From Cladochytrium replicatum (lineage: Eukaryota; Chytridiomycota; Chytridiomycetes; Cladochytriales; Cladochytriaceae): a DNA stretch of 64,000 nt. A program made the position numbers and the translations under genes. Shown here piece by piece: positions 1 through 64,000 of the stretch. The stretch lies in assembly GCA_025526935.1 (NCBI GenBank), contig JAHLKD010000065.1, forward strand, positions 248,001-312,000. Direction: 5' to 3'. A model generated the notes under the pieces. It was not told the DNA's origin, did not search any database, and saw nothing but the letters and a program-made list of their open reading frames with translations. How positions within the stretch are numbered: position 1 is the stretch's first letter; each line of letters opens with the position of its first letter.

Positions 1-2720
1 CTTCTTCGACTCTGTCGTTAACCAGCTCAAAGAGGAAAAGGATAGTTGATTCAGACTCCGAAGAGCCCAGTTCAGAAAAGAAGGTCAACGATTCTTCGTA
101 TGAGCCTATGAATCCCAAAACGAAAGCTCCGCGCGTAACAAACGATTGCGACGATAGCAGCTTAGATTCCCCAATTAATTTCGACGACGATGACTTAGAG
201 GATTTAATGTTTTTCGAGTTCTCCAAACCAGCGCACCAAAAAAAGTACGTCAGGAAACTGCTCATTCCGGATTTCTATTCTTACTGTTCTCTAGGCCAAC
301 TTCGACACCTGGCCCTGCGAAATACGAATCTGACCACGAGTTAGATGCCCACAGTCGACGATCCACCCGAGCTCGGAAAGAAGTGTCATACAAACCACCG
401 CCATTAGATCCTTTCAAAGACGAAGCTTTGTTCGCTGGCACCGGTAGTAGCAATCGAACCAGTTCTCTGAAGAACGACATTACCAGTGAGCTAGAAAAGT
501 TGGAACAATCACATTATTCTGTACCGAAGCGATTTTCGCTCGACGCACTGCTTGTGGACCGTAAACGCAACGAGGAAACCGAACGCCAGAGACGGGAACT
601 TGGCGACACGTTCAAGGTAGTCTATATTTTTTGTAGTCATCGTTGCTTATACCCTTCCACAGAAATTGGCTGAAGAGGAGGACACCGATTTCTTGAGCTT
701 GACATCAACGGCTGGGTCTAAAAATGTTTTCGCGGCGTTGGAGCAAATCAAAGCTGAGGACTCGGCACTCTACCAGGCATTTGTATGAACACATCCCCTG
801 TCATACACATCCACCTGTCCACCATGTATTGACAACCAATACGTTACAGGGACGCTTTTTGAAGGCTGGCGAAGCCCCGGTGAAGTTATCCCGCGTAAAG
901 CTGTGCAGAGAACCCATAGATGAGGTATCGAAAAGGTTACGTTGCAGCTGGTTCAGGAATTAATGAAGTCTGACAGAGAATCGAACCATCAAAACCTTTC
1001 CCGAAGTTCAAGGACTCAATATCAAAAGCACTACGGAAGACAAAGGATGGATTGTCCCAAATGGAAATTATTCACGCCGCTTTGTCGTTATCCAATTGGC
1101 ATTTAAAATCAGAGCATGGAGAGTGGCTTTTTGATACGGGTAAGTATTCCCTTCATTCTCTAAATCTGGTCATCTAATCTTTTGTCTTGTTCAGTCTGCT
1201 TTGCCTCTGACTATCGAGTTGTACAGAAAGCAACCAGCATCCTTTTGAAGTCCTTGTCGGACAAAAAGAATGAATGGGACGTGAGTCTATCCTCATTGGC
1301 CAGCTTTTTCGAAAACGCATGCAGATGTGACCCACGGATCCTCACCCAATTCTATCGCGATACGCAAAACAATATGGGAAAAGTTAATGTACCTATGACT
1401 GGCCTGGCTGATGCTTTTATCGCCAATGGGAAAGACGAACAATCTGAGAGAAGTGACGAATCGCGCCAGACAGCTTTGGACGCGAAACAAATCAACTTAA
1501 GGTCGGTCGTTTGCATCGCTACTGAAGCGTTCATTCGCAGGTAGCTACTAGGTACACAATGTTTTGACAAATGATCTGATCCCGTCACGATAACCAATAG
1601 GCACCAACAGAAAGGGTCCGCCATTTTTACTTCATTTCTGATGAAACTATGCACCGACGAATCTGCCGGTCGAGTTCGAAGTAGTTTAGTCTCAGCCATT
1701 GCTCGAATTATGGATCGTTTTGGAGATTCACCAGAGGTAGATTTACCCTGGTCGCAACTCAAACATTGTCTCACGTTCAAGAATTTCTAAGTGGAACAAT
1801 GAGGTGATGACGTCCATTATCTCGTTCACGGGAACTAGATCTTTAGAACTGCAGTACCTTCTCTTACGCTCGTCTCTGTGGCCACAGTCATCACATCATT
1901 CCCGTCGGTTCAGAACCAATTTGGCACATTGGTTCATAACGTACTCTTCAGCTATTGCCGTTGCTGAGAAATCCAAACCACTTTCGGACGAAACGCCTCT
2001 TGAGCAGGTTTGACATAGAGTCATCAAACAATGCATCCACTAACTTCTTCGATGCAAGTGGTTAGATGAGCAAGGGGTGATCCCTTCACTTGAACCCATT
2101 GGTTTACCTTCACCACAGGCGAACCCAGGTCCTGATACCCGACCCGCATCTCTGCCCATTTCGAACTTTGGCGCTAACCAGCCAGCAGTACCTGCATCGG
2201 CTTCGGAGACAACTGTTCCACCTAGATTGAGACGGTTACATGACTTGTCCCATGCATTGAAATCACATCCTATGATGCGCCGTTGCGGGGATTATCAGCA
2301 ATTAATTCGGCTGGTGCAGATTCTCGGCATTGCAATTGGAGACGAAGTTGCAATCCGGTTTGAACCGGTAGATCCTGTTCGCACGCTGTCAACGTCCTCT
2401 TGTTTAACCTGTCTTTCGCTTTCAGGAAGCGGCTGCTGCTATAAGTGCCACACTGCGTTCAGTATACGGGTCGTTAAATGACGGAGGTTCTAAACGCTAC
2501 ACAGCGATCTTGGTATGCATATATTCGCGGGTGGGCGAGCGCTTTTATGACCGAAACTTTCTTAATCTAGGCTAGACACGAAATGATCAATCTTGCCGCA
2601 CTGGCGCAAGGCATTTCCGATAATGTAAAGCCCATCAAAGTTGGGGGGGTGTTTGACGATTTGGCGATCGTATCACCAAGAGAAGAGAATAGCAGTGAGA
2701 ACGGGAGTTCTGCAGTTTGA
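1..2720 (+). CDS. SLF2/FAM178-like CANIN-domain protein, C-terminal part (5' end outside window)
   Basis: The gene is open at the left edge and joins across about ten short introns. By hand I place exons at <1-244, 295-616, 663-782, 850-924, 977-1139, 1195-1540, 1601-1736, 1792-2007, 2059-2367, 2426-2512 and 2571-2720 (stop TGA). The first exons are acidic and Ser-rich with a KRKR patch. The rest is helical: a segment FSLDALLVDRKRNEETERQ, then EWLFDTVCFASDYRVVQKA, then SLELQYLLLRSS. This order resembles the CANIN domain of SLF2, the vertebrate protein that helps bring SMC5/6 to damaged chromatin (Nse6-related). The resemblance is recalled from family patterns, not computed. All exons stay open in one frame, so the gene looks functional. 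Nuclear genome maintenance is inferred. It could instead be another helical-repeat protein. Confidence 0.55.
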
Positions 2721-2975
2721 TATTGAAAATATCCAAAATTCTTTTTCTGGTTTTGTCAATCACTGTAATTTATACACGAGGTCTGGCATGATAATGCAAA
2801 ATTATGAGGCGCTTCTGCTACGTTTGGGAATGGGATTGTGAAGCGAGTTGATGATGTCACAGAATTCCAAAAAAGGATGAGTGAGGTGCCTCAGCTGTTG
2901 CCTTTTGAATGACTGTTCTGAGGCTGAAAATTAATGAATGAGGGATTGAGTTGAACAGCTAGTCCTCGCTTTATC

Positions 2976-5900
2976 CTACCGTGCAATTTCGTTTTCCGAC
3001 AGTTGCAATATTTGGCTCACAACTGGAACCAATGACTGGATATGATATGTCATCAGTAAATCAAAGTGCGTCAGAGCTCTTTGCTTACCATCAAGTCCTT
3101 TTCCCTTTGTTTGGCATCACGGTTAGGGTTCGACAAAGAGGTCTCAAGAAAGGCGACTATGACGTTCCGCAAGTATTCAAGATTCAGAGTTTTCTCTAAT
3201 GATTCGGACCTCTGCAATCGTCGTATTTCCTCTTTCAGAATCTATGGTAATGTCATCATGAGAAGAAACCTTCTTCCAAGAGCAAATAACGGTTTACCTT
3301 TTCCTGTTCTGCGAGTCGCTGGTTCGTCCTGTCACTTTCGCTCAAAAGCTCCGACAATTGATGAAGCTGCATTGAAAATTCGCGCTCTCTAAACGTTGGA
3401 CCTGTTGGCGTAACATCAACAGTGGGCACAAATTGGGCCGTCTGCAAATTGAAATATGTAGTCGATGCTCGAGGTGATGTTGCATCAGTGCTGTGACTTC
3501 CGGAATCTAAATAGAGAGTGACATAAAATTAGAGGCCATACAAAAGACAGTAGAGCTAATTCTTAGGCGCACCATCAAGGGGATATCCACTAGTTGTTCT
3601 TGAAGACACTGCAGTGAAGGGGTTTACTGGTGGAGATGAAATGAACGGGGATTTTGAATCATTGTTCGAGCTAGATCGATGCACATCCGCGACAATTCTG
3701 AGTGACTGAGTTTCTGCCAGTGCTTTTGACAGTTCTTCGCGAACAGAAGACAGATCGTTGCTGAGCCGCTAAATTTAAGCTTGGCTCAGCTAGTTCATTG
3801 CTTATATAAACTGAGTCGTTACCTCAGAAATGGCGTTCAAAGATTGAATTTGATCTTCTTTGCTCCGAAGCTTCTCTTCCATCTCGTTGTATTGTTTGCG
3901 AACTTCCACTCGGGTAGCTTCGAGCAGTGGCTGCACCTGAGCATCTTTCAGACGGAGAGCTTTTATCTGGTAAGTCAATGAATAATCTCGTTATCAACCA
4001 CACCACCTTCTTGATGCATGTCACGCTCAATGCGTGCCTTCCGCTCGGCATCCTCCAATTGTTCCCTCAACCGATGAACTTCAAGAACTTTGGATTGAAG
4101 GCGATCCATCTCAACTTCCATGCTGTTTATCTGATCAGAAGCAGTCGATAGCTCGGTTTGAAGTGACTGGACGCGAAGTGAAAATTGCGCAATCTCCGAC
4201 GTTCTCGACCTACACGATAATTTTGATCAGCAAAGGTGGGACATTACTCGTTTCCACCTACATAAGATCACGCTCAAGTGCCCGCTTCTCTGACTCCAAT
4301 TCCTGGATCCTGGACTCATGAATATTTGGCCCACTAGATTTCTGAAGAGCCGCGTGTGCGCGAATCTTGTAACCGTTGAATTCAGCGCGCAAATCTGCAA
4401 GCTCCTGTTTGCTAGCCTCCAGAGCACGCTCCTACAAAGCCGAATTGAGATGAGCAAATATGTGAAGTCGTTTCTACCATCTCCTGTATTGCCGTTGTCT
4501 TCGCCCTGCGCTCGTGAACAGACTGCTCGGTTACTTTATTTAGCATATCTACCATCAACATCACCATCAGCATACAATAACGATCAATCATTTCCAACCT
4601 ACGATTTGTGTCATTATACTTGAGAGTGACGGAATCCAGCTGGTTCTTCAAGTCGCCAACCTCGGAATTCAACCGCTCGACTTCCTTTTCTCTGGCCTCC
4701 AGCTTATTCTTGAACTCAGTGATTCCTTTGTTTGCGCCGGCTAAAATGCCTATTGTGACTAATTCAGCAACTCAGTAAAAAACGTTCGCTGACCACGAAA
4801 CCTTTCTGCCTTTTTATTCGTTCTTCGTATTCTTTGCAGGATTGCTCAAACTCACCTATCAAAATATCTATCAGTAAGAAAATATGTGAGATGAAAGAAT
4901 ACTTACTGGTTCTAGTAGAAAGAGTCTCCGAAACTTTGTTCACTTCGAGTTGCTTTGCAGTAAGCTGCAACTTTGTGTCGTTTATCTTAACATGCCTTGT
5001 GAATAATACGCAAGGGGCATTCAGCTTATGCTAACCTGTTCTTCTAGTGTGAAGTTCCGCTCTTCCAAAAGTTTGATTCGTGAAGAACGCTCCTTTTCCT
5101 TCTGATGTCCAAATTTTAACATATAAACACAGCATTAACTAGTACTCACGGAGCTGATTGCTTCATTTGTTACATTTTTGCGACTTTCCATTTCCTCTCT
5201 CAGAATAATTAAAGCAGAGTTCGTTACTTCAAGCTCTCGTTTCAGATCCTCTATTGTTCGCTTCGAACTTTCCAGTTGTTCCGTCTTTGATTTCAGCTCA
5301 CCCGAGACCGATGCCAATTCGTTCCTCGCTAGATCTAGTTGGAGACAGCGCTGACAAACCTCCGTCGATGTGATCGGTAGCTCTGGATTGAATACAGATT
5401 GCCGCATACGTTCTTGCAAAATCCTGAGCTCCTCAAGTGCTTCATTCGCTTTCTGGGATGCAATATCTTCACTCGTCTCCAATCGTTGCAAACGACTCCT
5501 CAGTTTTTCAATAACTTCGTCGCCAGCGGCACCAGCGGTGTATTCAAATTTGTCCTTATCAGAATTATGTTCGGCCAACCGCTCCAGCGCTTCATCGCGC
5601 TCCCGAGTGACAGAGTTCAGCTGCGAGGTCAAATCCGTAACCTGAGAACTCAGCGCACTCAACTCTTCACGACTCCTCTCTTCCGCTGCCGGATCATCTG
5701 CAGCTTTGGCTATCTGCGCAGTTGGCGACGCATCGGCGACTTTTTCATCTGGCGGTGTGACATTCGGCTGTTTGAACAAATCAAGCTCCTTCTGAATCTG
5801 TGTAATCTTTAATTTCGATTTAATTCGTTGCTGTCGAAGTTCATTGTCCAAGTTGTTCGCCCGATCATTCGCAATCTCTAGCTCTCTGACTCTTGCGCTC

Positions 5901-6554
5901 AATGCGTGCTCGTGCTATTTAAAACAGACTAAGCCCCGATCCACTCGAATAATGATTACAAAAGAAACCTGTTCCCTCTCTTTGAATAGAGTTCTTCGCG
6001 CAGTATCAAGGTGCCTAGTTAGGTCTTCCAATGCTCTTCTAAAGTCTTTTGAAACATGAATCAAACTGCTAGTCAAACATGTACCACTTATCTACGCTAC
6101 CTGCTTCAGTCGGCGCTTCTGGGAGAAGCGTATCTGGTCTATCGATAACGTAGACATTTAAGTTACGTCAAGGACAGCCCAAGTTAGTACCAACCCAACT
6201 TCTGATATCGTGCGACTGCGACCCCACGCACCAAACAAATCCTCTGCAACAGTGGCAACATTTGTTCTGCCGTCACTTGAATAGCGTGGGCGGCTTTCGT
6301 CTGACTCGGATGCTCTCCCAGGCTTTTTCAAAATGGGCGATGATGGATTTGGTGATTCAGGAGCGGAATTCTGGGTCGAATTCGAACGATTTTGAGATGC
6401 TGGCGATTGAGGTGCTCTGTTCAAGCTGTTCGACAGTTCTGTCTCAAACTCATTAACCTATCCGTCCGTACGAGAAATTTTCATTCGTAAATCGATGAAT
6501 CCGAGTTGAACATTCCGAGCAACCACTGACCTTCTTCAATATCGAGGAGAACAT
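2976..6554 (-). CDS. GRIP-domain golgin (trans-Golgi coiled-coil tether, GCC2-like)
   Basis: The start is MFSSILKKVNEFETEL, encoded down from 6554, and the stop is at 2976-2978. More than ten short introns separate the exons. After a Ser/Pro-rich N-terminal stretch, nearly the whole protein is heptad-rich coiled coil (most visible at 5135-5902). Near the C terminus come the golgin-type segment NGYKIRAHAALQKS and then a GRIP domain, NLEYLRNVIVAFLE (about 3200), followed by SLVPVVSQILQLSENEI. In known golgins, the GRIP domain binds Arl1-GTP and places the protein on trans-Golgi membranes, while the rod captures endosome-derived vesicles. The GRIP tyrosine (EYLRN) is present. The gene is divergently paired with the LRRC45-like gene, with 56 bp between the two ATGs. 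Exact orthology (GCC1, GCC2 or Imh1) cannot be settled by eye. Confidence 0.82.
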
Positions 6555-6610
6555 AGCTGATGGCCAATCCAATGCTGTGGGCACTTTGAGTGTTAAGCCA
6601 CAACACTGGT

Positions 6611-9265
6611 ATGGACGCGTTCAGAACACGCTATTTGGCGAAGTGTGCTGAGCTGGGCATCGAACCACTGCGATGTATCCTCGATTCTCTTCTGCTGAGA
6701 GATAATTCAAGTTCAATCAAAGACTTGTCCGGCTCTAAAACGCGGACTGCGGCGACAATCGACGTCCGTGGGCAAGCTCTGTCGGTGAAAGCATGCACAG
6801 CTTTAGCTGCTGGGATCGCAGAAGATGCGATTTTTGAACGGTACATGCTTGGGGACGCGTTTCTTGGTGATGATGGTGCGGTTAGTTACACAGCGACACA
6901 GTATGATCGTTTGTTGATTCTGCATTTACAGGCTGCATTATTTTGGCAAATGCGTTGAAGACAAACACGGCTGCTCTTTATGTTGACTTACGAGGTAGGC
7001 TCCTCAGCGACTTAAGCTTTCTGTTCATGACGATGTAAAGGAAATAACATTCGATCCGACGGAGCAACAGCTGTTGCACAAATGCTGAAGGTCAATACGA
7101 GTCTCCGAACGTACGCTTCATTCTTCTTCTTTGAATAGTCTCAATTGAATTGCGCAGATTGATTCTTGAATGGAACTGCATTGGCATCTGGGAAACCGGT
7201 GCAAGAGCAATGGCGGATGCTCTTTCGATTAACAAAACATTGGAAGAGCTTGATCTCCGGAACAATAAGGTCGGCGGGTAGTTTTCTGCAAAACAGGCGG
7301 CATCTTATCTCTTCTTAATTTAGATTGGGCCTCAATCCGCTCAAGCAATCGCGCTCTCTTTGAAGCACAATACTGCATTGAAGAAACTTGGTAAAGCTTC
7401 AATTGCTCTCCGTGACATACTGTTTCTTATCGCGAGCAGATTTTCGTTGGAATAACGCTGGGATTATTGGAGGCAGAGCACTCGTCGATCTACTGCGATG
7501 GAATACAGTCCTGGTCGGTCTCGATATGATCGGAAATGAGATTCCAGACGACGTGAGCAGATCTCTTGGTATGGTAACGAGGCGTCCAGGTCCCGATGTG
7601 TGACATGGCTCCTGATACGCTTCGTAGCGATAGCACTTGAACGCAATCGGGAACGTAGCCGCACCGAGCAATGTGCAAAAACGCACAGTGAACACATGGC
7701 TTCTACGCTTCAAACAATCGCTCAAGTACATCGGGAAGCCTTGGAGAACTTGGGCTCCAAACTAAACTCAACCGAAGCACGAGTAGCCGACACATCGAAA
7801 CGGTTGACTGCAGCTTCTGATGAAATTCAAGCAGAGAGAGATGCAAAGACTACGGCAGAAGCTAAGCTCGACAGGATCACAGTCGAAATGAGAGGTTTGG
7901 AAGACACACTTGCCAGAGAGAGGGAGGACGTTCGAGTCCAAATCCATAGACTGAACAAGGAAATCATTGCTGAAAGGGAGGTGTGATATAAATTAGAAGT
8001 AACATCGAAGTGGTGTTGACTTTTGATGTTAGAAAAGAGTACTGGCAGAAGAATCGGCTCAGAAGGCGGAAAAGAAACATACAAAACAGCTGCTTGAGCT
8101 TGAAGCCTCTGTCAGTGATCTCGAAATGCGATTGGAGGTTTTAAAGAGGGACAAAGCTCTCTTGTTTGAGGATCTCTCTCAAAGCAGAGAGCGGGAGAAG
8201 TCTCTTCAACAACTAATGGACGGTATGTCAACACAGAAAACTTGGATTCATCACTCAAAAGCTGGTTGTAGAAAAAGCACAACGTATGGAGGCAAATCAT
8301 GTTAATCAACTCAGTGCCGTGGCCGAGAAGAAGGATAGAGAGTTTCGAGATAAGATCCAGAAATTGGAAGATAGGTTACGCTCTGCAGAACAAGATAAGC
8401 TTCGAGTGGATGAGGTAATACAGAGGCATTTCAGAATATTAATGTCTCATAGTATCATCCATCAGGAGCTTGATGCACAAAAAGCGAAGTATTTGAGTCA
8501 GAAGCGAGCTCTGGAGGAAAAGTTGGCTGAGCTGGAGAATCGACGTAGTCAAGATGAGGTGCGTCGAATAAATAGGGAAAACACTGCTTATGAGCTTCGC
8601 AGGAGCTGCACAAAAAAGAGCTTGCCGAACAAAGTGGCGTTGTGCGTCAACAACTAGCTGACCAAAGTCATGCCCATCGCATTCAGCTTCAGGATGCTCA
8701 ACGGCGACACCAGGAACACGTTGCCGAGCTGGGACGTCAGCACTCGGAACAGCTTGCCCACTTGCGCTCTCAACTCACCCAGGCAAAGGCAGAAGTCGCA
8801 TCCGCAACAGCCGCGATAGACCAAGTTCGAGAACGTACCAATTCCTTGCAAACAGAAGCCGATAGACGGGAACGGACGTTGGTCAAAGAGCTTGAAAGCG
8901 CACGTGCAGATGTGGTACGTGCGGGGGAGAATGAAGTGAAGTTGAGGGAGAAACTTCAGAAGGAAGTTGCGGAAGCGGTGGCGAGGAAGGAAACAGAGAT
9001 GAAAGCGGAAGTCGAGCGACTTGTGCGCACTTTGGAAGCGCGTGCCAGAGTTATTGAGGATCTACAAGACGAGCTAAGGAGGCAGGATGCTCTTATTGCA
9101 GAGCTAGAAGGAGAACAAGTCGATAAAATGAAAGAGCTTCAGATGCAGGTCGCGACCATGATTGCGCAGAAGACGGCATCTGTTTCAGCAAGGATACGGT
9201 CAAGGTCGCCACTCCGAATGGAACCCGCTGCATTGCTACATCGAACTGCGGTGGGAGACAAGTGA
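6611..9265 (+). CDS. LRRC45-like centrosome/basal-body linker protein
   Basis: The start is MDAFRTRYLAKCAELGIEP and the stop is at 9263-9265. Several short introns interrupt the first half. The N-terminal half holds ribonuclease-inhibitor-type leucine-rich repeats (ALYVDLRGNN, LILEWNCIGIWETGARAMA, LEELDLRNNKIGPQSAQAI, RWNNAGIIGGRALVDLL, LDMIGNEIPDDV). From about 7620 to the stop it is a long coiled coil rich in E, R, Q and A. This order, and the WN and IPDDV signatures, match human LRRC45, which joins the two centrioles together with rootletin/C-Nap1 and serves at the ciliary base. In a fungus this implies centrioles and flagellated zoospores. The end of the coil is basic and Ser-rich (IRSRSPLR), as in LRRC45. 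The ATG is chosen because it gives the family-like N terminus. Confidence 0.88.
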
Positions 9266-9435
9266 ATGCCTGCTTTGCAGAAATGAAGTATCCGTCGCGA
9301 AGGACAGCAAACAACCTGTACTATCAGCTCACACTTTCAAACTCTTGTATACTTGAACTGTATTTTATTGCTGACCCAAATCTATAATAGCGCCGGGTTT
9401 AATAACTTCGTCGATAAGTCGCAGAATACTAATGA
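9266..9435. other. short 3' intergenic interval
   Basis: This is the AT-rich space between the end of the LRRC45-like gene and the convergent minus-strand reading frame that ends near 9436. Nothing but presumed 3' untranslated sequence is visible. Confidence 0.4.
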
Positions 9436-9835
9436 TTAATGATCCTCAGGGTAGACAGTGTTTGCATTTCCAAGAGATAAAGATGCTGCCTCCTCTTCCT
9501 CAAGCTGCCACACCAGCTCGTCAGCATCTTTATCTTCAGAGCGCTCGTCAGTAGGTTCTCGTTCTTTCTTATATTGCTTTTTCGCGTGTGCGAAAGTGCA
9601 GTTTTATCGATTCAGTTGGATCCCGCCTTCTCTTGCTCCTCTTTCAGAACTTGAGGATGCGCTGTGAAATCAAAATCGTTCAAAACTCCCTTCGGACCTG
9701 TTTGGGATCCTCCACGAACCCCAATCTGGGATTTCCAAAACGTGCGTCGATGTTGGCAGGTGCGTTCGGGTCACTCCGAACCCGTTCTCTTACTGCGTTC
9801 CCCTGATCTATTTCGCGCTGAACCGCCCTACTCCG
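9436..9835 (-). pseudogene. decayed short gene with a phosducin-like TGPKGVLNDF motif
   Basis: Three reading-frame segments follow one another on the minus strand. The first contains RVRSDPNAPANIDARFGNP, the second QTGPKGVLNDF and VLKEEQEKAGSN, and the third CTFAHAKKQYKKEREP, ending in NTVYPEDH with stop TAA. The first join needs a one-base shift. The second is broken by 14 extra bases lying between two AACTG repeats, with no GT donor nearby to make them an intron. TGPKGV(I/L)ND is a hallmark of phosducin N termini, but no thioredoxin-like domain follows, so the family call is weak. No convincing start codon was found. The gene probably ran convergently toward the LRRC45-like gene and is now broken. 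Confidence 0.4.
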
Positions 9836-9883
9836 CTCATTTTGGTCGGCAATTTCGTGTCAAGCCCCGAGCATTTCAATATC

Positions 9884-11311
9884 ATGACAGGGAAGAACGA
9901 GCGAAAGCGAAAAGCTGACGATCTTGGGGAGAGCGTAGTAACAGCACCAACACAGAAAAAACAATGTTCCGAGGAAAAAAACGTCGAAGACAGCTCCAAT
10001 GACTCGAAGAAGCCGATCCCTGCTTCAAAAGAGCACATTCCTCCGAAATCAGGGTCATCTCGGTTGATCCAATTAACGTCTTGTTTTTCAGGTTCTTGAC
10101 GAACCGGATAGGTTGCTCGAAGACTGTTTCTCTGATGACCTCGACACGATTCTGAATGGGTTGCCGGCAAACAGGCAAACCCCTGTTTTCAGCTACAATG
10201 ACACCGGAGATTGAACAAATTCAGGCACTGCGTGCAGGTGAAACAGGTGCTCGACGTCCATTCGTTTACCCTTGGGCAACAAGGCAAGTGGACTCGTAAT
10301 ATTTTTTGATGGTGCTTCCCATTCATATTGCGCAGATTTGAAACCGTTGATCAACTTGACCAACGCTACGTTCTCGTACCGTCGAAATTGAGAGATGCAT
10401 ACCTGACAGAGTTGCTGGTTAATCATTTTGAGGGGAAAACACCCATTATATTCACAGGCAAATGCAGGTGTGCTTTGGAACAGTGGTTAATGTATCATAT
10501 TAGGAAAATGTACCCAGAAATGCCGAACGACTGCGAATCGTCCTACGCGAACCTGGCCTTCGTTCAACAGCACTGCATTCCCAAATGCCACAAAATGATC
10601 GGATGGGATCCCTTGCCAAGTTCAAATCGGGAATAGTTCCAATCCTTATTGCGACGTATGTGCGAGGCAGGTCCGTGACACGGGTCACAATTACGGAGTC
10701 ACATTTCTCAGGCTATTTTCAATTGTGCAGGAGTCTGGATATTCCGACAGTGCAGGTGGTAATCAACTATGAGCTTCCTGCAGATCCAACGGACTGCATC
10801 CATAGAGTTGGTCGAACTGCACGTGCAGGTGCGCGGGGATTCATATCTTATGCCCACTGCTGATACAGGTTTCTTCTTTCGATCTTAGGGCGTGGAGGGC
10901 TGGCATTGTCACTAGTAACACAGTCAGATATTGAAATATTCAAGAACGTTGAAGCTAAGATCCGTAAGTGACTCGAGCGAAAATATCGTCATGATTCTCA
11001 TTTATGCAACAAGAGCAAACCATGCCTGAGTACCCAGTTGCCGAGTCGGATGCCTTTGACTATCCTAACCAGGTGTCGCCAGCAAACAGGACTGCATCGA
11101 TGGTAATCATGCTTTCCCAACTCGTCCATTGCTCAGCGCACTCTTCTTTTATAAGCACTTGCTGAAACGAAGTGCGGAATAAAGAAGCGGATCAACATGC
11201 TTACATCGAACGAAGCTGTAACAGCAAGCGAGAAGGTAAGAGCGAAGAGTGAATATTAAAAGTTAAACGCTTAACAACTTTCCTTCACAGCCCAAACTGA
11301 GTCAAAAATAA
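9884..11311 (+). CDS. DBP8/DDX49-like DEAD-box RNA helicase, missing the first RecA lobe
   Basis: The start [13 protein letters not shown] leads into about 70 charged residues. Without any Q motif, Walker A or motif Ia/Ib, the sequence then jumps to motif II ([13 protein letters not shown], where DEAD is DEPD) and motif III (FSATMT). The second RecA lobe follows through several introns: [62 protein letters not shown] and [10 protein letters not shown] (motif VI). The tail ends near 11311. The second lobe matches DBP8/DDX49 of 40S ribosome biogenesis well. Motif V, normally TDVASRG, can only be read as TYVRGR or as a deletion. One intron appears to use a GC donor (about 10283). With no ATP-binding lobe, helicase activity is unlikely. 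This may be a degrading copy with the functional gene elsewhere, or an assembly deletion. Confidence 0.7.
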
Positions 11312-11402
11312 GTGTGACCACAAAGGAAGACAGACTGATCAGTTATTACTGCCGCTGCATTCTTCTACACCGATACAATTATCGATTATGTATCTGAATA
11401 AA

Positions 11403-13623
11403 TCAAGCAGTCTTTTTAGCCTTGACTTTTTCCGCTGATTCTGAGATTTCAACTGCTTGGAACTCCCTTGTGAGCACATTGAACACCGCACCAAAGAAAT
11501 ACGCAAGGACTGTGCACGTAAATGTGATAACGTTGTACGGCATGCTGAAGTCAGGGGTGGGCATGTCAACAAGAATATTCTCCGTATAAAATATCCTTGG
11601 TTCTGACGACGCATTTTGAACGGTTATCACCGCTGGGCTGTTGGACATTGTCGAAGTCAAGAGTTGTGGAGGACAAACCAATTCTGTGAATCTTACCCAA
11701 TGTCGAATCCTCTGTTGGAATCTGGTGGATGTTCTGTGTATCTGAGGAACACCTTATCAAACTCAAAAGACAACGTTGTTGTACAATTCGGCGGTAGTGT
11801 GATCACTGCCTCAAGAAGAGACGGTCGCTCACGATCGACGGCAGGACGGAACTTGAACTGCTGAAGAGCTGCAGATTCTGAGCGCCATTCAGTCAGAATA
11901 TCACTACAGAGGAAGATTTTTGCTTACTAGAACCACAGCCCAATGTGCCGACCTTGAAGGTGTGAGCGTAAACTTTCAGTATCCAAGGAAGATTCTCCAT
12001 GTATATGATGTCCAAGGACGACTCCCCGAAATTGTGCAAAGCGACTTTAATTCCACCTCGCTCCTGGCCGTATCCTTAGACCGCGGATTACCAAGCGGTG
12101 CTTCAATCGTTTTTTTGGGGCCCAAATACCTGTAAGATATCGATGTGGCACGAACGCTGATGCGCTCGACCCTCCAGAAACGTCTTAAAGAGAAGCGAAT
12201 TTATGATGGAATCCCCATTGAGTCCGACTGCTCTTACCAGCATCGATCCAAAGATCACCCCATCTTGCACCCGGATCGAAATGGTATGGAAGCTCTTTTG
12301 AGAAGGATCAACGTTGTGTTACAAATGCTGGCAATAGGGTTACCCTTCTTGATTGAGTATGTAGCAGTCAGAGGTCGATTCCCAGCAGGGGTCTCTGGGC
12401 CCTGGATAGTGTTCTCTGTTGGTGCGGTAAACCCAACAAATCCATGGGTAGGTGGAACAGTAACATAAAGAAGAGACTCCTTCGCTAGAGGGCACCCCCG
12501 CGTCACCAAACGATCGAACAACGTTGTAACCGAAAAATCTGGCAATCTTTAACTGAGTGACCATATAACTTAATGATCATGTTGAATGTACCAGCTGATC
12601 CGCTTCGTCGCACCGCATCATGCACCACTGTAAGTGTTTGGTTCAATTGAATGAACCGAGAAGAGCATGTTGGATTCTAATCGCTGATGAGACAAGAAAT
12701 CAGGCTGAGCTGGACACGTACTGAACATCCGGTGACTAGAGAGATTCCCACTGAGTGATAATTGGTATCGAAAATTCGGTATGCATTCAGGAGACTGCCA
12801 AATCCCGACTAAAGAAACGGAACGTTACCCCTCACACGTAAAGAAGCTCCATCAAACAACCAACCTTTGCTTGGCATGGTAACATCTTTGACCACGGAGT
12901 TAAGTTCTCTGTACACACATTTTCGCGTGGAAGCCGAGAGTATCGCACTCTTCCCGTTTGCGCTAAACTTAAAAAATCAGGCAATACTCTACAAGCATTG
13001 AAGCAAGAGCAAGAGCAAACACCTTTGGCATCTGGTGGCAAAAATGTCAAAAAAGGCTCCGTGGTCACAGACACAGTCATGAAGTTGAGGGAAGCACATA
13101 AAAGGCCGGCGAGAGAATTGATCAAGCCATTCCACTTGTGATCCACGCTAATAATAGTTTGCAAGTTCAGTGAGGTTCCAAATGTCCCGATCACAAAACA
13201 CACTCGATCGTGTTGTTGAAGGTAACCAGAATTTGTGCGCCTGAAGGCACACTTCTGGACGAATATCCCCATTTACGATAATCCCATCTCCCTTGTGTGA
13301 GTGTCAACTGAAGTTGTTCAACCCCGTAAGCTCCGACCATTTGGCCGAGCCCCCTCGGAAATAAATTGTAATGTTGAGCTGTTCGAGAATAATGATTAAA
13401 CTTCCTCTCATTCCACCAATCCTTTGAACCAACCATCCACGAGTTTGGCCGAGTCTCCATCCAGCTTGAACTCGAACGTGAAATCCGTCAGTACCTTTGA
13501 GTCCCTGAACTGCTCCATCCGCAAGATCTCACTAAACATCTCCCCGCCATCACGGACCGACGTGGCTTTTGCCAGTTCCCCGAGCCATAAAAGCGCCAGC
13601 AGCGCTGTTCCGAGAACCTCCAT
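11403..13623 (-). CDS. GPI16: GPI transamidase subunit PIG-T (Gpi16)
   Basis: The ATG at 13623 gives a signal peptide ([20 protein letters not shown]). Conserved PIG-T blocks then follow in order: [70 protein letters not shown], and near the C terminus [20 protein letters not shown] with a membrane helix and NVLTR. The tail is [12 protein letters not shown] is a lumenal ER component of the complex that cleaves the C-terminal signal of proprotein substrates and attaches the GPI anchor. The conserved VCTENLTPW cysteine region is intact. Several short introns are needed between the blocks. This gene is consistent with the GPI-type protein genes elsewhere in the window. Its start lies only 26 bp from the ALDH-like pseudogene start on the other strand. 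Confidence 0.88.
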
Positions 13624-13649
13624 TCCGCTACGCCACTGCACTGATACCG

Positions 13650-14921
13650 ATGCCAAAGTTCCTCAACTTCTTTGACAACGAGTTCGGCGAGCCTGTTCTG
13701 GGCGGTTACATTCCGACTTTCAAACCTGCAAACGGCGAAGTGCATGCGCATGTCCCGGACTCGACCGCGGAGGACGTTGAACTCGCCGCAAAACGAGCAT
13801 TTTGTCGCTTCGTCGGAATCAACCAAGGCTTATCGATCGGAATTGATGCGCAAGGTTGCTGACCTCATTTGAGGTGCGTTTTGAGGAGTTTGCGATCGCC
13901 GAATCAGTAGATCAGGGGAAGCCCATTATCATTGGCCTGTTCCATTAATATTCCCAGGTAGCTCGCTCTTCCCTCAGTTTAATTGATACTCATGTTTCAT
14001 TGTTTCAAAATAAGGGCTATTCACAACTTCCGATACTTTTCCACCTACATTCTTCACCTCGAGAATCCAACTTCGGACCTTGATGGCGTTGCAACCAGTT
14101 TTGCTGTACGCCAGCCGGTTGGAGTAGTACGTTCTTTATTAAATTAGACACAAATTTCATTGTTTAAGCTGGCATCTTCCCTTGATCTGATAGGCGGCTC
14201 TGATCTCTCCTTGGAATCTTCCTCTTTTTTGCTCACATGGAAAATTGCCCCGGCGATGGCTTGTAAGTGTTATCCATTATTTGACAACACCTTTGGGAAC
14301 ACCTGCATCTCTGAGGACCCTTTAGGAACACCTGCATCTTTGAGGACCGAGCAAACAGACGTGCATCCGTCTGAAATGTAGATTCTAGAATGGTTCTATG
14401 AAAATGGTGTTTGGTGTTGGACCGAAAGCAGGAAACGCACTCGTTGTTCATCCCGATGAAAGTTGAGGCAACCAATTCTTGCTCCTCTCCGAGATTTATG
14501 TTTTCTTGAGAAGGTGCCGCTTATTTCATTCACTGGTTGGTCTGCAACTGGCGAGGTTATTTCCAGGAATGCTGCACCATTCTTTAAAACGTTGTTGCTT
14601 GAAACTAGGTGGAAAGAATACAAACATAGTTTTTGCGGACTGTGATTGGGAGAAGGTACCGTTTGCAATCTACACAACCCATGTGCTTTGTTTTTATTCG
14701 CAACGTCATACTCTGGCAACATCCGTTCGTTCTTCATTCTTGAATCAAGGAGAGATTTGCCGCTGCGGGTCACGAATTTTGTGGAGGAGTCTATCTTTGA
14801 CCGATTTGTCGCCGATCTGTCAGATAGAACATCCAAGCTTGTTGTAGGTGACCCAAGCGACCCAAGAGACCCAAAAACGGATCTCGGTGCAATAGTGAGG
14901 TGTGACAACACAACAAAATGA
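13650..14921 (+). pseudogene. decayed ALDH8-type (2-aminomuconate semialdehyde-like) aldehyde dehydrogenase
   Basis: The start MPKFLNFFDNEFGEPVLGGY is well preserved. Family blocks then appear in order but in changing frames: STKAYRSELMRKVADL, FEEFAIAESVDQGKP, AIHNFRYFSTYILHLENP, AALISPWNLPLF, FLLTWKIAPAMAC, VFGVGPKAGNALVVHP, LISFTGWSATGEVISRNAAP, FADCDWEKVP, RSSFLNQGEIC and DRFVADLSDRTSKLVVGDPSDP. At least five frame changes fall inside conserved blocks with no intron signals to explain them (near 13800, 13868, 13945, 14228 and 14610-14780). The sequence stops before the C-terminal third of the enzyme. A 28-30 bp direct duplication sits at about 14290-14347. The enzyme family oxidises semialdehydes in tryptophan/kynurenine breakdown. 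Enough blocks survive to suggest recent decay. Confidence 0.8.
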
Positions 14922-15074
14922 TGACCAGATCCACCAACGCTCTGTGTTCATGGTTACTTTGCTATCCTTCTTTATGACACGGGAAACTGAATAAACGGAT
15001 GTAAGCAGGAAATGAGGCAACGGCATGTCGGAATTCATCCGAGTCAAGCACGAGTGGCGTTCCAAAGCTGAGCG

Positions 15075-15934
15075 TCATCGCAGCCCGTGCGAGCTTATGA
15101 GCGTTCGGTAGCAGCGCGTTTTCAGTGAGTTTGCTCCAAAACTCTGGGTAAGAGCACGCGGCGTTGAGATCTCCAACTCACAAAGCTGTGGAGACACACC
15201 GCGATCGACAATATGCCGGATTACATGTAACATTTTGTTCAGCTGGGGCGACTTTCCAAACTCTGTGCGATTCAAATCAAGTTTGAGCCTCTTCAGCTGA
15301 TCCAGCCGCAATCTGGACCCCACAAACGCTGCCCTGAGCCCAATCGCATGAGCCTCATCATTCTGATCACCACCGCGAACGCAGCACTGAAGCCCGCCCG
15401 TCGAGATCCTCAGCTCGACAACATTTGAAACTGTGTAAGCAACGAACGAGCCATTCCCGAATCTTCCAGGACCTCAAACACACTTTCCCAGCGCAACCAT
15501 GATGCACGTCGTCCACATATGAGTTGAATTCCCGCGTGCTCCACAGAATCCCGGTCAACCCCTCCCAGCTCGACATCGAGTCCCAAGATCCCGGTCCTCC
15601 CACTTCCAAGCATCTTACCCACTGAAGCAGTTTCAAATGTTCCCCAAAAATCTCACAGAATCGTCGAGCGCGCTCCTCGGTTGTGAGGCACAGAGTGTTG
15701 GAAAGCAATGGCATGCTGTGCTTCGGGAGCCAGCGGCACGTGCTCGAGAACAGCACGAGGGATGACAAGTTTGGAGTAACGCACGCACGATGGGAATCGT
15801 TTGAAATGCGTGGACAAAAGATGGGCTTGGAGAGATCTGGGTGGTTGAGTCGGAGAGATTTGGGACGTAAGGAGTCGAGGATTCCCTGGTTGCCTGACCA
15901 GCTTGGGTGGTGTACAGCCTAGGCATATACACAT
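15075..15934 (-). pseudogene. unrecognised broken gene, possibly F-box/LRR-like
   Basis: Three frames on the minus strand carry protein-like text that reads on from one to the next. The first is RYSKLVIPRAVLEHVPLAPE (about 15750). The second is CLTTEERARRFCEIFGEHLK and WVRCLEVGGPG (about 15600). The third contains VVELRISTGGLQ, LRLDQLKRLKLDLNRTEF and LNKMLHVIRHIVDRGVSP, ending near 15075. The first frame change, at about 15690, has no plausible splice sites. The Leu-rich spacing in the last segment recalls irregular leucine-rich repeats of fungal F-box proteins, but no F-box is seen. I do not recognise the family. It may be a decayed paralogue or a fast-evolving gene whose introns I could not place. 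Confidence 0.35.
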
Positions 15935-16858
15935 ACCTGGGAGAACAGGTACTGGGCCAAAGTGACGGAACCTGGAGTAGTTGTGCCAGCTACAACACAG
16001 CTAAAAACGCGCTACCGCTGCCAGGAGAAGCCCTTCGTTTATAACATTTAGTAGTCAAGCCGCATCTGTATAAAAGGTACGCTCGATGGGTGAATGGCGT
16101 GTATGAGTCTCAGGATCGACTCTACTCAACCACAAAGTAACGGAGTATACCCTGCTCACACAACGCTAATTAACCACACAGTTCATCATGTGGATCTGAT
16201 GGATTTTCAATCAATGGTGTCGGCTGATACTTTGAGCACACTGATGTGCTTAACAAAGAAGACTAAAGACAGGGAGCCTCAATATTGCATTCATTGGCAC
16301 CCCACAACTGGGAACTACAAGCCAATGTTTGAAGTTTCCAATTACTTCCCTTTCTAAGCTAGTTTCACTTATGAGACACGCGCTGATTCGGCTTCTTTGT
16401 TTACTTGACATTGAGGGTTCTTGTTACGCATAACTTTGGAAATTCCAAAGTTACGTTCTTTGGCAGGTATGTGTGCAAGCCCGGTCCCAACTTGTTTGAT
16501 ATCACGAAATGAAAGTTCCACAGTGTGCTGCAAGGTGTCGCTGAAACCCACGTACACCCTCAGCTCATGACAAAGATGCTTGTAGCTGGGATCGAAGGGT
16601 GGATATTGAAAATTTTACTGCCTGCAGAAGGCAAAGTGAGGTGTTGCAATACTGTTTTTGCTTTACATAACGGCGGTAACAAATCCACTTGATGGATTTG
16701 AAAAAAGGATTATTGGGTATGACTTCAAGTTGTTAAGTTGTCGTCATTTCTCACATCATTGACAAATGGAATCTGCCCACTTAGTGCCATTTTGTGGTCC
16801 CCCAAGCCCCATTATGGGTTAAGCCACACATCTTGGCTGTCAGATAATACCTGCTGAC
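15935..16858. other. intergenic interval, no recognised gene
   Basis: About 0.9 kb separates the broken gene from the Rho-like GTPase. Open stretches at 16094-16357 (+) and 16369-16557 (-) show no family features, no signal peptide and no flanking splice structure. The last 100 bases before 16859 are presumably promoter and 5' leader of the GTPase gene. Confidence 0.4.
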
Positions 16859-17764
16859 ATGAGCATTCCAACTCACAACAAGTTTGTGCATGGCGAGCCA
16901 TTCTTTGGCGAACCGACAGTCGAAGTGGACGATGATGCCCCAAACAAAAAAATTGTCTTCGTTGGTGACACTGGTGTCGGCAAAACCTCCATTGTGCTCG
17001 CTCTCCGTAATCACCGACTTATAGAGGTGCATTTCTTAATTAAACGAGGGCGCATGCATTTCAAGCTATTAACGGCTTTCTCTCTCTATTTTCTTTCAGG
17101 GCAATGTGCCAAGCATCTTCCAGTCAGCTTTCAAGGAAATATACGTTGAACCAGGCGTTTCCGCCAAGTGTTTCCTCTGCGATACTCTTGGTAAGAGTAA
17201 ATTATGATCGGGTCACTCTCCAGAAATCATCCATTCTATATCTCCGTCATAGGAAACGACTACGCAAATCTTGCGGGGGGAATTCTCGATCAACATAGGC
17301 GTCCCAATGCGTACAAGGACGCTCATGTGGTTGCGATATGTTTCAGTGTCGCTGACCGTAAGAGTTTTGAGAACGTAAAGCAAAAGGTTGGTCAGAATGG
17401 AAAGGAACAGCAGCTGGATTTACTCACATGAAATATTTGTCGTCCGTTGTAGTGGATTGTTGAAGTGAGGGAGCACTTCAAAGGAAAGCCTGTTGTTTTG
17501 GTTGCCACGAAAACTGATTTACGAGGGAAGGGCGGCGTTAAAGGAGTCACTGAAGATGAGGTACATACTTTTGTGAGATAATTGGGCGTAGTGTTTGTAA
17601 AAGCACGAATGTTTCAGGCAATGGATTTGGCCGCTGAAATTGATGCGGCGGACTATGTTGAGATCTCTGCTCTGGAATGTGACGAGGATGTCATCACAGA
17701 GGTCGAGAGGACTGTCGCGGCGGCAGCACTTTCGGTCAGGGACTCATTCTGCATCGTTATGTGA
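16859..17764 (+). CDS. atypical Rho-family small GTPase with CaaX box
   Basis: Five exons (16859-17026, 17100-17190, 17253-17386, 17453-17560, 17618-17764) join to 215 residues without a frame break. An N-terminal extension of about 28 residues precedes the P-loop GDTGVGKTS. G3 reads DTLGN where Ras/Rho proteins have DTAGQ. G4 is ATKTDL and G5 is EISALE, both Rho-like. The last four residues, CIVM, form a CaaX prenylation box. The effector-loop threonine of Rho (PTVF) is serine here (VPSIFQSAF), and the catalytic glutamine is asparagine. Slow or absent GTP hydrolysis is therefore likely, as in the constitutively loaded Rnd-type proteins. A role at the plasma membrane in polarity or actin control is inferred from the family. 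Confidence 0.8.
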
Positions 17765-17942
17765 AGTCGCTTCATTATATTGTGCTCGATACCTAAACTC
17801 TATCTGTTGCTCTACCATGATCGGCAAAAAAAATTTCTTCATATTGTGATGTGTTTCATCTGAACTCGGTATGAATCGAATAAAGTGCTGCTTTAAAGCC
17901 GTCTGAAATGTATAACCTTGCCGACGTGGAGCATGCTCATGG

Positions 17943-19306
17943 CTAAATAGAAATGTGCAAGCCCTCTCGGACAAATTTCTCAATGGCACTATTGACTGAA
18001 CTGTGATCTTCCAGCATGACCTGATGCCCGATGGCAGGAAGACTACGAATCAAGAAGATTATTAACATTCCAAGATATATAAAAACTGATTTTCACGACT
18101 TACATAATTGGTTCAGGAGCATATACAGAAGATTTACTCACCCAGTCATGAATTTCCTTCAAAGCTGGAACAGGCTGTAGTTTCATCAGCATGGAACATG
18201 GTAAAATGACCCAGTATCTTACTGGTGTTAGTTTATCAACCTATTTACGAACAAACGAACGATCTGACATCAGCTTCCATCCAATATCGATATATCGAAT
18301 TACCTCTCCTCCGATTAAAAGGACTCCACCCTTGATCGCTTCGAACTCTGAAGATGGCGCCCATTGATTTTTGCGCTTATGGGCCTTTGCCATTGCCAAA
18401 ACTGTAATTGTCTTCACCGAAGCGTTCCATGCCAGCTGCTTCAATCGTAGCTCCTCGCTCGCATTTGGGCCTAGCATCCGATTTACAGAGTGAGATTGTG
18501 CGCCTCCCATTCGATCAAAATAGCGAAGAATGACGACAAGCGCCCAAGAAGCATCAGCTGCTTTCGAAGAACCTTCTCTCTCCTTCTCGGTCATTGTTGA
18601 CTTAGGGCAGATGAGAACGATTCCAGAAGGAACCGGTGGAGAAGAGGCAGCCTGATCTTGATGTGAAAGTCGAGTATTGAGTTTCACAGTCAGGCAAGTT
18701 CCCAACGAGTGGCCAATCAACACCAGTTTCCATGGCTGTAGCAAAAGTGTTAGGACTGTGTGTGCATTGAAGCCTAAGCACCAGCAGAACAGACCGCAGA
18801 GTATTTCTCTTTCAGTTCGCTGAAACGTTTGCTCAAAGCGGCATGAAGGTGATCAGCCTGATAATGATGGTTAATTACAGAACTGAGAACGCCTTGCGAT
18901 ATCCATCAGCCCCCCATACCATTCTATCGGTATCAAAGTCATTATCATCTTCCGAGTCATCGCTTGAGCCATGGCCAATAGAATTGATAGCGAATAAGTG
19001 AACATTTCGGCGTCCAGAGAAGTATGCGAACTGCTGGAAGAATTGTGGGAACTGGCCACCAGCGCCATGGATAAACATCAATAGGGTTTGCGTGCTCTCC
19101 TCATCGAATTCGCCAGACGATGTTGCTCCCCGCAGTGTTTTCCCATCAATATCGATGTGCCATGCAGCCAGTTCGCTGAGTGCCATTGCGTGGATGATAC
19201 AATTTTGTATCCTGAGTGATTGTTGTTGTGTGACCCACCGCCACAGTTCGTCATCGGCGGTTTCAGACTGTAACAGAAACTGTTGTTTGACAATATTGCG
19301 ATACAA
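17943..19306 (-). CDS. alpha/beta-hydrolase fold protein
   Basis: The exons show the fold in order. TLLMFIHGAGGQFPQFFQQF has the oxyanion-type HG motif, followed by HLFAINSIGHGSSDD. The nucleophile elbow is VLIGHSLGTCL, inside an exon at 18241-18744. The final exon carries the catalytic-histidine segment LPAIGHQVMLEDHSS and ends at 17943. Several introns lie between. GHSLG plus GHQVMLED are the usual Ser and His of lipases, esterases and ABHD-type hydrolases; the substrate cannot be told. An acidic run (DDSEDDNDFDTD) is inserted after the GHGSS segment. The true start is uncertain. The frame enters at about 19306 (YRNIVKQQFLLQ), and text upstream (EFDPAF, about 19335) continues in another frame, so a first exon or a frameshift may lie near 19310-19361. 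Confidence 0.72.
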
Positions 19307-19476
19307 CAGTCCAGCGGGAATGCTGGATCAAACTCGGGCTCATGAGATTTAAAAGGTCAACCGACAGAAAATAGAAAAACAATCCCACATTGCAAGCATG
19401 AAGACCAATTTAGCAAAAGGAAACGGACAGCAATCTCAGATCATAGAAGAAGAAAGCATAAGAGCTTTTTAATGGT

Positions 19477-19885
19477 CTATCCTGCGAGTGTTTTCCCCCC
19501 GTATCCAATGTCAGCAGGTTCAAATCCATTGAAGAAGATGTAGCTCCTCGTGGAGCTCACTCCCAGCTCGGCCTCGAAGAGTTCAGCGAACTGCTTTGAA
19601 AACTCAGAGTTTTCCGTGAGGTTGCTCGCCCCCAGACTGTAGAACTTAGCGACAGCAGCGGGCTCCGATGTCCCGTTCCAAACAAGGTTGGGCTGAGACT
19701 GGACTTGGACCGCCACAAACTTTTAAATCCCAAACGCAGTCAAGAAAGGAGTGGAGAACGCTGTGGGGGTGCGAACCTACCGATTTGGGCTTTCCGGTAA
19801 CTTTCACGATTAAATCGGTCGCCTTCTCGGCTAACGCTTTAAACGAAGCTGCGGTCGCGTTGGTGGTGATTTCAAGGAAAGGCAT
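19477..19885 (-). CDS. macrophage migration inhibitory factor-like tautomerase, copy 1
   Basis: Two exons (19781-19885 and 19477-19719, one 61-nt intron) encode 115 residues starting MPFLEITTNATAASFKALAE. After Met removal, Pro-2 is free as the catalytic base of the tautomerase superfamily. The lysine near position 33 (VKVTGKPKS) and the QSQPNLVWNGTSEPAAVAKF region match MIF, and the C terminus SYIFFNGFEPADIGYGGKT corresponds to the VYINYYDMNAANVGWN end of animal MIF. Length is the usual 115. MIF-type proteins are trimeric and catalyse keto-enol tautomerisation; the natural substrate in fungi is unknown. The second copy lies about 0.4 kb away in the same orientation with the intron at the same codon, so this is a tandem duplication. 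Confidence 0.88.
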
Positions 19886-20280
19886 ATCTGGGATACCACT
19901 CAAACGGCTTCTAAACGAGGCTCTTTTTATGCTTCTAGCTGCTCGCGCGGCCCATGACGCGGCTCCCACGATGCGGCGTTCTGTTTTGGTGGGACGGTTA
20001 GCCCTAAGATAATAGTGATCAGCAACCTTTTTTAAATAGTGATCTCTCAGCAGGGGATGTTCAATGTTCCTTGTGTTCTTGATTCAGGGTCACTTCAGGT
20101 GTGTGTTTTTATTCCAAACACCCAAAGTCGCTGCTTGCTCGTGGGCAAAGAAGATTCAATACTGCTGAACCAATCCGCTTGAGCGCGTTTAAAGAGATAT
20201 GTATTTCATTTCTATTTGAGTTTGTTTTGGGTTTAAGTAAAATATTGTCTGGAAATTTGCGTATATATCTTTGTGAAAAA
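19886..20280. other. intergenic spacer between the two MIF genes
   Basis: About 395 bp. It holds the promoter of copy 1 and the 3' end of copy 2. No additional gene is visible. Confidence 0.5.
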
Positions 20281-20680
20281 TCAGCCAGCAAAGGTTTTCC
20301 CTCCATAGCCAATGTCAGACGCTTCATAATCATTGAAGAAAATGTAGCTTCGAGTGGAGCTGACACCAAGCTCGCTTTCAAAAATGGCAGCAAGTTGCTT
20401 GGACAACTCAGAGTTGCTCTTGAGATTGATCCCACCAAGACTATAGAACTTTGCGATCGCAACAGGATCCGAAGTTCCGTTCCAAACAAAGTGAGGCTGC
20501 GACTGAACTTGCACAGTAACGTACTAGGGGGGGTGAGACGACTGATGAAATGAGACCGTTTAGGTGTAATCTCACCGATTTAGGCTTCCCAGTAACTTTC
20601 ACAATCGCGTCAGTTGCTTTCTCGAGCACCGCCCTGAACGCATCTGCAGAGGCATTTGTAGTGATTTCAAGGAAAGGCAT
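20281..20680 (-). CDS. macrophage migration inhibitory factor-like tautomerase, copy 2
   Basis: Two exons (20576-20680 and 20281-20523) encode 115 residues starting MPFLEITTNASADAFRAVLE. The intron lies after codon 35, exactly as in copy 1, and is 52 nt. Pro-2 and the GKPKS lysine are conserved. The QVQSQPHFVWNGTSDP block and the C-terminal SYIFFNDYEASDIGYGGKTF differ from copy 1 only by substitutions. Both copies look intact, so the pair seems to be under selection. It ends about 65 bp from the stop codon of the next minus-strand gene upstream, so its promoter is short or lies within that gene's 3' region. Confidence 0.88.
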
Positions 20681-20744
20681 TGTACACAAAGCCACACTGA
20701 GCAAATGAACGCTTAACAATAAAAAGTACAACCGTAAAATCTGA

Positions 20745-23326
20745 TCAAGAATCTTCTTCCTCAGCAGTTCGAAGCCAATCCACCAGCGGTTTACACTTCT
20801 TCCGCACTTCCGACTGATCCAGCGGTGCAGCATCAAACCATTCAAATATAACATCCTCCTCAACCAAATCAACATCATAAAGCTGTTTGTAAATTGCGGC
20901 GGTCTTGCCAAGCATCTGCACTGAAGAGCGCTGCAAAAACTTCTCCCACGCACGAAGGAGAAGACCCTGATCAGCGGCACTGCGGACAAACTTCCCACAA
21001 AAGAAAATCATCAACGAAGAACATGCTAAATTTGGTTGAGATCCACACACCTGCTTTAAGAGCTTGATAGCCCCTTCCAAACGGGCCGTCGAATACTCCT
21101 CAAACAGAGCGGGAATGATGATAGCAAAGAGCTGCGACTTGGAGAGGTCATTCCTGAACTCCAATCTCGTAAGTTCCTTGACCTGGTCACTCAATTCCCG
21201 AGTTGTAGTCACTGCACTGTCACTGCTTCCCCCAGTCGGATAGAAGAACGTGCGCAAATCTTTAATTAGTCCTTCCTCCAGCTGAATTTGTTTAGCGGCT
21301 GCCGCTTCGTTCTTCTTGACACTGAAGACGAAGGATTCAACACGGCAATTCGATGGATGCTATTTGATCTTACACGAAGTTTGAAATCTCTTCGTTCGGG
21401 ACCTCGACAACCTTCATCCACTTCTTATCCTGGATCAAAGTTAGCTGCATTCGTACAGCGTGTTCAGGGTTTTACATCATCTTCCAACAAACCCTTGGCT
21501 TTTGCCCCCTTTTTGGTCTTTCCCGTGGTAGAAGAGGCAGGGCTGGGAATAGAGGGGGCCACAGGAAGAGCTTTCTGCTCCTTGCGAGACGGACTTCATA
21601 GTAAATCGTCAGCTAAATAACTGAAGACAGCTAAGAACACATACCTAATTGAACGTGTGTCTTCACGATCTTCACTCTCGTTGCCAGTGGGTGGGCCGGC
21701 TGACGATTCAGAGAGGATAGAAAAGTATCCTGCGACCTGTTTCGGCTTCTCCGGTTGGAGAAGCATGGTCTTTGACGAGAACGACAATGGTGCGGAGGTG
21801 GTTTCGCCAGAATGACGGGAAACGGAAGTCCAGACATCCTTGTCACGTTTGTCATGCTCGCGCGCGTGATCCCAACTGCGGTCCCGCGGAGCAGGTTCCC
21901 CGTCGTTACCAAATGACCCATCGTTCTCTCCGCCGAAGTTTGGTCGCTGACGAAGCTCACTAAAGATTTTCGTTAAATTGAATCATCACAATAGGCGCTC
22001 AAGGGCATTCAGCATACCTGTCGCTGAGGGAAAGTCAAAGTCAATAATGTCTACCAACAACAGTTTCAAATTTCACTTACCAATGCGCGAAGTTGCAACG
22101 AGGACCGTATTGACAAAAGTTCTGAAATGATCCCGTTAGTGAAACCTGAGAATGGCAAATTAAACGATCTTCTACCTCCTTCATGAACCTCTCACACATT
22201 CGTGTTTTGTACAAAGGATTCTCTGGGCCATCACGTTTCTTACTGGTCTCCCCTCCAAATGTAGGCCGATCACGTAATTCAGTCTGTAAGAGCTGGTGAA
22301 ACGAAGAAAAGAATTCTCGAGAAGAAAAGCTTACAGCCCCATGAGCAAAGGTGCAACGATTTCCATAGGGGCAGAAACCCTCCGTTTCAAATCGCTCGCA
22401 AAGTCGGGTTTTGTAAAGAGGGTTGTCCACGTTGCCTTGCGGAGGAGAAATTCCCGCCAATGGGCCGGAAACAGACGGCGCAGATGACGCCTCGTAGCCA
22501 TCACGTCCACGACGGTCAGAATCCCCGCGCCGATCACCATCATCTCCAAGGTCGTCGTCGGTCGCCCGGCGACTCCGAACTTCATCGCTGTTACGAGTGC
22601 GATCAAGAATTCCGCGGCGAGGAGGTGATTGAGAGCCTGCATCTTCTTTTCCGTTCTTTGCGGACTCCCCGCTTCCTCCAGTGCCAATTTTACGAGCATC
22701 CTTTCCCGATTGGTAGTTTTTTTGGAGGTTAAGAGGCAATGAGCTGTTGCTGTTATTGTTCGAAGGGCTCGAAGTAACTGTCTTCGATTTGTGTTCTTCG
22801 ATATACGCTGCAGCCTGCTTCAGAACATCTTGCATGCTCTTATAAATGCATTTCTCTTGAGCCTGCTGGAGGGGAGCCCATGCAAAGTGAAATCCGGATA
22901 CTCCGCCAGGTACGACTCTTCCACTTTGAAGAACTTGAGCCAAGTAGTAAACCACACGCTTTGGGCGACTCCCAGAGAGATACTTTGGACAAGAACAGCA
23001 AAGTAAGCTGATTTGCTTGAGGCAAAGGTTGTAAAAACATACCTTAATCTCGACGCGGAAATTCTCCGAATCGACAATCGAGAGATCTTTGGCGGATAAT
23101 CCGGTAGAATCAATGGTTTCGCGAAGAGCGCATCTGGATGGGGTATTCTTTCAACCACGAAATACTTCAGCTCATATGACTAAACTTACTTCACCTCGTT
23201 CTCCTGTCCAATTACACGACCTTTCGGCGGAGTCCAGTGCCGTTTATTAGAAAACGAGTCGTTTAACAATAGAAATTCTGGTACACGATGGATGCGATAC
23301 AAAACAAGTCCCGCGTAGTGTTCCAT
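20745..23326 (-). CDS. Nudix + tandem CCCH zinc finger + W2 (eIF5C) fusion protein
   Basis: The ATG at 23326 begins MEHYAGLVLYRIHRVPEFLL. Exons 23190-23326, 23043-23133, 22335-22982, 22176-22283, 22081-22121, 21645-21959 and further ones down to 20745 join in frame, giving about 660 residues. Residues 1-125 match the Ap4A hydrolase NUDT2 type of Nudix fold (HWTPPKGRVIGQENEV, then CALRETIDSTGLS, then VVYYLAQV). The Nudix box has lost the EE pair (DS). A Ser/Arg/Asp-rich linker leads to two TTP-like fingers, NPLYKTRLCERF and NPLYKTRMCERF, each C-x8-C-x5-C-x3-H and each followed by ELRxRPxFGGE. The C terminus is a W2 domain (YDVDLVEEDVIFEWFD, CKPLVDWLRTAEEE) like eIF5. CCCH pairs bind AU-rich mRNA; W2 domains bind eIF2-beta or eIF3. 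A regulator of translation or decay is inferred. Confidence 0.85.
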
Positions 23327-23655
23327 AGGCTAGCCACACCGCATTAGTGATTGAAAAAAAGGAGATACGATGCTCAGATCTGACACCTCTTTTCCGCAAG
23401 TTCCTAGTGATCAATGTCTCCACTTTTCTTCGGGTGGCAATTGTTAGTTGATTCACAGCAAGCCACAGTTTCAGGATGGGGTTGGATGATTGAACGTTAA
23501 AATGTGTTTCAGAATTATTTTTAAATGTTGTTCTTCGAGGGCTATTTTGCTGTCGGCTCAAATTGATTCCAGTCAATTGTTGCAATGCTTCAAATGTTGC
23601 TTAACGTATTACATTATACTTCTTCAAGTAAAACAAGCTGAAGCAATGAACACCA
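23327..23655. other. intergenic interval
   Basis: About 330 bp between the divergent Nudix fusion gene and the SOD-like gene. It presumably holds both promoters. No gene or repeat was recognised. Confidence 0.4.
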
Positions 23656-24851
23656 TTCTCCAGTTGCCGTGTTGCATTCACTGATTTACATTGAAGCGGT
23701 GAGTGAAAGGACTGCTCATGAACTGATCCTTGGGAAAATCTCCAACAGCTCCATTTCTGGGAATTATAATCCTCTCAATCGGACACACTCTTGCCTCTCG
23801 TCAGACTTCAACGCGGACACCTCACGAACTGATCTTCACGTTGGTAACATTGTCCCAGACGGGGGACTTACCACGGACAGCGCGGGACGACTACAAGCTG
23901 TGACTGTTCGCTCGAGGTTGCCATCGCTTAATGTTCTGGATCTCTCGTTCATCATTGGAAGAACGATCATCATCCATGAGCGACTGGACGACTGTACAAC
24001 CCAGCCAACGGGAAATAGTGGGAAAACGATTACTGAAGGTGTGATCGGGGTCACAGATCCGCCTCAACTGGGGGCAAACTCCACATCTGTCGACACTACT
24101 TCTGTTTCGGGGGTGGTGATTTTATTATCAACGGCAAACTTCACAGGAATGACTGGCTATGTTGTGTTTTCACAAGAATTTGGTTTCCACTCCGGTTACA
24201 GTTAGCATCAAAGCAACCAGGTTGCCTGCGAACGCTGTCCTCGGATGGCATGTTTCGAAGTAAGCGATCTTTTGTGATTAATTTCCATTTAACATGGTGC
24301 TCCTAGTCGGGAAACATTTTCCGACACCGTCAGTGGCCTCTCTACCAAACTGCACATCAATCCTCTGAACGCTACACATGGGTGCTTCATCAACGAGAAG
24401 GGGAACTTCCAATGAATTGTTTCTTTTTCTGAAATCTAGCACCAAGGACTCGCCATGCCGGCGGCCTGGGTAAAATTGCGCACTGACGGGAATGGAAACG
24501 GCGAGTCTACTTTCCACGATGACAAGTTCCAACGTGGGAAGGGAACCTACATTTTAAGTCGAGCCGTTGTCATTCATGCTTTGCAAGATCAGCGGTAAGA
24601 GCATCTCCAGGGAACACTTTGTGCATCATCCTCACAGTGATTTAAGCATTGGAGCAACTGGTAACACGGGTGGGCGAGCGGCCATCGGTGTTATTGGGTA
24701 TCGCAATGTATCCGCCCCAATTCCTTCTCTCTTCAGCCTGGTTGGGAAAAGCACAATTGGAACAACCACCACTGGAGCGACCACAAGTTGCAAGCTATCC
24801 TGGCATTTGTTTTGCTTGGAATCCTTCTCTTCTGACAAAGCTCGAGGTTGA
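23656..24851 (+). pseudogene. double Cu/Zn-superoxide-dismutase-domain secreted protein, degenerate
   Basis: Two SOD_Cu domains follow each other. The first (23700-24080) has NYNPLNRTHSC, HVGNIVPDGG, SFIIGRTIIIHERLDD and QPTGNSGKT. The second (24230-24730) has LGWHVS, LHINPLNATH, RTRHAGGLGKI, SRAVVIHALQDQ and TGNTGGRAAIGVIG. A Thr-rich tail with a final hydrophobic stretch suggests a GPI anchor. Metal ligands are eroded. In domain 1 the bridging-His position is Asn, and the RHVGDLGN motif is rearranged. In domain 2 the HVH pair is HVS and the zinc Asp is Gly. A one-base frameshift follows GKIA (about 24482) with no splice explanation. Introns join at about 24260-24306, 24381-24442 and 24596-24648. 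No clear start codon or signal peptide was found, so the gene looks broken or non-catalytic. Confidence 0.62.
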
Positions 24852-25141
24852 GCACGATTAATCACCAGTCAGGTTATTATTATTAAGGCCCTTATGTGTA
24901 ATTAAAAGGTTTGGCAAATAAACCATGAGTACCTTGTATTCCTATTAAGTTGTGAATCCGAAGTGATTTCACACCAAATTTGACCCAGCAAAGCCCCATC
25001 TCAAAAGCAGAAAACCACCTTTTCCCAACGATCTCGCTCACAATAATTCGTTGTGCGCCGCTGAAAAGGCATTCACGCCTTCTTACTACTGCAAGCATCT
25101 GGATCGCAACACCACAGCTTCGTACAATCTCAATACGCACC
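24852..25141. promoter_or_regulatory. presumed promoter and 5' leader of the LeuRS gene
   Basis: About 290 bp without a gene ahead of the LeuRS ATG. No TATA box or specific element was recognised; assignment is by position only. Confidence 0.3.
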
Positions 25142-28100
25142 ATGGCGACAGTTGAAACGTCTGCTCCCACTGGAGAAAAGAAGGTAAGCTTTTGCCATTT
25201 TAGCAGTGTTGTTCGAACGCCCCTAACTGACCTTCATTCGTATTTTGGATAGACAGCGAAGCGAGACGCGCTCATCGAGCAGGAAAAGAGAATTCAGGCA
25301 ATATGGAAGTCAGATCGGGTTTTCGAAGTTGATGCTCCTAAACCAGGCGAAGATCTCGATCAGCCAAAGTGGTTCGGCACATTTCCGTATCCTTACATGA
25401 ACGGTCGTTTGCACTTGGGCCACATGTTCACTCTCACCAAATTGGACTTCGCGGCAGGATACCAGCGGTTGAAAGGAAAGCGTGCGCTCATGCCATTGGC
25501 ATTCCACTGTACCGGTATGCCTATCAAGGTTGGCGGTGTCTACAAGGCATTCGAGTTTCTACTAAAATCCAACTTCAGGCTTCAGCCGACAAGATCGCCA
25601 AAGAAGTTCAAATGTTTGGACCAGACTTTAGCGGTTACTTTAAACAACTTGAAGGTGAACTGCAACAGTTGGATAGAAGAACTTTATTAAACAATCCATG
25701 TTCCAGCTGAAGACTCCGAAAACGTAGATCCTGTGCCTGCCGCTGCAAGCAATGTCACTGCCAAGGATGTTGACCCCACAAAGATTGTGAAAAAGGTTTG
25801 TCATTATGCTAGACGAAATACGAATACTGAAATAAACTTTTCGGTAGCCTGGCAAAGTTGCGTCTAAAGCCACGGGTCTCAAATACCAATTCCTCATCAT
25901 GCAATCCATGGGCGTTCCTCTCGAGGAGATCCATAAGTTTGCAGACCCAATTCACTGGCTTTACTACTTCCCGCCGTTGACTATGGTAAGTTGCTCGACA
26001 ACCTCTGTTCATGTGGCGGACATTAACTTTGTCTGTAGCAAGATTGCTCTGCAATGGGCCTTCATGTTGACTGGCGAAGATCGTTTATCACAACAGACAT
26101 CAACCCATACTACGATTCCTTTGTCCGCTGGCAATTCAATGTTCTCAAATCCCTCTCACCCCCTAAAGTCGCATTCGGCGAGCGGTACACAATCTATTCC
26201 GCATTGGACGGTCAAGCGTGCATGGATCACGATCGGAGCGTCGGTGAAGGTGTTGGCGTTCAAGAATACACAGGAATCAAACTCCAAGTGCTTTTGGATG
26301 ACGTACGGTCAGAACCGGAAGACAAACGGGATAAGGTTAAGGGCGTGCCGGTGGGCAAGACCATTCTCTCGGTAGATGTCACAAAGGCTCTCAACGGACG
26401 TGATTTGTTCTACGTTGCAGCAACTTTGCGACCGGAGACAATGTACGGTCAAACAAACTGCTACGTTGGGACAGAACTTAAGTACGGCATTTACGAGGTC
26501 GATGACAAGCAGGCTTGGATCTGCACCGAGCGTGCTGCGAAGAACATGGCATGGCAGGGGCTTTTCACAAAACTTCCTCGCGGCAAAGTCGTTTTGTTGA
26601 CCGAAGTTACTGGATGGGATTTGATCGGCCTTCCTTTGAAGACTCCGTTGACGGTTTATCCAAAAGTCTACACTTTGCCCATGGAAGGAGTTTTGGCAAC
26701 AAAGGGCACCGGTGTCGTCACCTCTGTTCCATCAGACTCGCCAGACGACTTTATCACCTTGCAGGACCTTCTCAAGAAACCGGAGTACTACAACGTACAA
26801 AAGAAGTGGATTGAGAGCTTCATTCCTATTCCGATTATCCAAGCTGGGAAATTGGGCGATCTTGCGGCCAAAGCAACTGTGGACAAATACAAGATCCAGA
26901 GCCAGAAGGATAAACCGCAGTTGGCGCTTGCCAAAGAGGAGGCTTACAAGGAAGGGTTCTACAACGGTGTGATGCTCGTCGGTGAACATGCCGGAAGGTA
27001 AGACAACGCCCCCTTTTGTTAGCCGTTTCAGCAGCGGGATGATGAGACAATCAAAAATCAAATCTAACTTTCGTTCTACCGAAACAAATTGAGGAGCTAA
27101 TGTCGCTGACCGCATTTCGAATTTATGTTACACGTCAAATCTCAAACGACTCACCGTACTAAAAGTAATTCTCCTTTCATTTTTGTGTGAAACAGCCCAG
27201 TCAGTGTCGCGAAGCCGCTCCTTCGGAAAGCCTTGATTGAGTCCGGTCAAGCCATCCCATACTGTGAACCGGAGGGATTGGTTGTCAGCCGAAGTGGTGA
27301 TGAATGTGTCGTCACTCTTGCCGAGCAATGGTATATGGATTATGGAGAAGACGAATGGAAAGCTTTGGCAAAGGAGTAAGTTTGACAAGATTGCATTGAA
27401 TTAAGTTCTAATTCGATACAAAGTTGCTTGGACAAAATGGAAGTTTATGCGGATGAGACTCGAAACGGCTTCTTGAAGAACTTGGACTGGCTCAGGCAAT
27501 GGGCGTGCTCTCGCAGCTTTGGATTGGGAAGTCGACTCCCATGGGATAAGAATGTTTTGATCGAGTCGCTCAGTGACTCGACCATTTACATGGCTTTCTA
27601 CACGGTTGCCCATCTCTTGCAAGGTATGAACATCTCTGTTTGCAGATACCGCTCTTGTTTGACATTGGACGAAGGTGGGATCTTTGACGGCTCACAGGTT
27701 GGACCAGCTGGCATTCGCCCGGAGCAACTTACTGACGACGTTTGGGAGTACATTATGCGTGACGGTCCTTTCCCTTCTTCCACCACTGTCCCCAAATCTG
27801 CTCTCGAGGACTTGAAGCGAGAGTTTAACTACTTCTACCCAATGGACGTCCGAATCTCTGGCAAGGACTTGATCAACAACCACTTGACCTTCTGCATCTA
27901 CAACCACGTCGCTATGTTCCCGAAGGAAAAGTGGCCTCTCGGTATGCGCGCGAACGGGCACCTTCTCATCAACAACGAGAAGATGTCGAAGTCCACGGGC
28001 AACTTTCTGACTGCTCGTGAGAGTCTTCAGCTCTATGGCGCTGATGCGACACGGTTCGCTCTTGCCGCGGCAGGTGATTCGGTCGAGGACGCAAACTTCT

Positions 28101-29222
28101 CGAAAGACACGGCCAACAACACGATTCTCCGTCTCTACACCGAACGTGATTGGAGCGAGGAAGTCCTCGCTGACTTGGCTGCTGGAAAGCTCCGAACGGG
28201 TCCCTACAACTGGGCCGACAAAGTCTTTGAATCGGAAATCAACAACTGTATCCTTGCCACGGATGCCGCTTATAATGACATGCTCTTCTATAAGGCAGCC
28301 AACAGCGGATTCTTTGATCTTCAGATTGCCCGTAACGAATACAGGAAGAACTGCACTGGTCAGGGAATGACTGGTGTTAGCTCTTCTGAAATCTTTGTTG
28401 GTATGCACGCGGACTTGATCTTGCGATTCGTTGAAGTTCAGGCTTTGCTCTTGGCACCGCTCACGCCTCACTGGTCTGAGTATGTGTGGACAACCATTTT
28501 GAAGAAGGTATGGATGGCGGTTATTGATTTACAGTGTACTCTCATTAACTCGTGCATAATCGTTCAGTCAACAACCATCATGAAGGCTTTGTGGCCAGAG
28601 GTTGGTCCTATCGACAAGTCAATTTTGGCTGCTGCAACATACGTTCGCGACCTTGTGTACAAGATCCGCGTTGCTGAAGAGAACGCCGCACGTAAGAAGG
28701 CAAATAAGGGCGGAGCGAAGCAACCGCAAGCCGAACCGGAAGGTGTCAAATCCCTTCGCCTTTTCGTTGCCAACAGCTTCCCGAAATGGCAAGAGGATGC
28801 AATCGCTATCTTGCAACGCACCTACGATGCTGCCTCGAACTCTTTCTCCGGCAAAGAGAAGGAGCTCTTGGCGGCGGCTGGGTTGAAAGACAAGAACGTC
28901 ATGCCTTTTGTTGCAGGCATCAAAGTGAGGCGCTATGTTTGGTGTCAAATTTGTAACCAAGTTCTTACATTTCTGTCCACAGAGAGCGGTTACGGATTCG
29001 GGCCCAAGCGCATTCAACCGAACTCTCACATTCAAAGAGTTTGAGACTCTTCAAGAAACAAGCGATCTTATCCGTCGTGAACTTGCCAACCTTAAGATTT
29101 CACGTGTGGACATTGTGCAACAGGCTGACGTTTTGTCTGGAGCTGAATGGTCCGCAGAGGACCACAAGAAGGCCGAAGCGGCAGTTCCTGGCGTGCCAGG
29201 GTACCAAATATCATTTGTATGA
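25142..29222 (+). CDS. CDC60: cytosolic leucyl-tRNA synthetase
   Basis: The start [14 protein letters not shown] is followed by an intron and then a complete class I synthetase of about 1,080 residues. The HIGH motif is [18 protein letters not shown]1 editing-domain blocks follow ([35 protein letters not shown]). The KMSKS loop is [12 protein letters not shown] near 27970. The C-terminal extension ends in [11 protein letters not shown]. The eukaryotic/archaeal-type insertion order and the absence of a targeting peptide indicate the cytosolic enzyme, which charges tRNA-Leu. About nine short introns interrupt it, and every exon is open in the expected frame. This makes it a useful internal check that the assembly is not error-prone in long coding regions. 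The TRPET editing threonine region (LRPETMYG) is intact. Confidence 0.96.
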
Positions 29223-29492
29223 AAAGTGTTTGGGCCAATATTTGTAGGAGCTTATGTAACAATAAAGAAATGTGCGACTCTATCAGCTTGCTAACGAAAA
29301 ACAGATAGATATGTGCGCCATAAACCTCACATCGTTAAGTCCGAGACAGAGAAGACAACACTACAGGGTTGCCGAAGATGGATTCCGTCAAGCTACGGCG
29401 CTGAAAGATGCTCTCTTTTGCGGCGGTGCCTAAAATCGTGTTGTCAGATTAGAAACACAATGGCGGGTGGTTTGTAAAAGCTCCACGCTCCC
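29223..29492. other. convergent 3' intergenic interval
   Basis: About 270 bp between the 3' ends of the LeuRS and ribophorin II genes. An AATAAAG-type signal is visible at 29261-29267 just after the LeuRS stop. Nothing else was recognised. Confidence 0.4.
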
Positions 29493-30736
29493 CTAATTTG
29501 AACCATTCTCCCTGGCACTAGCGCGGACAATCAGCGCTTGGCGTCCAACAATGCCAGTTGCGAGCGCATACAATCCTCCGTAGAAGAGAAGCTGAAACAC
29601 GTTCCAGGTTGTCCAATATAAGACCATAACTACCACCCAGCCCGAAAGAATTGCAACAAATGAAGATCCGTACAACATCGACGAAGAGCTGCTAAATATG
29701 TTGGACACGTTAGCTCCAAGAGACGACCACTGTTTGAATCAAAATGGTCAGATCATGCACCATCAAGCTGGGGAGCAAACAGTGACCAACCGCTCCGATC
29801 AGTAAGACCCATGGTGCGAGCACAACGAGCGTGAAGAAGTCCGACACAAAGCGGGGAGCAATGCGCGGCGGAGCGCCAAAGATGTGTTGGATCTCTTCGC
29901 GAGAGGCAAAGACCTCTTCAATTCCACTAACTTTGGACGTAAGGCCCCAGAGAGGGTCACTCGGGATGGAAACATCTACCGAGCCGAGTTCGTAAGTCTT
30001 CTTGCTGGGAAGCGTCGGTGCTGTTGCGATCGAAAGAGCGTAGGCCCCGGGCACACCATGAAACAGGTCGCGGTTGGACGACGAGGAGAGGTCCTGAAAA
30101 GTGTCAGGCAAGAAGAGCATATTAGCTTCCGGAATCCAAAGATAGGATGTTTTATCGCACCAACTCGGCAATGTAACGTCCACGTTCCTTCTCCTCAGCC
30201 AAGATGGTAACCGCAAAGTTTTCGGCTTCCTCTGAGCTCTTCGCTTTGCGGGTGAGGATAACGAACGCGTGGTGGAGCGATTTGGGGTTTCCATCTTCCG
30301 TGGTTGCTTTGAAGCTGACTGTCAGAGTGTCGGTGTCAGCGAGGTTCAGTGTTGCAGAGAACGACGATGGGTATTTAGGACTGTGAAATGGGGATCTTAG
30401 TGACAAACTGACGAGATATTGGCGGCCCAATCTCTATCCAATCCAAAGAACTACCCCATAGTCCACTCTCTTCAATTCTGATCCATTTGACATCCGTTCA
30501 CGATATTCAAACGAAAAGGGATCCCCTAACTAGATCCGAATCCTTCCAGTGTAACCACAACTGCAACAGGCATAATATTCGGCAATTATAACTGTGTCGT
30601 ACCTCTCCGTCTTCGATGTCCCATCTTTGGCGGCTACTTTGACCGACACATCCGCAATGGTGAGATCCGCGCACACAAATTGTGCGAGGATTGCCCAAAC
30701 CAAAATGGTCAACATCCAATAAGAAATTGCCGGCAT
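29493..30736 (-). CDS. SWP1: oligosaccharyltransferase subunit ribophorin II / Swp1
   Basis: The ATG at 30736 gives a signal peptide (MPAISYWMLTILVWAILAQFVCA). The lumenal part has NLADTDTLTVSFKATTEDG, HHAFVILTRKAK and YELGSVDVSIP. The C-terminal part starts with the family mark EEIQHIFGAPPRIAPRFVS and then three membrane helices (FFTLVVLAPWVLLIGAVG; FVAILSGWVVVMVLYW; NVFQLLFYGGLYALATG). The short tail is SARENGSN. Subunits of this family sit in the ER oligosaccharyltransferase, which moves the glycan from dolichol to Asn of nascent proteins. Two or three introns interrupt the gene. One of them separates the first membrane helix from the remaining two. With PIG-T it is the second ER glycoprotein-processing gene in the window. 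Confidence 0.85.
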
Positions 30737-31061
30737 GGATCGAGTTATGCGTTCAACCGGTCAATGAAGTTTCGTTTCCCTAGCCTGCGGCTTAGTCCGA
30801 GTGGGCGAGTTTTGATTCTTTGGCAGCAGTTTGTTAAATATGTATATTTGTGCCCACAAAATATAAAACAGAGAGATGAAAGGAAGGAAGAACTGCTACT
30901 CTGTGTTGCAAAACACCCGAGCAACCGAACTGGTGACCACAGGCTACCAGTTGAAGCGACTCAAAGTAGTGTGTCGACTGAAGAAAATAACAGAGTACAA
31001 GTCAGATGGGTGCTTTGCAGTGTCTTTTTTTTATGTCGGTGTCGAGGTGGTACTGATGAGT
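30737..31061. other. intergenic interval, 5' of SWP1 and 3' of H2B
   Basis: About 325 bp. It should hold the SWP1 promoter and the H2B 3' end. No stem-loop of the animal histone type was seen at the H2B stop. No gene was recognised. Confidence 0.35.
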
Positions 31062-31576
31062 TTACTTTGACTTCGAAGCGTCATACTTGGTGACCGCCTT
31101 TGTTCCTTCGGAGACAGCGTGCTTGGCGAGTTCACCGGGAAGGATAAGACGCACAGCAGTCTGAATCTCACGGGATTGGATAGTAGATCGCTTGTTGATG
31201 GCCGCCAACTACAAATCGCCATTGAAAATTAACAAGCCCTAATTTGTGGAAGAGTTGCTGCGCATACCTTGGAAGCCTCTGACGCAATGCGCTCGAAAAT
31301 GTCATTGACGAAGGAGTTCATGATTGACATGGCCTTGTTAGAGATACCGGTGTCGGGGTGGACTTGCTTCAAGACCTTGTAGATGTAGGTGGAGTAGGTC
31401 TCCTTCCTGGTCTTCTTCTTGGCCTTTCCGTCCTTTGACGCCTTCTTCTCAGTAGACTTAGCGGGAGCCTTTCCGGCAGCAGGCTGTACAGGCAATTGTT
31501 AGAAAAGACCACACACGCATCAATTTAATTATACCTTCTTGCCAGCGGTGGAAGGTGCTGCGTCCTTGGGGGGCAT
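31062..31576 (-). CDS. HTB1: histone H2B
   Basis: Three exons (31535-31576, 31268-31483, 31062-31208) give 134 residues. The basic tail [14 protein letters not shown] leads to [40 protein letters not shown] and [12 protein letters not shown], and the C-terminal helix ends in [10 protein letters not shown]. The Lys of the AVTKYDAS segment corresponds to the H2B site ubiquitinated by Rad6/Bre1. H2B pairs with H2A in the nucleosome. The gene is divergent from H2A across 537 bp, the usual fungal arrangement that keeps the two proteins in balance and S-phase regulated. Presence of introns implies normal polyadenylated mRNA. Confidence 0.96.
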
Positions 31577-31719
31577 ATTTGCAGTTAAGTGGTTGTAAGA
31601 TCGGTTTGGTGGATGAGCTTGTTGCTGTTCAGCGGAAGACGCGTGTGCAGGTTGAGATGTTGAGTTGAGGGGGCAGGGTGGCTAATTTATAGATGGGTTG
31701 GCCCGCCCGAATTTCATCA

Positions 31720-31740
31720 ACCCCAATGTGCACTTGCCTT
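31720..31740 (+). promoter_or_regulatory. histone promoter element, copy A
   Basis: The sequence is ACCCCAATGTGCACTTGCCT, plus one T. It shares 18 of its first 20 bases with copy C and forms the left arm of an inverted repeat with copy B. Confidence 0.6.
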
Positions 31741-31743
31741 TTT

Positions 31744-31763
31744 AGGAAAGTGCACGTTGGGGT
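31744..31763 (-). promoter_or_regulatory. histone promoter element, copy B (inverted)
   Basis: On the minus strand it reads ACCCCAACGTGCACTTTCC, the reverse of copy A, centred about 23 bp away. Together they make a palindrome able to bind a dimer or two factors. Confidence 0.6.
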
Positions 31764-31969
31764 GGTGGTCTGGATGTGAAGGAATCACCAACCCAAAAAT
31801 TGCACGAAACTCAGCTGCCTTGCTACCTGGTCATTCTCGGGATGGATTCTTCATATGTATAGATATAAAATAATACTCTCCTCTAACTCCACTCGAGTCC
31901 CAACTCACAGGTTTAGATATGGTGTGGCTGGAGGCAACACCACGGCTTCTTACCTGCCATTTTCGGCAA

Positions 31970-31990
31970 ACCCCAAAGTGTACTTGCCTT
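31970..31990 (+). promoter_or_regulatory. histone promoter element, copy C
   Basis: The sequence is ACCCCAAAGTGTACTTGCCT, plus one T. It lies about 40 bp upstream of the H2A TATA box. Confidence 0.6.
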
Positions 31991-32113
31991 TTCAAGCTTG
32001 ATTGCAACGCGTCTCCTTCCAACCCTTCTATAAATTTCCTCCCGAACCCCAGCTCACTTCAGCATTTCGCAAGCTCTCCAGACGTCGCATCCTCACTCTA
32101 AATCGCTGATCAA

Positions 32114-32597
32114 ATGGCCGGTGCGAAGTCAACCTCTGGTGGAAAGGGCAAGTCCGCGTCTGTCGCCGACAAGTCGAAGAGCTCGAAGACTCGTTCGACC
32201 CGTGCTGGTCTCCAGTTCCCCGTCGGTCGTATCCACCGTCTTCTTCGCAAGGGTAACTACGCCGCCCGTATCGGAGGAGGTAGGATCCAATGACATTCAT
32301 GATCTTAATCGAAACTCATACTTCTCTATGCAACCAATAGGTGCCCCAGTTTACGTCGCAGCTGTCCTTGAGTATCTCGGAGCTGAAATTCTCGAGCTTG
32401 CCGGTAACGCTGCTCGCGACAACAAGAAGTCTCGAATCATCCCCCGCCATCTCCAGCTCGCTATTCGCAACGATGAGGAGCTCAACAAGCTTCTCGGTAA
32501 CGTCACGATCGCACAGGGAGGTGTCCTCCCCAACATCAACCAGTCTCTGTTGCCGCAGAAGAGCAAGAAGGGTTCCAGCCAAGAGATGACCGCCTAA
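32114..32597 (+). CDS. HTA1: histone H2A with C-terminal SQ motif
   Basis: Two exons (32114-32279, 32341-32597; 61-nt intron) give 140 residues. The text is canonical: [57 protein letters not shown] and [17 protein letters not shown]. It ends SSQEMTA. The SQE motif corresponds to the H2A.X-type site phosphorylated by ATM/ATR kinases after DNA damage, which most fungi carry on the main H2A. Usually SQE is followed by one residue and the stop; here MTA follows. The gene is transcribed away from H2B. Confidence 0.96.
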
Positions 32598-32738
32598 TTA
32601 ACTGTCCCACATTCGCTTCATCCTTACTGCTGTCTCCCTCGTTTATCAATGAGGGCTTCTTGTAATTTATCTTTTCTCTCTTGGACTCAATATACATACT
32701 CCCACATCGCAGTCAATTGTTGAAAAGACATCAAAGGT

Positions 32739-33587
32739 TCAATCATCAAGTTTGTTGTGGTTCTCTTCAGTACCACCATTCAGCCATTCCTTCATGACAT
32801 TTTGGCTCTTTGCGCGTTCACTGTACTGGCGCAACCCCTGGGCCATTGCCTCCCAGTTTGCGCCAGTCCCTTCATGCACTTTGATGCAAGTGACGCCGAT
32901 CTTCGAGACGCTTCGTATATTACGGTGCTCGTCGTCAAAAAAGACACACGTTGTCAGGGGAACGTTCAGTGCCGTGGAGATGGCCCTGAGATGGACCTGC
33001 TTGTCTGAGGGATACATCTCAGCGTGCTTTAAAAAATTTCAATTCATAGCCCCAATACCGAAGTCCGACAACTTACATCAATATATGTATCCATTGTCCT
33101 TATTACCTTCCCATTCTCAATATCTATCGGCATCACCTTCATCGCTGCTCGTGCCCTGAATCATCAGAAATCGATCATTCAACCTCACCATCTCTCTGTG
33201 GAAGGTTCCTTACCAGTCCGGCGTATGTGTCCGTGATGCAATCGCAATGTGTGCTCCCGCCTTCTTTATCTCTTTGAAAATGTCGGGTACGTGCGGGTAC
33301 AAAGGAACCGGCGAGCCACGGTAGTCGACCACCTGGCGACCGTTAAACTTGAAGGGCGGCCCCGAAACATGGGAGTCGATCCATATCTGATGTTGCAAAC
33401 CAAACAGTGAGCATTTAGAATACGGATAAAGGTTTCCACTGAACGCTCACATCCCAGCATGTGTAGTCCAAATCTGAAAAAGAGAGAGATTTTAGAGGGG
33501 AGGATTTTGGAGCCTACATCAGTTGTCCATACCAAAGACAAAGCATTTCGGCAAATGCTCAGGCGGGACTGTGCTGAGGTCAACCAT
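32739..33587 (-). CDS. magnesium-dependent phosphatase 1 (MDP-1, HAD superfamily)
   Basis: The ATG at 33587 gives MVDLSTVPPEHLPKCFVF, spliced to DLDYTCWD, so the HAD nucleophile motif DLDYT is split by an intron. The next exons carry IWIDSHVSGPPFK, VPLYPHVPDIFKEIKKAGAH with IAIASRTHTPDW (motif II), and VFFDDEHRNIRSVSKIGVTC (motif IV with the acidic pair DD). The protein ends NGGTEENHNKLDD. Order and length (about 200 residues) match MDP-1, a cytosolic phosphatase that acts on protein tyrosine and on glycated or fructosamine-type substrates in vitro. Four to five short introns are present, and all catalytic aspartates are intact. Confidence 0.9.
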
Positions 33588-33950
33588 ATCCGTGCCACCA
33601 AAATCTCTTTAAAAAATAAGAGCTCCATTGCCCTAATTCACTTCCCACACATTTTGCAATCTTTACGGATTCTTGAGAATGGCTCTTTTGGTTGCGATAG
33701 GATCAATCTTGCTTGCTGAAGAAGGGGCTGCTCAAGTGCAAATACCATCAGGCTGCAAATTAAACTAGTGTTCTCCACCCTTTGCATTTCACCATGAAGC
33801 TTAGGTCCCCATGTTCCGCTGGCTGAAATATATCTCGACCTCGGCGAATGCGCAAAGGATATGGTGTACTGTCTCTCCAGGGCAGCCCGTAAGTCTTTTC
33901 CACCAGCTCCACTTGCCAAACTCTAACGAAAACGAAATACACAAAAGATC
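33588..33950. other. intergenic interval with unassigned open stretch
   Basis: An open minus-strand stretch at 33638-33919 shows no family features. It lies between MDP-1 and the decayed copy of the GPI-type gene and may belong to the same decayed duplication. Nothing else was seen. Confidence 0.3.
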
Positions 33951-34229
33951 ATGCTGTCCGGCAGTTTGAGCGTTATCATAGGCTCGCCGAACAACATTGT
34001 GCGGACTCCACGTCAACGGAACCATCGCATCTCAACCAACCCAGAACTGGATGACCTCGACGGACTGCTGTTGTCGCTCAAACAGTGCTCAATGCAAGGG
34101 CGAGTTTCTGTGCATCCGATCGGCCCCGCTGATTCAACGCCTGTCTTTCCATTGATATTTCGCTGGGACACACCACTTTGCGGGTATTTCCTGCCTGAAT
34201 GCTTTTCGATGGTTGTGGCAATGCGATGA
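33951..34229 (+). pseudogene. decayed fragment of a paralogue of the neighbouring GPI-type gene
   Basis: NPELDDLDGLLLSLKQCS matches AELDDLDGSLLLLTNAS of the intact gene at 34532-35392. The DNA of the next 50 bases, around the shared run TCTGTGCATCCGA, also aligns. Upstream and downstream parts do not continue the similarity, and no signal peptide or splice pattern is present. It is best read as the remains of a tandem duplicate. Confidence 0.5.
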
Positions 34230-34531
34230 AATGATTTTTGTTGTTCCCTGAAAGCTTGGAGAGCCAAAATCAAATTGATTGACGTTTTGACTGCCGTAAA
34301 CTTCTAGGTGTCTCGCCCCCAAACTTTTAGTTGGGCCTCGTGATGGGTTCCCGCGTGCAAATTCGACTGGTTGATAATCTTCTGGGCCGCACTGCAACGG
34401 CAGGCAAGATGCTTCCAATGCCTTGGCAAAAGTGCTCAACAGATTTTGGGATACAAATTCTACATCATTTATCACATCAAAAGTTTAAGCATTTATAATT
34501 TATAACGGGTTCCCCTCATCAACCAACTTCA

Positions 34532-35392
34532 ATGATGGCTCCCAGTTCTCGGTTTGCGCTCACCGTTTTAATAGCCGTGATCCTGCTTGTTCAAGCTCAT
34601 GATGCGCGAATGTAAGACATCGCTCGCACAGTTCATCTTTTCATGTCTAAATCTTCTCTCAGTCCAGGACCGTTTGTTCCGCTTCCCGAAGGATCTGTCG
34701 ACCTTGGCAATTGCGTAGAAGATCCAGGATCTTGCGAGGGCAACTCAACCCGTGAGTAGATAACACCATTTGAAATTTTCTTTTCAATTGCTGACGGAAA
34801 AGCGCAACAAACAGAAAGGATTCTGGTGACCACGACCGATAGGAATGGGCACCTTGAAAGCGCCCTTTTCGCCATATATGCTACTCCATTCTTTGGGATT
34901 TACAGTAACGGGAACATATCAACCACGACCAACGCAACTATGAAAGCGGAGTTGGACGATCTCGACGGATCCCTGCTGTTGCTCACCAACGCTTCTCCCT
35001 CTGCAAAGGCGATCTTCTGTGCATCCGACCTGCCCCGTCGATTCAAAGGCTGCGTGACGCTATATATGTCGGCTAAGAACGTTAGTACCGACATTGACAC
35101 TACGGAATATTCTTCCACCGCTAGCGCGTCGTGGGATTTGTCAACGTTTGATAGGAACCTGATCAACAAGAATGCGACGAAGGCAGCGAGGATCTACTTT
35201 ACTTTCTACGAAGGGAAACAGGCGTTCGCGAGAGGAAATTTCACATTTGGTGGGCCGAATGGGACGTTTGATGCGAAAGCGTCCATTGTTTCATACACCG
35301 GCACTCCGCGCAGCTCTGCTTTGGGTTTGCAGAGCGTCCCTCCCTCATTAGCCTGCTCGTTAGCGGTTACTTTTATCATGCTTCTGATTTGA
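34532..35392 (+). CDS. secreted, probably GPI-anchored protein of unknown function
   Basis: Three exons join. The first is a signal peptide (MMAPSSRFALTVLIAVILLV then QAHDA). The second is short and Cys-bearing (NCVEDPGSCEGNST). The third, long exon ends with a hydrophobic stretch (SLACSLAVTFIMLLI) directly at the stop. There are several N-glycosylation sequons (NIS, NAT, NAS, NVS, NFT). A terminal hydrophobic tail after a small-residue region (YTGTPRSSALGLQS) fits a GPI signal. No known domain was recognised. A decayed paralogue lies 0.6 kb upstream, so the family has duplicated locally. PIG-T and ribophorin II in this window belong to the machinery such a protein would need, but no specific link is implied. 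Confidence 0.7.
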
Positions 35393-35579
35393 TTTACTTT
35401 CTCTTCAGCTCGGTCCACCATTATGTTTTTGGAAGCAAACTATTATGCCTCATTTGTCACAGAAATACAAAATTGTCCTTTGAAAAATATAGTACTTCAT
35501 TCTTCTCTGAAGTGGTAATAATAATAACAATGTCTTTTCGAAAACTAAACTATGAAAAACATGGATGAAAACAAGGTCT

Positions 35580-37975
35580 TTATCCAAAACCCATCGCAAG
35601 CTCTCTCTTCTCTTCGACCGATACTCCGATACACCCACTCAAATCTAATCTCTGCAGCCTCGGCGCTCGTTCCCTTACCAACACCTTCAACCCTGCAACC
35701 CTTACCCTCGGACACGCCTTCATAATCAGCACCTGAAGCGCAAGCCCCTTCCGTCCCGCACCAAGCGCCTCCGCAAACACCGCGTCCGTGACGCTCTCGC
35801 TCCTCGACACATCGAGCAGTTTCAGCTGCTTGCAACCCTTCAGCAGCGCCCTGACCCCGTCGTTCCCAACACCTTCAGCGAGAAGCAAGAAGCCCATGTA
35901 GAGCGTATGGAGCTCCGTACACATTGTTGCGAGTGCAATTGCGCCTGATGTCGACAGACGGCATTTACTCACAACGAGCGAGTTGAGTTTTCTGCAATGC
36001 GAGGCGATGCATGCGAGGGTCGAGTCGTCGACGTTCGGGCATGAGAAGAGGTTCAGGGATTCCAGGAGGCTCAGGTGCGTCGTGAGGGACGTGAGGGCGG
36101 AGGAGGTGAGGTTGTAGCATCCGGAGAGACAGAGCAGTTTTAGGTTCGAAGAGCTGGTGGTCGTGAGATGGGTTTGGAGTGCGGCGGAGAAGTGCGAGAT
36201 CGAGGCGTCAGTTATGCGGAAACAGCCGCTGACTTTGAGGGTGTGCATGCCGGCGGAGGGACAGCCGGAGCTGGTGGAGTCTTGGAAGGCGACGAGGTCG
36301 GAGAGCGCGGCGACGGAGGCGTCGGTTACGCGGTCACAGAGGCCAAGGTTGATGAAGCGGAGGGGGGGTCTTGGTGTGGTTTGGGGATGGTCGATGTGCA
36401 TTGCCGAATCGGTCAAACGCGAAAACTCCATCCGCGGTCTTACGAGCGCGAAGATAGAATCATCAGTGATGTTTGTACATTCTTTAAGGTTGATGTTGTC
36501 GAGGAGCGTGCAGCCGTCTGCGATCGCGGAGATGCCTTGGTCTGTTACAAGAGGACACCCGGAACAGTCGAAGTTAGTGAGGTGAGGAAGGTGCGCGGCA
36601 ATACGAATGCACACAGAGTCGTCTATGAACGACGCGCATCCACTGAGATTCAGGGTGTGAAGATTTGTTTGAGTGGAGAGGAAATCATTGAGTGAGAGTG
36701 CGTATGTGGTGGGTGCAATTGTAGGCAGAGTCGAGGCAAGCGTGCATATGAAGGTGTCAAGAAACACCGAGTGGGAGTTCTTCAGAACCGTAAAGAATCC
36801 AGGTGACAGGGTAGGTTCGTTCAACTCGAGCATTTGGAGATGTTCTCTAAGAGCGCGCAAACTCTGAATGCGGCACTGAGGCTGTGATATCGTAACTTCT
36901 TCAGGAGGCTCGTCCAAATCCATGGTATCTCCATCTGATACATTGATATCGTGGTTGAGGTCCGGGCATATGGTACACGGGTAAAACAGGCTTTCCAGGG
37001 CACGAGGTGTCAGGGTATTTCGGGCTATGCTTCGTAGCCGAAGGTGCGTGAAGATGCGACTCTTCAGCGTCGTCGCACCTCTCCAGTCGGTCCATTCAAC
37101 TCGCTCATGAACATATTGCCCCATCATAAGGAGTCCCTCTTCGGATATATTGCGGCACTCCGAGATGTCCAAGTCCCTAAGCTGAGGACAGCGTTCGAGC
37201 AAAGTTTCCAGTACAGTGTCGGTCAGGGCATCCAAATCAGTCATGTGCAGACATTCAATGTTGAGACAATGTGCAGCGATGGCATGGATGGAATTTGCAG
37301 TGATGGATGGTAGGCACGCAATTCGTAGAGTTCGAAGATTAGGTGCAGCACTCACAAGGGCCATAATTGCATAATCATCTAGCTCTATACAGCGGTTAAG
37401 GGACACTGTCTGGAAGCTTCGTGCGTTGGGGTGCATTGCCAGCTCGTAGCCCGTAGCATTCGTGATATCCAGACAATCATCGAAATTGATGGAGACAAGA
37501 TTTGGACAACTTTGCAACACCTATAAAGATTATGTCAACAAATGTCAAATAATGAAATATTGTACTCACATGAATGGCCTGCTTATCTCCAATAGAGAAG
37601 GGAGGACACCCCGAGAGATCTACCTCCATTAGATCTCCCATATATTCAAACATTGCCCTCAAATCAACGAGGTCTGGGTTATCGTATGGTGGAAACGCCA
37701 GCTTCTGTATTCGTCTTCCATGGCTGCTGATAACATCAAGGAGGGGCAATCCAGCCGGCGGGGCATTCAGGCGTAAACATGGTTCAGCCCAAATCCTATC
37801 TGAAGCATATTGGTAAATGTATGACGATGTCGATGCGACGGATTTGAGATTTGCGGAGTCGAGGTAGGAGAGAATGCGGTCGACTAAAAGACAAAGTTAA
37901 AAGTTTTTTAGCTTAGCACACTCAAATGCGAGGCAGTTCTGTACCCAGTTCCGCTGGGAGACAGCAGAGCAGCAT
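35580..37975 (-). CDS. F-box / leucine-rich-repeat protein (SCF substrate adaptor, FBXL type)
   Basis: The ATG at 37975 begins MLLCCLPAELVDRILSYLDS, an F-box split by an intron after AEL. KSVASTSSYIYQYASDRIW completes it. From 37750 to 35580 there are many cysteine-containing LRRs: LMEVDLSGCPPF, LVSINFDDCLDITNA, LRDLDISECRNISEEG, LHTLNLSGCASFIDDSV, LTNFDCSGCPLVTDQGI, FINLGLCDRVTDASV, LKLLCLSGCYNLTSSA, LNSLVVSKCRLSTSG, LKLLDVSRSESVTDAV and LQRLDLSGCIGVSVEE. This is the FBXL2/Grr1/Amn1 style of repeat. Such proteins bind Skp1 through the F-box and present targets to an SCF ubiquitin ligase. An acidic insert (DVSDGDTMDLDEPPEEV) splits the repeats. Only about two introns are present. The target is unknown. 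Confidence 0.9.
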
Positions 37976-38436
37976 TGTTGCACAGCGAGTCCAAGGCACC
38001 ACCAAAGAAGAGCTAAATAATTGATTTGATATGTGATTTGATGGTCACGTGTCATCTATCCCAAAATAGGTGAATGGATCACATGGACCGTGTCTCGTGT
38101 CTGGATTGCATTAATTGTGAATATTCATCGTGAGGTGGAGACACTAACCCTCAGACCACAGAAACCAGAAGGGTAGTTGGAAGAACAGGAACAAAAAAAG
38201 TATTATCCGGCCTACTCAAATCTGTTTTGTTCAACTTCTGGAGCAGTGAAAATGTATTCATTTTCAACGAGGTTCTCCGAGTTCAAAATAGTGAAGATAT
38301 TAAACACTGGATACATACGAGAATAACATTGGAGGTACAGCACAAGGAAATGGCAAACTTAGATGAAGCCTGAGAGCTGACAGAAGACGGGAGTGCATAA
38401 AAGAAATAAACCCACCAAAAAAAACATTGCGTTCAA
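37976..38436. other. intergenic interval
   Basis: About 460 bp, AT-rich, between the F-box gene promoter and the 3' end of the chitosanase gene. No gene, repeat or RNA was recognised. Confidence 0.4.
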
Positions 38437-39656
38437 TCACACACTGTACGGCCGATAGCTCGCAGCCTTGACCGCGGACTTCCGTCTCCGGTACCATATC
38501 CAGGCACCGATACTACCTCCAACAATGAAAATGACTGCAATCGCAATCCCGACCTTTGCGCCAGTCGACAACCCCTCATCGGAATCACCACCAGCCCCGA
38601 CCGGAATGAACGTCGTCCAAATATCCGGGAGACACGACAAGTTGATCCCCGAGCCGTCATTGTTCAGAGTCCTCAACGACGCACCTTGGTTAAAGTCCGC
38701 CTGCCCGTTATTGACAATGTACGCGTACGCGCGGGCCCGGTACGTCGTGGACGACCAGGCTTTCTTTGTGGCCTGGTTGGCGGGGTTGAGGAGCGTGCGG
38801 TTGCGCTCGAAGAAGAACTCGTTGAGCTAGGTGAGCTCGTCGAGTCCTTGGGCAGGTGTTGCCGCTTGGGAGCGGGCGGTGAATCTCGAGCCGACGCGGG
38901 AGATCATGGCAATGGCTGAATCGGGATCCGTGCTGTTTCCATCTAAAAAAATGAGATGGTGAAATGTAGGCGATTTCAACTGTCACTTTACGTACGTTGG
39001 CTGAACCTGTCGTAGACGAACCCGCGCGACGCTGCGAGCTTGAACCCGAGCTCCTCCGACTTTACCATTGCGGGGTTCCAGTACAACGCTTCCGAGATTT
39101 CAACCTGAACCTGGCGGAACAGGGTGCTGTTTGCAGCGGTTTCGCCCCAAGTGCGGCAGAAACCGTTGAGTCCGCTGGTCGAGCCCGACGGGTTGTTGTA
39201 CAGCTCCCTTAGCCGGTTGTAATAAGGGTCGAACTCCGATGAGCCGCCATTGCGCTTTGTGTATGCGTCAGTGACGAGGAAAGCGTTGGTAGTTCCGGTC
39301 GTGAACCCGACAATCCCGCATATGTATCCTCGTCCGTCCGAAACGTTTTCGCAGTAATCGAATGCAAAGCTAAAACTAGACGTGAGCTAAAATGTGTCGG
39401 CAAGAGAAGAAGCCAACGAGTTTCGGGAGTTTTCAAACTGATTTGTTTGTTGGAGGATTAGCGAGCGTTGGCATGTGTTGAGGCCGCCGGTGTTGAGTGA
39501 GATGAAGGGGGATGAACCGTCGAAAGGTGTTGGTGATGGGGAGAGCGATGACGTTGTTGTTGGTTGTGTTTCGTCTTGTGCATGTGCAGCTCCAAAGAGC
39601 AGTGCAGCTAGAGGCAGCACTGGTACGAAAGAGCGAGATATCGATATCGATGGCAT
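38437..39656 (-). pseudogene. GH46 chitosanase with C-terminal membrane anchor, interrupted by one in-frame TAG
   Basis: The ATG at 39656 starts a signal peptide (MPSISISRSFVPVLPLAALL then FGAAHAQ), followed by a Thr/Ser/Pro-rich spacer. The GH46 blocks are NQFENS spliced to FDYCENVSDGRGYICGIVGF (catalytic Glu in YCEN), TWGETAANSTLFRQVQV, NPAMVKSEELGFKLAASRGF with VYDRFSQ, and LNEFFFERNRTLLNPA. The C terminus is VGIAIAVIFIVGGSIGAWIW followed by a basic tail, a type I membrane anchor. The enzyme family cuts chitosan, a fungal wall polymer. The frame is open except for one TAG at 38827-38829 (DELT-stop-LNEFFFERN), where relatives carry Trp. A 68-nt intron ending at this TAG is formally possible (GTCGGC...CCTAG) but would remove the conserved segment before it. 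Called pseudogene with that caution. Confidence 0.7.
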
Positions 39657-40002
39657 GGTTGAGATGGTGTGAGTGGAGGGGATTAAGCGGGGAAAGAGTT
39701 TGAGTTTAAAAAGATGATGATTTGTGGAAGGTTGGAAGGGGCGATCGACGGGTGGAGGGAGTAGGAGGGCACGACCGCAAACATACGCAAGCAATTTTGT
39801 GTCTTTTTGATGGATATTGGAGTTAAAGCCTCTGAAGGTGTAATGACGAAATGTGCGATGAACCCGCTCGGCGCATTGACCTCGGAGAAAGTCTGGACCG
39901 GATCAAACAGTGCTCAACGGTTGATGGTCCATAGTCTTGCCCAAAGCTGGATTGAAGAATCCGCTTTAACGTGAGCTCCTTCTTTTTTGCACTTTGCTGT
40001 TG
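39657..40002. other. intergenic interval 5' of the chitosanase gene
   Basis: About 345 bp, presumed promoter. Short similarity to position 34080 (AACAGTGCTCAA) looks coincidental. Nothing else was seen. Confidence 0.3.
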
Positions 40003-40867
40003 TTAGGCTGCAGGCTTCTTTCCCTTGGAACCCTTCGCGCCATTTGAAACCTTTGCATGCTTCCCGATACTGTCTACTATTCCTTCAGAAACATTCGTTG
40101 GTGGAGGTTGCGCCCGGGCAAATCGTTAAGGAGCTTATCCTCATTCATCGGTTCGAAATGCCGAACGGTACGGTGGGTATATATTTCTAAACTTCGTGCC
40201 TCCTGACTAGTTCCGTTTGGGCTTTGGGCCGTTTTTGGCGGGATGGCATATCGAGATCCACCACACGTCCGAATGACAGGATTCGATATTCATCATCGGT
40301 CAAGATAATGTTCCCAATGATATGATTCGCTAAAGGACAGCTGATCATCAGGTTGGTTTCGTTCTCACCAAACTTCATGTCAATAATACGATCAATTCCG
40401 AGCTGTTCAAAGCGCGAAAGTCTGCGGGTGCAAAGATTTTTCGAAGCTTCATGGCAAAATGCCGACCGTGAATTTGACTTTTCATGAGCATATTTGTTGA
40501 TGCATGCGTATGCCCGACTCAACCAGAAACAGCTCCTTCATGTCAGCGTTCAAAAACTTGAATAGATACGTTTTGTTGTTGAGGTTTAACTATCAAGCTT
40601 CACAATAGCGGCAGCGCCATTCTCATTCACAATAGTGCCACTGGGTCGGAAGGTCCAGCGATCGCGACGCCCGTGATTGCGGCGGTGGATTTGAATTGAG
40701 ACACGGACCGAATGTGGTGGATCGAAAAGCGCGGAGAAGATACGGTACGGTGTTGTGGTGACGTCGACAATTGAGTAGGCGTGGATCTCGTGTCTGGACG
40801 AGAATATGACAAAAGTTGGGGAATCACCAGGCGCAAATGACAAGTCTGTAACGCCCCCATTGTTCAA
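40003..40867 (-). pseudogene. unrecognised minus-strand gene with frame breaks
   Basis: From 40867 downward the text reads NNGGVTDLSFAPGDSPTFVI, SSRHEIHAYSIVDVTTTPYR and FDPPHSVRV. It continues in another frame as FKSTAAITGVAIAG and returns as NENGAAAIVKLD. Further down come FEQLGIDRIIDMKFGENETN, ISCPLANHIIGNIILTDDEY and a Lys-rich end (KGSKGKKPAA). The first piece has the rhythm of a WD40 blade, but no WD or GH dipeptides are present, so the family is not named. The two frame changes near 40690-40640 lie inside protein-like text with no splice signals. It is probably decaying, or an intron pattern was missed. Confidence 0.35.
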
Positions 40868-41311
40868 GTAGGAGTGTGAAGATGGGTGATGAGAGTGGAG
40901 GGAGGTGGAGCTGGGTTATCAGAAGATCTTTTGAGGGAGGGATGCGGAGGTTCGTAGGAGTGATTGTTGATTTTTACTGGCTGCCTTGTGAAAATGCCTC
41001 CTAAGACCGAACTCAGCTTGCACACTCGCGATCGCTCTCTGAATCATTAATCAATTTGCAGTGTGACTTTCGAGTGGTCAATCATTGATTTCTGGCAATG
41101 GATTTCTCTTGGGCTTGAGAGTTTTTTGTGCTGTTGCTGGGGTTATTCATTGAACAGTCTTTTGTTTTTCATGTGAACATGTGGGAAGGTGATAGTTCGA
41201 AATTAAGTGTAGGTGTGATGGTTCCGTGAGACATTGGAAGCATGGGGATTTATCGGACTGGTGAATGGGACTGATTCGTTTCTTTTTTACATCAGATCTT
41301 CTATAGGCGGC
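40868..41311. other. intergenic interval, no recognised gene
   Basis: About 440 bp, T-rich, with no open frames of note. Confidence 0.4.
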
Positions 41312-41436
41312 ATTGGATGACAATTACTAACGTAAGGTATATTGTAATACAATGACCTAGCATCTTCTCTCCATACACACCTGGATGACAATTACTGGTG
41401 TAAGGGCGACAGCCCTCAGTGGCAGTGTCATCCAGG
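41312..41436. repeat. possible short LTR or terminal-repeat remnant
   Basis: TGGATGACAATTACT occurs at about 41315 and again at about 41382, and the stretch ends with TGTCATCCA, the reverse complement of its first nine bases. TG...CA ends with inverted tips are typical of LTRs. The position, about 90 bp beyond the chromodomain end of the gypsy relic, is where its 3' LTR would lie. At 125 bp it would be a very short LTR. The second half alone (41382-41436) also folds into a hairpin. Confidence 0.4.
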
Positions 41437-41524
41437 TTTAAATCTCAAAATCCCAATCAACGTGATCCGTTACCCTGGTTGCCTACACCCCCGTAGAGAG
41501 ATCGGCGCGATCGACTCGAGTCAG

Positions 41525-42770
41525 GGAAACGGGAGATCATATTGTTGCACCAGTGCAATGTCGCGTTGGAGTTGAGAAACTGGTTCCCACGAGTCCTTGC
41601 ACGCTGGTTGTCCTTTCCAGCGGATCAAGTATTGGAGAGGTTCTCTGAAACTATGGTGGAAACGAAGATTCAGGATGCGTTCCACCCGCCATTGAATTTG
41701 GCCATCGATTCTGTCGGGCTGAACCTCTTGAGCTCGTAAGAGGAGCTGATGGGGCGGGCGATATTTGACATTGGAGAGATGGAACGTCGGAAGTGGCTGA
41801 AATGTGATAGGGAGCTCGACTGAGACGTTCAGATCATCAACCGCGATAATTTGTAACGACCGAGCCAGCGACTACGAAGTTTGCGAGGCCACATCTCTAA
41901 CTCAGCCGTAGGGAGAGCTTCATGATTGACCATAACGAGATCACCCAGTGCATAAGACGGCGGTGCCGAACGATGAGCATTGTAGTATCGAGCTTGTGCT
42001 TCTTAGGCCGAAGCAATGGGACGTTGGGCCCTCTGAGCATTCATGAGTATCAGTTCAGCGAGGTATTTACTCGGAAGGAACGTCGGGACGAGGTTGTTGG
42101 TGGGCTATAAACCAGGGGCGAGCGAGGGACGCATGGCGTACGCGAGGTAGAATAGCGAGAATCCGGTGGAAGCATTGGGAGCGGCATTGAATGCAAACTC
42201 GGCAGCAGGTCAATCCAGGCGCGTGGATTGTCGCTCACGAACTTTCGGAGGTATGCGCTGAGCGTGGAGAACGCCCCATCGGTCTGACCGTCGGTCTGTT
42301 GGTGCCGGGGTGTAGCAAGCAGTGATTTTGGTTCCGAGGCGGGCTGCTTCCGAGAGATTGGGTAAGCATATCGATGATCACAGATAGTCGATCACAGCCT
42401 ACCAGCATTGTCCGGGAACTTCGTTTCTTTGTTTTCAAATGTGGGGCTAAGATCTTCTTCGTATCCGATATGGCTGGATTCATTTGGTCCAGGAGAGTGG
42501 TAATGGTGGCCTGTCAAGGGAAAGGTTTTGTAGGGCACATCTGCCACTCGCAAAAGATGTCGAAAGGAGAACAATGCCACACGCAGTCAGTTGGAGCGAC
42601 CACAAAGGTCTTGAAAGCGATCAAGGTTGTATGAACCCCAAATCTTGCGGTTTTGCTGGCGATATCCAATGTTGGAGGGTATTGAAGCTTTAGTAAGAGC
42701 AAATGAGAGCTTTCGCATGCAAGAAACAAGCCCTGAGCAGAGGTCGAATGATGTTGAAGCCTACTCACCG
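41525..42770 (-). mobile_element. Ty3/gypsy chromovirus relic: integrase C-terminal part and chromodomain
   Basis: Read on the minus strand, pieces in shifting frames give QTDGQTDGAFSTLSAYLRKF, SDNPRAWIDLLPSL and FAFNAAPNASTGFSLFYLAY, the end of a gypsy integrase core (HPQTDGQTE family motif). RFHHSFREPLQYLIRWKGQP and DSWEPVSQLQ follow, a chromodomain of the type chromoviruses use to target heterochromatin. Stops and frame changes are frequent, and no reverse transcriptase or gag is present. It is a truncated, dead copy. The upstream part (42400-42770) is too decayed to assign in detail. Confidence 0.75.
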
Positions 42771-43133
42771 GACAACCTTCCCGATCACGCTAGATCAACA
42801 AAGGGAGCAAAGAATGATGCCTATCGCGTGACGATAGCGCTTTGTCAACCTTTCCACTAATTAGCTATTAAATTGTTTTTCGTACTAAGGAATGCCAAAA
42901 TGACACTGGAAAGCAACAGCGACCAAAGTGTCGGTTCGACAGCATCAATGCATGTTTAAACAGAGACGGTTTCGCATTTGGAAGCGAACATGCTAGTTAC
43001 TTCTTTCAGCCGAACTGGTCAAATCCTTTACCTTGCCTTTACGTGGTAAACGACACAAGAAGGATGAATGTAATAAATCCATAAAGCGTGACCATGTGCG
43101 CCGATCTAATTCTCGAAACATTAGTCTTTCAAT
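42771..43133. other. interval between gypsy relic and next gene
   Basis: About 360 bp. It holds the 3' region of the next minus-strand gene and possibly more decayed transposon sequence. Nothing definite was seen. Confidence 0.3.
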
Positions 43134-43990
43134 TCACTTAAGCTTGTATTGCGCTTGTTTATCCATACCCTGGTTTGTCTTTGAGACCGAAATAGTTTCT
43201 TCAGGTAGAGTCGTGGTGTTTTGGTTGAGTTCACGTTCGAGTTTGTTTGCTACAATCACGTTGTTCATTTTAGCCACCTTGTATTCCAATCGCTGTATTA
43301 CTTCTTCCAATGCAGCAACGCGATTAGCGAGGCAGCGTCGTCGCGCTCTACAGTATTTGCCTAAGATCAAAATCGAATATCGATCATCTGGAACCAATGG
43401 CATCTTTGCGAATCCTGACTCACGTTGTTCTTGTTCCGTTGAGTCAGGAGAGTTCTTTCCCACCTCTTCTACTGCAGAAGAATCTTTTCCGCACGAAGTA
43501 CGCTCGCTGTTTCGGTCCGAGTGCTTGGTGGTCTTAACAGTTTGTTTGCCTGAGGATCGCTTGCTTGTCGACGGCGGGCTCGCAGTCCTTGATTTGGCTG
43601 AACCGATTGAGCTTGCTGCCCTCGATGTCTTAATGATACTTCGGCCATTCTGTACGCTGGTCGGTAGTTTGGTCCTTCGCTCATTGTTGTTCATCTCAAC
43701 ATCTGTCGCTCTTGTTAGCAAATTCAGTAAGAATGTAAGTGATCGTTTTTACCATTGTTGTCTTTCGCATGGATAATAGAAGTAACATTCCTTTCGCTGA
43801 TTATGGCATCGATGTATTCTAGGTTTGATGATACGAACGGCGGTCTGGGGGGGCCAGGGCTTTGTGGGACACCTCTCCTTTTCAATAAAGACGTCGTACG
43901 GATTGAGCTAAGGCCTTGTTCGGTCGCAATTCTAACGAAGACATCATTTAGCAGACCACATGTAGATCCGTGGCTCTGTTCCCGGGGCAT
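43134..43990 (-). CDS. hypothetical basic/coiled-coil protein (weak bZIP resemblance)
   Basis: Two exons (43757-43990 and 43134-43714, roughly) encode about 270 residues starting MPREQSHGSTCGLLNDVFVR. The middle is Ser/Lys-rich and polar. Near the C terminus, KYCRARRRCLANRVAALEEV runs directly into a leucine-spaced helix (IQRLEYKVAKMNNVI). A basic region before a short zipper suggests a bZIP-like DNA-binding protein, but the invariant bZIP signature N-x7-R/K is not properly spaced, so the call stays open. The intron has GTAAAA and ...CAAGAG boundaries and keeps the frame. No neighbours hint at its role. Confidence 0.45.
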
Positions 43991-44786
43991 TCAACAGAGT
44001 GAACAAGCGAGGCTATTTAAAACTTTGATTATTAGAATGACAAAAATCGGGCCTTGTGGAAAAGAGTTCCCACGCTATTCAAAGTGTTCCCACTCGCAGG
44101 TGTACCTTCTCGACGTTTTGTGACGTAGGTCAAGCAAGGTTTCAAGACAAGCCCATCATTTGCTTTCAGATTAATATGCAATCAATGCAAACCCATATAC
44201 TGACGGAAGAAAAATCGCAAGCAACTTCAGTGAGGAATTCAGAAACAATAAGATCAATGCAACATTCTCCTTACAATTTCATCGCTCATCAATCCACTGC
44301 ACGTTTCCTCATCTTTGCATCCCCATTTAACTTGCTACTTCCCACACGCTCGTTCACGATAACCTTTTCTCCAACATCCTCGCACCACGCGATAACCACC
44401 ACATCAGCCCCAACCCTGTCGCAAGCAACAAGTGTCCGGTGTATTACTGGTTCCGCAGTATAAACAACGAAAGGTCAAGGCGGTAAAGCAAGAACGTAAC
44501 GGCGACACGTAATCGATGCACCATTCCGTTAGTATCCATGACGCGATATCGTAGCCGATTGCTGCTGAGCACAACGCAACGAAAACAAGTTCATATTTCT
44601 GCGGTCAACTGGTCGCAAAGATCAGTCTCACAGCGCAGGTGCAAACAGTAAATAACAATGGATCACAAGTTGTAGGCATCTAGTCACTCTAACATTGACT
44701 TGTGCTTGGACTGGTCTTGCTCATGCTGGACTGCCAAGAGCACAAGGGCTGCACCTGGTCAGTGCAACACTGTGTCAACCAAAAAT
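43991..44786. other. intergenic interval, no recognised gene
   Basis: About 0.8 kb. Open stretches on the plus strand (44056-44463) lack codon structure or motifs. It presumably includes the promoter of the minus-strand gene at 43134-43990 and the 3' end of the broken membrane-protein gene. Confidence 0.4.
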
Positions 44787-45915
44787 TTAGTGAGGTACCT
44801 GACACCTCCCAGCCCAATGGCAGGAAGTGGGGACCGTCGTTCCGATGACAAACAAGCTCACAGAGGCCTCGATCGAGGGATCAAACCCATTCCTACATAT
44901 TTCACTTACGATGAACCATGGGTCATCCCTCACGAGCAAGTTCAGTGTGAGATTCGCCCAGTGCCAGACCGTCAGCCCTCCCACGATAGAGTGGTAGAAA
45001 CCCGTCGTTGCCGATTCGTTCGCTCTGCCCTTTGCACTAAACAGCGGCCAGATCCAGCCCGCAGCAGGGAAGATGAACGTGACGATAAACGCAGAGAACC
45101 CAGCCCGCCACACAAGCGACATGTTTTGCGTGACCACCAAGAATCCCAAGCAATCCCAAATCGAGACGCTGACAGCCTTCATTCACTTCTTGATGACCGT
45201 GCCAACGGGCCTATCCAGCAGCAAAGATGGCACGAAAATCAACGGGAACGTGGTCGCTTGGCCGATGAAATTGGTGAAGAGCAAAAGTACACCGTACCAC
45301 TTTAAGAAAAACCGCGAGTCTCCTTTGGCGGTTTCGACTGCCATCCACGCCATCATCCCGATGAACACGGACATGATCTCGCCCATCAAGAAGTGGTTGT
45401 CGTTGGATTCCCACGGACAACCAAAAGCATACGCTCGTGCGCGCGCAGAAGGGCCTGTCGAAATCTCCAAGGCCGGTTTCGACGGGCGCAAACGGGGCGA
45501 GGGATTTTCGAGCCGCGGGAGTCAGTGGTTTTTGGTGTCTGCGACCCATTTGGGATCTTCGTTCTGGAGGAGATATGGTAAGCGGAGTAGAGGCCCATGA
45601 TTGCGCACACGATGGAGAGTGCGACGTTGGTCGTGAAATCTGGACAGTTCTGGCCACTCGGGAAGAATTTTTCCGAATTTGGAGATCGATGGGAAGGAGG
45701 ACGTGATTCCCGGTCGCATCTTCAAAGAAGAGGTCGAATTTCACCCAAGGCTGCGGTGGGGTTGGCAACGTTCACCTTTTGCATATGTATTATATTTAAA
45801 GCAATGATGAATTTCAGAAATGCAATACGTCTCTGTAAACAGCGCTTGCTTTCGCCGAAGGTACGGCCGGCAGGATGATCACGGACTCGTCGTCGATGTG
45901 AAGGAAGCGCGACAT
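44787..45915 (-). pseudogene. broken polytopic membrane-protein gene of unknown family
   Basis: A start MSRFLHIDDESVIILPAVPS at 45915 is followed by VKFDLFFEDATGNHVLLPID, then VALSIVCAIMGLYSAYHISS. In another frame come NHFLMGEIMSVFIGMMAWMA, KWYGVLLLFTNFIGQATTF with PLIFVPSLLL, and, after an in-frame TGA at 45183-45185, WRAGFSAFIVTFIFPAAGWI, YHSIVGGLTVWHWANLTLN and ASVSLFVIGTTVP. This makes six or more hydrophobic helices. The TGA between GTVIKK and MKAVSVSIWD cannot be removed with an intron of normal size. The earlier frame change (about 45470) might be an intron. I do not recognise the family. Confidence 0.45.
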
Positions 45916-46151
45916 TTTTTTTAAGTGGACACGTGAGTGACGATGGACGAAAATTTGTCGGACGAGAAAATCATTGTTAGTATTATACTTGAAGTGCTTT
46001 AAAACGGTTGTTGGCCTCGATTATCACTACTGATTTAGTAATGTACTGTGCTGTTCTCGGTCTAAACAACTCTTCAGGGTCGAAGCGCGTTCGTTGAATC
46101 GCTGATCCCTTGCTAGCTCCCAACCAGAATTACGTGGCACAGTCACAGTGT

Positions 46152-49100
46152 ATGGAGGGCAGTTCAGATGACCCGCTCGACTCGGACGACGCTGTGCTCA
46201 ATTCCTCCTCATCATTCGCTTCAGCTCCCCTCCACCATTCGCCTCAAGAGGATCAACACTTCCAACAGCAACCCGCGATCCTCAATCATGACATCCGCCA
46301 CTCACCTTCCCCCATACATCCCTTCCAAGACGAGTTCATGGCCCACGATGACGACTCTGATGCAGATCCTCCAGATTTCCTGATGAACGAAAACGCAGCA
46401 AGACCCCCTTCCTCCCAGAATGACGACGTCCTCTCCAATGTTGCACTCCACGCTCCGATTGCCTTGTTCCCGCAAACTTGGCTCGCAGATAGCGACGATG
46501 ACCCGTACAATCAGCGCATGATTTCACACTCTCAAATCGCTGTTCCACCTTTGGGCATGGGCGGTGGTGTCGTTCATCATCACACCGACGATGACGCAGA
46601 CGTGTTTCCGCAAAGTCGCAGAGGCAGCAACGTTGATGCAATAACACCGCCTTCGGACGATGAAACTGATGACGATGCTTCCCCGTCGCTTATGATCGAG
46701 ATGGATCCGGTTCTTCCGAGGAGTTCGTCGAGATTGGAGAGACGGGAAGGGATGGCGGGGCAAGCGACACGGATCATGGCAGGGATCGGTGCAAATTTGC
46801 AGATGAACGGGCGAGTGATTGCGAAGACGTCGAACTCGCTTTGGAATAAGTATGTGCTTGATAGACGACTGGGCTCTGCGAATGAGCCGTTGTTGACTGG
46901 ACGAGAGAGGGGGCGGACTGGACATAGTGGGGTTGGACGGTCGCCTGGAGCTACGAGAAACGTAAATGGAGGTCTGTCGGAACATCCACCGACGCGTGGA
47001 GCTGCAACGTCGAGGAACAGCGGGCTGGAAAAACGACTTGCGAAAGCGAGAGAGGAGGCGGAACGGATCTGGTTCGAAGTTGAAAACGTAGACGACTTTC
47101 TTGTCAGGGTGCGTAATCAGTGGTTTAGTGGTTAACGTGAATCGGATTGACTCTCAAAGTTAGATATATCAATACTACGAAGGAAAAGGCATTCGATGCA
47201 TCCTCCTATCCAAGTTCACCAATCTAATGTATGTTAGATAGCGCCGTTCGATTGTGTTGCTGATCGGAGCGACAGCATCCTCGCCTTTACTGTGCTATTC
47301 TCCACATTTTTATTCACATGCATCGATCACTCTTTGATAAACGAGAAGAAGCGGCTTAATGAGGTGATTTATTCGACGTGCTTCCAACCTCCACCTACAA
47401 TCGTGCTCATCTTTGGCGTTTGGTGGGCATGGCAACTGGTCCGACTATTTTTCGAGATTCCGCAGCTTTCTGAAATGGAGGTCTTCTTCACATACATGTT
47501 AGAGATCCCGGAGGTATGAACAGCAAGTTAAGATCAATTCTCGACTAGTTCCCTGACTTCCCTGTATGCAGATTGATCTCGAAACCATCCCGTGGCGTGA
47601 AATCGTTGTTCGCCTGGGGACAAAAAAACCACGTCGTGTCTCAGTCCAAAACTTTCTCGGACCAAACAACCCTCTTCGCGGCAGGATGTTTCGAGGTGCT
47701 GCACAAACAACAAGAGCCCCCGCTACCCAACACGCTCTCGACCGACTTGACGCCCATCAGATCGCGAATCGAATAATGAGGAAAGAAAACTACATGATTG
47801 CGATATTCAACAAGGATCTCCTGGATCTGAGCATGCCTTACCTCCCGGAGACCTGGAGCGATGTGATCCGCATGTTTGGTGGACGGTGGAGACGGCACCA
47901 GGAGCCGGGGGAGCAGGACGCTGAAGGGTCACTCAAGAAAAAGAGGCAATGGGTTACCCAGAACGTCGAGTGGAACTTGAACTACTGCATCTTGAGATTC
48001 GTGTTTGATGAACGAGGACGTGTGAGAAAGCGGTTTTTGAAGGAAGAGAATCGGTAGGGAGTTATGATGGTACTGATTATTGCTATAGCATCTTACTGAG
48101 TCTTATTGATTTCATTCGCCATGTATTTAGGGCTAAACTGACTGAAATGTAAGCTTGAAAACGGGGTCCTTTTCGAATCAGGTTTGCTCACATTTGATGG
48201 AATAGATTAAGGAGTCGGTTCATTACGATGGGTTATCTCAATCTGGTGTTTGCACCATTCATGTTTATTCTCTTGATCATGCTATACTTTTTCCGATACG
48301 CCGAGGAGTACAGCAAGAATCCTTCAAAGATAAGCGTACGTGAATACTCTCGCTACGCGTACTGGAAGTTCCGCGAATTCAATGAACTACCGCACTTCTT
48401 TGTCGAGCGGCTGCGGAAAAGCTATGAGAAGGCTTACCTGTACGTGCAGCAGGGACCTCGGGAAAAGATGGCGATTTTAGCACGGTAAGGGAGGTATTGC
48501 CAAATTCAACTGTACATAGACGTTGATATTCTCGTCATTAAGGTTCGTCACATTCATTGCTGGCTCTTTTGCGGCAGTCCTTGCAGTGTTTGCACTTTTC
48601 GACGAGGAACTCCTGAGAGGATTTGAGATTACCCCAGGGAGATCGGCGCTCTTCTACTTTGCTACGTTTGGCACCATTCTTGCCGTCGCACGGGGAATGA
48701 TTCCTGATGAACAAACGCCATTTGAACCCGAAAGATTGCTACGAGAAGTTATACAAGAGACGCATTACTTGCCGGAACACTGGCGTGAAAAGCTCCACAC
48801 CGACGAGGTAGGATCTTTGTTGAAATTTGGCTGTTTTGAGGGTGAACGTGATTGTTTTTCAGGTCAGACAGCAGTTTTCTGCATTATACGACGTCAAGCT
48901 CTCGCTATTTCTCCAAGAGCTCATATCAGTCTTGCTCATGCCATTTATCCTGTGGTATTCGCTCGCGAATTGTAGCGAGGCTATCGTCGACTTTTTCCGT
49001 GAGTTCACCGTTCATGTCGATGGTGTTGGATATGTATGCAGCTTTGCCGTCTTTGATTTTCGGCGGCACGGAAATGCCAAGGTAGGTTAAGCAGGTGTAG

Positions 49101-49803
49101 CTTTTGCGGCGGCATCTCTCCAACTTCTTTTCATTCTGCAGTATGGAGCTGGTCTCCAGGGCGTTGGAGAAAATCTTGCCTCGAGAGAAGGAAAGATGGA
49201 GCACTCGTTCATCAACTTCAAGGTATTTGCCCTGTCAAAAACACATGCGACGAAAATTTTGAACCCTTGTGTATTTCTAGGCTCAAAATCCGGATTGGGA
49301 GCCTGATATGGAAGGGTCGACGTTCCTTACGAACGTTCTTCAGCGACGTGGGTATCCCGCAGAAGCGGCAACAGTTTTTGGTGCTACGCCTGGCCAGGCA
49401 GGACCAAGCCGTTTCCCTAGTGCCGGGATGGAACGCTTACATCCATTCCAAGCCGGTGCAGGGAGCGTACACGTTGGTGCTGGGGGCTCGATGATGAGGA
49501 ATAGAGTAAGAGGCTTATGATATTTGGTTACAAAGTTGTTGAAGCGATTTTTAGATTCCAACAGGCGTATCAGGTTGGCCACAAGCTGATCCGCTTATGT
49601 TCAATCAGTCGCCACCTGGACCCAGAGGATTCACACCCATGGGGTTACCCAGTGGCCCTGGTGATCCAATGGATGCAGCGGGGTCAATCGGCGAATCCGT
49701 TCTTGAATCAACACATAACACGCGGGACATGCTTGGACAGGGCATGTTTGCGCTTTTGGATGCAATCTACGAGAGGTTCCCTCCGAAGTTTCCCTCAGGA
49801 TAG
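46152..49803 (+). CDS. ATG9: autophagy protein Atg9 (lipid scramblase)
   Basis: The first ATG in the long frame is at 46152 (MEGSSDDPLDSDDA). About 300 acidic, low-complexity residues precede the core. Core blocks follow through six or more introns: EKRLAKAREEAERIWFEVEN, TIVLIFGVWWAWQLVRLFFE, ANRIMRKENYMIAIFNKDLL, WNLNYCILRFVFDERG, GYLNLVFAPFMFILLIMLYF, WKFREFNELPHFFVERL, FIAGSFAAVLAVFALFDEEL, ARGMIPDEQTPFEPERLLRE and CSEAIVDFFREFTVHVDGVG. The tail (PPGPRGFTPMG) ends at 49803. Atg9 is the multispanning protein of small Golgi-derived vesicles that seed the phagophore; it moves lipids between leaflets during autophagosome growth. All conserved blocks are in frame. The long acidic N terminus probably carries Atg1 and adaptor contacts. 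Confidence 0.96.
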
Positions 49804-50007
49804 CAGTAGCTCGTATCAGTTTTATGAGGTAAAGCGAATGATTAGAGGCCTTGGGGTTGAAACAACCTTAACCTATTCTCAAACTTTAAATCTGTAAGAC
49901 CTCCGGGTTACTTAATTGAACCCGGAGATTGAATGAGAGCGTGATGTAATTTTTGTGAGAGTTTTGGTGATAAACACTGTGATGCGGCGCAGAACAAAAA
50001 GCTTTTC
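49804..50007. promoter_or_regulatory. ATG9-ADE13 spacer
   Basis: This 200-bp spacer between two plus-strand genes must hold the ATG9 3' end and the ADE13 promoter. No specific box was recognised. Confidence 0.3.
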
Positions 50008-51462
50008 ATGTTGATGGCCGACAAAGATCGTTACCAGAGCCCGCTGGCATCACGGTATGCATCGACGAATATGGCGTACAACTTCTCGGACAACAAGAAA
50101 TTCAGTACATGGCGCAAGCTGTGGTTGATCCTTGCAAAAGCAGAAAAGCAGCTCGGGCTGAAGGACATCACCGACGAAGCGATCGAGCAGATGGAATCCC
50201 ATCTTTACGATATCGACTACACCGTTGCCAGCGCTGAGGAGAAGCGAAGACGGCATGATGTCATGGCTCATGTGCACACATTCGGGTTGGCTGCACCAAA
50301 AGCTGCTGGTATCATTCATCTTGGTGCAACTTCGTGCTATGTCACCGACAACTCTGAACTTATCATGATGCGAGATGGACTCGACATTGTCCTGCCTAAA
50401 CTTGCCAGCGTTGTGTCTAAGCTCGGAAAGTTCGCACGTGAGTACAAAGACCTTCCGACCCTCGGATTCACTCACTTCCAACCCGCACAACTCACAACCG
50501 TCGGAAAGCGAGCTACGTTGTGGCTCCAGGATCTCGTCATGGATCTGCGCAACATCTCTCGCGTGCGCCAAGATCTCCGATGCCGTGGCGTCAAGGGAAC
50601 TACTGGCACACAGGGCTCGTTCATGGCTCTTTTCGACGGCGACGAAGACAAAGTGATGGCGCTGGACGCCCTCGTCACAGAAATGGCTGGATTCCCCGCG
50701 GCCTACCAGGTCACCGGCCAGACATACTCGCGCAAAGTCGATCTCGATGTCCTCAACACGCTCGGATCCTTCGGTGCGTCAGCCCACAAGATCGCAACCG
50801 ACATCCGTCTCCTTGCACATCTGAAGGAGATTGAGGAGCCGTTCGAGAAGGATCAGATCGGTTCCTCGGCGATGGCGTACAAGCGCAATCCCATGCGCTG
50901 CGAACGTGTGTGCTCACTCTCGCGCCATCTGCTCGCGCTCGTCGTGGACGCGCAGCAGACTGCTGCAGTCCAGTGGCTCGAGCGTACTCTGGACGATTCT
51001 GCAAACAGGCGCATCTCTATCCCTGAGGCGTTCCTGACAACAGATATTGTGCTCACGCTGTTGCAGAACATCTTTGACGGGATGGTGGTGTACCCCCAGG
51101 TCATTGCCCGTCGAATCTCACAGGAACTACCATTCATGGCTACGGAGAACATCATTATGGCCATTGTGAAAGCCGGCGGGGACCGTCAGGAGTGTCACGA
51201 GCAGATTCGAGTCTTGAGTCACCAGGCTGCACGACGTGTCAAGGAAGATGGTGCGGATAATGATTTGATTGATAGGGTGAAGACAACCGAGTACTTCCGT
51301 CCCATCTGGGAGCAGCTTGACCAGCTCTTGGACCCCAAAACGTTCACTGGACGGGCACCATCGCAAGTGACGCGCTTCCTTGACACTGAAGTAGCCGAAG
51401 CACTGGAGCCTTACAAGAAGTTGCTCGACGCTGGTGTGAAGCAAGAGGATGTTAATGTTTGA
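50008..51462 (+). CDS. ADE13: adenylosuccinate lyase
   Basis: A single exon of 484 codons starts [20 protein letters not shown]; a second ATG two codons later is equally possible. The fumarase/aspartase superfamily signature is [17 protein letters not shown] near residue 290. Active-site blocks [13 protein letters not shown] and [14 protein letters not shown] (general acid His) are intact, as is [18 protein letters not shown]. The enzyme splits SAICAR to AICAR and adenylosuccinate to AMP in purine synthesis, as a cytosolic homotetramer. It is the only long intronless gene of the window; the family order and length are normal. Confidence 0.97.
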
Positions 51463-51559
51463 AAGATTTTATGTAATAATACAGTGACGGTCAAGCAATT
51501 TAAGTGATGAACAGAAATACTTAAGGCATCCAACCAATCCTCTGTGTATTGCGCTTACA

Positions 51560-51870
51560 ATTGATCCACAATCCTCACGCAAGATGCAACTGGCTCTGCC
51601 ACTTGCACCTTTTTGGGTTGAGCTCAAACATATCCTCCTCCTCTGGATCATCACTTCCGACTTTCCAGGAACTTTTGAAACCAGGATTCCAAATAGTTGC
51701 AGGTTACCAGGTATCATCAGAAGGAGGATATCCCAACCATCAGACCTTGAACTGCAACTGCCCTTTGCATCGACAATGTGCAACGATGCGCTCAACTCTG
51801 AACCACTCTCCTTCCGCCTGAAGTTCAGGCTCATGTTTGTAGTAAGCCTGCTAGTTAGGAGCTGACGCAA
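51560..51870 (-). mobile_element. second chromodomain relic of a Ty3/gypsy chromovirus
   Basis: On the minus strand, FRVERIVAHCRCKGQLQFKV, a stop, then WLGYPPSDDTW, a stop, then PATIWNPGF reproduce a chromodomain (F-x-V-x-W-x-GY...DTWEPA). Two in-frame stops fall in conserved positions. Only this C-terminal end remains. It marks the edge of the transposon-rich part of the window. Confidence 0.6.
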
Positions 51871-51959
51871 TGTAAAGCATGAGGAGCGACACATGAAACC
51901 AGGGATTGATATGGGAGAAACGCTTGGGAAGCTTGAGTCGGTACATATCATATCAGCCT

Positions 51960-52285
51960 ACTTCAAGAACCTTGAAGGGCGGTTAAGCGCACGAAGAAGA
52001 AGAACCCACTGGGAAAAAGTAGGCAAAGGATAAAAGGGCCGCGGTGAAAGATATCAATTGCAATGTCAAGAGGTAAGCAGCGATCATCAGACAGGCTTAA
52101 ATCAAAACTGGCAGACAAACTAGCATGCAAATGTGAACACACAGAGACATGGGCACATGACACTTCATGGCAGTTCCTACAATAAGGTCGGGGGTTGGGA
52201 AACAGGCGGTCAAGCCGATATAGCAGGAACAAACAAAGACATACTGTTGAAAGATGTTGGTGTCTGAGCACTGGGTTTTTGCCGC
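51960..52285 (-). mobile_element. LINE 3' segment, truncated copy
   Basis: About 300 bp here closely match 62938-63235 in the same orientation (shared runs include AGAACCCACTGGGAAAAAG, AAGCCGATATAGCAGGAACA and GAGACATGGGCAC). The 62.9-kb copy lies in a LINE reverse-transcriptase tail, so this is a short, 5'-truncated or broken copy of the same family. Confidence 0.65.
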
Positions 52286-52439
52286 TGAGGAGAGGAGTGA
52301 TTGAAATTGAATTAGAACAACCTTGATATTTCATGAACACTTTGTGTCTGTGAGGACAGTGATATTTACAAACACTATCGTAAGGATGTATAAAACTCCA
52401 CTAAAAAATCACAAGTTGATAGATGGAACAGTCCAAATC

Positions 52440-52823
52440 AGTTTCTGTACCTGGGTCATATTGTCGTAGTCCCATTCACCACTGGTTACATCCTTTGCTA
52501 ACCAGGTCCTGATGAACCGATCGATGTCGTCATTTGAAAGGATGAAATCCTTGGCCAAATCTGCTGTCCAAGGTTTCCAATCCACCTCGGAGCGTAATGG
52601 ACGACAGATGCTCGATGCATGCCGCCCAGAACCTTAGCCATGCAGAAGGATACTTTTCCACTAACGCTCTGAACATGCAATATATAGTGGCAGACGTACT
52701 GAGCAAGTTGTTGTGCTGAATCCAGTTTCCGAGCAAAATGTGCACCCTAAGGCTGCTCCGAGCACTGCTACTTGAAGCTTGAGCGTTCGTCAGATTCAAC
52801 AAATTTGCGCCGTAAGAACTCAT
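52440..52823 (-). pseudogene. unrecognised frame-broken coding-like segment
   Basis: MSSYGANLLNLTNAQASSSS starts at 52823 and leads to FRALVEKYPSAWLRFWAACI. Around 52590 a second frame takes over with DLAKDFILSNDDIDRFIRTW and GEWDYDNMTQVQKLIWTVP. The second text follows without a splice site and looks like genuine protein. I do not recognise the family; it may belong to a transposon or a decayed host gene. Confidence 0.3.
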
Positions 52824-52899
52824 TTTTGGAGAGGATTTTTTAGTTGATGTTGACAAACTTGATTGATGGTGATAGAGACGGGAATTTAAGGTCATGAAT

Positions 52900-54235
52900 A
52901 ACTTCATTGATCTTATGGATCTGGAAGCAGAGGCCCTGGATGACCTCTTTCACCAAAAGAATAGCCATACGACGGTTCTGCTACAGGCTAACCAATGCAA
53001 GGGAACTGGTTGGAGAACTGGTTTGTTGGGCCTTGGGGATTCACCCAATTGCCTTGATAGCCGACAAGATGCTTCTTGGGCCCGTTGATGTTGGTGCCGC
53101 AGGTGTAGCCGCTTCTGAATGACCAGCCTGTTGTTTCAGAGAGAGCAGCAAGCTCTCCCTCCAGGGAAGTTACATGTGATTTCTATTGTGAAATCTCCCG
53201 GGACGCTGCCTGCTTCTCCCTTTCCATTACAGCGGTGATCTCCGTGAATCTTGATCATTCTTAGTGCTCCCCGTGCTGAATCAATGCACCGGCCCCGCCC
53301 AATTGATCAATGAAGGCCATCTCTCGCACTTCTGCTGCAATTTGGGTCCTTCTCTCGTTCATCGCCGTCTCTTCAAGATCTTTGTCGTGTTCAACAGTCA
53401 TTCTAACTGTTTGAGAACCTGTTTTGTCCTTTCACAGTCATTTTGTCCTTTCACAGTCATTTTGTCCTTCCACAGTCCTCATCCGCTCGTTTGATGGTTG
53501 CTTGGAACTCGTCAACCTTTGCAGTGACAGGCATTCCTCAGCAAATGTCGTACTTGTGTCCCTGCTGCCTGTAAAAGTCCAGGAATGTTGTTTCCTTCTG
53601 AAAAGAAGAACTTTTCAAAGCAAGCAGCCACAGCTACGACTTGGAGCACTTCATTAGCAACTGTCAAACAAATCGTGATGAATGCGGCCCAAGATTTGAT
53701 CTTCAAGGGTTGATCGACCAACACAACTCTGACAGCAAGCTGGTTCGTCAAGCCTGAATGAAATTCACGATGCATGCAGTGGACGAACAGAGTTCATAAC
53801 AGCAGCAAATGCCTATCGAATGGAGTGCCTTGATACCAAAGTTGTATGTCTGAAGCAGGACAGAGTCCGTCGATGTGTAAATAGTCAGCATCCCCTTTAG
53901 TACCACGCCGCGACGGTTTTTTTGAAGGAGCAGTCGATTTGGCATCTGTCAATTTGACATCTAGGCCTGTTTCCACTTCTTCCACTTCAGAACCTGATCC
54001 CAGGGTAGTTTCAGGTGCAGTCACTGGTTCTGCACTTGATTCTCTTTCAGCTGTGGTTTGGATTCAAAGCTCGCTTCTTTGTAGTTCAAGGCATGGTGTT
54101 GGTAATGTATGTCATGGGAAGACACAGACCTGGGGTCTTAGCCGGAATGTTAAAGGAATGTATGATATAATACTTCCCTAACTCTATACCTTTAGTTTTC
54201 TACCCAATCTGAAAATAATAATAAGCTAGGGAAGA
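52900..54235. other. no recognised gene
   Basis: About 1.3 kb of short frames on both strands. It includes a three-unit minisatellite (next entry) and a minus-strand open stretch near 53790-54020 (acidic, then TYNFGIKALHSIGICCC) without known motifs. It is probably decayed transposon DNA. Confidence 0.3.
53427..53480. repeat. short tandem repeat, 18-19 bp unit, three copies
   Basis: The unit ATTTTGTCCTTTCACAGTC is repeated three times, the last with one change. Confidence 0.75.
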
Positions 54236-54239
54236 AACT

Positions 54240-54680
54240 GTCTACCCAGGCACAGTGACACTCAGTCTCCCAGATTCTGTCCACCCTGACATTTTCTCAA
54301 CTCATTGACAGTACTTCAGTGATCTGTACAACTAACCTCTCTATCAATGTTACTAGCAATACGATTCTGTCCACCCTGACACTTTCTCAGTCATTGATGG
54401 TACTTCAGTGATCTCTATCAAATACAACTAACCTCATTGACGGTACTTCAGTGATCTCTATCAAATACAACTAACCTCATTGACGGTACTTCTTTGATCT
54501 CTATCAAATACAACTAACCTCTCTATCAATGTTACTAGCAATACGATTCTGTCCACCCTGACACTTTCTCAACTCATTTACAGTACCCCAGTGATCTTGA
54601 TCAAGTACAACCAACCTCTCTACAAATACTACTCGCAATAGGATTCACCAGGACACTTTCCCAACTCATAATGGTTGCCT
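54240..54680. repeat. complex tandem repeat, about 90-bp unit with inner 46-bp repeats
   Basis: Blocks starting GATTCTGTCCACCCTGACA recur near 54275, 54363 and 54545. Each runs through TACTTCAGTGATCT and CTCTCTATCAATGTTACTAG. Inside, a 46-bp unit beginning CCTCATTGACGGTACTTCAG is repeated in direct tandem around 54432-54527. Units differ by a few substitutions. No open frame runs through the array. Confidence 0.8.
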
Positions 54681-56362
54681 GTTTTGTAAGTTGACCTTCT
54701 ATGGTCATATGAGCCACGTTTCAGGTTTGCACCAATTGTCAAATGTTGCAAATCACAGCATGGGAACAGCCCCACTTGAAGTGACTATCCGCAGTATTGA
54801 GCAAGTGAAGGATGCTTTTTGGGTCCGTATCAGTGGCTACATCAATTACTTGGCAACAGTGGAGAGCGGCCAGTCTGGTGAAAAAGATACTGGCTGGAAG
54901 CAAGAGCTGCATAACCATTGCGGGTTGCTCCAGCTATCGCGTGGTCAAATCAATGAAACTAAAAGCATAGGAAGCAGGGAACATTCAAAGATTTTTCTAA
55001 TAATATTGGTTAAAGTTATTTGGCGGTGTTGACTAATATCACCAACGGAACCCTTATTCTTCCATACAAATAACTACAAGCTGTTAAGTATTTCGATTGA
55101 TGGACTTGGCCAATCCAGTCCTTGATAATACAAATAATTACAAGCCAGTCCTTGATAATACAAAACACAAACACCTGATATACAGAAATGTCACTCTTCA
55201 CCGAGTAACATTTCTAACTATTGAACTAAAGCATATAGATGATGATCTATTACGAGCTTGGACACCTTTGGTTATTTCTTCATGGGATTTATTTCGGCAA
55301 TGGGTATAGTAAACTGTCATTACTTTTCTATTATCCACTTGTAGAAGTGAAGCCCGGATCAGATCAGAGCAAAGGGTTACATATGATTACCGAGTTTGTG
55401 AGAATCATGTGCAACAACAATCCTGTTGAGGAGAGCTAGATCTCACGCACAGCTTAGCATGATTATGCTTCACTACGCCTGTGAGAAGAAGAGTCAAACC
55501 TTATCGCTGCGATCCAGATCTTCCGGAAGGAAAAGCCAAAACGACAGTACATTTATTTAAGGAGCCTGTGGCGACACACACAAGGAGCATCTCTTGCGCT
55601 AGTACTTGTGACTCGCAATCTTCTTTATTCATCTTTTATTATCATTAACCCGTGAATCGACACACATAACCTGAAGATCCAGACCACAGCTTTGTTCAAC
55701 ACAATAGTTACGAATCGTTGCTTCACACATTTCTTTGGGCAACAACAACAAAATGGGCTAAGGATCGAATGACACCACCTACGTACACAATATCGCGCCG
55801 AGATGCAAGATTATCAGGCACAACAAGCTGACAATAACGTCGCTGATGGAATTCTACACCAATTTTTTCCGAAACTGAAGATTTTTGAAAAGCTCCGATA
55901 CTGTTTGCACAAGCGCAAGGCTCTCTATTGAAGTACTGCCCCTTATAATGGATCCGACGACCAATAAACAATCGCCAACACAAGTTCCAGAAAGATCCTC
56001 CAAAGAAGCCATCCACATGAATCCACCTGAACAACATGAAGCCCAACTTCCACGAAAGGAAACATCCAAGTCATAGAGAAAACATGCCAACGAACATCCA
56101 ACAAACACAATTTGATGAAGCCAAACAAACATGAAATCCAACACAAAGCTTATGCGTCAGGAAAGGGCAAGGTCGATGGACTTCGCCGAATTTTCAGTGC
56201 TGGCAGTCAGGCTCCGATCGAATCATCCAGGTGGGAACAGCGGTTGGTGGAAATGTACGAATTGTCAGTCGGCAGAAAGCGTTCAACAGTTTGTGACCGA
56301 TCTCACCGAGTTGTTCAAACTCAAACTGAACATTTTGCCGGACGAACTTGTCATCAAAGATC
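54681..56362. other. no recognised gene; small direct repeat
   Basis: Frames at 54691-55032 (+), 55723-56046 (-) and 56131-56409 (+) were read without finding a known domain. The last contains a WKCTNC pair that could be part of a BED-type finger. CCAGTCCTTGATAATACAAA occurs twice, at about 55115 and 55146. The stretch is probably old transposon sequence. Confidence 0.3.
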
Positions 56363-56660
56363 AGGGTCTGCCACGAGTCAAATCGAGTCAAATATTTTGC
56401 TATACTTGACTCGTGAGCATTTGTGGCTTCCTTTGATTTGACTCGCCAGTCAAATGCCAGACGCCCCATTTGACTCGCCAAATATTTGATATACCATTCT
56501 GTTGGACCACTCGTCAAATGCTTTACAAATATTTGATTTGCCCAAATATATTTGATAAATAGATATTTGCCTATTCGATTTGTCAAGCATTTGCAGAATG
56601 CTTGCACAAATATTTGGCAAATAGTTGTCATTTGGCAAATATTTGACAAATCACCACTTT
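56363..56660. repeat. subterminal-repeat-like region rich in TCAAATATTTG
   Basis: It begins CAGGGTCTGCCACGAGTCAA and then contains a dozen copies of CAAAT/ATTTG in both orientations, several as the palindrome CAAATATT(T)G. hAT transposons often begin CAGGG and carry many short subterminal repeats bound by their transposase. The same words recur in the inverted repeats at 57349-57500 and 58980-59158. Confidence 0.5.
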
Positions 56661-56717
56661 TTTAGCAAGAAGATTAAAGGGTCCTTTCAGTAATATTACA
56701 ATCTTTCTGGAGCTCCA

Positions 56718-56934
56718 AGCAGGTACAAATCTGTACCCGCTCCTGGAAAATCACGTGATTCCACCAGTTGCGGAAAATTAGGTACCACTGTCCTAGCAGA
56801 GAGCACAGCGTCGACCAAGACGTGGGTGACGCCAGGCAATTGAATTCACTCGATTGAGGGGTTTAAAATATCTGTCCTAACCTTCTGGTCTTGTCCGTGG
56901 GAGTGGGTACAGATTTGTACCCACTTGATGTTGA
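56718..56934. mobile_element. small MITE-like element, about 215 bp
   Basis: The left end GGTACAAATCTGTACCCGCTCC is matched, inverted, by the right end GTGGGTACAGATTTGTACCC (56911-56930). The arms share GGTACAAATCTGTACCC. Each end is itself palindromic. There is no coding capacity. Flanking direct repeats were not obvious. Confidence 0.55.
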
Positions 56935-56964
56935 TTTGCTTGGCCATACAAATAGTAGTCTATA

Positions 56965-57315
56965 CACATGCACTGGCACCCCATACAAGGCTAATGGAAG
57001 ACATACACTGCTATTGGAATATCAAGTCTGACGAGCTGTACTTGATCCTAGTGTGGTGGTCACGTGACTGACTTTTTGAGGACCGTATCTCCCAAACTTG
57101 TGAGTTGGTTTCCTGCTCAACCACACCCCCACGCGACTGGCACTCCATTCAAGGCTTATGGAAGACCTACACTGCTATTGGAATATCGAGTCTGACGAGC
57201 TGGTACGGATGCGTACTTGATCCTACTGTGTGGTCACGTGACTGACCTTTTGAGGTCCGTACCTCCCACTTGTGAGTTGGTTTCCTGCTCAACCACACCC
57301 CCCGCTGGCACCCGA
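56965..57315. repeat. tandem duplication, about 165-bp unit, two copies
   Basis: GACATACACTGCTATTGGAA (about 57000) and its near-copy GACCTACACTGCTATTGGAA (about 57165) open long stretches that stay collinear through GTCTGACGAGCTG, GGTCACGTGACTGAC, CTTGTGAGTTGGTTTCCTGC and TCAACCACACCCCC. Differences are about one in fifteen bases. There is no coding capacity. Confidence 0.8.
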
Positions 57316-57348
57316 TTCATTCATAACTTAAATGCTCTAGCAGGTTTT

Positions 57349-57500
57349 GACACACAATATTCAAAAAATATTTGCCCAAGCCTTGCGGCCTATTTGCCAA
57401 ATAGGTAGGTACCATTTGTAGTTGACATATTGGCGCCCTTATCAGGGAGCTCCCCTTGATTTGACTCGCACAAATAAGTGCAATAAAATTGACAAATCAA
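57349..57500 (+). repeat. left terminal inverted repeat
   Basis: It is 152 nt, from GACACACAATATT to GACAAATCAA. It contains an internal CAGGGAGCTCCCCTTGATTT at 57443. Confidence 0.8.
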
Positions 57501-57849
57501 CAGCAGATCTGATGATCTGCCAATATCTCTTCGTCTGTCCGTCGTAGACTAAAACGTACGACATCGGAAAACAGACGGAAAAGTTTCCTCACAGCGAAGA
57601 CTTATCGTAGAATAAATCGGCTTCTGCTTCAGCTTCGTGCGACTACAAGTTCGTGTACTGTCACTGGCGATAAGTTGGTGCTCACTCCAACTGTATCTTG
57701 AGATGTTCGTTGACATTCATCATCGTTCGTTTGACGAATGCTGTTGTCTGACATTACATCGAGACCCATCGCGTAAGAAGATCGTACACCGGACGTAAAG
57801 TCCATCGACTGATCGTGACCTTCTGCGGATACCGCTACTGCTTTAGCTC

Positions 57850-58963
57850 GTTGAGCAATCACATGCCGCGGTCAGTGAGTTCCGACAGTACTGACATCAG
57901 CATAGAGATAGTACAAATCTCTTTCCCGTCTCCCAATAATAACGTGTTCATCCATATCACCATGCGTGAGGATAACCTTGTCTTTGGTGAAACTCACAAT
58001 GTCCCTGGAGTCTCCAATGATACTACACAATGTTCCACCACGTCCTGGTCATTTGTGTACGTCAGTGAACTAAAGGTATGACGATTAGGTGTCATCCAAA
58101 CAGTTGCGCCTGTATCAAGCAAACCCACATGATCCTTTGCTTGAACATGTACACGGACAACCTTCTGTGCCGAGTGTTCATTCACTATCAAAAACGCATT
58201 TCCGATGTATGTGTCAGCATCTTCATCAACAGAAGTAGGTTGGGTAAGGTCAAAGATTACCTTCTTGGTCAGCACCGGTTTGGTGGTTGACTCGTCCTCC
58301 GACCAATCGTCACCTGCATCGCCACGACTGGCAATGAATGCACAAAAATCCGTGTTTGAACAAAGACTCTTTGCAGTGAGATAGCGTTTACACCCCGACT
58401 GCTTGTGTCCTTGTTTGCCACAGAAGTTGCATGGGAGATCTGTCTTCTTTACAGAAGAGGATGTGGACGACTTGGAGCACTGCGACTGCCTGGTCTGAGT
58501 GGAACTGCTACTCCCACCGCTACTGCCTGAGCCACCCCGAGGCACCCTGCTTACAGCATTGAGCATTGGTGTGAGACAAGTTCGGATGCAAGGTACAGAT
58601 ATCCTCCGACTTCGCAACCTTGGCTTTTGCTTTTGCCTGCGCTTTCTTCGCCTTTGCCTGCATGGCCTTCTTTGTCCCATTAGGCCCACCGGCATCCATG
58701 GTGACGTTGGGTTGGACCAATTGGTTGAGGTCGGTAAAGATATTTGACACTGTTTCGAAGTAATGTGTTGGCTTTTGGTGGAATGGTCGCGGAGCATTCG
58801 GATTGGCAACATCAATGGGGTCTTGTATTAACGCCGGTTCCCATTCAGCATAGGCAGATGTGATCATCTTTCCGAGGAAAGGTACAAGAGTCCGCAATTC
58901 GATTGTCTGCATCGTAATCTTCGCGACCAACTGGTTCAGCAAATCTTTGACAGGGTTTGCCAT
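57850..58963 (-). CDS. gag-zinc knuckle-aspartic protease (Ty1/copia-like), frame-broken
   Basis: The ATG at 58963 sits 16 bp inside the right inverted repeat. MANPVKDLLNQLVAKITMQT begins a helical gag-like region and a Lys/Ala run. A first CxxH...HxxxxC cluster (CTLHPNLSHTNAQC) follows. A frame change near 58540 leads to a retroviral-type knuckle, CNFCGKQGHKQSGC (C-x2-C-x4-H-x4-C). Then comes GLLDTGATVWMTPNRHTFSS, the Ty1/copia protease (DTGA). After another shift (about 58000), IVSFTKDKVILTHGDMDEHV and RDLYYLYADV resemble the pre-integrase segment, ending in a stop near 57855. Polymerase functions are absent. As it stands, the frame is broken at least twice unless frameshifting is used. Confidence 0.72.
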
Positions 58964-58979
58964 GATTCAAATTGTTTAT

Positions 58980-59158
58980 TTGATTTGTCAAATTTTATTT
59001 GCACTTATTTGCGCGAGTCAAATCAAGGGGAGCTCCCTGATTTGCTCAAATGTGATTTGAGCAAATAGGGGTGCCAATTTGTCAAATACAAATGGTACCT
59101 ACCTATTTGGCAAATAGGCCGCAAGGCTTGGGAAAATATTTGTCGAATATTGTGTGTC
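58980..59158 (-). repeat. right terminal inverted repeat
   Basis: It is 179 nt, the reverse complement of 57349-57500 with an extra ATTTGCTCAAATCACATTTG-type palindromic insertion near 59041-59067. Confidence 0.8.
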
Positions 59159-59339
59159 GTAATATGTTTCCAGACAACATTACTACTCTTACACTCCCGA
59201 TTCCTCCTTAAAGAGTTTGTGCTGTTAACTTGGACTTTCATTGATTGTTCTTGTAATTTGAGGGAGACATCAAGCAAATTCCAAAAGAAAAAAGGAGGTA
59301 AGTTGGAATTTCAGGCTTGTAATGATGATTGACTTACCT

Positions 59340-61210
59340 AGGATACAGCAGAACCAACTTCTGAACTCGGCATGGCCCAAGATGCTGGCAGAGTTGGGAC
59401 TGACACAAGATTTTCATCGAGTATCCACAGCTACTATAAACGAGAGAAGCAAATGGAGGGCGGTGTTGAGGTTGAGTACGTCGTTTGCATCAAATGCCAA
59501 CAAATGAAGAAGATGATGCGCTGCAAGGTTATCAGGAGTTTGACAACAAATCAGAGGGTAAGTCTTGCAACTTTAAATGCAGCCTCTTGCTCTGTTTTTT
59601 TTTACCAATGCTTTGAAGGGACACTTTCGCGCTAGGCATTCCATTGACCTTGATGAAATTGATAAAGGGCTGAAAAAGTCCAAATGACTGTGGCGCAAAT
59701 GCTTCAAGTGCAGAGTGGGAAGCACCGCTTAAGTCTGGAAGTGAATGAATTTACCTCATTACTCACAATCTCTGCAGGGGTCATTCAAGCAAAAAGTAGC
59801 AAACAGATTGCTCATTGAGGCAATTGTCTGCGATGGCCTCTCTTTTAATCTGTCATCCCGGCTCCACTTCCGTCAGTTTTTGTCGAAATGTTGAGCTGCC
59901 TGCAAGCCGCACATTTGTCCGATGCTTTGCACATATTGTTAATTTGGTCTCCAAGCAATGCCTCACAGTTATCAAGTACGGAGTAGATGTTGTAAGTACA
60001 GAAACGTGTAAAAATGCATATTTTGGCTGATTCGATTTCTTGCTCAAATAGCTTCGACACATCATTGTCAAGATTCGATTATCTCCGCAGAAGCAAGAAA
60101 AATTGAAATCGTTGCATGAGCAAACCATGATGGACACTCCACAGCAGTCCCATCAAAAGTACAACAAACTGCAGCTGGATAATGAAACTCGCTGAAACTC
60201 AACTTACACAATGATGGTGACGGCATTGAGGGTCTGCAAGGTAATTCTATGCAGTGAAGATTGGGCATTGGGAAGAATATTATCTGACACCAGTATTTAA
60301 AAAGGCAATTGAATTACTGGTCAATGCTGATAGAAAACTTCAAGATGAAGTGCCTCCAGGGACCAGCATTGATCATCTATTCTGGAAGGACATGGCCGAT
60401 ATTGCAGATTTTCTTGAAGTATTTGACCTACTCACCAAACGTGTGCAGAGCGAAACTCAAGTTACATACAACGAGCTCATTCCCCTGTTCAACATCATGT
60501 TCAACAAAGTTGAGGAAGGACAATCAAGCCCGATTGAAGTTTAAAAAAAGCAGCACACTGTATGATAAGGTTATGAGCTCATTTGAATTCAATGTGATAC
60601 TTTGTACTTTTAGCATGCTGGGCTACAATCCACGACTACTATAATGCTACAAATGACGAGGTGACAGTCACAGCACTGATGCTTTATTTCAAGCAAAACA
60701 AGTGGGGTTGACGTATAGCCAAAGAGATGGAAAAGCAGTATGTATTCATGGTTTCACAGTCCAAATTTACCCTAACATGATTGGGCATTGCTAGCTTGAA
60801 AACAAAAACCAGACTGCTTCCAGGGCTTCTGTGAATGGGCTCGATGTACTCATTTGGGGTGGATCAAGAGGAAAAGCAGCACACAAGGTAACATATATCA
60901 TCATAGAAAATCCACTTGATGTTTATTGTTTATTTAAATTTGATGAGGTGCGTACTTGGGAGGACCAACTTGAGCAGTTCCTGTCAAGTCCAACTGCTGA
61001 TAAGAAAATGAACCCTCTCGTGTAGTGGAAGATGTACGCCCTTGACTACCTGTTGCACACAATGGGCCCGCGACCATTTTGCGATCTGTCTTTCTAGTGC
61101 TGCATCAGAACGTCTCTTCTCAGCAGGCAGTTGTACTTTGCAAAAGAACCGCCATAGCATGTCCGGACGAACTTTAGGAGCAATCGTGGGTCTGACAAAT
61201 TAGTCAGCAG
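59340..61210 (+). mobile_element. decayed hAT-family transposase gene
   Basis: Pieces in order over 1.9 kb match hAT transposases. VRCFAHIVNLVSKQCL (59910) is the RCxAHxLNL block. FKKAIELLVNADRKLQDEVP, DHLFWKDMADIADFLEVFDL and LTKRVQSETQVTYNELIPLF (60300-60510) correspond to the LKPF...T..LS region. At 60960-61200, WEDQLEQFLSSP, NPLV-stop-WKMYALDYLL and broken pieces of the SSAASERLFSAG block form the C-terminal dimerisation domain. A possible zinc-binding CIKCQQMKKMMRCK lies at 59480. Stops and frame changes are many, so the gene is dead. No terminal repeats were identified with confidence. Confidence 0.72.
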
Positions 61211-61549
61211 TTGGTGGACTTATGCAGCACTTGGACAAGTTAAGATGGTCTGTGCAGGTTGCAGATGAGGGTTCTGTGAATGAGGACGATTTGGTGGAAA
61301 TGTTTGGTATCGAATCTGAGGAAGTACGGTTTGGGACGGGGCTGAGGGGAAAATGATCTTCATACATTGAGAGGAAAAATGATATTGACCCACTCATTAA
61401 GATCTGTTGGTTGAAATTATTGAGATTTAATAAAGAGAGCTTTTTTGGTTTCAATTGCGAACAGTCTGAAATTTGAAAAGCAGGAGCCTTGTTTGCAAAA
61501 CCATATCGATCAAGTAAATTTGGCTGAATGTGAGCTACTCTAAGACCAC

Positions 61550-62330
61550 AGTCCAGTTTTGCACCATAGTGAGGAACAGAACTTCAACCATAGAGATGAA
61601 CAGAAATTGTAGCATTTGTGATGAACAGAACTTGCAGCATGTTTGACAGCTGAACTGGAGACTTACCATATTCGGAGTGTTTGATGTCAAACATTACAAA
61701 TATCACTGGACAAAAGATCGGAGCATTTGTCTAATGACGGACAGAACCTAGACCATAGTGACGAACAGAACTTGTACCATAGTGACAAACCGAACTTAAA
61801 CAATAGTGGTGATCAGAACTTGCAGCAATGTGTGACAGCTGTGTAACTGTGTTCATCACTCAACAAAAGATCAGAGCGTTTGTCTAATGACAAACAGAAC
61901 TTGGACAATAGTGACCACTCAGTGACAAACAGAACTTGAATCAAGGTAACAAAGAGAACTTGTAGCATGTTGATGGCTGAGTTCATCACTGGACTAAAGA
62001 TCAGAGCTTTTTCTAATGAGCAACACAACAAGAACAATCGTGATGAACAGAACTTGTCGCATAGTGCTGAACAGAACTTTTCACATAGTGATGAACAGAA
62101 CTTTTCACATAGTGATGAACAGAACTTTTCGCATAGTGATGAACAGAACTTGGACAATAGTGACAAACAGAACTTGCACTATGTAACGAACAGAACTTAA
62201 ACTATGGCGACGAACAGAACTTGTAGCATGTCTGACGGCTGCATCTATCACTGAATGAAAGATCAGAGCTTCTGTCTAATTACAAACACAACTTTTAACC
62301 ATTGTGATGAACAGAATCTCGGGTCTTTGC
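61550..62330. repeat. minisatellite cluster, 24-bp unit GATGAACAGAACTT..., with higher-order repeat
   Basis: The word GA(T/C)(G/A)AACAGAACTT recurs more than fifteen times. In the cleanest part (62040-62160) the unit AGTGATGAACAGAACTTTTC plus ACAT is an exact 24 bp, so one frame reads HSDEQNFS four times in tandem. A longer unit, containing CACTG-A-AAAAGATCAGAGC and TGTCTAATGACAAACAGAAC, recurs near 61700, 61855, 61985 and 62245. No start, stop or domain supports a real gene. Confidence 0.8.
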
Positions 62331-62339
62331 TGTGGTCTC

Positions 62340-62845
62340 TGGTAAAACCGGATTTAAAAGTTATATTCTTGAACATATTTCTAATATAATTATTATAATT
62401 ATTTCAGCTTATTGATTTTTTGAAATCTTCATAATATGTATTTATATCACCCACTGTTGCAAAATTAAAATACAAGTATAAAACTTTTGTTTCTTCCATT
62501 TTTTAGCACATGTCTTTTGATGATAAAATGCAAACAAAAAGTAATTTTTTATATTTTTGAACAATATTATTTATTTATTTTGCACACAATGCATAACAAT
62601 AAAAAAGACCCTAAGTGCCTTACAAGATGGTCATGGACCAACACATAGTGAAGCACGCAGCATAAGGTAAATCAAGAAAGCAAAACAGAGGAAGTAATTT
62701 TTTTACCTTCATAATATGTATTTATTGTCCAACCAATACATATTACCCGCTGGTGCAAAATCCAAATACAAGTGTAAAAATACATGTAATTTGGCAGCAC
62801 ATGGGGAGCCGTGCGGGCCGTAGGAAAAGTAAAATGTTTCAAAAC
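62340..62845. other. AT-rich interval with a diverged direct repeat
   Basis: CTTCATAATATGTATTTAT occurs near 62428 and 62708. In both places a (G/T)TGCAAAAT and a TACAAGT(A/G)TAAAA word follow. The second copy adjoins the LINE tail, so both may be LINE 3' ends. No gene was recognised. Confidence 0.45.
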
Positions 62846-62846
62846 A

Positions 62847-64000
62847 CTAAGGCATATCCAAATCAACAAAAGCAGACAAGATAGAATCAGGAGCAGGAGA
62901 CAAAACTAGGTCATAACCAAGACAGTTTGACCAAATGCGGTTAAGTGCACGAAGAACAAGAACCCACTGGGAAAAAGCAGGGGAAGGATAAAAAGGCCGT
63001 GGTGAAAGCATATCAATTGCAATGTCAAGAGGTAGGCGGGGATCGTCAGGCGGGCCCAAATCAAAACTAGCACAAACTAGCACGCAAATGTAGACACACA
63101 GAGACATGGGCACGCGACACTTCAGGGAGTTCCTACAATAAGGTCGGGGGTTTGGAAACAGGCGGCCAAGCCGATATAGCAGGAACAAACGAAGACATAC
63201 TGTTGGGAGATGTTGGTGTGGGGGTAGCAACAAAGGGTGACGAAGTTTCAAATTGCGGACAGGGGCAAACGAAACTGCAATTGGTCCATTATGCGCAACA
63301 GCTAAAGACTGAAAATGCAACATCAACGGATGACCTGGGGGCACAACAGGCATAGGAACAATGAGATCATTGTGACAAGCGGAAAAATAAGGAGATGAAC
63401 CATAACTGACTGGAGATGACCGATAGAATTGCAACACAGCAGCTGGTAACAGAGGGCTGGAATCACTAGACCAGCGAGCAAACATACGTGCCTGAAGGTA
63501 CTTCAGCCTGAACTCAAAAGTAGGAATTTGCGCAAACAGCAACAAACCAACACGCGAAGTGGTATGGGCTAGCAAAAACAGACGACACAGTGCATGATAA
63601 CAAAAATGCTCAAGTACCTGAAGCTGAGCAGTGGAAGGCTGAATAAGTGCCAAACCAAACTCAAAGTGAAGGTCTAATAAAAGACAAAAACAACAACCTG
63701 GCAACACGAGGAGCAGACCCACCAAAGTACGAGACATAAGGTGCAAAAAGATGCAATGAGGCACGAGCTTTCTCTAAGCGATGATCAATAGTTGCAGCAA
63801 GATCAAACCCTGCAATAGTAAAATAGTGGCCAAGGTATCTAAATGAAACCTCGACAGGGAGGGCAGAGCCATGAAGCTTCAAGGGGGTGGGTAACCGCTG
63901 AGAAGATAACAAACACAGCACACTTTGAAGGTGAAAACACAAAATGAGAAGCTAAAGCAAAATCTTCACACATCTTCAATGCACGTTGGGCTTGCTCAGT
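62847..64000 (-). mobile_element. LINE (non-LTR retrotransposon) reverse-transcriptase C-terminal region, running off the window
   Basis: On the minus strand from the right edge, the text reads SFRYLGHYFTIAG, ATIDHRLEKARASLHLFAPY and ARLLFLSFIRPSL. After a frame change it continues FEFGLALIQPSTAQLQVLEH and FEFRLKYLQARMFARW. The YLG block, the ri-kA-a-l helix and the (Y/F)GL segment are the thumb and post-polymerase region of LINE-encoded RT. The frame change at about 63690 and later loss of similarity show it is defective. The catalytic YxDD lies beyond the window. A 300-bp part (62938-63235) is duplicated at 51960-52285. Confidence 0.7.

Follow-up and report, generated by a model that had tools for sequence, protein, structure and literature searches.

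A single gene of the chytrid Cladochytrium replicatum joins an N-terminal Nudix domain of the Ap4A-hydrolase type, two CCCH zinc fingers and a C-terminal W2 domain in one protein, and the same order of domains characterizes an old protein family of early-diverging fungi; both this three-domain architecture and its age can be stated with near certainty. All aligned members have lost the last catalytic glutamate of the Nudix box and all have kept a tyrosine and a lysine of the nucleotide pocket, and among known translation factors the W2 domain scores closest to eIF5. We read the protein, with a probability of about 0.5 that rests on sequence comparison, as an mRNA-tethered mimic of eIF5 in which a putatively non-hydrolysing Nudix domain would serve as a ligand-binding or docking module. 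Each of the three modules is well known. An earlier sequence-only reading of this DNA knew of no described protein with the Nudix-CCCH-CCCH-W2 order, and a search of the open-access literature for this architecture likewise found no description of the chain by title or abstract opening.

The gene lies on the minus strand of the window, by which we mean the whole stretch of 64,000 nucleotides of C. replicatum DNA that was analysed, taken from a genome assembly of 50.5 Mb in 198 contigs. The coding region (20745..23326) runs from an ATG at 23326 to a stop codon that ends at 20745. Its eleven exons are separated by ten introns of 46-60 nt, all of the GT-AG type, and the spliced product of 678 aa is letter for letter identical with the database protein P0001 (BJ742DRAFT_825696) of C. 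replicatum, a member of the Cladochytriales. The single gene and the in-frame exons with normal splice signals that had been proposed from the letters are thereby borne out, the support for the splice model being indirect, namely that of the database gene model P0001. The last intron separates the end of exon 10 at 21051 from the start of exon 11 at 20990. A ten-exon model of 673 aa, in which the region of a microexon was read as a single 121-nt intron, was dropped; P0001 disagrees with it at two junctions, both of which are accounted for by the DNA. The features of the gene are as follows.

23326-23190, 23133-23043, 22982-22335, 22283-22176, 22121-22081, 22023-22018, 21959-21645, 21593-21476, 21429-21374, 21321-21051 and 20990-20745, minus strand: the eleven exons, whose splicing reproduces P0001
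22018..22023, minus strand: 6-nt microexon CGACAG just past finger 2, with AG before and GT after it, placed by comparison with P0001
22782..23326, minus strand: Nudix domain of the Ap4A-hydrolase type, residues 1-143, exons 1-3 (PF00293, 29.6 bits; PDB matches)
23097..23221, minus strand: degenerate Nudix box G-x5-E-x7-R-E-T-I-D-S-T-G-L, residues 36-58, interrupted by intron 1 (family alignment)
22341..22424, minus strand: CCCH finger 1 with its lead-in, residues 263-290 (PF00642; alignment)
22083..22220, minus strand: CCCH finger 2 with its lead-in, residues 314-341, interrupted by intron 4 (second stretch of PF00642)
20748..21284, minus strand: eIF5-type W2 HEAT region, residues about 520-678 (PF02020, 61.0 bits; eIF5 matches)

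The Pfam matches listed for P0001 comprise 10 families, and the three that were to be expected all score above their cut-offs: zf-CCCH (PF00642) with 60.8 bits over two stretches (cut-off 20.5), W2 (PF02020) with 61.0 bits (cut-off 30), the match proper covering the last 74 residues (20969-20748), and NUDIX (PF00293) with 29.6 bits (cut-off 21.1). A scan of NCBIfam gave a single match of 25 bits, far below the cut-off of 475, and a search of a plasmid collection matched nothing. When a profile of 30 family proteins was run against solved structures (PDB), the N-terminus matched Ap4A hydrolases best (2e-27), as the likeness first noticed had suggested, and the fingers matched TTP and Tis11d (about 1e-18); at the C-terminus eIF5 led with 64.0 bits (1.2e-16), eIF2B-epsilon and eIF4G1 reaching 46.7 and 38.4 bits.

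Two homologue searches (E <= 1e-5, 8000 candidates scored in each) returned 131 and 153 proteins, of which the best 120 of each were taken; the resulting family sample holds 128 different proteins, and domain HMMs were built from 85 of them. In 112 of the 128 homologues, scanning with these HMMs found the Nudix domain first, then two regular fingers and then W2. The departures are eight proteins with Nudix and two fingers and without W2, five without Nudix and three with one regular finger, one of these three also being devoid of W2; several of the incomplete homologues carry the database label 'partial'. The organism names given, which accompany part of the matches listed (the best 120 of 131 and the best 120 of 153), are those of chytrids, the gut fungus Piromyces, Olpidium, Coemansia and its relatives, Basidiobolus, Mortierella and its relatives, Mucor and its relatives, and arbuscular mycorrhizal fungi. 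All of them are early-diverging fungi, and no name from Dikarya, animals or plants occurs among these matches. The order of domains is thus not special to one genome and belongs to an old family of these fungi.

From the 128 homologues, 52 rows were picked by hand for a tree, with groups set by the given names (P0028 was put in the Piromyces group by likeness). Each of the seven multi-row groups in the tree falls on one branch, its topology agrees with taxonomy, and the nine groups cost 8 changes, which is the minimum. The conserved order and the taxonomy-following tree therefore fit one old fusion followed by vertical descent. As a separate observation, the post-Nudix linker holds a conserved linear motif around PLDSQRQA (P0004, P0005, P0010, P0012 and others); [DE]SQR is found in 51 of the 128 family proteins and is absent from P0001.

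Both fingers have the exact spacing C-x8-C-x5-C-x3-H that had been read from the sequence, with lead-ins of the form NPLYKTR(L/M)CERF; the lead-in first given, (R/N)PLYKTRxCERF, needs amending, as N precedes both fingers and R neither. The two fingers and the YKT lead-in are shared with the tandem CCCH proteins TTP, Tis11d and Cth, from which the family differs by a long and variable linker and by Arg or Lys in place of the Glu of KTEL. At that position the alignment has Glu in TTP and Tis11d, whereas among the 253 regular fingers of the 128-protein sample 213 have Arg, 40 have Lys and none has Glu. Between the fingers lie 29-123 residues in the 125 proteins concerned, and the 18-residue linker that is the rule in the TTP family occurs in none of them. 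Membership of the TTP family, considered as a candidate assignment, is dropped on account of linker length and lead-in residue; two TTP-like genes of the host genome do show KTEL/KTEM and a linker of 18 residues. Since two TTP hallmarks are missing, strict AU-rich specificity is not expected, so that of the TTP-like fingers proposed earlier the kinship stands, TTP and Tis11d being nearest, and the strict binding of AU-rich mRNA does not. Pagano et al. (2007) reportedly found that TTP-type specificity is relaxed towards U-rich RNA when Arg or Lys replaces the Glu of KTEL. The nematode protein MEX-5 resembles the family in having a basic residue there (KTKL in 6pmg), but the two have no other domain in common and kinship is not claimed. 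The site of MEX-5 is 9-13 nt long with six or more uridines (PMC9846511). From the basic residue and the MEX-5 case, we would expect the fingers to bind U-rich rather than strictly AU-rich RNA.

For the C-terminal domain, the family W2 HMM was applied to proteins of the same genome and ranked two eIF5 proteins first (85.4 and 82.5 bits), followed by 5MP (41.0 bits, for a rough two-frame join) and another W2 protein (22.0 bits); a genome search with P0001 matched the two eIF5 loci and not 5MP. In the 85-row alignment, both aromatic/acidic boxes retain their residues (Glu642 in 83/85, Trp648 in 84/84, Trp669 in 83/83). Together with the ranking of solved structures, these results support an eIF5-type W2 domain with both boxes. 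Because eIF2B-epsilon and eIF4G have a W2 domain as well, its partners in this protein can be named as candidates only. Like eIF5, the protein ends in a W2 domain carrying both boxes, but the eIF5 GAP domain PF01873 (eIF-5_eIF-2B) is absent from the 10 Pfam families matched on P0001; the host genome has two loci in which PF01873 is followed by W2. A W2 domain without the GAP domain is also what characterizes the eIF5-mimic 5MP/BZW. Unlike 5MP, the protein has no 5MP N-terminal HEAT domain (PF25504) among its Pfam matches, its W2 scores nearer to eIF5, and it has predicted RNA-binding fingers of its own; the true 5MP of the host genome matches PF25504 with 163.6 bits. 5MP and eIF5 compete for eIF2, and the W2 domains of both bind the eIF2-beta tail (PMC12224906, PMC5823381). 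By this analogy, the W2 domain of the family is likely to act in an eIF5-like manner. Elsewhere in the genome, W2-like matches were seen at L006 (G000:C9:423.5k) and L008 (C65:164.7k), in frames unlike eIF5, 5MP and eIF2B-epsilon, the frame at L006 having a very acidic tail at its end.

Nudix residues were counted after aligning the 120 proteins from the first homologue search, the 8 proteins found only in the second search being left out. Of the 111 rows that have a residue at the third and last Glu position of the REUxEE box, not one has Glu (I in 62, L in 13, T in 12, A in 12, V in 9, S in 2 and N in 1). At the first position Glu is found in 79 of 112 rows and absent in 33; at the second, 81 of 112 rows have Glu and 23 have Asp; and the fourth Glu, which was hand-aligned with the Glu of LS-x-EHQ in standalone enzymes, is kept in 80 of 114. 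In P0001 the box reads RETIDSTGL, with Asp at the second Glu position, and the fourth Glu is absent. As a control, ten fused Nudix domains were used as query and gave 63 short standalone matches, 44 of which, including Ap4A hydrolases of a weevil, a rotifer and a nematode, carry all three box Glu; the remaining 19 comprise fragments of the fused family from fungi, short pieces, and a partial bird protein that is gapped at the box. The two pocket residues, by comparison, persist: Tyr77 is kept in 112/112 and Lys84 in 113/113 family rows, the corresponding counts in the complete standalone proteins being 42/44 and 41/44. Tyr77 aligns to residue 87 of 1XSC, which is described as an adenine contact (PMC5389931). 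A tree that includes 24 of the 44 standalone proteins unites 20 fused Nudix domains in a single clade; most branches of the clade are short, which makes the domains look constrained.

With a catalytic Glu missing from every aligned member, hydrolysis is unlikely, and the Nudix domain is very probably non-hydrolysing. It had been proposed to read a nucleotide or cap signal, and of this proposal binding, at most, survives. Some members may have a weak or altered hydrolysis, which is thinkable because the first, second and fourth Glu are often kept. Many members are named 'bis(5'-nucleosyl)-tetraphosphatase' or 'nudix-type motif 2' in databases, names that are probably wrong as statements of activity. 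With the NUDT2-type asymmetric Ap4A hydrolases (PF00293), the domain shares a match over residues 15-135, the WTPPKG start of the box, the adenine-contact Tyr and the PK lysine; it differs in the incomplete box Glu of all aligned members and in its fusion to other domains. Of 15 Nudix loci of the genome that were scanned for the box, 6 have it complete, none of these being recognised as NUDT2-like. As such a scan misses intron-split boxes, the genome may still have a separate Ap4A hydrolase gene, although the genome search with P0001 revealed no second intact relative of the Nudix part.

For the RNA target, the partners and the regulatory effect, we infer the following scheme. The two TTP-class CCCH fingers would tether the protein to U-rich mRNA, where the C-terminal eIF5-type W2 domain, free of a GAP domain, would present its eIF2-beta and eIF3c surfaces. 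Local competition with eIF5 could then alter the initiation rate or the start-codon stringency of the bound mRNAs, an effect for which the eIF5-mimic 5MP, acting globally, may serve as precedent. The N-terminal domain, as its sequence strongly indicates, would be a former Ap4A hydrolase that has lost cutting and has been retained to bind a partner, the candidates being a dinucleoside polyphosphate, an RNA 5' end and a protein. The odds of the alternatives weighed below overlap with this reading and with one another, and do not sum to one.

The Nudix fold might be solely a docking surface for protein or RNA, with no small ligand, a possibility that we take seriously without favouring it. Its catalytic positions have relaxed to hydrophobic residues, and non-catalytic Nudix domains are typically part of multidomain proteins, where their ligands are small molecules or other protein domains (PMC5389931). 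A plain scaffold, however, has no need of an invariant adenine-contact Tyr. That both the pocket Tyr and Lys are invariant though the last catalytic Glu is lost speaks for a nucleotide sensor, in which the dead Nudix domain would bind Ap4A, a related dinucleotide or a triphosphate or NpnN-capped RNA 5' end and so switch the W2 domain or the fingers. The literature is in line with such binding: changes in the Nudix box of sea-anemone TRPM2 hurt catalysis and spare the affinity for ADP-ribose (PMC6461439), and the substrate range of NUDT2 includes RNA 5' triphosphates (PMC8616924). The NUDT9-H domain of vertebrate TRPM2, too, is a non-catalytic Nudix domain within a larger protein, which binds ADP-ribose (PMC6461439), but it belongs to another Nudix subfamily. 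The invariant residues may, however, be structural, and a coupling of the Nudix domain to the other domains by allostery is hypothetical, so that we regard the sensor as tentative.

Further-reaching, and unlikely, is an alarmone- or cap-gated, mRNA-specific translation switch conserved in early-diverging fungi, in which the dead Nudix domain would bind ApnN or an NpnN-capped or triphosphate RNA 5' end uncut and thereby alter the engagement of eIF2/eIF3 by an eIF5-like tail that the fingers keep on U-rich mRNA. Should the Nudix domain bind Ap4A or related RNA ends, dinucleoside-polyphosphate signalling to translation, a long-standing idea, would become directly testable.

Action by way of mRNA decay is possible. 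A decay factor of the TTP kind, with the W2 domain as a generic HEAT adaptor and not an eIF5 mimic, would agree with TTP and Tis11d as the nearest relatives of the fingers. We nonetheless consider it unlikely: the W2 domain is closest to eIF5 and keeps both boxes, the TTP linker and the KTEL Glu are missing, and the genome already has two TTP-like genes. An active Ap4A hydrolase joined to RNA-binding modules, which is what many database names imply, would account for the NUDIX match above cut-off and for the first and second Glu that are often kept. It is improbable in view of the third box Glu, found in no row, and of the first Glu, absent in 33/112 rows, whose position is that of the NUDT2 substitution E58A, which abolishes activity (PMC8616924); NUDT9 with its last two Glu changed to Lys is likewise inactive (PMC6461439). 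Finally, an artefact of assembly or gene model that fused separate genes is of negligible probability, for although the gene model contains ten short introns and a microexon, the family tree agrees with taxonomy and the identical domain order in 112/128 homologues excludes a misjoin, so the fusion is real as had been thought.

The surroundings of the gene show traces of duplication. An inverted duplicate block of ~29 kb pairs positions 14001-31778 of the window with G000:C1:677734-706667, the longer matching stretches being 73-83% identical. At L034 4323-5180 (G000:C1 about 694.8-695.7 kb) the fusion gene has a second, degraded copy, where the Nudix part and some of the linker align with frame-breaking indels and the CCCH and W2 parts were not found. 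Paired loci elsewhere in the genome comprise two for eIF5, two further ones with PF01873 (probably eIF2-beta), two TTP-like and two decapping-enzyme-like; these pairs hint at large-scale duplication. Directly downstream of the fusion gene lie two tandem MIF genes (20281-20680 and 19477-19885 of the window, minus strand), whose DNA stretches are 74% identical and whose second exons match PF01187 with 51.2 and 50.0 bits. A dispersed repeat of ~170 bp (window 15878-16046) recurs in the genome with over 30 matches, most of which are 84-91% identical, and positions 49789-49945 of the window (plus strand) hold an isolated match to eukaryotic LSU rRNA, at model positions 967-1124 of 3401.
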